Source: Naegleria lovaniensis | Taxonomy: Eukaryota > Heterolobosea > Eutetramitea > Acrasida > Naegleriidae | Reading direction: 5' to 3' | Assembly: GCF_003324165.1 (NCBI RefSeq) | Contig: NW_025407859.1 | Coordinates: forward strand, 124,001 to 188,000 | DNA length: 64,000 nt | Shown: positions 1 to 64,000 of the stretch, one piece after another | Position numbering within the stretch: the first letter of the stretch is position 1 | Layout: each line of letters opens with the position of its first letter | Translations under genes and position numbers: made by a program | Notes under the pieces: generated by a model | The model's database searches: none | What the model saw: the letters and a program-made list of their open reading frames with translations, nothing else | What the model was told of the DNA's origin: nothing

Positions 1-1481
1 CACAATTCTCGTAGAATTAATTGAGGAAAGTAAAGTTGTTGCAATTTGATGAACAAGACTCATTCCTCTTGGTCCTCCAGTAAACTCAAAGCCCAATGGT
101 CTAAATGGCCCACCATCAGACTCGACACCTAAGAGATGATCTTTAAGCTGGTCACGATAGTGTTCCACATAGCTCATACCTCCAAATCTTCCACCTCCAA
201 ATTCCTCTGCAGAATAGCCAACCAGTCTGATATTTGTTTCCATTTATCATTGAACAATTTCAATTGATTGTATGGATCAGTAAACAAGAAACGGGTAGTT
301 TTGTTCATAATTACAAACATGTTAAAAATAAATAAGGGATTGTGTTAAAAATCGTACCTTATGGTTCTCTTAGGTCTCATTCCTAATTTGATCAGTGTTT
401 TAATTCCTCCATAGAATACCATAATTCCTCCTAGCTCCGAGAAGAACAATTCATCATTAGTCCAATAAATACATCTCGTGTTATCAATCGACATATTGCC
501 TTACTTACCCAAATCATCCATTGCGCCTGTACCTCCAACATCCCACGAATCAAAATGTCCACCCACAACAATGACTTCATTGGGTTTGGTTGAACCTGTT
601 ATTTCTCCAATAATATTATATGAAGTGATTGGAGGATAGTTTTGGCAATTCAACCTCAAGCTCAACACTACACGCTGGCCACGACTCGTCATGCGATCAA
701 TCATTTCAGCATCTTCCACAGTAATGGTAGCGGCCATAATTTTAGGACCATTCTCCTCAAAATTCGTCACTCCTGTATGTGCCGAGTAGATACTGAATGG
801 AGTTACTGATCTCACTAAACATGCAAGAGCTCCTCTCTTGGCTGCTTCTGCTGGTCCTCGACTGCGATAAATCACTGTATTTCCATATCCATTCCATTTC
901 ATATTAAACAATACAATCTTTCCTCGTACATTGGTTCTCTCAAGCTCATCAAAATTACGCACAACCACCACCTCTCCCTTCTCAATGTAACCACCTGGAG
1001 AAGTTCCGAGAGCCATTACTTCCATTCTGCGAATGAAACGAGGCTCTAACATTTGTAACTCTTCAACATCTCCTCGTTCCCAATGAGTTACATTGAAAAC
1101 AGGTTGTAATTGAATATTATCAAAACCGTCTTGTTTCATATTACGGACAAATTCCTTAGCTGCCAAATCGTAGGCTTTAGATCCGACCAATCTTCCTCCA
1201 TATGTATCAGCAATATAGGCCAGCAAGTTATAGATCTTTCCTTTCTCGGAACCAAGAGTGAGAGTTTGAATAATACGATCCACTTGCTCTTTGTAATTAT
1301 TAAATGATTCATGAACTGCTGATCTCATCGTTGGTGATAGTTGTTGAGCCTGAACCAACACGGAATGAGAGAAATCACTATTCTCATGCAATAAAAACTG
1401 GAGTGATGCAACCACTACGACCAACAGCACGATCACATGATCAGAAACATGTTTCACCTGCCCCGTGCATCGGATGCGCAT
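1..1481 (-). CDS. Carboxypeptidase Q-like M28 family metallopeptidase (3' end beyond window)
   Basis: Secreted or lysosomal zinc dipeptidase of the plasma glutamate carboxypeptidase (CPQ/PGCP) type. Three exons: 1481-509, 430-358 and 226-1, with GTAAGT and GTACG donors and AG acceptors that keep frame. I chose the ATG at 1481 because it follows a long A run and begins a hydrophobic signal-like segment (residues about 14-30, VIVLLVVVVASLQFLL); the reading frame is open further upstream to 1658 but without a good context. Metal-site signatures are HFDSWDVG and GAMDD at the end of exon 1, then RPKRTIRLVGYSAEEFGG across exons 2-3 with the general-base Glu pair, then ESDGG. A Leu follows the DD where CPQ relatives usually have Gly. 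The gene is cut by the window edge before its last metal-binding His. Family call is strong; substrate is inferred. Confidence 0.87.
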
Positions 1482-2011
1482 TTTTTTTCTTTGTTGTTCA
1501 CCAGCAAAAAGTACTTTATGAAAACTGATCTCAAGATTAATTGCACACCAGTTGACAAAGCTGCTTGAATCCCTTAGGTCATCACAATAGCTGAGACACC
1601 TTTTAGGGCAGCACATAAATACTATCCGTGTTGAGCTTCTTTGTCTTGACATTCCCAAATCAATGATATTCGCTGCAAATCGAGGATCAATGGGCGAGAA
1701 TTGTTAAGAAATTTGAGCTCCTCCTCCCTTAATTCCAATCATCAATGAAGATGAACAACAAATTGGAGATGTATAATTTCTCGAACCAACACTATACATC
1801 ATTTGAGACCGTCCATGCACAGGGAGAGACCTGTCATAGAACAGTCAATGTCAAAAAAGACAGGTTCCCTTATTGCTGTCGTTGTAGGCTGGCATGATGA
1901 AGACACGGTTGCATTTTTTAAATTTGAGATTAATATATCAACTGAAAACAGTTGAAACTACTTAATAAAAAATTTTAATTTTAATCTTCTCAAAAAAATA
2001 GCCTTATTATC
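1482..2011. other. Intergenic, divergent promoters
   Basis: About 530 bases between the divergent peptidase and coiled-coil genes. Nothing convincing was found: no tRNA T-loop signature and no conserved ORF. The reading frame of the peptidase stays open to 1658 and could represent 5' UTR. Confidence 0.5.
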
Positions 2012-2836
2012 ATGAAAAATCATCCCGCAAAAGCATCATCATCTCAAACAAACCACAACAACAAGGCCACTCTGTTTGAATTAACAAACAGACAAAGAGT
2101 TACAAAGGCCACTCTAGAAGAAAAAAAGAACAATTTGTTCAGAATTATTCCGGATGATGGTTCTAATTTTGATGCAGGTGCAGAGTATGCTACAAAGTCA
2201 GGATCCAGTTTCCATCTCCAATCCTTTGCCTTAAATCAAGTTTTATTAGCTAACGTTGAAAATGAAAAAAAGGAGAAAGAGAAGGCTCTATCAGAAGTTA
2301 AAGAAGCCATTCAAGTTGAAAAGGTTGAACATGTCTCCTTGATTAAAGAGATGAAGGATTTCATGGCAACCATGAAGAAGGAACATCAAATCGAAATACA
2401 AACCTTGAAGGAGGAAATGGCAACCATGAAGAAGGAACATCAAATGGAAATTGAAGCCTTGAGAAAGGAACATCAAAGTGAAATACAAGCCTTGAAGCAG
2501 GAAATGGCAAAATTGAAGGAAAGCATGGACAACATACTTGTTGCAAACACTCTATCCATGGCATTCTCTAAGATTGGAGGGAAGGTTCTGGCTGTTCTTG
2601 GTATTGAAAAGCCCCAATCCTCAGAAATGAAATGGTGGGAAATTGCGTTGGACAAGTATTTCCAGTCCGATGCTGTTATGGAATTAGAAATATCAAAATC
2701 GGATTTGAAGGTAATCTGGGAGAATTTCAGAGAAAAGAGAAGCAGAAGAGCTCATTCCACCAGCACAGACTTGCAGTTATACGATGAAAAGGAGCAATTA
2801 TTGGTTAAATGGCTAGAAAACCAATTTAAACAATGA
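2012..2836 (+). CDS. Coiled-coil protein with internal heptad repeats, unknown function
   Basis: Single-exon protein of 274 residues. I do not recognise a family. The N-terminal 50 residues are Asn/Ser/Lys-rich and likely disordered. Residues about 85-175 form a strongly predicted coiled coil made of near-duplicate units (MATMKKEHQ, IEIQTLKEE and variants; DNA repeat 2361-2520). A hydrophobic stretch near 180-198 (LSMAFSKIGGKVLAVLGI) and a charged C-terminal domain with Trp residues (MKWWEIALDKYF) follow. No transmembrane or enzyme motif is visible. The repeats suggest recent unequal exchange inside the gene. Confidence 0.7.
   Translation: MKNHPAKASSSQTNHNNKATLFELTNRQRVTKATLEEKKNNLFRIIPDDGSNFDAGAEYATKSGSSFHLQSFALNQVLLANVENEKKEKEKALSEVKEAIQVEKVEHVSLIKEMKDFMATMKKEHQIEIQTLKEEMATMKKEHQMEIEALRKEHQSEIQALKQEMAKLKESMDNILVANTLSMAFSKIGGKVLAVLGIEKPQSSEMKWWEIALDKYFQSDAVMELEISKSDLKVIWENFREKRSRRAHSTSTDLQLYDEKEQLLVKWLENQFKQ
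2361..2520 (+). repeat. Imperfect tandem repeat inside coiled-coil gene
   Basis: Blocks starting ATGGCAACCATGAAGAAGG recur at 2361 and 2415, with a partial third unit (GAAAGGAACATCAAAGTG) at about 2464. They encode the repeated MATMKKEHQ coiled-coil units. Confidence 0.8.
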
Positions 2837-3047
2837 GTATCATGTTGGCAAAGTCAAAAGATTTGTAAAAAATCAAAAGGCTAGTCGTTGTAATAAAAAC
2901 TGAACTCACTTTGAGACATTACCATTAAAAAGAAGAACCATAAACACTAAATGTTCGACAAAAAATTCTTTAACCCTTAAAACCTTATCTTATAGAAAAA
3001 AATAATGAAAAATCAACCCGAGGGCCCAGACAAATCCTCAGCCTGTC

Positions 3048-3469
3048 ATGAAACTTCAGGATTCGACTAATCCTAATGACAAAATATGCAGAAAATCCCT
3101 CAAACACCAATCCTTTTCGAAAGGATGGATGTTTGACGAGTTACAAACCCTAGTTAGTTTTAATTATTACCAATGTAGAATCACAGCAAATTCTATTCAA
3201 TAAAAATGACTTGAAAGAAAAATACACATTGTGGACTGTGTACTTACTTGTAATTCGTTAATTCCTTGGAGGTGATCATTAAAGATTTAGATCTCTACCT
3301 GCTACAAAATAACAATGTTTCTACTACAATATTGTCCGATGATAAAATTCAATTATTGAAATTCATTTGCCAACAATTGAGTAATTTGGCTCAAAATGCA
3401 GAATTTCCAAATTATTTCATACAGTGCAAGGCTGTTCAATACGCGTCACAATTTGTTGATAATCATTAA
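3048..3469 (+). CDS. Doubtful two-exon small gene, unknown
   Basis: The stretch 2837-3587 between two clear genes is otherwise unassigned. An ATG at 3048 opens a 51-codon frame ending at 3203. If a GTTAGT donor at 3153 is joined to an AG at 3270-3271, phase 0 on both sides, a 100-residue protein results that ends ...QFVDNH at 3469. The second part is Leu/Gln/Asn-rich and helical (LLKFICQQLSNLAQNAEF). A second short frame at 3005-3070 begins MKNQP, resembling the MKNHP start of the gene at 2012, so the region may instead hold decayed gene copies. No family is recognised. Confidence 0.22.
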
Positions 3470-3587
3470 ATTTGGAAATTCTGTATATTTAGACAAATCT
3501 GTTGAAATCAATGTTGTCGATTTTCGAGTTTGAACTAACATATCATTTATAGAATTTTAAAAACACGACATCACACTGTGTTTGTGA

Positions 3588-6500
3588 ATGAATTGTTCTC
3601 ATTCCCATCAGCAAGGTGATGATACCATTGATTCTTCCAACACCAGCAATAACAATGGCAAAACAAGTAATAGCAATGGAACAACAACTAGCGGTACTAC
3701 TAGTTGTGGGCAACAGAATGATCACGTGATCGCCACCGTTACAAATCCTTTGACAATCCATTCAAATTCACCACAATTTCAACCGACCAAGAAAAACTTG
3801 GATGATTCCGAATTAATTTCTATGGATTTAAATCAGAATGAATCAGCCCCTTTTCAACCTGCCCAAGCAATGACACAAGCTCATGCTTTCACTGGTACTA
3901 GTAGCGTCACTCAAAAGGAACCTCACACACCTATCGACGATGAAAGAGAATTTCTCTTGACATTACAGGACAAAAATGTCTTGCCTCCACCTCATACACT
4001 TTCCATCAAAGAGGTGACTACACAGTTTCATACCAATGCAGAGCACGGACTCTCTACAACACAGGCACAGGAAAGAATTCAACTATTTGGAAGAAATGAA
4101 TTGAAGAGTCAAGGTGGAATTAATTTATGGAAACTGTTGGCGTTTCATTTATTCACTTTTATGAATTTAATTCTTGCAGTTGCTATGGTGATTTCATTTG
4201 CAGTCACTGAATGGGTGGATGGAGGCGTGGTTGCATTTATTATTGTGTTAAATATCATTATTGGTGTCTTACAAGAATATCGATCTGAAAAGTCCATGCA
4301 AAAACTAAAACGTATGCAACACACCTTTACCAAAGTGGTTCGAAGCGGAACACACAGTGAAATTCCATCTCATCAACTTACATTGGGAGATGTCATCATG
4401 TTGGACGAAGGTGATCATGTACCTGCTGATTGTCGACTCATCTATACAGCTCAATTAGAATGTATGGAAGCAATTTTAACAGGAGAATCCGAACCAGTGA
4501 AAAAGAATGCCAATGTCATCTTTGCACAGAATAAGGAAAGTGCAAGAATTACTGTTCCTCAAGCCTCAAAAAAGAAGAAGAGATGGCCAACCTCAAGAAG
4601 AAGTAGTATTGCAGAAACACCAACCACCACTGATGCTCGAAAGAGTGTTAACGATGGAGGCGTTCCAAACACATCGTTTGATGCAACTAATAGAACTTCA
4701 ATATTTTCTCTTACAAGACCATCCTTCTCGGTTCTTTCCGCCTCTGAAGGCAAACCTCATCATGGAAAACAACCAGTGGTCGATGTAGGAGACCGAATTA
4801 ACATGGTCTTCAGTGGTACAACAGTGACAAGAGGAAAAGGTCGAGCTGTTGTAGCTGCAATTGGTATGCAAACAGAAATTGGTGCCATTGCTCAATCTAT
4901 TTCCAAGCATACACGACAAAGATCAAAATTACAAAAAAGAATGGCTTTACTGGGATTAGTTTTGGTCATTGGTATGTGCAAAGTAATTTTTTAATTTCTG
5001 TGGACTCTATGATGTTTACAACTCTGATTCTATTTGATACTGTTTACAACTCTTGATGTGCACAGCTGGTGCAATTTGCACAGGATTGGTAATATTGGCT
5101 GCTTATCTGCATAAATCAATGCCATTGTTTCCTGATGCGTTGACTGTTGGAGTGAGGTAAGTTTCTTTTAAAGGTTTTTACATGGACGTTTCAAACCCTT
5201 TGTGAACTCTAGTACTGCTATTGCAATTATTCCTGAAGGTTTGAGTCCAGTTCTCACCCTAACTATGACCATTGGAGTCATGAGAATGGCCAAACAGCAT
5301 GCCATTGTTCGAAAATTGGATTCCATTGAAACTCTTGGAAATGTGACAGACATTTGCAGCGACAAAACAGGAACCATATCTGAAGGTGTTATGGCAGTAA
5401 AAGAATGTATTCTCTCCAATGATATGGTTTTTCAAATTTTGGGAGATGATATCGAAATGAAAGAGGTTACTAAAACCTTACAAGCTGCACACACTTCTTC
5501 GACAAGCAACAATGTGACCAATTCTGCAATGGAGACTGCATCTGCTGCTGTTCCTGCCAAGACAACCCCAAAATTGACCTCTTCATCTCCATTGGTGTTG
5601 GTCGATATAGGATTAAAACAAAGGCAAGATCAAATGGATACTCTCTCGCAAGCTCAACCAACAATTGTAACAACCGATTACATTAACCAAGAAAATGATT
5701 TGTTAAAAACCTTTCTCATGATTTCATCCATGTGCAATGGCTGTAGTCTATCGAAAGGAAATGTTGAGGTCACAACAACTACTTCAAAACGAAAGAAACG
5801 AGGAAATATTTTCAAAAGAGTGAAAGAATTTAAGAAGAAGAAGATTGGAAAAACTTCACCCCATGAATTAAAACCATTGAAGAGTGGAGAACCTGGAAGT
5901 GAGGAAGAAGAGCTCTATGTTGGAGATCCTACCGAAATAGCATTGATGACTCTTGCTCAACAGTATGGATTGGGAAAGAAGCATTTGGAACGCTCAGATT
6001 CTTCCACTGAAGCGACCAGTATCGAAGAAGAATTACAAGAGTATGATTCCACTCAGCTGTTTACACTCTTTCAGGAATATCCGTTTGACAGTAATTTGAA
6101 AAGAATGAGTGTTATTTATACGAAAAGGTCCAAAAGAAAACAATCAACAGGAGAGGAAACTGAAACCATTGAAACTAACAATGATGATAGGATGGAAGAC
6201 GATGAATATATTTTTGTTAAGGGTGCGCCAGAGCACGTACTCAATTTTTCCACACACTATTACACAAGTGAAAAACATGTTGGAGTGAATCAATGGTCTG
6301 TCACCAATCATGATAGCAGCAATGAGGATTCGAAACAAACTGTAGCTCCCGTCACACAACGGTATTTAGACCATTTGAGACGACAAAACGAGCTATTGGC
6401 AAAAAAAGGACTACGTGTCCTTGCATTAGCATTTCGAAAACGAGAGCATTTACCCCATTTACTGTCCAATTCAACCAATGCAACAACCTCTGAAAATACT

Positions 6501-7857
6501 TTGGAACATGAGAAAACTCAGGAAGAGAATCCCAAAGATGAAAAGAGGCCATTGTTGACGATTACATCTTCCACGACGGACACCAATTACTATGAAAGGT
6601 CTCAAGTAGAAAAAGATTTAATTTTTGTTGGACTGGTCGGTATTCAAGATCCTCCAAGACAAGGTGTGAAAGAATCCATCAGTATTTGTCACCAAGCAGG
6701 AATTACTGTGAGAATGATCACAGGTGATCACAAAGCTACAGCCGTCGCCATTGCCAAACAAGTTGGAATGGTCACTCCTGAACTATTGGCATCACCTCAA
6801 TCCAATCAAATCGCCATGAATGCTCATGATTTTGATGCATTGACCGATGAAGAGCTACGTAACTTGAAAGAGTTACCAATCATTATTTCCAGATGCTCAC
6901 CAGAAAGTAAGGAACGAATGATTCATGCTCTACATCAGAGAAAAAGAGGAACTGTAATGTGTGGAGACGGAATTAATGATTGTCCATCCATTAAGGCTGC
7001 TGATGTTGGTATTGCAATGGGAAAGTCAGGAAGTGATGTCGTCAAGGATTGTGCAGATATAGTATTAACCGATGATAACTTCTCAACCATTGTGGTTGCT
7101 GTTAAAGAGGGACGACACATGTTTGAAAATATTCGAAAATTTGTGAGCCACTTGCTGGCAGGAAATGTTTCAGAAACGATTTTGTTGGTAGTTAGCTTGT
7201 TAATTGGATTGAAACCTCCATTGAATTCTATTCAAATTTTATGGCTTAATATGATTACTGGAACTGGTAAGTTGTTTGTCACATTGTGATACGTTCGTAC
7301 ATGAATATTGAACAACCATAGGTCCTGCATTTGGTTTGGGAAATGAAAAACCACGTAAAGGAATAATGACCAAGTCATATAGTGGTAAACTTTTTGCACC
7401 AGAAACTATTATTGATATTTTCTTTTTTGGATCATTGATGGGATTGCTTTCATTGGCAAGTTTTCTCATAGCAACCAAAGCTATGAACGTACCGCTGCAA
7501 GAAGCCCAAACCATAACGTTTGTGACTTCCACCGTTTTACTCTTGTTACATGCCTATAATTGTAGAAATTCCAGAAGACCGTTCTTTTTGGATGGTTTTT
7601 ACAATAGTAGACTATTACATTTCTTTGTACTATTTGGAGCTGTGACGACTATTTCCACTGTTTATATTCCATGGGTCAACTCGAACATATTTCATCAGAC
7701 CATGATTCCTGCTTTTGATTGGATTATAGTGTTGCTTGCAGCTTTAATATTCATGGGATTGTCTGAGATTTATAAGTGTTGTAAAAGAATTCTTCTGGTT
7801 ACCATTGTTGAGAGAATCAGAAACTATCGTCGTCATGGTCTGGAGAACATTGTTTAA
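3588..7857 (+). CDS. P-type cation-transporting ATPase, ENA-like (type IID)
   Basis: Membrane ion pump, most similar in pattern to fungal ENA Na+/K+-efflux ATPases. Four exons: 3588-4971, 5066-5156, 5213-7266 and 7322-7857, phases consistent, giving 1,354 residues. Visible motifs are actuator TGES at residue about 298, phosphorylation site DKTGT with Asp about 542, an IPEG motif in TM4, the KGAPE nucleotide-binding motif, and the hinge GDGINDCPS at about 1,076 followed by VGIAMGKSGSD. The tail PAFGLGNEKP after TM6 matches the ENA-type pattern. N-terminal 90 residues are Ser/Thr/Asn-rich. Long hydrophilic insertions lie in the actuator domain (KKKKRWPTSRRSS) and in the N domain, so the protein is longer than the usual roughly 1,000-1,100. 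Ion specificity cannot be read from sequence; Na+/K+ is inferred. Confidence 0.88.
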
Positions 7858-8090
7858 GGAACAAGTGACCTTCAAGATTTGTACAGTACTGAAAAGTAAT
7901 TGACAACTATATTCCAGTGGTGTCAGGATCTGGTTTTCACTTGATCGTATGAATGATACAATCTTCACACGCTTTCCATGAACGATCGTCCAACCAACAG
8001 CTGTGACACTCATTAGTTGTATTTACTGGAATTACTGGCTTCTGATAAACATTAAAAAAATATTAAAATTTCATTTAATTCAACAACATC

Positions 8091-9143
8091 ATGGGTTGGG
8101 ATGAAAATTATCTGTTAGTAAATTATCGGACCGCACACAAGCAATGTATGTAAATAATCTTTATTATTATTTACACATATATTGTTCTGTAAAAACCCAT
8201 TTGAAAATGTTATCTTATTAATAGTGGAAGAGTTGCTTGCGAATGCTCCGATATTGCAAAAAGGTATAGTTTGAATCCAATAATGCCACTTTAATCATTT
8301 ACTTGAATAGTTGCAACGTTACCCGAATCGTTGGAGGTGATTGAAAACGAAAACAACTACAAAGAGGAGGATGAGGATGATCAGGAAACGAAGAAACAAA
8401 GAAATCTGTATCAATTATTAGATACAGCTGCTGATTTTGTTGATGAACAGTTATCCAAATTTGGCCATTTTCACATTACTAGCTTTAGTAATCATTCGCA
8501 TAGATTCGAAGAGAAATTCGCTCGATATTTGGGAATGGAAAACAAAGAACATGTATATCCTCCTTTGAATACGTCTCTTCATAAGCTCTCTAATTTATGG
8601 GAAAAGTATTATGATGGTGATTACATGTTTTTTGGAATACATTATTACTACCGTCGTCGTGTGAATATTGCCGAGTTGAGTCAATTATGTAATCACTCAA
8701 CTGAAATACCAACTTCCTTGCTCGATCATTGCTTTAATATATTCATGAATAAGCCCAAATTGTTAGAACCAAAACAAAAGAAGGTGAAATATTTTACCTT
8801 GTATGCCAATGAGACAAGAGAAGAAAAATGGAAAAGAAAATATTCAAACACCATTTACCTATTTAATGAAATACTAGAAAAGTACAATTCAAAGAACGTA
8901 ATTGCATCTTTATTTGAGAAACCGCCATTGTCCAATGAACCTTCAATAACTACAGTGAATAATAGAGAATTCTTGATTGATGACTATTGGATTACCATTA
9001 TGGAATTTATTGAAGATCCTTTCACCTTATTAAGATTAGCTCGAACATGCAAACAATTTTTTAATTTGTACAGTGAACGAGAGGTGGATTTGTGGATTGG
9101 TTTGAAAAAAGATATTGGATTGGCAATGTCAGCATGGGTTTAA
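8091..9143 (+). CDS. F-box-like protein, three exons
   Basis: Exons 8091-8145, 8225-8263 and 8311-9143 join in frame (GTATGT and GTATAG donors) to a protein starting MGWDENYLLVNYR and totalling 308 residues. The N-terminal half is acidic and rich in Asn/Glu; the middle has aromatic-rich segments (MFFGIHYYYRRR). Near the C-terminus DDYWITIMEFIEDPFTLLRL continues into ARTCKQFFNLYSE, which fits the F-box pattern (helix, Pro, Leu-rich helix, Cys/Phe). If it is an F-box, the product would recruit a substrate to an SCF ubiquitin ligase; the substrate-binding part is not a recognisable repeat. F-boxes usually sit N-terminally, so the C-terminal location is slightly unusual. Confidence 0.62.
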
Positions 9144-9269
9144 GTAAATATTAAACTTTTTCAAGATGAATTATTTTCAAATTAAAAAAAAATAATTTCA
9201 TGATCATCCTTTTTTATGAGACTCTGTGATGATGTTTAATAATATGTTTCCATTAATAATGTAATAATA

Positions 9270-10226
9270 ATGTCCAACACTGATCACACACAACTTCATT
9301 CCGATCATCGGAATCCACCCAAACCGATGAATATATTTCTCTCTTCTGATTTTGATCCTCTTCAAATTCTCAATGATTCCTCGATTCAACCTCCCATAAC
9401 CAATGTAAAACCTTATAAAACATTTTCTGCACTGAAATTGAATCAATTATTGGCTCGTCCTACAAATCAGAAATCCAATCAAACAAATTCTTCCACTAGG
9501 AGCACAAGTGATAATAACAAATCCGAACCACAACCAAGTGGTTCTAATGATTTCGGTCAAGACAAAACTTCAAATTCCGAAATTGAATTTACTTTGAAAA
9601 CCACCAATAATACTTCAATGAACGAGTCTATAGCAACCTCTCAACCTGTGAGCAATTCAATCATGGAAAGAAAACCCAGGCTTGATGAACTACCTCCGTT
9701 GCAACCGAATGAAACCTACGAATACTTTTTAGAGAGAAAATATTCTCAAAAAGATCATCCCTACCAATTATTATATGATTGTTTTGTGAACAAATCAAGA
9801 GTAATGGTTCGTGTGAGAATGGGACGGCATCATGATCAACATTACTCAACATTGTTTGGAACTCTTTCAGGATTTGACAAATTCTTTAATTTGGTACGTG
9901 GTGACACTGAACACTGTTGAGTATTTAATATTATTAATTATTGAATATTGTAATTTTCTTATTCACACTTGAATGAACGGGACATTAAGATTCTCCTTAA
10001 TGTGGATGAAGAATATTACCAAGTAGAAACCATTTACAAGAAACAGAAAACACTGGATAAAGAAAAAGGAATTACCAATCGAAAACCTCGTAATCGAAAG
10101 CGAGCTGTCCGAACTTACATCCCAAAACAGAGAAGTTTTCCACTACTTTTTGTTAAGGGATGTCATGTGATTTTGATTAGTAGAGCGAATGCAATTGTGA
10201 ATGATGAAAGATTCACTCTCCATTGA
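9270..10226 (+). CDS. LSm11-like Sm-domain protein
   Basis: Two exons, 9270-9893 and 9990-10226 (GTACGT donor, AAG acceptor, phase 0), give 286 residues. After a disordered Ser/Asn/Thr-rich N-terminus of about 150 residues comes an Sm1-type segment: YQLLYDCFVNKSRVMVRVRM, then GTLSGFDKFFNL joined across the intron to ILLNVDEEY. A basic linker of about 40 residues rich in Lys/Arg follows, then an Sm2-type motif LFVKGCHVILI near residue 258. The extended N-terminus and long Sm1-Sm2 linker are the architecture of LSm11, the U7 snRNP-specific protein used in animals for histone pre-mRNA 3' end formation. Sm-fold assignment is good; LSm11 orthology is inferred from architecture and a few residues. 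Confidence 0.68.
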
Positions 10227-10378
10227 AACTTGATGATCATTTGAAAATTCTTCATTTAAGGTGGTTCTACAAACATCTGCCAACATTCCACTTACTCGAA
10301 GAGAGAATGGAACATCAAGTTCATGACAGAGGTGTCACATGCCACTTGATACAACACAAAATACAACATACAAAAAAA

Positions 10379-11487
10379 ATGAAATCTGCTCTCTTAGGTT
10401 ACACTGGGTAGGTTTTGCATACAAAGCAATGATAAATTTATCGTCTCTGACCATTGTCTCTCTAAATCACAATCATCATCAAAAATTTCTTAGATTCGTC
10501 GGATCCAACATTCATGCCAAATCCGAATCTACTTTTCAAGACGTTTACAATTCAAAGAATTTAAAAGAATTAAAAGGAAAGGAATATGATTTGATTGTGA
10601 GTGCTGCATGTCCTGCAAAGGTATGTATTCATATGATCCTCACACATGTGGAGGTTTTCATCACACAACAATGTTGTATTCTTTGTTCCGATCATCATAT
10701 AATTTTCATATTTTCATTCATCGTGAAATATTTTGTGTACACACATTGGACTGTCGTGTGTACAACATGAAACATTTGGTGTGTACACACAAACACACAT
10801 GACTGTTAATATCACACAAAGAAATGGATTGCCAATAAGGAACCTGAACAAGATTTGCAAGCCATCAATGATATCATTTCATGTCTTGATGGAGTCAAAT
10901 GTCAAACTTTTGTGTTGATTTCAACCATTGATGTGTATCCAGTGTTGAGTGACAAGGATGAAGATTTTGATTGTTCTACTCTTGATAATCATGCCTATGG
11001 AAAGAATAGATTGTATTTGGAAAAGTGGGTGGCATCCAAGTTTGAAAATCATGTCATTTTGAGATTGCCAGCATTGTTTGGTCCAAATTTGGCAAAGAAT
11101 TATATTTATGATTTAATGCATGATAATAACTTGAATCAAATCAATCCTAATACGAGCTTCCAATGGTACAATGTTGAGAGATTGTATGATGACATTCAAA
11201 CAGTGTTGAAATACAATAAGCAACATCAAGGATCTGAGATTCGAGTGGTCAACATGTTCCCTCAACCTCTTCATACCTCTGCCTTTGTGAAGGCTCTCTT
11301 TTCGGAAAAGGCTGATAAGCTTAAGAATCCAATGAACGAGAATGTGATTGATTTTTCTTATAATTTAAAGACCAAACATGCCAAGCTTTTTGGAAGTGAT
11401 GTTGATGGCTACATTGATAATGCGAGCAATGTTTTGAACCAAATCGTTAATTATGTCAATAACGAGAAATCCAAGAACAAGCAATAG
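10379..11487 (+). CDS. NAD(P)-binding Rossmann-fold epimerase-like protein
   Basis: Extended short-chain dehydrogenase/epimerase-like protein, 273 residues. Exons are 10379-10407, 10494-10620 and 10822-11487. The first exon is only 29 bases; it supplies MKSALLGYTG, which joins FVGSNI to make the dinucleotide-binding loop GYTGFVGSN. Further features are SAACPAK at the end of beta-4, LISTIDVYP for the Ser/Thr site and AYGKNR for the active-site helix. In the usual YxxxK motif the Lys position here is Arg (YGKNR), so catalysis may be altered or absent. Substrate is unknown. The start follows a run of eight A. The second intron (10621-10821) holds a cluster of TGTGTACACA palindromes. Confidence 0.75.
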
Positions 11488-11632
11488 ATATGCTTTTTGT
11501 TAGTTTCAATGAACAACAACCTTTCTGCCATTGTCCTATTATTATTTATGGTTGATAAGTGCAATAAATTAATTTAATTATGATCACAATTTAAATAATT
11601 TAAATAAATTAAAATAAGGTTTTTCGCAACAT

Positions 11633-12664
11633 TTACAATCCAAGAACTTCCTTGTAGGTATTTTTCACAAAATCAATAGCCACACCTAATTCTTTGAGAG
11701 AGTCATCTCCATTCGATCTCATTTCAATAGACACGACCTTGTTGTATCCAATTTCTTTAAGAGCTTGTGCAGCTCGGGTATGTTGACATTTAACTTCATG
11801 GAATTTTGCTAACATGGGTTCACTGACATGAAAATGTTGAACAATGTCAGCATTATCCTTAATAGCACTGTACAAATCATCTCCAGCCATTGTCAAACAA
11901 GCTGTATCCAAATGAAGTCTGAAACCCAAATTATTAGTTTCACGAACAATTTGTGACGCTTGTTCAATATTATAACCAAAGAAACAGCTATAATCTTTTG
12001 GATTTGGTTCAAGGCATACACAAACCGCTGGCACTCCATCTGATGTTGGTTCCAGTCCCAATTCTTTGTGCTTATTCAGGCAATATTCTCCAAGTTCTCT
12101 AAAAAAAACAGTAGCAATTTGCAAACATTCTTCGTAGGTCTTTCCTCTAGGATCTCTAGTTTTTGGTGATCCAAAAACGAGGCGAACACTCTTAGCAACA
12201 CTATTTGGCTCCTTCACAAGTTCATAGGCCAAATCAATCACAAATTTTGTATGATCAACGTATGCTTTTCGTGACTCATCTGTATGGAAAATTTCCAAAT
12301 CATTCTTTTTGAAAGAAAGAGCTTGGAAGGATGACACTCGTAAACCCTTGTCTAGAATCTTCTTTTTAAAGTTTCCCCATGCTGAATGAATACGAGAGAA
12401 GTTATTGATTTTCATTGAAAGATGGTGATGAATTGCCCAATTTTGGATTATCATTAAAATCATTTCCGATCATTCATGATGATGGCCAAAAATACACTAC
12501 TAACTTTCAAACTTACCCTCCGGAGTGAAATCAATCCATTCAGGAATAATCTTTGTTGGAGCAACTTCAAGTAATCCAACTCCTTTCTCCTTTAGAAAAT
12601 CCAAAGCTTGATCATCTTGATGGAGTTCCCAAGCGATATTTGAAACAGCGAGGCTTGCAGGCAT
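11633..12664 (-). CDS. Sugar phosphate isomerase/epimerase-like TIM barrel
   Basis: Xylose-isomerase-like TIM-barrel (AP endonuclease family 2) protein of 298 residues. Exons are 12664-12517 and 12381-11633, donor GTAAGT, acceptor TTCAG. I chose the ATG at 12664 because it follows eight A and begins MPASLAVSNIAWE, the usual first strand of this family; the frame is open to an ATG at 12730 that would add 22 residues. Candidate metal-binding residues lie in LLEVAPTK, CVCLEPNP, HLDTACL, HFHVSEP and SIEMR, which have the expected order of Glu, Glu, Asp, His and Glu at barrel strand ends. The reaction (epimerase, isomerase or dehydratase) cannot be decided. Convergent with the gene ending at 11487. 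Confidence 0.75.
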
Positions 12665-12841
12665 TTTTTTTATGTGCGTAGGAAATACAATCCCTTTCAA
12701 AACAACGAGCTTTGTATTAAATAATTTCATAAAGCTTGTTATTGAGTAAGAGAGGAATAATGCAAGGACATTGAAATTATTTTAATTAATTATTATTCAA
12801 TTGTAAATTCCTTAACATCTGAAATTGGTTTTTTAAAAAAA

Positions 12842-14734
12842 ATGCAACAAAAGGATGAAAAGGAGAAACGTTTTAAACCCCTTAATCATTTCTTCTCACC
12901 GACGAGAGTGAATACTTTCAGCAGTAATACGCTTGATAGATCTGAAGACATGAAAAATACACGGACAGAGCAAGAACAACCTTTACTAAATTTAAGAAAT
13001 TCCGGAATGATCAAGAAGAAAATTCTTCTCCGATTGTTTGAGAAATATTTACGGGAACATGATTTGGAAAAAAGTGCATCTGTATTGGACCAGGAAATGA
13101 AAAAGTTGGATCTGGCTGCGAAGAGCAATCATAACCATGAAAAAACCTCAATACTGAACTGCAAATTACGAAAATATTGTAGCAACATCAACCATGAGGT
13201 GTTAACAAGGTGGATAAATGAATTGGATGGCAGTACTTCAATTGATGAAATGGCAAGAATTGAATTTCCTTATTATCTAACTCCAGAAACAGTCTTGAGT
13301 AATAACAGTGATGAAGAGGAAGAGATTTTACAAGCTCTAAGTGAATGGGATGTAGAAAGTTTGCTTAGTGAATGTCTATCAACAATGAATCTGAAAGAGC
13401 TCAATGGCTATTCCTCAATCCTATCCTCAAATCTTTTAGAAACTGACATGGCCATGCCTACACGTTTTGAAACAGTAATGAAATATGTCGATCATAGTAT
13501 TTCCAGTAAGAGTGAAAAACCGCTGGATAAACTATGCTTAATGTACCAGAGTCTAGGAATATCTTCTCTGGAATTTCTAACGTGCATTCAGTACTTGATT
13601 GAAAAAACGCCATCCTGTGAGCAACAGTCACCCAACAGTGATCCATTTGTAAATATTCACACCACTGCGGTGTTGCTGTTAAAAGTATGGCTTTCGAAAT
13701 ACTACCTAAAATATTCACAATTTGAAACAGGTGGTTATCAAATTCACAAGAAGATTATTGGTGAAACTTTAAGGTTTCTCCAGACCTCTTCATGCAAGGA
13801 GAAGGAATCAATAGTGGGATGGATCATGAATGGTAGTGTAAGTGAGTCCCACTCCACTACATTACGCACACTGGAAAACATGCTGATGGAACCAATAGTA
13901 ACCGCTCGCCAGAAAAAGCATTCAAAGCCACTTGTCACAATTTTCGACATTGGTGTGGAATTAATGAGTTTGCACTTGAGCTATCTTTTTGGAAAATTTT
14001 TCTTGACGATTGAACCTCAAGAGTTAATTGGTGCTAATTGGACTAAGAGTCGACGAAAATATCTGTCTCCCAATATATTGGACAATATTGACATTTTCAA
14101 TCGTTATTCCACGTGGTTTGCAAGTTTGGTCATTCAAGAGCAAGAAAAAAGTAAGCGAGTACAAGTGTTGGAATACTTGATCAAGTTAGCGTCATGCTGT
14201 TATAGAGTTGGAAATTTCTACGCAGTGTATGTCATTGCTTCTGCGTTGAGCAGTGGTCCTGTTGGCAGATTGAAACAAACCTTTAATGCTCTCTCTACAG
14301 AGTGCGAAATTGAGTATGAAAGAATACGAACAGCCACCAGCACGGACATGAACTCGGCAAACTACACCAAAGCATTGAAAGAAGTATTTACAAAGGCCTC
14401 AGAGAATCCTTCTCAATATTGTTGCATTCCGAATTTAGGAAAGCATTTGGGGGAATTGACATTGACAGAAGAGAGTGTACAGGATGTTGACTACAAAGTC
14501 GATGTCATCTATGAATTGATTTCTAGTAAGGTGTTAGATCTACAGCGAGTATTGCTTCAATCCATGATGTTTTTGCAATTGGATTATGATGTATTACTCT
14601 TTGTTCTTGAAGCCAGAGGTACCTTTTCCAACTCGGATGAAATGATGATCCTGAGCAAGCAATACGAGATCAATACTCCCATGCGCTCCAAAACATTGAG
14701 CAATTTGTCAATCACGCCGAGCAGGCTTAAATAA
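12842..14734 (+). CDS. Ras guanine nucleotide exchange factor with LisH motif
   Basis: Single exon, 630 residues. Residues about 58-88 ([20 protein letters not shown]) form a LisH dimerisation motif. A region around 200-330 resembles a RasGEF N-terminal helical module. The catalytic CDC25-homology domain starts near 365: [20 protein letters not shown], then [44 protein letters not shown], then [10 protein letters not shown]. These are the standard structural blocks, including the NF.....I.SAL pattern. It would activate a Ras or Rap GTPase at a membrane. Start follows an A run. Its stop lies 48 bases from the stop of the opposite PheRS gene. LisH plus RasGEF is a combination I associate with amoebae such as Dictyostelium. 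Confidence 0.87.
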
Positions 14735-14782
14735 TTCCAAATGTTTGGCAATTGTTGTGGATCAATGTAATAAAAGAGTGGT

Positions 14783-16426
14783 TTACTTGTTGAGTCTGCA
14801 AATTGGATTCTTTTGGACTTGTCGCAAGTCAACCTCATGCCCAACCAAATCTCTAATGTTTGAAACACGATACTTGATCATGGTTGGTCTTTCCAACGAG
14901 AGACCCCAAGCCAAAACTGTGACATCTTCAGGGATGCCCATTGGAAGAAGCATTTCTGGTCTGAACATACCCGAGTTACCGACTTCTACCAATCCTCTTA
15001 CTGGGTGATTACTGAAAATTTCCATGGATGGTTCGGTGTAAGGATTGTAAGCTGGCTTGAATTTGATATCAGTGATACCAATCTTTGCAAAGAATTGCTC
15101 GAAAAGTCCAATCATATCACCCAATGTTAAATTCTTATCAATAACCATTCCTTCGATTTGATGGAATTCACACAAGTGAGTAGCATCAGGAGTTTCATTA
15201 CGGAAAACCCGATCAATGGAGAAGAATTTTCTTGGTCTGAAGGGCACTCCACTTTGTAACTCTTTACCGAGATCTCTTAAATAACGACTACTGACAGCAG
15301 TGGTGTGTGTACGAAGAAGATTTTTCTTTGCTTCCTCAATCTTCCAATCGTATCGATATCCAATAGAACCAAATCCTCCATTTTCATGAGTCTTTTGAAC
15401 TGTTTCAACATATCCATCAGTTGGTAAAGAGATACATTCTTTTGGATATTCCAAGAAGAAGGTGTCGTGAGCGTCACGAGCAGGGTGTTGTTGAGGTTGG
15501 AACAAGGCATCGAAATTCCAAAAAGAGCTCTCAACAAAGTTATTGGTGGTCATTTCTTCAAATCCAAGTTCAAGGAAAACCTTTCGGAATTCAGTTCTGA
15601 CCTTCAACAAAGTATGAAGATAACCATTTTCACTTCTCTTACCATGAGCTTTAAAGTTGTATGGCTTGAAGGATGCTGATTCCCAATTTCCAGTAGCAAG
15701 CAAATCACTTGTCAAATCGGTCTCTTGTTTTTGTCGTTGAACTGAGAATTTTGGACCCTTTGTAACATAAAAGTATTTGATAGTGTCCACTTTAACGAGC
15801 TTTCTCGATTTTAGTTGAGAAAAGGCAGCAGAGCTCAAGAACTTTCCTTGGTCAATGAGTTGTTGCTTTGATTGAGTATAGTTTGGATCTGTATCATCCT
15901 TGACGTTCAAATTTGCGTATTCAATTAATTTCAACTCTTCCAAGTTCTTTCCTTTCACCTTGTCCAATTCTGTGAAAACAAATTTTTCTGTAACAATCTT
16001 CAATTGCTTCAAAGCAGCGTCATCCGGAATTTGAGTAATAGTGTCGGCCTTCTTCATGATTGTGGATCCTTTTTCCTGAGTTACCCATTGATTCTTTCTA
16101 GAGTTCATCACAGCGCTATCGAAAGAAGCACCCAATTTTTCCTTCAAAATTGAAACATCAACGCCATCAGGAGAGTTGATGAGAAGAGTTACCAATTTAA
16201 TTTCAGGAGATTGTCCCAATTGAATAATTTCCAAGCCTTCACCAGTTGGAGAAGCTTTAACGCATTCCTTCTTTTCAAAGGCTAAAATTTCAGAAAGAGT
16301 TAAACTATTGATGATACCATACAATTGTTGATGATCCACATTTACACTGTGGGCATACTCGACCGAGTTTTGAATGCTTCCGTGTTGGTCAATATAGTTG
16401 AGAACTTGTGTGTCGTCCATCATCAT
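14783..16426 (-). CDS. FARSA: Phenylalanyl-tRNA synthetase alpha subunit, cytosolic type
   Basis: Catalytic alpha subunit of the heterotetrameric cytosolic PheRS, which charges tRNA-Phe. Single exon, 547 residues, in the normal range for eukaryotic alpha subunits (about 500). The N-terminal 170 residues contain winged-helix-like DNA-binding folds ([21 protein letters not shown]). The class II core shows motif 1 around [19 protein letters not shown], motif 2 at [20 protein letters not shown] then FHQIEG, and motif 3 at [20 protein letters not shown] then [20 protein letters not shown] and the Phe-pocket EVGNSGMF are present. No mitochondrial presequence is seen. Confidence 0.95.
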
Positions 16427-16620
16427 GATGATTGCTGTGTGGTGGTTTGATGAGGGTGATGATATTTTTTTTTAAATCCCAAAAAATTCAAATTGTCTTC
16501 ATCACCCAGCATGTTGCCTAGCATCATCACCACACTTCCGAATTATTTATGAAATCATTGTGCGTTTATGAAATTGTTAATTATTATTATTTAGATTTTC
16601 AAAACTGTATTGGCACTTTA

Positions 16621-19600
16621 TTACACTTTAGAACATAGAGCTGCTACTCCTCTCAGTGTCCACTTGCTTGGATCTTCACTCGTTTTCAAATGCAAATCGA
16701 AAATGTAATTTCTATGAGTACGATCTGGATTCTTGTACACTGGACACACATACTCTTTCGGTCCCATATCACTACCTTGCATGGATGAGATGGCTGAGAG
16801 ATGAATAATTGGCAATTCATGAACAAGACTCAACTCGGAAGAAGGAACATCGGAAAGTTGTTTCGCTTTTCGATCCCAAATTGCTCCTTCCAAATACAAG
16901 CCATAAACAAAGACTCCTTCAGCATCTTCGGGTGCATTGAAACTATCTTTGAGAGCGTCTTTGCTTGTAATTTCAGTCTTGAGAGAAACAGATTCGAGTG
17001 ACCATCCAGCATGTTTACGAGTCGATTCTTGTTTCACGGCTGTTAAAAATCCAGCAATGTTGAAAAACCCAGAAATCCAAAAGAGTTTGGGTTGACCTTT
17101 TTGTAACCAACTCATAAATTGTTCATGTCGTTTCTGTAATTGTTCAATCCAAACACCCAATTTATGGGATTCCCATGAAACTTTTTGCCATGGTTGAGGA
17201 ACTTTTGCATCATAGAGCGAATCGAAAATATTTTGAAGCTCTGCACTCATGACAATGGTACCAGCAATGGCAAGTTTCAAATCTTGTAAATGTCTACGGA
17301 CAAGTTTTAACACAATTTTCATGCGATCAATTTCTTGTTTCAAGAAAATAACCATTGGATTATTGGCACCACCACTATCCTTTTTAGAATTCTCGATTTT
17401 CTTAAAGTATTTCTTGAGTTCCTTACTGTCATATTCTTCGGGAATTTTCTCCAAATAACTTTTCACATCCTTCAAGACAATGTCTTCTCGTGTTTCACCA
17501 CTTCCTGCAGCAGATTCTTTTGGCTGAATACCTTGAATAGTGCTCAACACAAAGTTTGTTTTTTGTTCATTGTGAACAATTTCTGCATTTTGATGCAAAC
17601 CAAAAACTTCTGGCGGATCAAAGAGTGGTAAAGTTTCATGAATGTACTTTCGATAGTCATCAATCTTGGCCTTTTCGGGAATTTCATACACTTTTTGTTT
17701 TTCACGGTCGCAGTAAAAGGTAAAGTCCTTTGAGAAGACATGTTGTCCATAGAATTTGTTTCCGTACTTGCTCAGGAGAATTGAATCGTAGGCATCTGTC
17801 ACTCTTCCTCCATATTGTACATCACAAATCATGTATCGAATAGTATTCCATTGGATCTTTTTGATGTCATTTTCATTAAGGTAATTGATTAAGAAATGAA
17901 GAGAGCATTCCAAATCGGATTGATTGAATTCATAGGGTACACACCAGCCAAGAGGGCCAAACTTTTTTCTTTCAATGAGTACCGAGTGAAGAAAACATGT
18001 ACTGTAAATCAATTTTCGATTTTCAGGAACTTCACCGAGAGCTTCTTGAGTGAGCCAATTGTAAGCTTTAGCCAGACCTGCTCTAATACCTGTAGGTGGC
18101 TCGTCTGTGACCTTAATTGACATTTGTAAGAGGTTGATTGGGAATAAAGGAGTGGGCTCGGTTGTTATCCAAACTCTGAATGACTTGTCACTGTAATCTT
18201 CCTTGGATAGGTCCATGAGTGTCTTTTCTAGAATTTCGAGATAGTCAATACCGAGGTGACAGTTTTGTAGAAGAACCCAACCTCCATTTGCAATGGCATT
18301 CTTGATCAATTCTTGAGCCTTCTCTTTCTGACCTTGTCCCATGGAAACTCTGTCGATGGTCATTTTCAAATGTTGTGCAAGTTTTTCAATGGATCCAGTC
18401 AAATCAGAGCCTTGAGATAGTAAACAAACAATTGGTGTAATGGGTGATGATTCTTTCCATGTTTCTTCCAAATTCAACGAAATTGAATCGACAAATTGTT
18501 GTCCAAGCGTGTCAATGATATAGGATGAGCATGCATTCATGGTCCTATCCATACGAATACATCTTATGAGCAATAATCTATGGAAGGTACTGAGAGAGGA
18601 GAAGTCAGGAATTGCCTCATTTTCAGGGCTTGCAGAAAAGTAGAATTTCTTCCATTGGTCCTCGTTGTTTTCAATTTGGAGATGAATATTTCTGAATTCA
18701 GGAATGTCAGCTTTGGTCAAGCTGAAAATATTCAGCCATGTTTTGTCTTCAATCCAAGAAAATGGAATTTTTGGTGCGTCACTCTTCTGAAGAGCATTAC
18801 CAGCTCTAATCAAGCAATTGAATTCTTTCATGGTGATTCCCTTTCCTTTAGACTTGGGCTTTTTCAAGTCAATCTTGAGAGCGAGAAGCAATGCAAAAAC
18901 TATTCTGTGCTTTTCATATAGACCTCTCTGTACGTATTTGTAGATAAAGAAGGTGGAATAATTAATAATGTTGTCAATTCTCACCTTATTATTCCTGTCC
19001 TTTTCTGACTCATCGATAGCTTGAATGAAAAGTTTGATAAATTGACTGAGACTGACTTGATACATGCAATTGATAAGACTGAGCTCTGTGATCACAAAGT
19101 ACATAATACTTCCTCTGTTGGCTACAGGTCTAAATTCTTCTCTTGCTTCCTGAATACTTCTATTAGTCTCCTCACTGATCATGAGTTTTTCCTTGATAGT
19201 TCTGTTCTTTTCTTTCGTTTTTGTGAGGATATCAATCAACTCAGTATCGTCGACTAAACTCTTTTCACGATTTTCACTGAGCTTTTCAAGCAATTCCTTT
19301 TCACATTGTTCCATAATTTCGTTACATTCTTGGATATCGTTGAGTAGTGAAGTTCGTTTCTCTTCCAATTCAATCATTTCCTTGTTAATAACAATTGCTA
19401 ATAATTGATCTTCCAAACCAATAGCAGTGACTGTAAAGTCAATGACTGAAACCTTTGCAAACATTTCTGGGGTATATCTAGGATTTGGTAATTTGGTCGT
19501 AATGTACAATCTAAAGTTTTCATTATAAGGTACCTCATTCTCTCCAATCTTAATCTTTGGGCGTTTACCTTTTTTAATGAGTTGCATATCGAGAACAGAA

Positions 19601-22600
19601 TCCAATATTGGATCAAGTTCTTCTCCAATATCTTCGATGAGAAGTGGTCGACCAGTAGCAACACATTTTTCTAAATCTTCTTTCAGATTATCTGCAGAAA
19701 GGGTGGTGATAACAAGGTCGTTTGCTTCCTTGTGTTTGATCCATTCTTTACCTTGACCTTGAGGATCAATCAATAAAGGATATCTTGAGCCTGTCGTGAC
19801 AATGATGGCGTTTTGTGTGGAGTAGTCATCGTTTGGCAATCCTTGCAATCTCCATTCGCCAATTGTGGTTGGGTGTGTAATGAAATCAATAACATTAACT
19901 TTTTCGGAAAATGGAATACCTCTGTTTTTAAATTCGGCAAAGCACAACTGCTCGACGATGGTACTTCTGAATTCTTGATTGAATGGTCCTGAATACGTCA
20001 AAAACACAGAAGCCAGGGCAATATCTCCAATTAAATTATGAATGTCTAATTGGAATTGCTTTTGATCTTTTCTCCATCTCTCTTCTTCGGATGATAAGCC
20101 ATGAATTAATGCTTCAGCGGCTTCCATTCTTTTTCTGGTTTGAAGAGCATCGTCTTCCAATTGTTTCTTGTGGTTAAGAGCCTCTTCAAGTTGTCTATTG
20201 AGCTCTCTGAGTTCTTTTTGCTTTTCTTCATACTCGTCTACCATTTCCTTGAGTTGAGCTTGAGCTATTTGCAATTTGGTTTCTGCTTCTTCGACTTTTC
20301 TTCTCTTTGGGTCGACAACTTTGGCAATGTTATGATAATTGACCATGGATTGTACCCATTCCCAAAGACTAGCAGCAGCTTCTGATGAGTTTAACACATT
20401 TTCCACTGTCAGGGTTGGATCATCCATGTAAGGTGCAACTAATTCAACTTGCTCGTCACTAATCGAATCTTTGTCAAACTTTAACAAACTTTGCATAAAG
20501 TTGATATTGTTCATCATTTCTTTGGCATATCTCCAAGATGGTTTCAAAATCTTTCTTGGGTTCTTTGGGTCTGTAGAGCGTTCTTCAATTTCAGTCTTGT
20601 CAATTGGAAGGCCTCTGAAGATGAGAATGGTGTCCATCACTCTCATGATTGGTTCTGGTGGTGTCTGATACTTTTTAATCTTACTCAAAGAAGCGCTAGT
20701 AATTTTATCCAACGCTCTTTCTGCAGCTTGAAGGTGAGGTTCAGCATTCTTGAGATCGTGTGTAACTTCATCTCGCTCCTTTTGAACAATTTTCACTTCT
20801 TTTTCTTGTTTTTCTTTTCTCTTTTGGATTTCTCGTCCTTGTTCTTCTGCTGCCTTTGTTTCTTTTTGTACCTTATCAACCAACACTTGGGCGCTTGCTT
20901 GAGCAATTTGCAGCTCCCTTTCTTTTTGTTCCAACTCCTTTCCTTTCTCTCGTACGTCTTCTTTTGCTTGCTGTAACTTTTCGAGGCCTTTCGAAATGTT
21001 ATTACTCTTCTTTTCAATTTCTTGTAATTTTTCAACATAAATCTTTCTATAAATGTTAAGGAAAGAAAGGTATGTCTTTGGAGTTACGTAGGTATTTCGT
21101 CGGTACTTGTTCAAATATTCTACGGTGAGTTCATTCACACTGTAGTGCAAATCTTTCATGAAAAGAACCAAACTGTTCTTGATGCTGTCAGTGGTAGCTA
21201 AATCAAAATTGCCGATAAACTTGTCAGCTGTTGCTTTAAGGGCTTCTTTTGGCCAAGGATCAAACCAATCAATGGTACATCCACTAATAATTCCAGGGAA
21301 TTTTCTCGATCTGTTTCTGAATTGATCTCCGATGGGAGAGAAGCATAGAACCATGTGTAAATTGTCTCTCGCTCGATCAATGAAGAAGTTAAATAAATTT
21401 TCTGGAGTTGCCATAAATGATGGATCGCTTTTGATAGCAATTGGTCTCAGCTCTCCAATCATCATTTCTCGTTCTTCTTTTGTGAAAAGACCTGGAATAT
21501 CTCCTGAGGTAAGCATCATGTTGATATACTCCAAAAATTGTTCATCCTTAATATCGTTATCGGTGAATATGAAAGTCACTGGAGATTCCAACACCGCAAT
21601 CTTGTATAGCTTTTTCAAGTCGTCGAGAAGAGCTTGAATGTGATAATTCTTTGTTACTTGAATTTTAAAGGTTTTGTAACCTGCAATATAGGAAGCTAAC
21701 TTGGTTAGCGATTGTTTTCCACTACCTCCAACTCCAACTAACAATGCATTTCCTCTTTCACTTCGAATAATTCTTGAAATTCTTGTAATGTGTAAAATCG
21801 CAAAATCAAATAGTACAATATCCAAAGGCTCTTTCTTATGTTTTTCATTGTACTTGTTTAGCAACTCATCCAGTCGATTATAGAGAAGTACATAATCGTC
21901 TACAGGTTCATAAATCTTTGGATCATCCTCTGGTGGTGGAGCTTCATAGTCCATGTCATCCATGCTAACAACATTTTCGTCATGACTTTCGGCCTTTCTC
22001 AAAAAGTCGACAAAAAGTTTTGATTTTACAGCTCTAGCAATGTCTTCTCCGTAGTGTTCCTTTAAGAGTCCTTTGGATGTATTTTGGAACCATTCACGAT
22101 CTGCATCTTCGATGAATTTATCATGAAGCACTCGATCGGCTTCGTGTCTCCACAAATGAAGCAAATCTAAATGGTTTTGAATAACTTCACTCTTACCAAG
22201 TAACAACCCTTGGAAAATTCTGCTCAAATCTCTCAAGTTAAAAACATAGTGGAACTTGTTTGGTGTTGGAAGCATCTTTTCTTTGGTTTGCATCCATAAC
22301 TTTCTTGTAAGCTCTGGCAAGGTAGAAGCACATTGCATGACTTCATCAGAGAAACCTCTTGCTTTGCAGTAATGACCTTCAATAATGGTTGTAAATATGT
22401 GATCGATCGATTTTGTGGATGGAACCGTCAGATTGAAAATAGCAAAATGTCGTTTCAATCGATCTGGAATGTCATTCTTTCCAAGACCAGGTTGATTCAT
22501 AGCAGCCAAAAATTGCACATCTACAATCTTTAACCATTGATTATTAGAGTCGAGAGAATAGAATCCACCATCCTCAATAACTTGTCTCACAATTTCATTA

Positions 22601-25600
22601 GTGATTTGATCGCCCCATTCATTGATTTCTGGCATGTTAATATCATCAATAAAAATAAACATTTTTCTGCCAAGAGGAGGACCAAACACCTTGTTACTCA
22701 ATCGCTTTTCGAGAGAGGTAAAGATTGAATTTTGTACAATACCAGGTGTAGTGGCGCTCGAGAATGAGATTAACTTGTTTTTGAACTTGTTCTTGTCTAA
22801 TTCATTGAGATACTTCTTAATGGTGACTGTTTTGGCGGTACCACTGGTACCAATAAGAAGGACGGAATGCTCTTGCTTGGCCATGAGTTGAATCAAAAAG
22901 TCAGTTCTTACATTATCCACTGTAGGAATTAAAATACTGTTGAAGAGTGGCTCATAATCGGTTGGATATTTCCAATGTGGAACGTTGAACTTCCAATTTC
23001 TCCAGTCTCCATTTTCATCCATGGTAAATTCATAGATCGTGTCTCCCGAGTCTAGAGAAGGAATTGACAATTTACAATCTTTTTCGAGGAAGGTATGAAA
23101 CTTAATTCGATCCGAACTCTCCAAGGTGCCTCCAATTCCCCATATGACTGAGAAAATAAAAAGCTTCTCAATCATAGAATCAGTAAAGGATTTTCGAGTA
23201 AAGTTTGTGAACATGCCGTCCAAGATTTTCAATGTTGTAGCCACAATGTTGGAATTTCCAATAAACATTGATGGAGAGCATTCATTCTCAATGAACGTGA
23301 GAATGTCAGTGACATGTTTGTTGAAAAGGTTTGTGAGCTTTTCAATTTCATTGTTTGAACGCTTGTTATGCTTCTTAATCCATGAGAGGAAGATAGGTTC
23401 CCATCCAAGTATAGTAGAGCCAATATAAACCATACCCATTCTGGAAACGGTGGCAGGAGAGGCATTATCCAAGCTACCGACTTCAAATACTAATTTCAAA
23501 GTTTTTGGCATATTCAATCGATCACCATTGGCAAGTGTCAACGATTTGGTATCATCCAACACAGTATTCAAATTTTCAATCCAAATCGTGTCGACAGGTC
23601 CATCAAGCAGAATCCAGGAATATTCCTTCTTCTTGTCCATAGTTTCTCTCCACAGAGATGTAAATATACCATCGGTCCAATCGTTGGTTCCTTTATCAAG
23701 AGTACCAAACATTTGTTCTGAAGTGATTGATTTTGGATTCATCTTCTTAATTTTGGTTTGAATACCAATTTTTCCAAGAGCTTCACAAAGTACATTGATT
23801 GCAGCACTTTTACCTGAACCACTCGGACCCATGCAACAAAGACCATGACGCACCTTGTATTGTTCGTAGAGTTGCAAAATTTTCAATTTCCAAGGCGAGT
23901 GATTAACAAGTCCATGCTTTTCAATCACCGAGTCGATGGCCTCACTCATGGCAGCATCTGGAGCATCGTTACATGTTTCATTGGGAAACAAGTCTTTTAA
24001 CAATTCTTTGAACAAGGTAGAGTCTTCATCGACAAGTTTGGAATTGTTCATATCTTGCAAAACTCTCATGAGTACTTTGGTTTCATCTTTTTTCACTTCA
24101 TTACCACCCTTTTCACCGGATGAACTTTCTGATCGTAGTGAAACTCCACACGTTCTAAGAACAGACAAGATATTTCTCAAACCAAAGTCATAGTGATTTT
24201 GGTTGGACAATTGTTGTTCACATAGTTTGTACAACATGTCAAATTTCTTAGACAGAGGTTGATTTTCTAAAAATCCTGATGCAGCCAATCGGACTTTCAT
24301 AATAATTCTTCTGTCAGGTTGAACCACTGCAATGGTTCTAAACAATGCTTTCATGTTTTCTGGTAGTTCAGTACGACCAGCATAACCTGGATTGAATGTG
24401 ATAAAACATGCACATGTTGGATCGAGTACAAGTTCAGAACCATCGGTAAAGGTAAACTTGGATGCTCGATTTCTCATGGCATCGAAAATGCAGGCAACCT
24501 GAGCAGCGACAACACTCAACACTTCAAGCTTGACTCTGTTAATTTCATCAAAACCACACCAGGCACCACTTTGAGCAATACCTTTGAACGTTGTGCCCAT
24601 TGAGTGCACAGAACCTTGATCCGAACAATTGATGGTAATGAAATATTTGCCCATGGTTCTTCCCATATCTTTGGTTGTTTCTGTTTTACCAGTACCGGCT
24701 GGACCAGCTGGTGCTCCACCCAAAAACATTCCCATTGCTTGTGCACACGAAATATAAATTCTGTCTGTTAATTGAGTAATGACCAATCTTTCTGTACATC
24801 CAAGATATTCATTGCAATATTCAAAGTCAACATCTGTGATAGAAATGACGCACTTGTCTTGCTCTGCTTTCCAGTAGAATCTCGTTCTTTTAGTCCATTC
24901 AAAGTCATTCACATTTTTAACCTTCTTCTTGAATAGCTCTTGGAATATTTCTACTTGGTGGATATGAATGGTAATGAGAGTTTCTAATCTCGTTCTTTGA
25001 AGAGCTGTGAGCTTTGGATTTGTGGTGAGAGTGACCAAATGGTTAAAAATGGTCTCAAACTTCTTTTTAGCATTCGCCATTGATGTTCGATCTCGTGAAT
25101 TTCGAATAGCCATCTCACTGTCCCAAGTCCACAACAATTGAAGTCCAAGGAGGGCAAGCTGTGAGCAAGGAATGTCACCAATAAACTTGGTGAGCTTGTC
25201 TCTACCAAAAGAATTGTTTTCGACGACAGCGAGATCTGAAAGTAGTGTCGAGCTCATATTTCTGGCCAATTCATGAACGGTTTCTTGCATGGCTGAAACA
25301 AGTCTGTTGAGCCATACTTCAATGTTATCCTCACAAATTACAGGCTCAACGAGCGGTACATATTCTCCTTCATATGATTTCATGGCAATGATATGATTCT
25401 TTTGTCTCGAGTCAAACTCCACTTCAGCAATATTGGAGAAAATACTGAGTAAATGTTTTTGGATTGATGATGGATCGCTTCCTTGTCCCAAAATTTCTAA
25501 AATTTGCTTATCAGACAAGAAATAAAATCTTGGAAATAGCATTCTCTTCTTTTCCAAATATCCTGAAAGATCTCGTTGACATTTTTCTAGAAGTGTTTTC

Positions 25601-28600
25601 AAATGAGGCAACAAATCTCTGAGCATCTCGTCATGATAACAAAGCTTGATAACATTAGGTTCTGACTCTGCTGTTGACATGATTTTCACCCAAGACTTGT
25701 CAACATTTTGGAATCTTTTAAACACATGTGGTAACTCTCTACCAATATCTCCTCCCGTAAATACATAAAACATGTAAATCCATAATGACTGAATCTGCAA
25801 CCAATCATCGACAACGCTTTGTGTAACAGATAATTTGACCATCCATTGTTGAATTTCGGGCTTGAATGGCTCATTGTAGAGATCACCTAATAGTGTCGAA
25901 AGAGCAAGTTGAGTGTCTTCAATGCTTTGCATTAAATCTTGTGTATCTTTGAGAACTAGTTTTCCTCGATTCTTGAAGTCTCCTAACACAAACTTTTTCA
26001 ACTTCCATTCTTCTTTGATTTCTTCTAGCTTCTTCTCCACGTTTAACTCTCTGTTAGCTGCATTTACAATTTCTTCAATGTCATCTTTGTGATCTACCAA
26101 CTTGGCTTCAATAATGTCTCTAATTTTAAATTCAGGATTCTTGTAGTCGAGAGATCTCTTACACAAATCAGAAATTTGCTTCCAATGACGCTGTGTGACA
26201 CATGGTTGATTTAGTTTTTCCAACAAGGGTAACGTATTCAGGAAATTCTCAATTGTGTCTTTCAATTCAATGTATGCGTCCCATTTTCTGAGTGCTGGAT
26301 GCATATTCTTACATCTGACATTAAAATTGTTCAACACATTTGACATTTCGTCAATATCAATCTCATTCCACATGATGTCTTCAAAGCTATTCACTGTGAC
26401 AATCACTTCGGTGTATAGATCATACAATCCAGAGAGCCAATCCAATTCTTTGCTAATTTTAACCAAATCTGGATACTCAGTTTCTTTCATTTTGAATAAC
26501 CGTTCTCCCATGGAGTAAGTTTTCCACTTTCTCATCTTTTCATCGAAGGCGCTCTTAAATGATGTTAATCTGGCTTTTGCCACTCTAGGATTGATTCCTT
26601 TTTCCATTGGACCTTGTTCGTCGTAAAGCTTTTTAAATTCTGAAACCTCAGTCTTGAAGGCTTTAACTTTCTGTTCCAGATCTCTCCTGAACCCAGGTCC
26701 AATTTTTTGGAATTTCGACATGACTTCTCTTGAAAGAGCAATGAGAGCCTTCCACTTGAATTCCAAACCGTTATCCTCCACTTGCTCCAATTCTTCCTTT
26801 GAAATCTTGATATTGTATAATTTCAAAATTTCATAAGCTTCATTGATTGGCTTAATGGCCAAGTCGAATGAGCTTTCTCTTTCTCGAAGGTCATTCAATA
26901 CGTTCATGACATTGTTAATTCCTTCGATATCAGAGACATCTCTTTTTAGGTTATTTGTGGTTTCTTCCATGTAGGTTAATAAACTTTCCATTTCAGCCTT
27001 TGCTTTCAAGTTCAATGCTTGACCATATGAAAATTTCCATTGTGATGCTTCCACTGTAAGAGCTGTCTTGATTGGCTTCAAATCAACCAATAAAGATCCT
27101 TCTTGATGGTATTGATCCAGTTCTTGAAGCTCCTTTTCCAGATCTGAAAAGTATTTGATTTTCTTTTCAAAGTCCTCAAGTGAGGGTGGAACTTTCTTTT
27201 CATCATCAAACGCTCCCGATGATGCTCCTTCAACAAATGAAGAAATCGATTCAGATCGATCTTGTTTCCACAAAAAGTCATACTGCTGGAATTTTGCAAT
27301 AAACACGTTGAGCTTACTAGAAAGCCCGGCAATAGCACCAGTGAGCTGCAAAAATCCTTTGATAGTTGTCTTATCTTCTCCAATTTGAGAAAAGATATTC
27401 TTTCTTTCCTTCGATTTGTCTTGGCTCCATTTGAAAATGTGTTGAGTTGATTCTAACATTACTCTAGCACACTTATTGACACATTTTTGTATCTCTTCAA
27501 GACTTGGTTGTAATACAATGTTTGGTATCGATAACGCAAGCTGTACATTGAAAACAGGTTTGGCATTGGATCTCTTATCTTGACTAATTTTGTCCTTCAA
27601 ATGCTTCACAGAGTTCCGCAAGCAATTGGAAACTGCTTCGAGCATTCTTTCTTCGAAATAAATTTTAAATGTTCTACAATCCTTTGCAACTTGATATTTT
27701 TCTTCGTCTGTATATTTGAATGTGATGATCGAGATCAGATCTGAGGCTGCTGATTCAATTTCTTGATTCTTAATGTCAATGTCCAAAGCCATTTGCTTGG
27801 AAAATTTCTCATTGTCGCTCAGAAATTGTTGAATGGATCTCACCTCATGAGTGAATGATATCAAATAAGTTTTGGTAATGGAATCAATATTTGCCTTGAG
27901 TCTGAATGTTAAAATGTCATTGGCTTTTTCAAGTGTTTCTTCCATTGTTTTGATGAATTTCATAACATCCTCAATATAGCTATCCACTCTAACAGAGAGC
28001 CAGGTTATGGTGGTTTTTCCGAGTCTTATCTTTTCATCAAGAGTTTTTATCATGGGCCTCAATATTCCCTTGTAGAGTTCATCTTGCATTCCCATCACAC
28101 GGTAATATTCTTTGACCATGAACTTGAGGCCTTCTTCCAAATACAGCAGTCTCTCTTGCTGGTTAAATATACTGGTTGCTGATTCAGGTAAATCTAATTC
28201 CATGATCTGAAGATATTTTACCTCGTTCATTAACATTTTCAAGTCGCTATCAAAATTAACGTATAGTTGGTTTCCTTGTTCAACAAGAACTGTTGCTAAA
28301 AGACCTTCTCGAGCAGTTTCCAGAGCGTCATCAAATTTTTCCATCCATAACGACTCAAATCCAATTAATGCTCTTCCAATCTTGTTGTACAACTTGATTG
28401 TTTTTTTGGAATCTTTTAAATCGAGAATGGCAGGAGTTTTTTTGAACAATTCCATAGGTTCTTCAAGCCTTCGCATCAATTGTCTCGACCAAGCAATGTT
28501 TCCTGCAATTGGTGGTGCATTTCTTGGTAATGTTGGTCTTTTACTTTTCTCTTCATAAATATTTTTTATCATCTCGACATCTTTGCTGTAGTTGTTGAAA

Positions 28601-30532
28601 ATGGCTTTGTATTTCTCCTCCAGTATTCGTTGTAAGTTTTCTTGCTTGAGCACTTTCTTGAACTGCTCTAGCAGTTCCAATGAGTGACGTGTCGTTCTAG
28701 CGTCGGAAAAACTGTTGTTGATGAAGGTCATTAACTCCAATTCCAGCTTGGTAATATCATTGTTAAATTCTACATAGTCGTTATCAAAAATCTAGATTGT
28801 TATGATTGGTAACAGTGTTGTTTTACAATATTTCACTTACAGTTTTCCGATAATCTAAAAAGTCATATTTCTTTCTCTTCAATACAGTGATGATCTTGTT
28901 AAATTGTTTCAAAATTGGTTCCAGACCTTCAATTGTACTCTTTTGTAGATAGGAAAATTGATTAAATGTTGTAAATAAATCGATGAGTTTTTGAATCCTC
29001 CAACAAAATTGATCGAATTTTCCGAAAATTGCGCTCTCACTAAAATCAAATTGCTTTCCGAAAGGATTGAGTTGTAGCTCGCTCTTAGTTTTCCGATAAT
29101 AGTGCTGATAGGCTTCATTCAAATCAATGCAAGCTTTGAATTTTTCTATTAATTTTTCAGTGTCTTGTTCCCACAGACGGCCATCCTTCATTAAATACTT
29201 TTTCGAGCAAATAATCATTTGATTGGTAATTTTAACGAACAAGGCCGTCATTCTCTCGGAAGTGTTGTAATAGCGTGCAATACTGATGATATAACGTTTG
29301 TGGTTTTGAATTCAAAAGTGGAAGGTGGGGAAACATTTTTTCTGAGTGTTAAAAAAATATTCCTGTTCGATTTCTGTTACTACTTACCTTTGCATCATCT
29401 TGATGGCGTTGATGAGAGCGGGTAACGTATTAATCATTTGCACTGGGTCACTCTTGTATAGTGGTTCACTGAATTTCTCTAGTATGTACAAGTATTTTAC
29501 ATTGTCTTTGGCTTCATTAGCAGCGTCCGTAATTCTCATGTCAATATTCTTCCAACCTGCCAGTATTGGTGATTTTTTGGCTTTAAGAACACTCAGAACA
29601 GTTTTACAGACTTTTCCTCTCAGTTGATCTGTAATACTGTTAAATTTGGCCATTCTTGATTTCCAATAATCGAGTTCTGCTGCAGGTCCACTCTCATCGT
29701 CCTCCTCTCGCACTGCTGTCACTTCATTGAGAAGAGCATCAATGTCTCCCATCCACGTTGACACTGCTTCTTCGAACGAGGAAATCACGTCGGTCCTGTT
29801 CAAAGCAGTTTTCAAAAAGGATTTTGGTTTGGATTCAATAGAGGAAAATTTCTTTGGTGGTTCCAATCGTATTGAGGATTCAAGGGCAATTTTTGCTTCA
29901 CTCACATTCTGTACAAATTTTTCTACATTTTCTAAAAATTCAATGATTTCTTCTTTCTTGTCATTCGATTGTGACAATTCTCCCCAGTCACTTTGTTTCC
30001 TTAGCTGGGGAACATACAGATTTTCCAGTCTGTCCTTGAGTTCCTTCATGAGACCTTTGCTTCCTGATATTACTCCCATTGCAATGTCCTCAATATTATT
30101 CATGGTGATGTTGGTTGTGATTTCTTCTTTCACAAAATAAATACAAATAGCATTATTAATTAAAGGGTTGGCATTAAAATCCGTTGATACTAAAAAGACA
30201 GGTCCGTCCGAAGAGCTTCTAGGTGATTTGATGGATGCAACCGTGCTCTCTGTATCCACAGTTCCGAAAGAAATTACTGTTTGAGCTTTCGAGTATGTAT
30301 TCGCTGAACTTGCTGTTAAAGTTTCATCAAAATCGGAAAAGTCGTTCACACCTTGGCTGAAAAAGAACCATAATAAACATTTTGAATTTCCGACTCCATC
30401 CAGGAAGGAGCCGATCAATTCGGTGTTCTCTTTCGATCTTCCGACACTTGCAATCGTTTCCTTGTCCATATGAAACGCATCTGCAATTTTCTCAAACAAC
30501 CATTCGAAACGCTTGTCGTACCCTGATGACAT
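16621..30532 (-). CDS. Axonemal dynein heavy chain, outer-arm gamma-like (DNAH5/8 type)
   Basis: Microtubule motor of cilia and flagella; about 4,585 residues. Exons are 30532-29388, 29282-28841 and 28791-16621, all phase-consistent; the last exon is 12.2 kb without an intron. The start ATG follows eight A and opens MSSGYDKRFEWLFEKIADAF. The tail is helical. AAA1 has GPAGTGKTET (residue about 1,890) and Walker B FDEINR; AAA2 GPSGSGKS (about 2,183); AAA3 GTSGTAKT (about 2,510); AAA4 GVGGSGKQ (about 2,881). The coiled-coil stalk (LQQAKEDVREKGKELEQKER) with its microtubule-binding domain, then AAA5-6 and a C-terminal cap domain ending in CSKV, follow. NYNTSERM-like and HYDFGLRNILSVLRT segments fit the outer-arm gamma class better than cytoplasmic dynein, but the subclass is a pattern judgement. 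Confidence 0.93.
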
Positions 30533-31015
30533 TTTTTTTGATATTGTTGTACTTTGTTTGAGCGGGAAAATATTTTGTGTGGACTTATACAACCATGGTG
30601 TATTTGTGAGATATCTTGTCAACCATAGAAACCGACAGCAGCACCTTTCTATTTTTCGGAACTGAGCGTTTTATCATTAAAAGGGTAACTTGAGTGTATT
30701 TCATGATCGATTCGAAACATTGGAATCAGGACAGATCTCTGTATCTTGAAATACACTCAAGTTACCCAAATAGTTGCAGTATGTTTTTCTGTATTCAAGA
30801 ACAAACCACTGCTGTGATCATGACAGCAATATTCGTTAATTTTAATTCAGTTTTATTCAGACTTTGGGACATGTCTTCGTTCAACCATACAAAATTACCA
30901 CTCAACACCGATGTTTTGGGCAAGGTGACAATGTGTTGGGTATGTCAATAGTCCTTTTAAAAAAACAACGGATCTAATATATGACCATGACACATTTACT
31001 AGAGAGTCCCTTCCA
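30533..31015. other. Intergenic region upstream of dynein gene
   Basis: 483 bases between the dynein start and the 3' end of the gene on its left-hand side in transcription order (31016). It contains the perfect hairpin at 30683-30767. A frame on the plus strand from the ATG at 30703 to 30951 (82 residues) overlaps the hairpin and looks non-coding; an ATG at 30871 in that same frame opens MSSFNHTKLPLN. No tRNA or other RNA gene was recognised. Confidence 0.5.
30683..30767. repeat. Perfect 21-bp inverted repeat, 43-base loop
   Basis: Left arm 30683-30703 begins GGGTAACTTG and right arm 30747-30767 ends CAAGTTACCC; the arms are perfect reverse complements over 21 bases. The loop (30704-30746) itself contains a smaller palindrome ACAGATCTCTGT. 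It lies 151 bases upstream of the dynein start codon. It could be a transcribed stem-loop, a regulatory cruciform or the remains of a small mobile element. Confidence 0.9.
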
Positions 31016-33051
31016 CTACACTTTATGTTGATTGATTAAAATTTCTGCATTCAACAAGATCATTTCATCACCCAATTTGTAATCCCCATTCAACTTTTTA
31101 AAGTCCAATAAATGTGTTGGAGTGTATGTCAATAAATCAATTGGATTATCGCTCACATTAATCAATCTCAGTTGTTTGAGCATGAGAAGTACAAACACAC
31201 ACGAAAAGACGTTGGAAACGTCAAATCGAATTCGCGGAATAAAAGTTCCATCAATATTTTCAAAGAGTTCTCGTATTCTCTTATTCATGAGACATTCATT
31301 GGTTTGTTCTAATTGAAGAGAGACATGGACACGCTTCTCTTGCATTCTCATGGATACATTGGTACTTTCACTTTCTAATTTTCGAACTGCCACTCGAATG
31401 AATGGAATACTGGCCAAATATGAATGTAAACTCTATATTTCATTGAATCAAACATATTCAACACAATTCCAAAAAATAGTGAACACGAATTGTTGCAACG
31501 AACGAACGAACAAACGTGTGTGTGAATATTCCATTGAATCATTATATAATGAATAATATATAAATATAATGAAAAAATATAAATCTCTCTATTAATATAT
31601 AAACAAACCAACCAATGATGAACTCTTACCTGCACTCGACCTTCCAATATTTTACAATTTGGAGTTTTTGCTTCTTCCTGACTCAAATAATAGGGTGCAA
31701 TGTCATAAACAAAGAATTGACCTTGAATACGAATGATGACTCCAACTCGAGAATATAGAGAACCATTCCAGACGCGACGAACAGCTCGACCTACACTTGA
31801 TTCTTCTTGTGTGAAAATCAAATCACCACTTCTGAGAGTGGAAATCAATGATTCATTCCAATTGAGAGAGAGTCGATTTCTCACAATTTTGTCAGAAATT
31901 GGAAAATCAGTAACTTTGAGAGGGAGTGTCTTGTTTTCAACTCGTAACTGATCAGCAAATACTTCATAATCTAAATAAATGTACATGGGATCTTCTAATC
32001 CCATCACTAATTGCTTATTAAAAGGTAACTTGTAAGAAGAATCTTCTGAAAAGTGAAAAGGTGTGAATTTTGAAATGATACTCGAATTTTCCATTTTGAA
32101 AATTCCCAACTTGTCATACATGAGAGCAGTGAAATTGGCACTGATCAATAATTGACGATCTTCAGGGGGTGACGCAAAAATCAAACCATTCTCAAACAAA
32201 CTCTCTCGAAAAAAGTGATTAAAATAATGTGGATGCATGGAAAATGTAAATTCACTTTCCAAAATATTTGCAAGATCATTCAGAGGATCCTTTCGTTCCA
32301 AATCTCTATTGAAAAGTAAATCAAAGAGTTGAGAATGAATCAAATCTGAACCTTTTTTACCATTCAAATATTTCAATTTTCTCACTGAAACTAAATCATA
32401 ATATCCAGAATATAATTTTGAACTCAATCGTATCATACTTGCTCTCACTTTGATTTTGAACGTTGAAGAGGACATGATGGATGATCCTTGTGTTAAATCA
32501 TTGGTACTTGTACTCGATTTTGATGAAATGGTTGAATTCAAAGCAGCAGCAGGCAACAAGGACAAATCCAAAAATTGTTCATAATCTACTTGAGGTTCCA
32601 ATACATAGATGTGTTCGGCACTCGGTGGTTTTCCTTGAATTAATGAACTCTCACTTTCTGAGTAATTGGACTTGTCACTTTTGGGAATTTTGACAATGAT
32701 TCCGACATGACAATATTTGCTGTTGGTATGAAAGCGAAATAAACGACCAGGTGTGGATCTGGTACTAAACAAGACTAAATCGCCAGTGTTGAGAGTTTGT
32801 TCAATTTCATAGAGCATGTACCATGGTTTAAGTCCGAGATCACTTCGAGAGACTTTTATGTCATTCCATTGTTGTTTGTTTTTGAATATTGGTTTGGGAT
32901 GTTGGTTTGGTGATTTTGGATCAATGATGAAATTGATGATTGGTCATCATGATTAAATAATTATTTTCAAAATCAAGATGTGGATTGGAACACAATATGG
33001 TTAAAATGAAATGTTAATGAACATACCACTTCCACCAACGTTGTTGCCCAT
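31016..33051 (-). CDS. Protein with two NlpC/P60-like (YiiX-type) modules, N-terminal myristoylation motif
   Basis: Three exons: a 25-base first exon 33051-33027, then 32852-31630 and 31432-31016, phases 1 and 0, giving 554 residues. The first exon supplies MGNNVGGS, a good N-myristoylation signal, joined to VSRSDLGLKPWYMLYE. Module 1 (residues about 27-65) has TGDLVLFSTRSTPGRLF and YCHVGIIVKI; module 2 (about 340-385) has SGDLIFTQEESSVGRAVRR and YSRVGVIIRI. This GDL...HVGII pattern is that of permuted papain-fold NlpC/P60 or YiiX-like lipid/peptide hydrolases. The His is kept in module 1 and replaced by Arg in module 2, so the second copy may be inactive. Without exon 1 the frame could start at 32817. 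Function in the cell unknown; membrane association inferred. Confidence 0.62.
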
Positions 33052-33277
33052 TTAATAATGCGAGTGAAGAAATGTGAATCAATAATAACGCTATTGTTTT
33101 AGGGACGAAGAAACGGTTGTCAATCGGCAAGTTCAGCAGATTGGCCCTTGTCAGATGTCATTTCGAAAAATGAGTTGCCAAATTTCTTTAACTGGCGGGC
33201 GGGCTGTTGCTTTTTATCCAAACTACCATCTCCTCATGTCAATTCTTGATTAAGGCTGCTTGAGTTGTTCATTTATT

Positions 33278-35419
33278 TCACTTTTTCTCTTCCAATACAA
33301 TATCGGCATTGTAGGCGATAGACATGACCACTTGTTTTTGCTTCTTATTAATATTATTCTTTTCTTCTTCCAACTTCTTCTTGAGATTATACAATTCCAC
33401 AAGCTCATCGTCCTTCCTTGACAACTCGGTAATGTATTTCATTTGTTGTTGATTATTACTCTTCACTACTTCGATATTACTTCTAATACGTTGTTGATCA
33501 TCTTTCACTTCTCGAATGTCTGATTCAGTCTTGTAAATTCTACTCATAATGGAATCTGCTTCTTGTCTCAACTCGATCGATTCTCTCAATGCTTGCAATA
33601 CCGATGGATCTTGAATATATTTCGAATGTTTTTGTAACACCTCTGACGAGATGGATGTAAGGTCGATCGTGTCGACCTTGATGGCCTTTTCAGTGACTAG
33701 GAACTTTTTCTTTTCATTGGCCAATAATTGACCACTAAAACGATAATATCGATCGGTAACATCAACAGGTTCAGCATTGGTAAATCCTTCGGTGCTCTCT
33801 AAATCCCAACCATCAACAAACATGTGATCCACAAAAACTTCTTCATACTTGTACGGACTCTTATTATCAAAATCATAGCTTGCTGTTTGTTTCTTGTACT
33901 TGTACAATGAAATGGATCCATTCTTAATCATGATTTGATGATACTCGGTTTGGCTTGTATTGAAATCCTTCTTGACCTCAATGGCCAACTGGAGTGAAAT
34001 TGGTAATAACGCTTCATCTTGATTCCACATTTGATTAAGGGCCGACTCTCCAACCACATTCTCATTCTCATCTCGGAAGATGATACTTCCTGGTTCCAAA
34101 ACAAATCCTGTGGTGTTTTGAAACATGACAGCATTCAATGGATTTCCAGTCTTGATACTTTCATTAAAAAGTAGTACCTTTTTCACATCAACTTGTTTCT
34201 TCAGGAAGGAGATCATGGCTTGCTGATTGCGTTTCACAGTAATGGGATATTCAATGGGAAAGAAGGATAAATTGGATGAATCTGCCATTCGGAAGGATTT
34301 GAGTGAATTGGAGTCACCGCTGCTTCTAGTGCCATCTGAAGAAGAATCCTCTGTTTCACTACTCGATTCTTCTTTCAAATGAATGCGACTCTCGTTTTGG
34401 ATGTTGTAATCGCTCATCATTCTTCCTTCTTCTAATGACTTGCCAGCAAAGAATAATTTGATCCGACTGTATGACATGTTTTGAGAGAGTTGAATACGTC
34501 GCTTCACTTCATCGACGAGTGTGGAGGGGTTGACTTGCATCGAAAAGGTACTTCCAGACTTGGCATTCACAATAGAAATGTTCAAACTTCCAGAAGTGGC
34601 CAATGAATTCGAGCTCAACGGTGGAGAACCAGTGACCAAGATAAGCTGCACATTGGAATAGTCCTCTTCTTGATCATTCTTGATAATTGCCAAACAATCT
34701 AACATGCCCTTTGTATATTGATCCGTACAACTAATATCACTTGAAGTAGTGTTAGGGACATGTTGAAATTTGAATCGATATGTTGGAGACCAAGGTTGAG
34801 ACATTAAATCATAATTGGCTTGCACTAAATAATCATTCTCACCCTTTGTAAAAACAGTCAACTTAAAAAGATCCTTATTTCTTTGGCTAATATAAGATTC
34901 TAGACTGTGCTGAACATCAGCCTGAATATTCGGGTCATTGAATTTGATTCCCGCAATATTGGACAAGATGAAATTCTGAATGGTACACGTTTTCGTATAA
35001 AGGGCCACCGATGGAACGCTGACTTTGGTGAGGGGATCCATTAAATCCTCAACACCAAGCAAGACGCCCGAAACATCTGAGCTACCGCCGTGAAAAGCCA
35101 AAGTAATGGAAGCTCCTTTCAATTCTCTCAACATTCCGGTCAAGGGATCATGTTGAGGAATGGAAATATTGAGTTGATCGGTTTTTTCCACCGTGTTTTG
35201 ATAGGAAACACTGGATACAGAACTCTTGTTATTGGAATCTCCCGAAGAGGAGACGGGTATCGTGGAGAAACTAATGGACTTGGTAATGTCCTTGTCGTTG
35301 GAATTTTTGAAGAAGAGCGTGAGTTCTTGATCTCCTCGAATGGGATCTGTGGTTCTTCGCTCGAAGGAACAGAGTCCATTGTTGTAAAGTACAATCTTGT
35401 GCAGAGGTATTTGAGACAT
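33278..35419 (-). CDS. DUF4139-like protein with internal ubiquitin-like domain
   Basis: Single exon, 713 residues, counted from the ATG at 35419 (after four A); the frame is open upstream to 35467. The N-terminus (LHKIVLYNNGLCSFERR) and the later part (SLYKYKKQ, DHMFVDGWDLE, YRFSGQLLANEKKKFLVTE) resemble the beta-rich DUF4139/mucoidy-inhibitor-like fold. Between them, residues about 277-347 read as a ubiquitin-like domain: LNISIVNAKSGSTFSMQV, then VDEVKRRIQLSQN, IKLFFAGKSLEEGRMMSDYN and IHLKE. The domain has no terminal Gly-Gly, so it is a fixed module, not a conjugatable tag. A Ser-rich linker (SSSETEDSSSDG) follows it, and residues 645-705 form a coiled coil. Function unknown. Confidence 0.6.
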   Translation of the reverse strand: MSQIPLHKIVLYNNGLCSFERRTTDPIRGDQELTLFFKNSNDKDITKSISFSTIPVSSSGDSNNKSSVSSVSYQNTVEKTDQLNISIPQHDPLTGMLRELKGASITLAFHGGSSDVSGVLLGVEDLMDPLTKVSVPSVALYTKTCTIQNFILSNIAGIKFNDPNIQADVQHSLESYISQRNKDLFKLTVFTKGENDYLVQANYDLMSQPWSPTYRFKFQHVPNTTSSDISCTDQYTKGMLDCLAIIKNDQEEDYSNVQLILVTGSPPLSSNSLATSGSLNISIVNAKSGSTFSMQVNPSTLVDEVKRRIQLSQNMSYSRIKLFFAGKSLEEGRMMSDYNIQNESRIHLKEESSSETEDSSSDGTRSSGDSNSLKSFRMADSSNLSFFPIEYPITVKRNQQAMISFLKKQVDVKKVLLFNESIKTGNPLNAVMFQNTTGFVLEPGSIIFRDENENVVGESALNQMWNQDEALLPISLQLAIEVKKDFNTSQTEYHQIMIKNGSISLYKYKKQTASYDFDNKSPYKYEEVFVDHMFVDGWDLESTEGFTNAEPVDVTDRYYRFSGQLLANEKKKFLVTEKAIKVDTIDLTSISSEVLQKHSKYIQDPSVLQALRESIELRQEADSIMSRIYKTESDIREVKDDQQRIRSNIEVVKSNNQQQMKYITELSRKDDELVELYNLKKKLEEEKNNINKKQKQVVMSIAYNADIVLEEKK

Positions 35420-35659
35420 TTTTTGAAAGTTGTTTTTTCGAACATTATTAGCCGAGATTTTAAGCACGCGGAACCTTTATTGTAAACTGTTCATGAAATG
35501 AACACAATAACGAGCGAAATCTCTATTACAAAATGAACTTTGTGATCGTTGAAGGAGGCTAAATTAAATAATTAACAATAAAAGTGAAAGGGGGAAATAG
35601 TTTTCGAAAAGACTTGTTGGGTGAGTGATGTTGTCCTCCAATTCTTCTCAGCTTAAAAA

Positions 35660-36382
35660 ATGTCATCTTCGGCAACCACTTCCACACCATCAACATCGGA
35701 TCAATCGAAAATTGAAGTAGAATTTGAAGTGGTTCAGACTGGAATTTACGGACAAAAGGATTTCAGAGATGCAATATTGTTGCAGTCGTAAGTGTTGATG
35801 GTGGTGTGTTGTTCTTACAGATGAAAATAATTGATGATTCAATATTTGGATCTTGGAAAATGATGATAATTTGTAACAATGGACGAATACAACACGAACG
35901 ATTTTCCACATGATTTCCGTTTGGCAAAATAACATTTTGTTGATATTTATTTCATCTTGAATTTTCATAATTCAATCACATCACCACATCAACAGTGCCA
36001 AGGATTGTCCTAGTGTTGGAATCAAGAAGGAAGTCGAAACTCACACCTCCTTTGATAGCCATGTATTGGTCTATGTCTCATCTGGAAACAAACCTACTGG
36101 TGGTTATTCGTGCATGATCAAAAAGGTTCAATTCGACTCGGACAAGAATACTCTTATTATTCATGCCAAGGTTTGTTTCAATGATTTCTTTCGAAAAGCT
36201 CACATTTCAAACATTTTCACCGTGTTGCTAATATGCCATAGGATGCCGAGCCAAAAGATTCGTTTGCCACAATGGCGCTGACAGTTCCCTTCTCTGTGAT
36301 TCGAGTCAAGAGATTGGACAAACCTTACGAAAAGGTCAAAGTAAGATGGTTGACGAAAAAGAAGAGCAAGGAAGAACAATAG
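35660..36382 (+). CDS. PrcB C-terminal-like domain protein
   Basis: Small three-exon gene: 35660-35787, 35996-36170 and 36242-36382, giving 147 residues. The start follows six A (MSSSATTSTPSTSDQSK). The core VLVYVSSGNKPTGGYSCMIK matches the PrcB_C pattern (hydrophobic strand, Gly, x, KPTGGY), known mainly from bacterial lipoproteins and protease-complex subunits. The C-terminal VPFSVIRVKRLDKPYEKVKV supplies the final strands. No signal peptide or membrane segment is seen, so it is probably cytosolic. Introns show it is a resident eukaryotic gene whatever its ultimate source. Role unknown. Divergent from the gene at 33278-35419 with a 240-base shared upstream region. Confidence 0.6.
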
Positions 36383-36602
36383 TAGTTTCTCAATCCCACA
36401 GTTCGCTCCCAAGACTTGTGAATTAGGATGATGGTACTAATTCGTCTGTGATGTAAAGAGGTTTTGTTTATACCCAATGTACACAATTCAAAATTTAGTT
36501 CGTGTTGTTTTATAGAAATACCATTAAACTAGACTGCTAAAGTCCATCTCTTATTAAATAATATATGATTGTAATATTTGAAAACCAATGTGCTAGCATT
36601 TC

Positions 36603-37246
36603 TTAATCCTCTGGATGTTCTCCGAGGAAAATTCTTCTCAAAACCATGTTGCTGTAACAATGGTTGATGATAACATTTGTTGTTGTACGGATCGTAGCGT
36701 CGTAAGAAATATGTTTGGTTTGGATATAAATATCATCAAGAATTGAAAATGTGTGTTGTTGTTTTGTATGTGCCATACACCATTCATCCAATCATTATCA
36801 TACATTCATAAATGTGGGTGTTCCAATCATCAATTCATTCAAAATTAATTATCATTATTCCCATCATCATCATCCGCATAACAAAAGTTTCAAGTCGCAT
36901 CGTCATCATCATCTCGTTCGTTAGCTGAATCACGAGCCACCATGAACACTCACCTTTGTGGAATAAGAGCATACCATGCCCAGAAACCGAGAGTAACACC
37001 CCAGAATCCGGCAGAGGTGGCTCTTGGAGCCCAAACTTGCTTCAAATTCTGTAAAAATCCAAAGTAGTGTTTAGGATACAATGATTTTCCGCTCAAAGCA
37101 TACACAGGAGTACGAGATGTGGAAACATTGGTTGCTTTTCTAATTTCTGATACGTCTTCCTGGAAGATGGAGAGAGGCTTGGAATGAGCAACTTCATTCA
37201 CAATAACGTCTTTTGGAAGGTTTGGGTTGCCGAGAGTGACTTTCAT
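36603..37246 (-). CDS. Small single-TM protein, unknown (possibly mitochondrial)
   Basis: Exon 1 37246-36954 and exon 2 36651-36603, joined through GTGAGT and a TTACAG acceptor after a pyrimidine-rich stretch (intron 302 bases, no other feature seen in it). Protein of 113 residues starting MKVTLGNPNLPKD after an A run. One hydrophobic segment, about residues 80-96 (SAGFWGVTLGFWAWYALIP), preceded by KQVWAPRAT and followed by a short basic tail NMVLRRIFLGEHPED. Size, one TM segment and aromatic-rich membrane helix would suit a small respiratory-complex subunit, but no specific family is recognised and this is a guess. Confidence 0.5.
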
Positions 37247-37397
37247 TTTTTGTTGGGATTTACAATAAAAATTATTTGCTTAGATCTTTGAACCGACATG
37301 TTTGATACCAAGTATCCCAGTAGTGAGAAGAACATTATTTCGTAAATTTGATCATGATAATTGTGTATTTTCAAGGAATAATAAAAATCATTAAAAA

Positions 37398-39696
37398 ATG
37401 CAAAAATTATTACTGGATCAACCTTCGCATCTCAATTCGGTTCGGAATGCTCTTGAAGGCTTGGCTCTCATATTTCCAAATCAACTTGAATTAATTAAAA
37501 CAACACAGAGATCGGATGATCAAGACTCCTCCTCCTCAACAACTGTAGATACCATATTGTTGCGGAAAATTCATGATAATACGAAACATGTTTCTCTCAT
37601 TTCGGGTGGTGGAAGTGGTCATTCTCCTTCTCACGAATCTTTTGTTGCAAAAGGAATGCTTACTGCTGCAGTGTGTGGAGCAGTCTTTACTTCTCCTTCT
37701 ACTTCTCAAATCTATAGAGCCATTCAAGCTGTAACAAAAACCAACAAGGAAAACGGAAAGGGGTGTTTATTGATTGTGAAAAATTATACTGGTGATATTT
37801 TAAATTTTAGATTGGCTAGAGAGATGGCATTGCAAAATGATTATCGTGTTGAAATGATTGTTGTCGGAGATGGTATGTGTTGTGATTTTTTGTGCAATTT
37901 TATTATGGAATTCATGATTTCAATACAGACGTCACACATCAGAGAGGAGTTGCAGGTACGGTGTTTGTACACAAGTTGTGTGGAGCGATGGCAGACAATA
38001 ATTATTCTCTGGACGAAATTGTTAATGTTATGAAATCATTTGAGTTAATGTCTCCATCTTCTGTGGATGAAATTAAGTTTGAGAAACCCTTTATACGAAG
38101 TATTGGAGTTGGATTGAATAGTATTACTTTACCTGGACATCAAGAACCACTTTATGACTTGAAGGATAGTGATGCAGTGTACGAGTTGGGTTTAGGAATT
38201 CATGGAGAAAAGGGTGTTTCGAGATTGGAATATCCAAGAGAAAATGCAGCATTAGAAATTTCTCAAACAATGATTCTACAATTAATTTCTCTTGAACACA
38301 AGTCCACAAATGTCTCTTCTGATGCAAAGAAATGTGCCTTGATGGTCAATAATTTAGGTACGTGTACAAATGGGTCGTTCATTGAAAAACACGAATTTCG
38401 TTGTTACCACTTGAAATTCAGGCTCAACAACTCTATTGGAGATGTATAATATTGTAAAAATTGTAGTAACAATTTTACAGCAATGTAATATCGTACTGGA
38501 GAGACTTTATGTTGGTACATTTATGACAGCTCTTAACGTAAGTAGTGACAAATGATTTTTTTCAGATACATGAGTGAGTTTGTTTGTCATTCTTGTGTAC
38601 CTTTTATTCATTAGATGCATGGAGTTTCTTTAACATTATTGAATTTGGGAACAAGTGACCATGACAAAATTTTAGAATTATTAGATTGGAAAACAGATTC
38701 ATTGTTTTGGCCAGAATGTTTTAAATTAAGCATACTAGATCATGATTCCAAAGACTCTTGTCGTGATGTGTCGTACTTGACTGTAGACTCATTTCATGAG
38801 GCGTCAATGGGCACAACTGACGAGGTTTATCATACGACCGATAGAAAGATAATTGAGGATTTTATCAAATTGTTAGAAATTGTATGTGATCACATTGATT
38901 CGAGATATCAATACTACAATGAATTGGATAGGTAAGTGGTAACAAGAATTTACGTCTTTCATTGTGGCGTTTCTTGAATACTCCTGTATGTCATTTATTT
39001 GAATTTGTTGTGTGAAATCATACACGCAATCCATTTGGTCATGACTATTGAGACAGTGCTGTAGGAGATGGAGATTTTGGTGACTCCATGAAACGAGCGG
39101 CCAAGCACATTAGAACAGATATTTTGAAAACTAGTAAATCCATCAACAGCCTTCAAGCACTGTTTTATGGTATTGGAACCTCAATACACAAAGCAGGAGG
39201 AAGCAGTGGCGCAATTGTATCCATGTTTTTCTTAAAGTATGCTCGTTCATTACGAGAATCACCAGGAGATATTGATAAGAGACATGTTAAAGCTTTCCAG
39301 GATGGGGTGCAGGTAAGTTATTTTTCACTATTGTGCTTTCGAAAATAGCTATTAACATGGCTACCCAATTTTATTTTCGTGATTGTCACGACGCAGGGAA
39401 TGATGGAGTTAGGAGACACCAAAGCTGGTGATAAAACTCTTCTTGATACTCTCATTCCTATCAGTGAGTTTCTTAAAGAACTAGACATCGGCCATACATT
39501 GGACAACACTCACTTCTCCCAAAACATATCAGAAATTGCTAACAAGGCAATGCTTTCAACCAAAGAAATGTTGGCAAAACGGGGTAGAGCACGCTACCTG
39601 GGTGACCGTGTACTGGGTCACGTAGATCCTGGTGCATTCTTTGCTTTTGAGGTTACAGAACTATGGGCCAAGTGGTTTTCTGAAAATAGAAAATAA
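37398..39696 (+). CDS. Dihydroxyacetone kinase, ATP-dependent, DhaK-DhaL fusion
   Basis: Phosphorylates dihydroxyacetone (or glyceraldehyde) with ATP. Six exons: 37398-37872, 37929-38357, 38422-38537, 38615-38931, 39057-39312 and 39397-39696, all phases consistent, 630 residues. DhaK part: LISGGGSGHSPSHESFVAKG, then CGAVFTSPS, KNYTGD, and GLGIHGEKGVSR, in which His about 250 is the residue that covalently binds the substrate ketone. DhaL part: GDGDFGDSMKRAAK (ATP/Mg binding Asp residues), AGGSSGAIVSMFF and GDKTLLDTLIP. Length is close to animal, plant and yeast single-chain kinases (about 575-610). This is the most intron-rich gene in the window. Its stop is 17 bases from the stop of the opposite gene. 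Confidence 0.95.
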
Positions 39697-39713
39697 TACA
39701 GCCATCATCAACT

Positions 39714-41021
39714 CTACAATACCACACTATCATTGTGAAGGCTCTTAATAATCGCTGGTATTACTGCAGCACTCTTTTCATGCTCCATTTGATTTTTAGA
39801 AACGTTCACATTTTTCAACCAATTCGGCACAGATGCATTCGATTTCACGAGAAAGGATTTGAAAAGTTTGGAACTGGAAAGATCTTGCAACTGCTGATTC
39901 AATACTTGTTCAGAGTGAAGTTGCTTGTCTTTCTTCTTCTTTTTTTCATCTGTCGCATTTGAGGTCCATTGTGACGGTGGCAAAAACCACATGGCTGTAA
40001 AGTTGTGTGCTTTTTGTCGATATTTAGCCTTTTCGTCCAGCTCCTCTGCAACTAATTTTTCGTGATCTGAATCTGAATCATAGCCTTCCGTTAATCTCTT
40101 CTTGTAATCAATGTAATCTGAGTCTTCGATGTAGAGCTCTTCGTCACCCTCCAACAAGTCTGATGGAAAATCTATCGTTTCCTTCATTTCCAACTCTAAT
40201 GGGTGAATGGTTTGATATGCGGGAATCATGTCATCCGTGACAAAATCGGTGTCACGATTAAACAAGTCATGGAAAGGATCGTCAGATTCTTCTTCGAGAT
40301 TGTCCAAGTGTGAAATGTTGGACCTCCTGTCTTTGGAGGAAGTAGCCTTCTTGTTTGAGGATTTACCCTGATACAAATTCGGCAAAGACGGTATGCTGCT
40401 TGGTTGCTTTTCATTGTTTGCTGAAATGGCAGGCTCTTTCTTTCCTTTGTTATCTTTTTGACGAAAAGATTCCACTCCAACTGTTTCGTTTATGCGTTTA
40501 TCAGCTTGATCATCTAGTCGCTTGGCAAGTAGGCTGGTTACATCACGGTTAGATGAGGCAAATCTCTGGTCTTTAAGTATTGCAATTGCACTGTCCAGAT
40601 CATCATCCTTAATTTGATCTCGAATTGAGCTTTCGATCTCCTTAAACATGGTTTCATTCTTTTTGATTCGTTCTTGTTTGAGCTGAATGATAGTCTTGGG
40701 ATGCTTCTTCTTACGAAATGATTTTTTATGTAAAACTCGTGTATTGCCATCGGAAGAATTCATGCTTGTGTTGTCTACTCCTTTTCCAGCCGTTGGATCA
40801 ATGGATTGCTCCGAATCTGCTCGAATAAAATTCCAACGTTGTGTTCCGATATTCCGATGCAAATGATGATGTTGCGAATCTTTTTTCTTACGTCTCTTCT
40901 TTCGTTGCAATGTTTCATTCGTTATATATCGTCGTATTGTTGTTTGAGCTTGATTATATTTTGTCATTTCATGAACTGGAATTTCATCCATTGGCGATTT
41001 TCCCTTATAAAAAAACGACAT
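39714..41021 (-). CDS. Unknown basic/acidic low-complexity protein
   Basis: Single exon, 435 residues, start after eight A (MSFFYKGKSPMDEIPVHEMT). Residues 30-60 are strongly basic (TLQRKKRRKKKDSQHHHLHR), which would suit a nuclear localisation signal; a second basic block lies at about 100-115. The centre is charged and probably disordered, with an acidic segment near 250-320 (DDPFHDLFNRDTDF, EGDEELYIEDSDYIDYKKRL). The last 90 residues have more hydrophobic content (FTAMWFLPPSQWTSN, KLFKSFLVKSNASVPNWLKN). No family recognised; a nuclear role is inferred only from composition. Confidence 0.6.
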   Translation of the reverse strand: MSFFYKGKSPMDEIPVHEMTKYNQAQTTIRRYITNETLQRKKRRKKKDSQHHHLHRNIGTQRWNFIRADSEQSIDPTAGKGVDNTSMNSSDGNTRVLHKKSFRKKKHPKTIIQLKQERIKKNETMFKEIESSIRDQIKDDDLDSAIAILKDQRFASSNRDVTSLLAKRLDDQADKRINETVGVESFRQKDNKGKKEPAISANNEKQPSSIPSLPNLYQGKSSNKKATSSKDRRSNISHLDNLEEESDDPFHDLFNRDTDFVTDDMIPAYQTIHPLELEMKETIDFPSDLLEGDEELYIEDSDYIDYKKRLTEGYDSDSDHEKLVAEELDEKAKYRQKAHNFTAMWFLPPSQWTSNATDEKKKKKDKQLHSEQVLNQQLQDLSSSKLFKSFLVKSNASVPNWLKNVNVSKNQMEHEKSAAVIPAIIKSLHNDSVVL

Positions 41022-41314
41022 TTTTTTTGAAATGAACGTTTAACGTTACAGTAGTTTTAACACTTTTTTGGCGGTTAAATGTTTCGTTAACTCATGGCCT
41101 TAAAAAAAATTTGAATACCTTTTGATTGCTAGTAATCAAAGACTACCACAACCACTCGGAAGAACGAGTTTTGCATTCAATTATTACTCGTGTATTATAG
41201 CTCCCAGTTCATCTCTCCCGTTCGTGTAAAATCATCATCAACTCCCGAGAGATTTCTCTCTCTACAATTCTCATTACCATCATCATCCAAAAAGAATCAA
41301 CAACAACAACCCAT

Positions 41315-41872
41315 ATGGCGAGTGGAACGTACAACTACAAGGTTAAAATTCATAACTACAACGAAGAACAATGGGATCAACAGTTTAGTGAGAAGTACTG
41401 TCCTCCGAGATTACTCGGAAGCAAACACGACTCGTTTCAAACCATGTACAGTACGGAACATTCTTTGCAAAATTCAATCAGTGGTGGTAGCTCTTCATCA
41501 TCAATACCCTCCTCTCAACAGCCTCAGCCAAACGCCACACAAAAGATACCCTCGGGCCTTAATATCCACTCGTTTAAAGCGAAAGCTGTTGCATCCGCAG
41601 GAGAAAATGATCTTCTTAAATCCTCATTCCCAGGTCATCAGCCAGCTCTTGATTTTTACAATCATCCAGTCCAGAATAGAGAAAAGTCAGCCGATGAATA
41701 TTATTTTGCTACAACTTCCCGAGAAACCTTTGTACATCCCAAACAAATGCAAGAGAAGGGAGAAGTACTGACCTACATGCCTCCAGACGAGTTGGACAAG
41801 TACCGAAAAACATGGACACGAAAACAAGCACGAGAAATGAGAACCGAGTATCAACGTCAACATTGTAAATAA
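41315..41872 (+). CDS. Small unknown protein, possibly axonemal
   Basis: Single exon, 185 residues, MASGTYNYKVKIHNYNEEQW. Middle part Ser/Gln-rich. The second half carries short Pro/Tyr/Phe motifs: GHQPALDFYNHP, EYYFATTSRETFVHP, and a basic C-terminal helix (KYRKTWTRKQAREMRTEYQR). Such short motif-rich proteins with few hydrophobic runs are typical of ciliary microtubule inner or associated proteins, but I cannot name a family; this is a style-based guess. The 293 bases upstream (41022-41314) are a divergent promoter region with the gene at 39714-41021. Confidence 0.5.
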   Translation: MASGTYNYKVKIHNYNEEQWDQQFSEKYCPPRLLGSKHDSFQTMYSTEHSLQNSISGGSSSSSIPSSQQPQPNATQKIPSGLNIHSFKAKAVASAGENDLLKSSFPGHQPALDFYNHPVQNREKSADEYYFATTSRETFVHPKQMQEKGEVLTYMPPDELDKYRKTWTRKQAREMRTEYQRQHCK

Positions 41873-42037
41873 AAGATCTTTCGGGTGGAAATATTGTCAA
41901 CAACAAGTCAAAAACTTTCCATTGTAGTCGCAATAATTGTTATCTACATCAGGCTCATGTTCATTGTAGTCATCCATGTGCCAACACATGTACATTCCAA
42001 TGTTTGCCTTGATTTGTACCTAAAGTTTTACCATGAC

Positions 42038-45000
42038 TTAGAAATAACCTTTCAACATGTCAGACAATTCATTATTGGGTTTTTTCTGTTGTTTGGATGG
42101 AGTCGATGTTGATGAACCATCAGGTACCTCCAATAATAAATCAAATTCAACCCAAGAGTCCGTTGTGTTTGGATTATCCAATCTCGTTAACTGGTTTAAA
42201 AGAGGGACATCTTCATCACCATCCATATCGTGAAGACTCAATCGTTGTACAGCAGAGGCATTGGCAACAATTGGACTCACCATGGGTGAAGGCAAAGGTG
42301 TGGTCGTAGAGAATTCTGAATTCGGTCGTTTTCCATGATGATGAAATGACTGTCGTGACTTGGAATGAACTGGTGTCGAAGGTGTTGTTGAGGATGTTGC
42401 TGCTGTCAACAATTTTGAAGAGTTACCATTTCCAGAATCCAATGTTCTTCTTTGCAATTGTTTGATCCATTTACACCTTTTCAAATAATGACCATCTCTT
42501 TTGAGAAAAATTACAGGTCCTTCTTTGGTCTTGTTGATCCAACTGGATCGATAAGCTCGATTCTTGTAATTTTTGGAAATGGAAAGATTCCTTGTAGAAT
42601 TTTCTGAAATGCCATGTACAAGTGTTCTTAATTCCCTCAATTCCAATCTTAATGCTTGTCTATATTTTTCATTCTTGAAGAACAATTCACCATAATCTTG
42701 TTCGTCTTGACTATTTGTGTCAGAAATGACTTGCACATCTTGTTCATCAGGAATTGGTGGTGTGAAAGAACCATCACAAATTCGATTGGAATTCATCTGT
42801 AATCTTGTAGTACTAGTATTGGTAGTGGTGTGATGATTTTCAACAGGTGGATGACTCATTCTCGATTCAAGTTCAACAAATGTCGATAATCTTTCAGAAT
42901 TTAAAGGTATTTGTTGTGATGCTACGAGTAATGACGATGAAGGTAGGTCATGCATGTCACTTGCACGAGTATGAGTGTTCGAAATTTCATGATTCATTTC
43001 ACACGCTGGCATGGTTGAAATGGATGATGGAAGTGCATGATTCAAAAGACGACAAGATCCAACTTGATCCATTGGCTGTTGTTGTGCAATGATACCATTC
43101 GATGAGAGTGTCACACAAGTGGATGAAAAGTTGGGATGACATGTCGCATCTCGAGCTTGATTCAACTGTGAATTCGACTCTATACCATGACGAGTAGTAG
43201 TAGTAGCATTATTCAACTCCACACCATTACGAGTAGTAGTAGTGGCATGATTGAAAGTGTTGGGACACGTTTCCAATGTGGCCTTAATATTGTCATTGAT
43301 CATTGAATGATGTCGTTGAGCATGCTGATGAAAATGTTCCATTCCTGAAACAGTGTTTTCAATCATACCATATTCTTGTGGCAAGACAGTCGTCGTGGTG
43401 GTCAATGGAGGAGTAGGAATCATAATGGTTGAATAGTGTTGTTCATGTTGAACCTGGTTGTGTGAATCGACTTGCTGACTTGTGACAGCAGGCGACGATA
43501 TTCTTTGAGAATGACGAATTCTTTGATCCTCAATAGTTCCACCACTCACAGTAGGAGAGAACGATTGTTTTGGAGGAGAAGGTGACAAGGATCCTGGAAT
43601 AATGGATTGGAAATTGAGTGGAATGGGTTGAAGAGGAGTTTTCTGTTGCAATTGATGAGATGATAACGAGTCCATGTTGTGAACTTGATGCTGAGTGGAA
43701 TGAATCGTTTTCGGTGTTTGAGGAGAAGAATTAAAAACAATTATTTCATTCGAAGAGGGATAAGGTGACACGGATAAAAGTTGAGAAGAATTTGTGATCA
43801 TCACTTGTTCTTTCGGTGATGCATGTGGAGTGATACTAGTTGTTGCAATCATCAAGTTGTTCGTTGAGGAAAAGGACCTAGAAATGAGTGGTGAAGGTGG
43901 TGGGGCCATGAGATGTTGCTGAGAGAGACGATGATTTGGTTTTCTAAAACAAGTATTGGACATTTGAGAATGATTCATGAGAGCACTAGAAAGGTCAGTG
44001 TGATGGATGTTGTTGTTGATGGTGTTGTTCACTGGTTGATGATTAAAGGAGGTGCTATGGACAGAAGATGATGAATTAAGGTGTCCAGTTTGAGTATTTC
44101 GTTGTGAACTAGTATTAAGGTCATGGATAGCATTTCGTTGTGAATCCACAAAAATGTTGTGAAATGTTCCTGACTCGGTGGTTGTTGTTACTGCTTGAGA
44201 TGGGAGTGGTGACACGGATTTCAATTGTTGCTGAACAGAATTGTGAGTCAACATTGTTTGAACATTGGACATTTGATGTACTTTGGGTCTCTCTGAATAT
44301 GATATTGTCGCTTGTGATATGGGTACTTGTCTCTCTGAATATGATATTGCCGCTTGTGGAGTTTCGATGGAGATGGATTGAGATGGAATTTGTGGTACCA
44401 TTGGAGTTGGTATAGAAGAGCGTATGCTGGACAGATGAGTTTGGGAATTTTGACTACTACTACTACTCACTGGTGGTGGTGGTTGTTGACTACAAGATTG
44501 ATTTTCCTCATAATTTCTTAATAACGCGTTTCTGTGAAGAGTTTCACATAATTGAGGTGTCACACTCTTGTTTCTAGTCAATGAACGATGATGATAATCC
44601 ACCTTGTTAAATGTTTCATGAAATATAGAACGTATGTATTCGTTATGATGATTATCAATCTCAGAACGGGTATTTGTCACAGGTTTCTTGATAGGTTTGA
44701 TTGTTTTCAATCGAGACATGAACGAGCTTTTCGAAACTGTACTATCATAGTCATTGATAGGTTGAGAAATTGAGGATCGTTGTGTCATGCTCGATTGATA
44801 AGGTTGTTGTTGAGTTGATGACACACCAGAGGATGCTTGTGTTGTGCGAACGAAATGGTTACTAATTTTTGAGAGTGTCACACTATCTGAATTCGTATTG
44901 TTCTTTTTTTGTTGCTGATTACTGACTGTTGAATATTGGCTCGTTGTGAAATTACATGTTGAAGGTGTAGTATGTGGAATGGGTTGTGAAATGGGTTGTT

Positions 45001-45688
45001 GTGACATGTAATATCCATTTTTCACATTCGGTTCAGTATTCAATACTACCACAGGCTTTGCTTCATGATGATAATTATTAACCATGTTGTTCATTGGTTG
45101 TGATGGTGGTTGTGAGGAAGAATTAGTTGGAATTTGTGGGATCTTTGAATAATGATATTGTTGAATTGAAGAAGGCATCACAACTTGATTCACTGTTTCA
45201 ACTTGTTGAGCATTCGATAAATTCGGTGGTGGATTTGTTCGGTCCGAATGCATGACTGTTGTGGTCGGCGTTCGATAAGCAAGAGCTGTCGAGGACGATG
45301 ACCACGAAGGTGGTTGGGTGTGTAAATGTTGGTGCTGTTGAGACGTTCCTTGTTGAGGATAATAATACTGTACAGAATATCCATAATGATTTCGAGTCGG
45401 ATGGTTCATTTCACAATTATTTTGACTAGAGACCCCAACAGGAAAGGAATGATGGAATTGTTGTTGCTGATGATAATAGGGAATTGCTGTCGATGTGGAC
45501 GAATAATGTATCGAAGGAGCATGCATCGTTGAGGAAGGATGATCATTCAATGTAGACACCAAGTTCGAGTGTGGGAATGATGTCGAGCCTGTTGTGGTCG
45601 TCGTCGTCGGAATGAAAGGATGAGAACTTTCACTTTGAAAATGGTTTCGTGGCGGTTGCGGTGCAAAACCCAGCGGCATTTGATTCAT
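42038..45688 (-). CDS. Large Gln/Ser/Thr/Asn-rich protein, unknown
   Basis: Single exon, 1,216 residues, start after eight A (MNQMPLGFAPQPPRNHF). Residues 1 to about 1,000 are low-complexity and rich in Gln, Ser, Thr, His, Asn and Pro, with poly-Gln and His-Gln tracts; composition is prion-like. Two internal tandem duplications are visible in DNA (43172-43249 and 44288-44358). The only part with globular character is near 1,000-1,100: YRQALRLELRELRTLVHGIS, then SSWINKTKEGPVIFLKRDGH and YLKRCKWIKQLQRRTL. A short motif ends the protein (NNELSDMLKGYF). A transcription or RNA-granule role would suit the composition but is inference. Confidence 0.62.
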   Translation of the reverse strand: MNQMPLGFAPQPPRNHFQSESSHPFIPTTTTTTGSTSFPHSNLVSTLNDHPSSTMHAPSIHYSSTSTAIPYYHQQQQFHHSFPVGVSSQNNCEMNHPTRNHYGYSVQYYYPQQGTSQQHQHLHTQPPSWSSSSTALAYRTPTTTVMHSDRTNPPPNLSNAQQVETVNQVVMPSSIQQYHYSKIPQIPTNSSSQPPSQPMNNMVNNYHHEAKPVVVLNTEPNVKNGYYMSQQPISQPIPHTTPSTCNFTTSQYSTVSNQQQKKNNTNSDSVTLSKISNHFVRTTQASSGVSSTQQQPYQSSMTQRSSISQPINDYDSTVSKSSFMSRLKTIKPIKKPVTNTRSEIDNHHNEYIRSIFHETFNKVDYHHRSLTRNKSVTPQLCETLHRNALLRNYEENQSCSQQPPPPVSSSSSQNSQTHLSSIRSSIPTPMVPQIPSQSISIETPQAAISYSERQVPISQATISYSERPKVHQMSNVQTMLTHNSVQQQLKSVSPLPSQAVTTTTESGTFHNIFVDSQRNAIHDLNTSSQRNTQTGHLNSSSSVHSTSFNHQPVNNTINNNIHHTDLSSALMNHSQMSNTCFRKPNHRLSQQHLMAPPPSPLISRSFSSTNNLMIATTSITPHASPKEQVMITNSSQLLSVSPYPSSNEIIVFNSSPQTPKTIHSTQHQVHNMDSLSSHQLQQKTPLQPIPLNFQSIIPGSLSPSPPKQSFSPTVSGGTIEDQRIRHSQRISSPAVTSQQVDSHNQVQHEQHYSTIMIPTPPLTTTTTVLPQEYGMIENTVSGMEHFHQHAQRHHSMINDNIKATLETCPNTFNHATTTTRNGVELNNATTTTRHGIESNSQLNQARDATCHPNFSSTCVTLSSNGIIAQQQPMDQVGSCRLLNHALPSSISTMPACEMNHEISNTHTRASDMHDLPSSSLLVASQQIPLNSERLSTFVELESRMSHPPVENHHTTTNTSTTRLQMNSNRICDGSFTPPIPDEQDVQVISDTNSQDEQDYGELFFKNEKYRQALRLELRELRTLVHGISENSTRNLSISKNYKNRAYRSSWINKTKEGPVIFLKRDGHYLKRCKWIKQLQRRTLDSGNGNSSKLLTAATSSTTPSTPVHSKSRQSFHHHGKRPNSEFSTTTPLPSPMVSPIVANASAVQRLSLHDMDGDEDVPLLNQLTRLDNPNTTDSWVEFDLLLEVPDGSSTSTPSKQQKKPNNELSDMLKGYF
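43172..43249. repeat. 39-bp tandem duplication in Q-rich gene
   Basis: Units 43172-43210 and 43211-43249 match at 33 of 39 positions and contain a GTA/GTAGTA trinucleotide run. Each unit encodes 13 residues (NNATTTTR-like blocks), so the duplication keeps frame. Confidence 0.8.
44288..44358. repeat. 42-bp-period tandem repeat in Q-rich gene
   Basis: A 29-base block at 44288-44316 recurs at 44330-44358 with one mismatch. On the coding strand it gives the duplicated peptide QATISYSER. The period of 42 keeps frame. Confidence 0.8.
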
Positions 45689-46062
45689 TTTTTTTGGCGG
45701 TTCTCTCTAAAAATTATCAGGTTGCATGCGAACGAACCAAATGTTGAAATAAAATTGAGGACGTTCTGCTGTGTTTCATTCCCAAAGACCGAACAAAATG
45801 AAAAAAAGTGAGCCAGTGAGCCTTCGGACCAGCTCTTGTTGTTTGACAGGAAAAGAATCACTATAAATTAACACAATGAATAAGACTCTAATGTTGTTGA
45901 GGCATGATCCGTTTGGTAACAGCAATCTCGTTTAACATCTTAGGTTGAGACTGCTGTCATGAAAAATTTGAGCCTCACGGGTTGCGTCACTCCCCTTGTG
46001 TGTTTTTGTGTTTCAACAACCATTCTTTCGGATTGTAAATTTGAAAAATTGTGAAGAAAAAA
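45689..46062. other. Intergenic, divergent promoters
   Basis: 374 bases between the divergent Q-rich and PPR-like genes. Nothing beyond AT-rich sequence was seen; no RNA gene recognised. Confidence 0.5.
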
Positions 46063-47160
46063 ATGAAAAGTTCTTGGTTGCCGGCAACATCACGGAAATT
46101 CATACGCCATCATGGAAACCATCAAGAAACAACGAGAAATGTGCTTTATTTGGAGAGCGGAAATTACCTACCAGTCTGCAGCATTGGTAGTCATGGTAGG
46201 GATTTTGAATTACATCCTTCTTGCAAGAGAAATTTCAGCATGACATGTTTTTGTTCCAAGAGTAATCTCCGTCATCATCATCGTGAAATTACTAAAATAA
46301 TAGGTAGCACTCAATATGCCCATCCAATCACCACTCATCATAATCCATCAGCAACAACAATTTTGAATTCAAAAAGCCAATTACGTTCCTACAAAACAAG
46401 CTCTTCCGATGATAGACGATCATTAATTAAAAAGGAAGAGAACAATATTTCAACTATGATATCTTTGATTCACTCTCATTTGGATCAAGGTGTGGATTTT
46501 ACAAAGGCTGAAGAAAGAGATGTTTGGGTGGAAACACTGTTATCACATTTAGAAGACATTGCAAAATGTATTGAAAAGATTACGTGGCTTGAAGGAACCA
46601 AGTCCTTTAGTACCACTGAGCAGGAAGAGCCAGTTTTTACCACGTTATTTGATAATCCTTTTGAAACAAATGAAGAGGAATTGTCAAAATCATCAAGTCA
46701 ATTGGAAAATTTAATTATCAGAGTTTTGGACGTTCTACATGGCTACGGAAAGCAGAAGGAGGTACAACAAGTGGAAAGTACCCTCTCATTGTCTAGTATC
46801 GGACTGGACGTTTATTCAATCATGAAAAGATATGCTCTTGAGTTTGAAAGAGCTTCACCAAAAGAACTTTCCAAATTTTTAGAACAAGAGTGCTTCTTTT
46901 CGTTAAATCAGAACGTGATGAATTTTCTACTTCGGTATTTTGCAGATATCAAAGATAAATCAAATACTGTAATAGTGCTGAAGGATATGCAACAACTGCA
47001 GCTTGGTGCCAACGAGCAAACCTACAATATTTTAATTAGATTTGCCATGTATGGCAACGACCAAAACCAAGTACTGAAATTGGTGAAACACATGAAACAA
47101 CAAGGGTTGGAATTGAATCAGGAAACAAAGGATTTGTTACGGAAGAATAGATTAATATAA
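46063..47160 (+). CDS. PPR-like protein, probably mitochondrial
   Basis: Single exon, 365 residues. I chose the ATG at 46063 after six A. The N-terminus is basic and rich in Ser/Arg/His with almost no acid (MKSSWLPATSRKFIRHH), a plausible mitochondrial presequence. Residues about 120-300 are helical. Near the C-terminus, ANEQTYNILIRFAMYGNDQN then QVLKLVKHMKQQGLELN has the canonical pentatricopeptide pattern (TYN.LI, G, ...L...M...G...N), preceded by a weaker unit NVMNFLLRYFADIKDKSN. A role in organellar RNA processing or translation follows from the family; the number of repeats is small and partner RNA is unknown. Confidence 0.62.
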   Translation: MKSSWLPATSRKFIRHHGNHQETTRNVLYLESGNYLPVCSIGSHGRDFELHPSCKRNFSMTCFCSKSNLRHHHREITKIIGSTQYAHPITTHHNPSATTILNSKSQLRSYKTSSSDDRRSLIKKEENNISTMISLIHSHLDQGVDFTKAEERDVWVETLLSHLEDIAKCIEKITWLEGTKSFSTTEQEEPVFTTLFDNPFETNEEELSKSSSQLENLIIRVLDVLHGYGKQKEVQQVESTLSLSSIGLDVYSIMKRYALEFERASPKELSKFLEQECFFSLNQNVMNFLLRYFADIKDKSNTVIVLKDMQQLQLGANEQTYNILIRFAMYGNDQNQVLKLVKHMKQQGLELNQETKDLLRKNRLI

Positions 47161-47194
47161 ATGTCATTCAGAGGATTACCTTTGTAGCATGATT

Positions 47195-48843
47195 CTACTC
47201 TTGTGACTCTTCCTTTGGTTCCTCTCCCTCTTCTTCATCGTCCTCTTCTTTGTAGTGTTTAACTTTCTCAACTAGATCCAAATAAATGGTTTTGATTTCA
47301 GTATCGTTCACGTTTTCGATAGCATTTGCCACTTCTTCTGAGGTCAGTAAATTTTTGAGTGTGTAAAAAGTGGCATCCAAAACATCGTAGCATCCATCAA
47401 ACGCCAAAACTCCCAATGCTACATATCTATTCGTGGAAGAATTTAGTAAATCCTCAATGAAAGAAAAGTCAATCCATGGATTGTCTGGAATGGTGTCTTG
47501 AAAGAGGCTTCTATTCTGTTTGGCCAACTTCAATAATTTCTTTTCTTCTTTGTCATTGGCAAGAGGAATATGAGAGCAAAGATAAACAGAGGTAAGAACG
47601 TCTTTAGGAAGTGTGGGAGCATTAATTTGCATTTCTAACACAGAAATTAGTTGAGATGATTTGAGGGTATCTTTAACAATTTGCGAGGTAAGCTTGTCAC
47701 GAGAAAGAATTGCACACACTTCAATAAATAGGGAGTAGCATTCCGACTTTCTGTCTGTTTCGTTTTGTAACCTTGTTAAAATACCGCCTAGTACGCCTGC
47801 CATGGTTTCTCGACTCTTCTTCTTGGAAAACCATTCATTTGTTCGTTTTCCAGGAGTGTCTGAAAGCACAATATTTCTCAATAAATACAGAAATTCATAG
47901 ACTGGGACGTCAGTGCTGTCAATAACAGAGTACAAGTCGATGGTTTGCAAAACTAATAATTTCTTGCTTCTGCTTGTAATATTTGTAAATACTGAAATAA
48001 GGAGAGAAAAATTCATGGTATAATTCGAGACTACAGCAGCATTAAAAGCAAGTACCAAGTTTTTGACGGCCTTTTCTGGGCCAGCACACAAGTATGCTAA
48101 ATATTCGTCATCCTCATATGTTACATTATATAATATTGGTACTAGAAACTCATTGATGTATTCTACAGATTCTGCAGAGGGCTTTGGTAAATTTTCAAGC
48201 TTCTCCATCATTATTTCTTTCGGAAATCGTTTATGAAGCTCCGATAAGAATTTGGCTTGTTGCATTCTTCCTTTAGCTCTCTTTATCACAAGTGCAAGAA
48301 TTTCCTCCTCCAGCTTTTTACCACCCATCTCCTCTTGTTCCTTGTAGCTAGATTTTCTCTTGTTGGTTGAAATTCGTGAGGATGTTCTACTCGTTTCAGG
48401 TGGTTCCTTCTTGCGCTTTTTGGTCTTTTTCGGTGAGGCCATGTCTGCACCACTTTCATCAAAGACTTGACTGTTATTGGAAGGTTTGGTGGGTGTAAGA
48501 GAAAGAGCCTGTTGTTGTTGATGATGATATGTTGATCATGTTGATATGATTCCGATTCATGATAATTAGCTTAAGAAAATACATCAATACCTACAATCGT
48601 TTGTTTCAGTCCGAGTGTTTCTAATAATTGCTGATTTCTATTGATTCTTTCTTGCCTCATTTTCTCGTATTCCGCTTTTCTACGTTCAACATCTGAATCA
48701 TCTTCATCATCCTCCTCATTATTGGAGGAATCTCCTTCGTCCTCCTCTTCTTCATCTTCCTCCTCTTCGTGATGACGCTTCTTGCTTAGGTCATCCATGC
48801 TCGCGGAGCCCTGCTGTTTGTTTGCCTCCTCATCGTCATTCAT
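47195..48843 (-). CDS. Acidic N-terminus, helical-repeat protein, unknown
   Basis: Two exons, 48843-48595 and 48508-47195, phase 0, 520 residues. The intron starts GTAGGT; an overlapping GTATTG donor four bases on would break the frame, so the first is preferred. Exon 1 gives a highly acidic segment (residues 26-55, runs of Glu/Asp), then a charged helix. Exon 2 continues ALSLTPTKPSNN, a basic stretch (SPKKTKKRKKEPP) and then about 380 residues of alpha-helical character like ARM/HEAT-type repeats (LIKAVKNLVLAFNAAVV-style helices). The C-terminus is again acidic. Nuclear localisation is likely from the basic block. No family recognised. If the exons are separate genes, the second would start at 48442. 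Confidence 0.55.
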
Positions 48844-48963
48844 TTTTATTAAAATTTATTTCACTCTGCAGAGAACGTGTTGCTTTATTGTGTGTGGACC
48901 ATTGCATTTTTCATTGTGATGGCACTGTCAAAAAATCAACTCGGTATGAACGTGTTCATTCAT

Positions 48964-51150
48964 TCAACGATTGCCAAGCTCATTACTTTTGGAGATGGCA
49001 ATAATTTGTTCCAAGTCATTTTCAAAATCTGTGATCAGTTCCATTGGATCCGAGACTGTCAACACGTCTGAGATGGCACTAAGGCAGAGTTTTCCATTGT
49101 AAGATGAGACAGCAAATGCCAGACCAACTCCAACTGGAGATGGAGCAAATGTCACAATTTCTGTCACTGGAATAGAGTCTGCGCTTAATTCTGTACTCGA
49201 TCCAACAACATTGGTGAATACGCATGTGATCCACTTGGATAAGAAAGCTACCAAAAAGAAAACTATTTCTGCGGGCAAAATGTACGTGAGCTTGGCAAAA
49301 TTATAGGTAAAGAATGGTTCGGGAAGACTTTTAGTCTTGTCAGTCACTTTCTTCACATAGCGGAGTCTCGCAACAGGATCTCGTGTTTTCAAGTCCACAG
49401 GTACAAGTATAAAGCCAAATTTGTTGGACAATTTTTCAAACTCGTCATTGCTCATTCGAATATTGACAGGCATTGAGAAGGTCACTCTTTTTGCCGACTC
49501 TTTGTCTGTTCTTCTCTCAGTAAATCTCATTAACGCTCCAGAAAGTGAATTTAGTACAACATCATTCACAGTAGCATTGTTAAAAGTTTTTCCAACATGT
49601 TTGATGTCGGACACGTCAAATGGTTTAGACCAGCCCACTCTCTTTTCTGTGGATATGGCCGTTTTGAAAACGCTTCTATCTTGACCATTGAGAATTAAGA
49701 GCTTCATCCATTTGATAAACACTAAAAACAATCCGAATAAAAATAATAGGAATTTGAAAAATCTCACGATCAATCCAATGACGGGAACTGATTCTAATTT
49801 GCTGACTGCTTTGGCCAAGAAACGGTCTTTGATCGCAAAAATTTCAAGCTTGAAGTGCTCTTCTCCTTGGTCACAAAACTGAGAAAGAAACATGAGCAAA
49901 CTGGTTCCATCTCCCATGGCATGATGCATTCGGAACATTAAAAGGTAACCCAAAGCCGGACAATTATCAATCACGATAAGCTCCCATAATGGCTTGGAAA
50001 AATCTAAGGGTTCCATTGAGATTTTACCTAGAAATTCTTGAAGGAGTGCCTTCTCTTCTTGTGCTGTATATTCCTTGATGCCACTCTTAGGTACTCTCAA
50101 ATAGCGAACATGCTTTTCAAGATCAATATTTTCATATTCAAGGAAGCTTTGATAATCGTGACTGACAATGGATCTAAATCTTGGATATTTGGAAAGGACA
50201 CGTTTCCTTAATCTGCTGAGAAGCTCTTCATGAGTAATTGGTTTTGCAAGTGTCAACAGACAAGAGCAAATGGTTGTGTTGGTTGGGCGATCAGTAATGA
50301 GCGTCATTTTAGTAATGTGTGAAAGATCTTTCTTGCCAATGGAGTTTCTTCTGATTGGAAGTGTTCCCACAACTTTTTTCGCAATGGAGGAAATGGCACT
50401 CTCGGAAGATGATGTTTGTTTTTCAAGTGACACCTCGGAAGATGTCTCACCTTTTTGTTTCTCTTCTACAAGATTGGTGTTTGAGGTCCGAATTGATCGG
50501 GTTGAGGAATTACCGTCATTACGCTCTAAATGTTCTTCCTTTCCTTCGTCTATATCACGAGGACTCTCCTGAACGTCAGCACCCACGATTTGTTTCACTC
50601 TTTCAAAAGTTTCTTGAGACTCTTGTAAAATTTCAGAGTTTGAGGCTTGTACTCCATCCATCATTTCTTGATGTCCATATTCCTCAACCTTGTGAGACAA
50701 GTCGTCATATGAGGGTTTAGGATGTGTATCTTCTTCTGCAACAACTTTGATTTGAACATCAGTATGCTCCTCATTTGGATGTTCCTTTTTTGGCTCTCGC
50801 TCTAACAGTGAGTTGTCCATTTGTAGAATTATTTTTGAATTATTTGATGGTTGCTTGTTGTGATGATGTAATTGTTGATCGTGGCCATCCCCTTGTTGTT
50901 GTTGCAATATTTCTTCGTCAGTACTAGAACCAATGGCTGTATTTCTCGAGTGGTTTTCTTGCTGATCATGATTTAGGAGGTCCTTCGATTGAGTATTGTT
51001 CAACAAATCATCCCCTTCGCTTTCCTCCTTGGTTGGAGAAGTCACTCTGATAAACTCATCAAGAGTGAGGCTAGGTGCATGCTTCCGATGATGGTGTTGC
51101 TGCTGTCCACGAGGAGAGAGTTGACCTTGTTTTTGTTTCCTTTTCGCCAT
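48964..51150 (-). CDS. WS/DGAT-family acyltransferase (wax ester/diacylglycerol)
   Basis: Makes wax esters or triacylglycerol from acyl-CoA. Single exon, 728 residues. The catalytic HHxxxDG motif reads MRMHHAMGDGTSLL at residue about 409. The C-terminal DUF1298-like half has NATVNDVVLNSLSGALMRF, VTFSMPVNIR, the structural NKFGFILVPVDL segment, and FTNVVGSS, then the closing SYNGKLCLSAISD. A hydrophobic segment near 450-475 (IGLIVRFFKFLLFLFGLFLV) would place it in the ER or lipid-droplet membrane. The first 230 residues are a long disordered Gln/His/Glu/Ser-rich extension that is not part of the family core (bacterial and plant forms are about 450-520 residues). Confidence 0.88.
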   Translation of the reverse strand: MAKRKQKQGQLSPRGQQQHHHRKHAPSLTLDEFIRVTSPTKEESEGDDLLNNTQSKDLLNHDQQENHSRNTAIGSSTDEEILQQQQGDGHDQQLHHHNKQPSNNSKIILQMDNSLLEREPKKEHPNEEHTDVQIKVVAEEDTHPKPSYDDLSHKVEEYGHQEMMDGVQASNSEILQESQETFERVKQIVGADVQESPRDIDEGKEEHLERNDGNSSTRSIRTSNTNLVEEKQKGETSSEVSLEKQTSSSESAISSIAKKVVGTLPIRRNSIGKKDLSHITKMTLITDRPTNTTICSCLLTLAKPITHEELLSRLRKRVLSKYPRFRSIVSHDYQSFLEYENIDLEKHVRYLRVPKSGIKEYTAQEEKALLQEFLGKISMEPLDFSKPLWELIVIDNCPALGYLLMFRMHHAMGDGTSLLMFLSQFCDQGEEHFKLEIFAIKDRFLAKAVSKLESVPVIGLIVRFFKFLLFLFGLFLVFIKWMKLLILNGQDRSVFKTAISTEKRVGWSKPFDVSDIKHVGKTFNNATVNDVVLNSLSGALMRFTERRTDKESAKRVTFSMPVNIRMSNDEFEKLSNKFGFILVPVDLKTRDPVARLRYVKKVTDKTKSLPEPFFTYNFAKLTYILPAEIVFFLVAFLSKWITCVFTNVVGSSTELSADSIPVTEIVTFAPSPVGVGLAFAVSSYNGKLCLSAISDVLTVSDPMELITDFENDLEQIIAISKSNELGNR

Positions 51151-51419
51151 GAATTTTTTTTGGTTCTTAAATGTAATTTTCCGAAAATGTGCTTCTTTTT
51201 TTTAATATTATCACTCACTGAATTGCGAAATTCTCCTTTCGATATTTCATTGGAAGCCATTAAGGTGGTGACCACAATGCGTGCGAGGAATGAGGCTGTT
51301 ATTGTGGTCATCTTAACCAACAAACAGGACCTGTTTCTCGAAATTATTGCCACACACTCTCAAATTTCTGTTGAAAAATACGTTTTCTATTGCAACATTT
51401 ACAGCACTTTCGTTTTCTA

Positions 51420-52418
51420 TCACTGATTGTACCAAAATTTGAAACATTTGAAATTAATTTTTGATGTTCTTGTTGAATATTTGATGAATTCTTTCTTGTC
51501 GTTCTGACTCTTGTTCAGTGTGGCGCTTCTTTTAAGGGCCTTCTTTGCCTTTTTTCTGTTGTAATCTCTTTCATAAACTTTTCGCATTTGTTGCAACATA
51601 AAGTCGTAATAAACTTGATTAAGTCGTTGTCTGAAAAAGACCAATGGATCAATTCGAATCTTGATACAATCGAATCCAAAATCAGAAACCATGATATCTC
51701 TTAATAAAATTTCCGTGATAATAATCTTAAAATTACAATATTGTTGAATTACTTGAATACATGGTCCATTGTCACCTTTGGCGAAATTGAGCTGAATAAA
51801 CTTCTCATGAAATGTGCGTCCCATCAATCGAGATATAACTGGAATTGCACTCATCACTTGAGATGCAATCGATTTTAAGATACTTGAGGAAGGATGTCCT
51901 CTGTATTGGCTATAAACAATTTCTTCTAGGTTCCTGTAAAATTTTCTAAGCAAGTGATAGGTTTGAGAGCTATCTTTGAGGACGCTGAAATATTGTAAAA
52001 AGCTGTCATGACAAGTGGATAAGCAATTTTCGAGTAAAAGTTCGTCCTCATGCGAAACCATATTTGAAACTCTTTCATAGATACAATGCAAGTTTCTTTT
52101 GTAATCGTAGCAGTACAGGCTCACCCTTCCATTCATTGTCATTGCATTGGTTGCAAAGTTCAGCTGAGATTGGATATCATTTCGTTGTATAAATAGAAAA
52201 TGTACACTCGTGAATAATCGGCTCCATCGTGTTTGTAAGTCATAGAGTCCTAATAATTGTTTGAGATTGTGAGAAAGCAACGATCGTGGGTCTCTATTTT
52301 CTGGACAAAAAGGCTCCGTAATTTTGTTGCGAAATTTTGCAAGCAAACTATCATCCCTCTTTTGAAAAGTATCCAAAATTATTATCACGTGGAAAGATGA
52401 CGAAATTTCAACACTCAT
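51420..52418 (-). CDS. Unknown helical protein
   Basis: Single exon, 332 residues, MSVEISSSFHVIIILDTFQK. Rich in helices, Tyr, Arg and Leu, with no low-complexity tracts until the basic C-terminus (YNRKKAKKALKRSATLNKSQ). No TM segment is clear and no catalytic motif is recognised. Even composition and length make it a likely real gene. It lies in tandem, 269 bases upstream of the WS/DGAT gene on the same strand. Confidence 0.55.
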   Translation of the reverse strand: MSVEISSSFHVIIILDTFQKRDDSLLAKFRNKITEPFCPENRDPRSLLSHNLKQLLGLYDLQTRWSRLFTSVHFLFIQRNDIQSQLNFATNAMTMNGRVSLYCYDYKRNLHCIYERVSNMVSHEDELLLENCLSTCHDSFLQYFSVLKDSSQTYHLLRKFYRNLEEIVYSQYRGHPSSSILKSIASQVMSAIPVISRLMGRTFHEKFIQLNFAKGDNGPCIQVIQQYCNFKIIITEILLRDIMVSDFGFDCIKIRIDPLVFFRQRLNQVYYDFMLQQMRKVYERDYNRKKAKKALKRSATLNKSQNDKKEFIKYSTRTSKINFKCFKFWYNQ

Positions 52419-52751
52419 ATTTGCTTGAAACCAACGCGAGAATCAGGTATCGGAATTTTCAGTGGCAATTAAACAACAACTCAACCGAAGGACTAATAAT
52501 AATATCAAACAATAATATTAATAAAATTGTCAAATGTTCTGATTGTCATCACCGATGATGCAACACTATGACTTTCGGAACTCACAGCAGCGCAGAACGT
52601 TGTGCGGCAAGAAGAGCCAATAATGATTAATTTTTTTTTGTTATTTTTGGAGCGCTGCAACGAGAATCTGCATTCAACGAAGCCTTTCAATACATATTTT
52701 GTAAGGTCATAGAAGGACACTTCACTGGTGAAACCCACTGGCGAACTATGT
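52419..52751. other. Intergenic, AT-rich
   Basis: 333 bases between two minus-strand genes. Frames are short on both strands; an open minus-strand frame (52505-52810) overlaps the end of the next gene and has no supporting feature. An additional exon of either neighbour cannot be excluded. Confidence 0.4.
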
Positions 52752-53390
52752 CTATTCAAACAACGTGCAAGCAATAACAGATTTGTTATAATATGAAAAC
52801 ATTCCGACAATTGAAAATTTTGAAGATTCTAATCTTCCTAATAAATCCTTTGGTAATGCAAACCTTGCATCTATGGAAAAAGCACCATCCAAAAACAATT
52901 CATCATACTCTTCTTCTAATAACAACTGTCCCTCTTTGGTTTGCTCCCAATTATCTACCAAATAATGTTGGCAGTCCTTCAAGGTTTTAATAGATGTAAA
53001 TTTGACCAAATGTTGTGTGGGTGTTACAATTGGTGACAAAATTGCAGCTGAAACCACTAAAGGTGTGCATCTAAAACCTTTTGATATCCTACATGTTAAG
53101 CTTCTTCTTGTACAAAATTTAATGGCTCGGATAATAGACGTCTCTGTCATTGTCTTGATATTTGGGTTGTTATCTGCAGCTCTAATGTCGTTTGTTGCTC
53201 TTGGCTCCGAATAAATATTACTTTGTGTGGCAACCTTTTCTGCATATTTGAATCTTTTCACGTCTTGAGTTCTTCTATCATTCCATCGATAGTGGTCGTA
53301 AAGTTTCATATATGTTTCTTTATCGATTAGTTCAGCTCCGGAACATAATCTTGCATATAGAAACTGCGGTTGCTGCAATTTCATTATCAT
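52752..53390 (-). CDS. Unknown protein
   Basis: Single exon, 212 residues, MIMKLQQPQFLYARLC. The N-terminal 70 residues are charged; the middle (RRSLTCRISKGFRCTPLVVS then AAILSPIVTPTQHLVKF) is basic and hydrophobic; the end (EEEYDELFLDGAFSIDARFA) is acidic. There is no recognisable motif. The start context is not A-rich, so the true N-terminus could differ or upstream exons may exist. Divergent from the gene at 53570. Confidence 0.42.
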   Translation of the reverse strand: MIMKLQQPQFLYARLCSGAELIDKETYMKLYDHYRWNDRRTQDVKRFKYAEKVATQSNIYSEPRATNDIRAADNNPNIKTMTETSIIRAIKFCTRRSLTCRISKGFRCTPLVVSAAILSPIVTPTQHLVKFTSIKTLKDCQHYLVDNWEQTKEGQLLLEEEYDELFLDGAFSIDARFALPKDLLGRLESSKFSIVGMFSYYNKSVIACTLFE

Positions 53391-53569
53391 TACTGATCAC
53401 CAGTGGATGCCATTCCGTAATGTTGTGGAACGACAAGTTGGAAAATTGTATCCGACAGTTGCAGAACGCGAAATACAATGAGATGATGAAATGTCAGTAA
53501 CCAATGCTGTGTGGTTAATGTGCATGTCATTCACTCTCAAGAGCTACAACTAATTCCTCAGTGTAATTA

Positions 53570-55849
53570 ATGGAAAGCACCACTAAGAATACTACAAAAT
53601 CAAGAAATCATGAACACTTGGGAATTCTGATGCAGAATTACAATTCTCTCCCTCATGCCGCTTATCTCCAAAAATCAAAAAAAATGTTGCAACCACAAAC
53701 ACCCATCTCAAATTTTGATCATTACCACTCCTCGATCAACAGTGGCATCGACCGCTCAGTTCCTTTCTCTCCAATGAGTCCTTTCGACTCTCGTAAAAAT
53801 CCCTTGTGCCGTGAGTTGGGGAAACTATTCCAATATGAGTTTTTGATCACTCCCGAAAATTTATTTCCCGTGTTTTTGGGCAAAGCCAATGATTTGGTAC
53901 GGCTTTTATGCTATCAGGATTTTGGTAATAGTTTCACCAAACAACAAGCTGCTTCAACACTTCTCAAATACCAACGTGATGACTTCCAATCCGTAGATGA
54001 AGATATCTTTGAAGCAGAGATCATTCCGAGTTTGTGTGAGTTGTTGAATATTCAAGCCTTTGATGCTTTTCAAAACGTCAACACTACAACGGAGAACAAC
54101 AATTGCACTCTCGACATGTCTAATACCAGTAATAATAATAATTATTTGCCTGAGTCTATCCAGCAATACGTTAGCTCTGAACCAAATGATATACAGTTCA
54201 GTTCTTATGCCATTTCTGAACAGGATCAAGCTATTCTCTCTCCACCTCGGCATGAAAGAGGATCCACAATTGTACCTTTTGATCTAAACGACATTGACAT
54301 GCTGACTAGAATATTTCATCACATTATTCGAACCAGTAGAAAGCTGTTTTGGATTCTCAATATTCGAACACAATCTGAAAAATCTTCCAAGTTTCAAGAT
54401 TTAGACTTTACAAATCTATCAATAACCATGAAGCGCCATCCTGTCCTGAGAAATGAAGCATCTCATTATCTAAAGAAACTGAAAGCCATTCGAAACGAAT
54501 GGGCCCATTTCATTCACAAAAACTCACAAGTTCCTTCGGATCAAATGAATAAGGCCTTTATTTATTCCCTCAGAATATACAATGAGTATTTGGCAGTGAG
54601 TAAAACAGCTCAAAGCATGAAAGCGATTGAATATGCCGAAAAAAGAAGTCACTCAATGTCTGAACTTCAGCTAACATACAAGCATTTGAAACAAAAGAGA
54701 AATTGGACTTCTTCAATAGTCAACATGTTCTATAGGAATGCAGAACAAGGAGATTTAGAAGCCAATGCAAACTCTACACTTTTACAAGTTTTGAAACAAG
54801 TGATACAAAAGCTGGAACAAGATCCCAATTCATCCGAAGCCAGACTCTACCAAAATGCATTTCTACTCGATTTCATCCCTCAATCACCACAATTGTTTTC
54901 ATGTCTCAAAGAATTACGAGAACAAGATCTTACTCAACAACAAATCATGTACTACGAACTTAACAACAAGTATCAATTATTACTCCAAGAAACACAAGCG
55001 GCCACTAAGAGCATCAACCCATATTATTTGATCGATCAGCGTTTCATTGACACGAAAACATTTTTTGCATCGGTCGTGGTAGAATTACAACAAACTAAGG
55101 ATCCAAGACATAGGACCTTTTTAAATGCATTTTGCTTGTATTTGGTAAAAAAGGCTCTTAAAAAGCTAAGAGAAGAGCATGTACAGGTTTCTGACTCGGC
55201 AATTCAAGAGTTTTTACAAAAAAGAGCCATATTGAATGATGAGAACACTTTTTCCCAAGTTTTGGAAGGAGAAATTAAGAAACAATCTCAAAGATTTAGA
55301 ATGTTTTGGTTGGTATTGGCTAATGGAATGTATCACTGCTGCAACAACAGTTTACATATCGCAATTTTGAACTTTGCCTGGTGTCAGAGCTGTCTAGAAG
55401 ATCCCACATTCCTTAATTATCCGAACATGAAAACACCCTTCGAATATACGGTACGAATTTTTATTGAACGATGCACCTATTGGTTATCCGAAGAAATTTA
55501 TAGAACCTCTTTCACTCATTTGAATATTAATGCAGTGAAACATCTCATTCATTATTGCTTGGTGTGTTGTAGAAAATTTTCAAATTTCGACATGTCACAA
55601 TCATACTCAATGGTAGCAGACACTCTTTCCAGAGCTCTCAACAATCAAGAGATTGTGAACCAACTTAATGAGGAAGATGTATTACTTGTTCATTCACTCT
55701 ATTATCAAAAAAGCGCACTGGACATGTCTCACATGCTCAAACCAGACATTAATGTTTTTCTTGATCAGGATAAGCAATCAAGAATTTCAATTGCTGACGA
55801 AGCAAGAATGCGCTACCAAGAAGCATTTGATCGTTTATTTGCTCATTAG
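53570..55849 (+). CDS. Large unknown protein with HEPN-like RNxxAH motif
   Basis: Single exon, 759 residues, MESTTKNTTKSRNHEHLGIL. Residues 1-85 are disordered. Two helical segments around 85-160 and 240-345 follow; the second contains AIRNEWAHFIH at about 307-317, where Arg308 and His313 fit the RX4-6H signature of HEPN domains, with the Asn after Arg typical of HEPN RNases. The context (helix, IRNEWAH, short loop, helix MNKAFIYSLRIYNEYLAV) matches the last two helices of HEPN folds such as those of Swt1 and DZIP3. The C-terminal 350 residues are helical and unassigned. If the motif is real the protein may bind or cleave RNA. The family is an inference from one motif. Confidence 0.55.
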   Translation: MESTTKNTTKSRNHEHLGILMQNYNSLPHAAYLQKSKKMLQPQTPISNFDHYHSSINSGIDRSVPFSPMSPFDSRKNPLCRELGKLFQYEFLITPENLFPVFLGKANDLVRLLCYQDFGNSFTKQQAASTLLKYQRDDFQSVDEDIFEAEIIPSLCELLNIQAFDAFQNVNTTTENNNCTLDMSNTSNNNNYLPESIQQYVSSEPNDIQFSSYAISEQDQAILSPPRHERGSTIVPFDLNDIDMLTRIFHHIIRTSRKLFWILNIRTQSEKSSKFQDLDFTNLSITMKRHPVLRNEASHYLKKLKAIRNEWAHFIHKNSQVPSDQMNKAFIYSLRIYNEYLAVSKTAQSMKAIEYAEKRSHSMSELQLTYKHLKQKRNWTSSIVNMFYRNAEQGDLEANANSTLLQVLKQVIQKLEQDPNSSEARLYQNAFLLDFIPQSPQLFSCLKELREQDLTQQQIMYYELNNKYQLLLQETQAATKSINPYYLIDQRFIDTKTFFASVVVELQQTKDPRHRTFLNAFCLYLVKKALKKLREEHVQVSDSAIQEFLQKRAILNDENTFSQVLEGEIKKQSQRFRMFWLVLANGMYHCCNNSLHIAILNFAWCQSCLEDPTFLNYPNMKTPFEYTVRIFIERCTYWLSEEIYRTSFTHLNINAVKHLIHYCLVCCRKFSNFDMSQSYSMVADTLSRALNNQEIVNQLNEEDVLLVHSLYYQKSALDMSHMLKPDINVFLDQDKQSRISIADEARMRYQEAFDRLFAH

Positions 55850-55940
55850 ACATGAAATGTTGGCGCCTTTCAAATAAACAAATCAAAAAAAATTGTTGTC
55901 AACTCTCGTATTGTTGTTTGATTCCATTGTTCACAAAAAA

Positions 55941-58274
55941 ATGATCACAGAATCAGCAATGGATGGCCTGACTTTGCTTTCCTCGGTTCGAGATCCCCAT
56001 GAGAGAACTTTGAACGTGGAATGTGTAGTGCTGAGAATCAAAAGATGTAGGTGATTTGTTGAAAACGTAAATGTTCCGAATTTTTGGCTTACTGATTGTG
56101 TTGTATTAATTACGTGTATATGGTTCCGATCATCACACCACCAGTTCATATTGATTCCCATTTTCTTCATCTCGCTGATATTCACATGTTTCATGATAAA
56201 ACATCCAACACTTCCGATGACATTGGAGTTTCGAATCAACCAACCACAAATTCCTTTCAGAGTCTCACCCATTCCTTCATTCCCAAAGATGCGTTTGAAT
56301 TAACTGTGACGGATGGTACCATGGCTTTAATCATCATTCTCTCTCCCGTGATGAATTCAATGATCATACAGTCTCAGATTAAAGAACATACTCTTATTCG
56401 AATCACAAAATTTAAAGTTTTAATGGATGAAAAAGTGAAAGGAAAGCAAAAACGAACAATCTTTATTCACTCATTAGAAGTGGTTTCACAAAATAACTTG
56501 GAATATTCTCTGGATGATTTTACTGAAATTTTAGATGAAGAAAAGGGAAATATTCGTCCCATAATGTCCGAAAGAGGATATTACATGCCCTTACTGGATG
56601 ATGATAATTTTGATTTTGAAATGTTTACTGGAACAGTTCCACAAATTGTAAGTTTTCATTTTGGCCAACTTTGACGGTTTGGAACTCAACTGACCATTTA
56701 TTAATTTAAATTAATTTTTTGACTAGTCACTCGAAGATCCAACACCTGATGAAACTTGTCAATTGGCAGAAATTATTGCAAGTTCTAAAAGAAATTCATT
56801 TTTTGCTAGAATTTACAAAAAATCGAAAATTCGATATTATGGAAAGACCTATGAAGAGAAATCATATCCAATGTTTTATACGCTCTTGATCACAGACAAG
56901 TCAACACCAAAAGGTGTGCCTGTTACCATATGGAATGATCTTGCTTTACATTCATACGCAGAATTGAATGTTGGAGACATTATCATTGTTAATGACTACC
57001 GAGTGAAGCAATTTTTTGATTCAGGAGTATTTACTGTCAAGTTTAAGAATGAAATTTCGATTAATTCATCCAAAACAGAGCAGCCAATTCAAAAAATTGA
57101 TCCCAAACAGTTGGAAGATATCAAGGAGTTTGCACCTTTATCATTTCCTGTGTCAACGATTAATGAAATTATGGAACTCTCACTCTCTGACACAACTGTC
57201 AATATTCTAGGAGTAGTTGTGAATGTTGGACCCTATCGAAGAGAAAAATTTCATTCTCAATTTTCTCAGTACAAATACTTGACATTGGTAGACCCTAGTT
57301 CAGTACAAATGATGTCTGTAAAATTGTTCACAAATTCCAGGAAGAGTTTATTAGATTCGGTGCAAGTAGGGCAAGTAATTTTTATCAGTGATCTCCGTGT
57401 GAAACAAATTTCAACATCGATCGAGGACGACTCGGACAAGTTTATCTTCTTGGAAAGTACATTTGTAACTCATTTCTTTACAGAAGAGTACTTGAAAGGT
57501 TCAGGATTTTTCTCCATTGTTGAACACTCGAACGACATGAAAACACAAGTTGAAGCAATATTTTCATGGCGAAATAAGACAAGGAAAATAATTAGGAAAT
57601 ATATGGATTGTTCAATCAGCGATTTTGACATGCATGGAGTATCACGCGAATATCCACTACCAGAATATCAAGATTTGGAGTCTTTCAAAAAAGCACACCC
57701 GACTGTCAAGTGGATTTATTTCAAGGAATTATTCGAGATTCCATCAACTCTAGTTTTTGAGGAAAACCAAATTATCATTGTCAAGTGTATCATCAATGAT
57801 ATCCAAATTGAACGTCAACAAAAGCGAAAGCGATCACAAAATGATTCCACTCCAGGAAGGAATATGAAATCACCATCTAAGAATGCCCTCATGAGCGACA
57901 CCCTGAACAGTCACAACACCTTTGAACAATATTCAGAAACAAGCTCTGAACCTGGGTATACTCTATTGCGTATGGAGACTGAAAGTGTGAATGGAGATCG
58001 ACGATTGGATCTGGTCATTCCTGTTTGGAACATGGAATTTACTCACCCCTCCTACACGTCACTTCCAGAATTTGTAAATGTTTTAGACGAACATTTGGAA
58101 GTCATGTTGCAACACCAGAGTACTGACTCGCAGTTTGATACTCTCGATCAAGTGGTTGATTATTATAGACAAGCTGTCAACGGTCAGTCGTATATTTGTG
58201 TGGTTGAAATTCTTTGTGTGGGACATGCAGAATGCAAATATTTTGTGAATCACATGTTTAAGGATGAACTTTGA
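55941..58274 (+). CDS. RADX-like protein (RPA1-related, multiple OB folds)
   Basis: Single-stranded DNA-binding replication-fork factor of the RADX (CXorf57) type, related to RPA1. Three exons: 55941-56046, 56145-56647 and 56727-58274 (donors GTAGGT and GTAAGT), 718 residues. N-terminal OB fold across exons 1-2 includes FELTVTDGTMALIIILSP and TLIRITKFKVL, like the RPA70 N domain. The second OB fold in exon 3 has SFFARIYKKSKIRYYGKTYE and GVPVTIWNDLALHSY, a close match in pattern to human RADX, which has the same K-S-K-x-R-Y-Y-G-K core and a V-x-x-W-N-x-L strand. A third OB segment (NILGVVVNVGPYRREKF) and a C-terminal domain (ICVVEILCVGHAECKYFVNH) also align in order. A basic disordered linker lies near 555-600. 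Splice site 1 is the least certain. Confidence 0.78.
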
Positions 58275-58375
58275 GTGCACACATTCATGCCTTGCCTCTG
58301 GAGTGTTGTGTGACATTGATTTTGTGTTTACAAGGTTTTATTTCGCCCTATTCTACATGGAACCTAATTACGTGC

Positions 58376-59401
58376 TCACTCATGCCTCAATATTGCTTCT
58401 CTTAACTGCTGTAACTTGCTCTGAAATAGAATGGGTCTTATTTTGGAAGACTTATCTTCCATATGATCCTCACCACTCACCTGTATCGGTACCCTAATAA
58501 ATACAGAACCACTGGCTCTTGTTGATTCATCGTCCGCGTCTTTGGCTATTACTGGAGTTTCTGCATTAATTTGACGTAATTTTTTCAACATTTCCATGTC
58601 TAGACAGCTAGTTAGCATGATACGGTCGATCGTTACCTTTTCCTCTTCAAATAAATTAGAAGCATCTACGTTCGTATCAGGAACGAAATATTTACAATTT
58701 TCCAAACAAGATATGGATGGTGGTGCGATCTTTCTTTTCGATGTTTTTTGAGAGGATGACAATTCAAACGGTGCAGAATAGACTTGAGAAATTCTACTTG
58801 TAATAAATAGAGGCTCATCCCATTCCAACTTGTGAACTTTTTGTGACTTGTGGTTGAAATCATTGAATGTTTGCACCATTTCATGAATTTCCTTCTCAAC
58901 ATTTTCCAAATCAAAAAATCTGAGTTCCATTCCAGAAGTTGACGCATCGTGCTCAACAGCATACAGTGTGGACCACTTGGATTGTTGATTCTTTCGATCA
59001 TAGTAGTCAATTTTCCGTAACTTGTCCACCATGTTTTGTTTCCTTCTCATTTCTTCATTCTTTTCCAATTCATTTACAATTGTTTTTTTAAATTTCTTTT
59101 TAAAAGTCGTGAGCGCTTGTTTTTGTAACAGGGTATTTGGTTCTTCCTGTGCCATTTGTTTACTCATCATCATCATGGGACACCACGTGAAATAACATTG
59201 TTCCTTGTCTTGTTTTTTTCTTAGTTTATAAAGAGATCTCCAAGTTCGGATCAATAATTTAATTTTGCATATGGTAATTTCCGTATTGGAATTATTAATG
59301 CTATTCATGAGTATTGGGACTGTTATTTGATGATAAATTTTATCAAAATATTGGGCAGTCTGTTCTTGAAAAATGTTCAATAAGTGTAATCGCTCTTCCA
59401 T
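58376..59401 (-). CDS. Unknown protein with possible 60-nt in-frame intron
   Basis: Open frame of 341 residues, MEERLHLLNIFQEQTAQYF. N-terminus helical, centre basic and coiled-coil-like (FKKKFKKTIVNELEKNEEMR), then acidic. Near the end a sequence of exactly 60 bases (58421-58480) starts GTGAGT after CAG and ends TATTTCAG, so it looks like an intron, but it has no stop and is a multiple of three. Splicing would shorten the protein to 321 residues, giving VPIQ directly followed by SKLQQLREAILRHE. No family recognised. Convergent with the RADX-like gene (101 bases). Confidence 0.5.
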   Translation of the reverse strand: MEERLHLLNIFQEQTAQYFDKIYHQITVPILMNSINNSNTEITICKIKLLIRTWRSLYKLRKKQDKEQCYFTWCPMMMMSKQMAQEEPNTLLQKQALTTFKKKFKKTIVNELEKNEEMRRKQNMVDKLRKIDYYDRKNQQSKWSTLYAVEHDASTSGMELRFFDLENVEKEIHEMVQTFNDFNHKSQKVHKLEWDEPLFITSRISQVYSAPFELSSSQKTSKRKIAPPSISCLENCKYFVPDTNVDASNLFEEEKVTIDRIMLTSCLDMEMLKKLRQINAETPVIAKDADDESTRASGSVFIRVPIQVSGEDHMEDKSSKIRPILFQSKLQQLREAILRHE

Positions 59402-59661
59402 TATATCATTGGTTATTCTTGTTGCAACAACGGGTTCATGAATGAATCATTCGGGAATGAAGAAACAATGATGATTGATAGTTCATAGTAGAAATATTTT
59501 TTTTAATCAACGTAAATTTTACCAATACCTCTTTCTGCCTCCATCCTGAGGAGACGAATCGCAAGAACCATAAGTTGAACAAATCTAAACACGTACCAAC
59601 AAACTCTCTTTCAAATTTTGGCTCTTTTTCAGACTTTGCTGAGCCCGACGTTACAAAAAAA

Positions 59662-61971
59662 ATGAAATCATCAAAAATGATTAGAAAATCTGTTACCTCT
59701 GCCTCCAGAAGCATTTCAACAAATTCATCACACACAACAACAACTTCCGGAGCCAAGTTGCACTACTCGACAAGTACGATGCATGATCGTCATGGCACAA
59801 CCAAGAATTGTTTATTTTCATCATCCTCTCGCTCCATGATGATGATGAACGTAAATTCTTCTCATGCCTCTGCGTTGCTTGTTCGTGGCTTATCAAGAAC
59901 ACAACCCATCTCTTCATCCTACCATACCAATCAATCTGTAACAAGAGAAGAAGTCAAGAAACCACTCTTTGATAAGATTCTCATCGCCAACAGAGGTGAA
60001 ATTGCCTGCAGAGTGATTAAAACAGCTAAAAAGCTCGGTATTCAAACGGTTGCAGTGTATAGTGAAGCCGATGCCAATTCCATGCATGTAGCAATGGCTG
60101 ATGAAGCCTACTTGTTAGGTCCACCTGAATCTAGCCGATCCTATCTATTGGGTGAGAAGATTATTGAAATTGCCAAGAAGAGTGGAGCTCAAGCCATTCA
60201 TCCAGGTTATGGTTTCCTCTCTGAAAACGCCAATTTTGCTAGCCTTTGTGCAAAGAATAGAATTGTGTTTATTGGACCACCTGAAGGAGCAATCATTGCG
60301 ATGGGCTCAAAGAGTGAAAGTAAGAAAATTATGGAAAAGGCCAAGGTTCCAGTCGTTCCGGGCTATCATGGTGATGAACAGGGAGAAGAGAAATTGTTAG
60401 AAGAGGCAAAGAAGATTGGCTTTCCAGTTTTGATTAAAGCAGTGATGGGAGGAGGAGGAAAGGGAATGAAATTGGCCAAGAGTGAAAAGGAATTCAAAGA
60501 AGCTTTGTCTTCGGCAAAACGTGAATCGAAAGCATCCTTTGGTGATGACCGGGTATTGATTGAGAAATATATTCAAACTCCTCGTCACATTGAAATTCAA
60601 GTTTTTGCAGATACTCTCGGAAATTGTGTCTATCTCTTTGAAAGAGATTGCTCTGTTCAGAGAAGACATCAAAAGATTATTGAAGAAGCACCTGCACCAG
60701 GATTGGACGATGCTGTCAGAAAGGCCATGGGTGAAAGTGCTGTAGATGCCGCTCGTGCTGTCGGCTATGTTGGTGCTGGTACTGTTGAATTTATCATGGA
60801 CAATGATGACCAGAAATATTACTTTATGGAAATGAATACACGACTTCAAGTTGAGCACCCTGTGACTGAAATGATTACAGGACAAGATTTAGTCGAATGG
60901 CAAATTGAAGTTGCATCAGGCAATAGATTACCTTTACTCCAGAAAGATTTGAAGAGACGAGGTCACTCATTTGAAGCTCGTATTTATGCTGAAAACCCAG
61001 AAAACAATTTCTTGCCTGGAACTGGTACATTACGTTATTTGAGTCCTCCTGAGGAAGTTGAGGGTGAAGTTAGAGTTGAAACTGGAGTGAGACAAGGCGA
61101 TGAGGTTTCTATTTATTATGACCCAATGATTGCAAAACTTGTGGTTTGGGGAGAAAATAGAGAATTGGCTCTCCGTAAATTGGTTTCATGCTTGAACAGA
61201 TATCATATTTCTGGATTGACAACAAACATTGAATTTTTGAAGAGATTGGCTACCAATCAAAGATTTAGAAATGTTGAATTGGAGACTCACTTTATTCAAA
61301 AGTATTACAATGAGCTTTTCCCAGAAAAGACGATTGATGATTCCATCTTCTTGTTGGCTACTCTCTCCTTAATTGTTAGAAATGACCGTCACACAACTCG
61401 ATCAAGCGATCCATTTGATCTTCTCAAAGGTCTGAGATTCAATCATAACCATGATGAGAACTTTGAGTTCCACCATCCATACAATAAGGATCAAGTGGTT
61501 TCAGTGAGTGTTGAACACTTGTGGGATCCAACCTCAACAACTAAGTTTGTCATGAAAATTGGAAACAATACTCATGTTGTGAGTGGAGCCTACGATGCCA
61601 CAACAAAGGAAATTGTTGCATTTGTTGATGATAGAAAGTTCCACAGTACTCTTGCATTCAGTAATGACCAAAAGACCATTTACATTTTCACCAGAGATGG
61701 TCAACGATATGAAATTGTCCCAGTTTTGGCTGCATTTGAACAAAAGGGAGGAGCTCACATGGGATCCTTAAAGAGTCCAATGCCTGGAAAAGTCACAGCT
61801 GTTATGGCCAAGGAAGGCGACAAGATTGTCAAGGGAGATACTATCCTCGTCATGGAGGCCATGAAGATGGAACACAAGATTGTTGCACCAAAAGATGGTG
61901 TTATTAAGAGTTTACCTTATAGTGTTGGAGATTTGGTTCAAGGTGAAGCTGTTTTGGCTGTTTTGGAGTAA
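59662..61971 (+). CDS. MCCC1: Methylcrotonoyl-CoA carboxylase alpha (biotin-containing) subunit
   Basis: Mitochondrial leucine-degradation enzyme; the alpha subunit carboxylates its own biotin with ATP and bicarbonate. Single exon, 769 residues. I chose the ATG at 59662, after seven A, which starts a basic Ser/Arg-rich presequence (MKSSKMIRKSVTSASRSIST); the frame is open upstream without a start. Biotin carboxylase domain: FDKILIANRGEIACRVIKTA, GGGGKGMK (Gly-rich ATP loop), FERDCSVQRRHQKIIEEAP and EMNTRLQVEHPVTE. BC C-terminus SFEARIYAENPENNFLPGTG. The biotinyl domain has VMEAMKMEH with biotin Lys about 735. The RQGDEVSIYYDPMIAKLVVW and ISGLTTNIEFL segments fit the MCC alpha pattern better than PCC alpha; propionyl-CoA carboxylase is the alternative. 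Confidence 0.88.
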   Translation: MKSSKMIRKSVTSASRSISTNSSHTTTTSGAKLHYSTSTMHDRHGTTKNCLFSSSSRSMMMMNVNSSHASALLVRGLSRTQPISSSYHTNQSVTREEVKKPLFDKILIANRGEIACRVIKTAKKLGIQTVAVYSEADANSMHVAMADEAYLLGPPESSRSYLLGEKIIEIAKKSGAQAIHPGYGFLSENANFASLCAKNRIVFIGPPEGAIIAMGSKSESKKIMEKAKVPVVPGYHGDEQGEEKLLEEAKKIGFPVLIKAVMGGGGKGMKLAKSEKEFKEALSSAKRESKASFGDDRVLIEKYIQTPRHIEIQVFADTLGNCVYLFERDCSVQRRHQKIIEEAPAPGLDDAVRKAMGESAVDAARAVGYVGAGTVEFIMDNDDQKYYFMEMNTRLQVEHPVTEMITGQDLVEWQIEVASGNRLPLLQKDLKRRGHSFEARIYAENPENNFLPGTGTLRYLSPPEEVEGEVRVETGVRQGDEVSIYYDPMIAKLVVWGENRELALRKLVSCLNRYHISGLTTNIEFLKRLATNQRFRNVELETHFIQKYYNELFPEKTIDDSIFLLATLSLIVRNDRHTTRSSDPFDLLKGLRFNHNHDENFEFHHPYNKDQVVSVSVEHLWDPTSTTKFVMKIGNNTHVVSGAYDATTKEIVAFVDDRKFHSTLAFSNDQKTIYIFTRDGQRYEIVPVLAAFEQKGGAHMGSLKSPMPGKVTAVMAKEGDKIVKGDTILVMEAMKMEHKIVAPKDGVIKSLPYSVGDLVQGEAVLAVLE

Positions 61972-62295
61972 CATTTCAGAGTGGTGTTTCATGAGCACAA
62001 TATTTATTTCACTCAATAAAACCACCTATTTATTCAAAGACTTGACACATCCAAGTAAAGACATAGGTATCTACGGTGAAGGTAACTGTTTTTCAAAGAT
62101 GACGAGTTATGACAAGTGGTCACACATCTACGCATCATGCGTTGGCTGTCATCTTTTAGAGCATCATTGGTTTCAACGATGACGAGTTGTTGTATTGACG
62201 ACTTGTGGTCACAATTCAAACACTTCATCATTCACGTCATCTTTCATCATTTAATTTCTCAACACAAGCGAACATTTTGACACTCGCTCAAAAAA
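61972..62295. other. Intergenic
   Basis: 324 bases between two plus-strand genes. It holds a short imperfect repeat (GACAAGTGGTCAC at about 62110 and GACTTGTGGTCAC at about 62201, each near GATGACGAGTT). No gene or RNA recognised. Confidence 0.4.
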
Positions 62296-64000
62296 ATGGC
62301 TCCAAAGCAAACCACCACACCCAAGAAGAAAAAGCAAACCTAAGGGACATCCACCCCCAGTTCATCATCACCACAACCCTCACCTTCATCGACAGGAAAG
62401 AGAAAGACTCCACCTCCAGAAAAAACCAAAAACATTACTGCCAAATATGATGAAGAAAATGATGATCGTCAAGCTATGCTTCCACAAGCATCTCCAACTG
62501 AATCTTCGACCAAGAAGAAACGTACATCCAAAGGTTCATCCTCATTGGCGTCAAGTTCTGTGCTAAATTCAACCAATGTCGTTGGTTCCTCATCCTCCTC
62601 AATTACATCATCCTCTTCAAGCGCTAAACCAAAGGCGATACCAATTCCAATGCCAACGAACGCATTCCAATGCACATGCGAAAGTATTAGCGAAATATTT
62701 AGCAAATTTTTATATGTCATCCCACCGATTCAAAGACCCTATGAATGGGAACCTGAAGATGTGATCAAGTTGTGTCAAGATATTTCAGAAGCTTTGGATC
62801 GACAAGATCGAAGATATTTCTTGGGAAACATATTGTTGAAAAACACTTCTCGGCTTCTTAAGGACAATCTCACACCATATACACTCGAGTCGATTATTGA
62901 CGGACAGCAGAGATTAATTTCACTCTGTATCATTTTTACAGCTCTACGTTCTCTCATTGATCCTGCACATGCAGCGGCAACAGATATTAATCGTTACTTG
63001 AGATCAGAAAAATCCTGGCACAAGCAACAAGAACGAATTTTGATTGAAAATGATCGCCAAGTTTCAAGTGACAACATTTTCTTCAACAAGTACCTCGTTG
63101 ACGGTGAATTTTTTAAGAACATTTCTGATCAGATTACAAAAAAGAACAAGTTTAATGAATATTTGGATGACTTGGAACAGAAGGAAATTATTTATTCACA
63201 ATCCACACGCCAAATCGCTAAAAATCTACTTTGTACCAGATATTTCTTGAAAAAGAAATTTAAGAATGAGGGCCCTTTCAAACCTGCAGCCGCAGCAAAC
63301 AGCCATTCAGCCAGGATAGTCCTCGCTGCCGAAATTATTTTCGGATGCAATCAACAGAATCCTTTGGCATCCGGTTGAAACAGGATTTTTGCGGCTGAGA
63401 TAGGATTTCCCTCTGAAATTTAGTTAGAACAGAAGGTGAAAATGAGTTTGTTATTTTCAGTACTTTGAATTGCCGTGGAAGAGATTTATCTTCAATGGAT
63501 CTTTTAAAGTTGGAATTTGGTAAATATTTCAAAGAAGACACAACTATGAATGCCATGCAACAATGGATTGAAATGTCTCAAGATTTGAAAGAAGATTGTT
63601 TTTCATTGATCTTTGAATGTATTTACATCTCCCGTCCAAAGACAGACGTTACCACCATTCGCACTTCTCATGCACAACGAAATTATGGGAAAATGTTGGA
63701 AGAATTGGCATCCGAGACCTCAATGACACAATTAGAATTTGTGAATAATTTCATGAATCCTCTTTATCAAGCGTTATCAACTTTAAAGAAGAAGGAGGAA
63801 AGAGAAAAGATGGATCCAGTTCTCATCAACAAGCTTCATGTGATTCATTATATTACTGAACATTATTTCCAGAAAGCAGGACGTGAAGCCTCACTTGTGA
63901 TTATGATGCTCCTGTTGGCCATATATCAATGTAGAGAGGAAGAAAAGGAACTCTTTTCAAACACGTTGCATCATGTTACATTGACATGTATTGAAACTCT
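62296..64000 (+). pseudogene. DUF262 (GmrSD N-domain-like) gene with in-frame stop, runs off window
   Basis: The ATG at 62296 follows six A and opens MAPKQTTTPKKKKQT, then an in-frame TAA at 62341-62343; the same frame then stays open to 63375 through a Ser/Pro/Lys-rich linker into the DUF262 core: FLYVIPPIQRPYEWEPEDVI, RYFLGNILL and ESIIDGQQRLISL (the nucleotide-site DGQQR motif). If translation starts at the internal ATG 62476 the domain is intact; the upstream good start makes a nonsense change likely. A second exon from about 63424 (acceptor after CTCTGAAATTTAG) reads RTEGENEFVIFSTLNCRGRD then LSSMDLLK, the expected next DUF262 block, and stays open to 64000. The join between 63230 and 63424 is unresolved. 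In bacteria DUF262 occurs in GmrSD-type restriction of modified DNA; here its role is unknown. Confidence 0.66.

Follow-up and report, generated by a model that had tools for sequence, protein, structure and literature searches.

The window analysed here is a stretch of 64,000 nucleotides (bases 124001-188000) of Naegleria lovaniensis contig NW_025407859.1, a contig of 443,920 bases (C38) in a genome of 30.69 Mb and 97 contigs. The S-adenosylhomocysteine hydrolase of this genome is identical to PDB 5v96, a Naegleria fowleri protein, at 429 of 440 residues (counted by eye), in support of a heterolobosean origin and most likely of a Naegleria near N. fowleri yet separate from it. The window contains a RADX-like gene, the features of which are as follows (window coordinates).

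55941..58274, + strand: RADX-like gene; three exons, 718 amino acids
55941..56046, + strand: exon 1; start codon and first part of the OB1 region; in-frame join, donor GTAGGT
56047..56144, + strand: intron 1; 98 bp, GT-AG
56145..56647, + strand: exon 2; RPA70N-like OB1
56648..56726, + strand: intron 2; 79 bp, GTAAGT to TAG
56727..58274, + strand: exon 3; OB2, OB3, C-terminal region and stop
56808..57050, + strand: OB2; contains KSKIRYYGK and VTIWNDL
57051..57413, + strand: OB3 region; aligns to RADX within the full-length protein
57414..58271, + strand: C-terminal region; 286 residues without detectable family

A sequence-only reading of this DNA had proposed the same coordinates, three exons and a product of 718 residues, and this model was borne out. 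The three exons join in frame to give 718 residues with a single terminal stop, and both introns bring in in-frame stops on read-through, so that splicing is needed to obtain the protein. The ranges searched offer 10 GT-AG joins that stay in frame and open for intron 1, and 16 for intron 2; in either list, the join adopted (donors GTAGGT and GTAAGT) is the one that retains the most residues. The gene at 55941..58274 is real.

Neither of its direct neighbours, at 53570-55849 (+ strand, 759 amino acids) and 58376-59401 (- strand, 341 amino acids), matches a Pfam family above the cut-off. Elsewhere in the window, a homologue of wax ester synthase/diacylglycerol acyltransferase is encoded at 48964-51150 (- strand; WS_DGAT_C, 6.2e-29), and the protein encoded at 62476-63378 (+ strand) matches GmrSD_N, the N-terminal domain of a restriction endonuclease (E 7.8e-22); here a domain of the prokaryotic defence type occurs in the genome of a protist.

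Relationship to RADX and other OB-fold families

The whole protein matches six Pfam families, only two of them above the cut-off: RADX (PF17659; E 1.8e-19, 69.6 bits against a gathering cut-off of 33.4) and DUF5088 (PF17008; E 6.3e-10, 39.5 bits against 29.4). REPA_OB_2 (5e-5), Rep-A_N (8.3e-5), CDC24_OB3 and DUF936 fell below it. A search of 177,635 distinct PDB sequences returned nine matches at E <=10, among which only RADX (8u5y, E 5.6e-19) lies in the significant range; POT1 comes next (0.58), and the remainder comprise urease in 4 rows and Replication factor A in 3 (best E 0.66). NCBIfam yielded two weak matches, one of them to an archaeal-type 'replication factor A' (26 bits, cut-off 442).

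The alignment with 8u5y pairs residues ~83-429 with RADX 92-446, and 88 of the 340 aligned residues are identical (26%). When the protein was shuffled 1000 times, no shuffled sequence reached its alignment score against RADX 92-446 (z ~39), and the same result (0/1000) was obtained separately for residues 1-203, 204-330 and 331-432. By these alignments, the match to RADX covers OB1 to OB3, residues ~83-429, in both order and sequence. We consider it very probable that the protein is a homologue of RADX (CXorf57; PDB 8u5y, 8u61), from which it differs in length (718 residues, against 855 in the solved chain), in its modest identity and in a C-terminus that is not recognisably that of RADX.

Taken piece by piece, the likeness to RADX is strongest in OB2, with BLOSUM z-scores of 10.9, 18.0 and 9.0 for OB1, OB2 and OB3, respectively, making OB3 the least RADX-like. 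Exon 2 alone matches Rep-A_N just below the cut-off (E 6.6e-6, 26.5 bits against 26.7) and RADX at E 0.0022 (16.4 bits, also below), and exon 3 alone exceeds the cut-off for both RADX (E 1.3e-14, 53.5 bits) and DUF5088 (1.5e-9). OB2 by itself (56727-57050) is sufficient for a RADX match above the cut-off (E 4.5e-10, 38.5 bits). The order that had been read from the sequence, an RPA70N-like OB1 followed by OB2 and OB3, is supported at the level of sequence, the Rep-A_N match of exon 2 lying just under its threshold.

The two motifs reported for OB2, K-S-K-x-R-Y-Y-G-K and V-x-x-W-N-x-L, are present as KSKIRYYGK and VTIWNDL; their counterparts in the solved RADX chain are KSKLRYYGK and VIMWNAL, so that the RYYGK core and the WN motif are common to both proteins. 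The description of this core as RADX-specific stands in part. Because some of the OB2 core is also found in the amoeba's own RPA1 (ITQKSDLKHW), it is only in R-Y-Y-G-K that the core seems to resemble RADX and not RPA.

OB3 alone gave DUF5088 (3.8e-5), POT1 (6.1e-5), RADX (0.0011, 17.4 bits) and CDC24_OB3 (0.0015), none above the cut-off. The combined OB2-OB3 piece gave RADX (56.3 bits), DUF5088 (44.1 bits), REPA_OB_2 (27.4 bits, just above its cut-off of 27) and, below the cut-off, SHLD2_OB1 (0.0036). The POT1, CDC24_OB3 and SHLD2_OB1 matches, together with the position of POT1 as second PDB match, could point to another OB family (POT1, CDC24, MEIOB or SHLD2-like), but none of these families exceeds its cut-off, whereas RADX and DUF5088 do, and we regard such an assignment as very improbable.

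The DUF5088 match spans residues 230-432 (window 56805-57413) and profile positions 1-171 of 184, overlapping OB2-OB3 of RADX. Since DUF5088 matches the amoeba protein and is not listed at E <=1 for the solved RADX stretch itself, the amoeba protein bridges the two models. This suggests that DUF5088, an uncharacterised Pfam family, is a divergent relative of RADX.

The array of OB folds, the RPA70N-like first OB and the weak REPA_OB_2 match are also features of RPA1/RPA70 (TIGR00617, PF16900, PF04057, PF08646). We therefore considered whether the protein is a divergent RPA1 paralogue that merely resembles RADX, as the sub-threshold REPA_OB_2 and Rep-A_N matches of the whole protein, the slight excess of REPA_OB_2 over its cut-off on OB2-OB3 and the OB2 core partly common to the amoeba's RPA1 would allow. 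Searches of the genome were made in six frames with only the best candidates scored, and reciprocity covers PDB chains and the amoeba's own genome. The rpa1 model TIGR00617 matched five places, one on contig C27, three on C28 (one of these only at E 0.37) and one on C19, and none on the contig of the RADX-like gene. The C27 protein is an ordinary RPA1 by Pfam and by its best PDB match (8rk2, RPA70, 3.1e-61), and it matches the RPA1 C-terminal model PF08646 at 1e-23; neither PF08646 (Rep_fac-A_C) nor TIGR00617 is listed for the RADX-like protein in Pfam and NCBIfam. The genome thus encodes a complete, separate RPA1 on C27, beside which further RPA1-like places occur at C28:32560-34058 and C19:70051-70392.

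Conversely, the RADX profile matched a single place in the 30.7 Mb genome at E <=10 (best candidates scored), the RADX-like gene. The 355-residue RADX stretch matched two, exon 3 and exon 2 of this gene, exon 2 ranking second (E 0.06). DUF5088 also matched one place, and exon 3 matched only itself at E <=0.001. RADX is not listed at E <=1 for the amoeba's RPA1 or for the 5' frame of the RPA1-like gene on C28. In a direct BLASTP comparison, exon 3 scored 67.8 bits against the RADX stretch (E 9e-17) and 22.7 bits against the amoeba's own RPA1 (E 0.035). The best match is therefore RADX in both directions, among PDB chains and within the genome, and not ordinary RPA1. The protein is set apart from RPA1 and was found as a single copy, and a paralogue of RPA1 seems a most unlikely identity for it.

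The C-terminal region

The sequence-only reading had also placed a related C-terminal domain after OB3, where RADX has its domains 4 and 5 and its oligomerisation surface; this claim was not confirmed. For residues 433-718 we obtained no Pfam match at E <=10, and a PDB search with residues 400-718 returned no RADX chain at the same threshold. Against RADX 92-446, a reference that excludes the RADX C-terminus, 640 of 1000 shuffles of residues 433-718 reached the score. The RADX alignment runs to profile position 585, hinting at kinship beyond OB3, but we discounted this extension because adding C-terminal residues lowers the score, from 56.3 bits for residues 204-432 to 54.5 with 433-589 and 53.5 with 433-718. 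The urease matches of the C-terminus in the PDB (best E 0.23) are not significant and were taken as chance.

Since no relatives were confirmed in prokaryote genomes or viral contigs (25 and 8 pattern matches, respectively), AlphaFold was run without an alignment; the resulting models were unusable (pLDDT 30.6 for exon 3 and 40.4 for residues 540-718). No closely spaced cysteine pair occurs in the RADX-like protein. The missing zinc-ribbon pair was dropped as an argument against RPA1 because RADX too may carry a zinc ribbon: PMC11377751 contains a passage that may be taken to place one in its last OB domain. Taken so, the missing pair counts against the RADX reading of the amoeba protein.

RAD51, BRCA2 and the proposed role

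The genome encodes RAD51 (514.6 bits against a cut-off of 478.05) and, at C10:323500-333400, a BRCA2 homologue (two reading frames, 3639-4682 and 4508-8350) with helical and OB1 domains. By eye, we counted 16 F-x-x-A units in these frames, mostly ETFGFVSAS-like; they precede the helical and OB1 domains, and we take them to resemble minimal BRC repeats in a dense array. RAD51 and BRCA2 thus accompany RPA1, and the genes for the partners and opponents of human RADX occur together here. Domains of two fork-reversal enzymes, HARP (SMARCAL1) and HIRAN (HLTF), gave no match in unspliced six-frame searches of the genome; these are weak negatives on the side against the role proposed below.

In human cells, RADX restrains RAD51 at stalled DNA copying sites, balancing BRCA2. 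The protein condenses ssDNA and blocks RAD51 loading, according to passages of PMC7430644; capping of filament ends is proposed in a passage of PMC12810152. Sections of PMC8902620 assign ssDNA binding to OB2 and the RAD51-binding surface to OB3. A human OB2 mutant described in a passage of PMC7430644 carries 10 changed residues, of which 8 can be aligned with the amoeba protein. Five of the 8 are identical (R240, R248, K252, W279 and K304) and three differ (K255 and K256 are replaced by E, R310 by G); of the remaining two, E327 falls in a gap and A73 outside the alignment. This partial conservation is consistent with ssDNA binding but does not prove it.

By analogy with human RADX, from which ssDNA binding, RAD51 antagonism and a fork role of the amoeba protein are inferred, this multi-OB-fold protein, separate from RPA1, would bind ssDNA via OB2, together with OB1 and OB3. 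It would compete with RAD51 for ssDNA, contacting RAD51 through OB3, and RAD51 filaments would thereby be limited, balancing BRCA2. We somewhat favour this combined reading, a RADX homologue that binds ssDNA and limits RAD51 loading.

A protein that belongs to the RADX family by descent could instead lack RAD51 antagonism and, with its different C-terminus, protect ssDNA more generally or take part in a different repair step. The C-terminal region (57414-58271), without detectable kinship to RADX, would agree with this, as passages of PMC8902620 report that domain 5 of human RADX (744-855) helps to form the oligomers on which function in cells depends, and that E842K, K847D and Y849A disrupt these oligomers. 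OB3, the human RAD51 contact in the same passages, is also the least RADX-like of the three domains (z 9.0, against 10.9 and 18.0). However, at 26% identity the sequences may have diverged enough to conceal a C-terminal fold that is conserved, and RAD51 and BRCA2 genes are present; such a non-antagonist role appears possible but rather doubtful.

Implications for the origin of RADX

RADX is treated as a mammalian or human factor in the parts of PMC7430644 and PMC8902620 consulted, and a review table in PMC12810152 gives no yeast counterpart in the portion available. In the open-access literature searched, no paper was found that names both RADX and Naegleria, none on DUF5088 and none joining RADX with QVPK; among the matches listed there, the titles and abstract starts report no RADX outside vertebrates.

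RADX-type control of RAD51 may be much older than animals. Tentatively, and at somewhat less than even confidence, we propose that a very early eukaryote already had RADX and that Discoba have retained it alongside BRCA2 and RAD51. The balance of RADX and BRCA2 over RAD51 would then be ancestral rather than an animal invention, the C-terminal oligomerisation module would have been replaced or reshaped along this lineage, and DUF5088 would be the protist form of RADX OB2-OB3. Lateral transfer, or a broad distribution of RADX that has gone unreported, may also account for the gene.

As a very probable homologue, the gene would place RADX in Discoba, far removed from animals, and its OB1-OB3 match suggests these domains as the parts of RADX under the oldest constraint. 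The overlap with RADX OB2-OB3 allows a first guess at the function of DUF5088. With a heterolobosean homologue accompanied by RAD51, RPA1 and BRCA2, an early origin of RAD51 antagonism would become testable in a simple cell.
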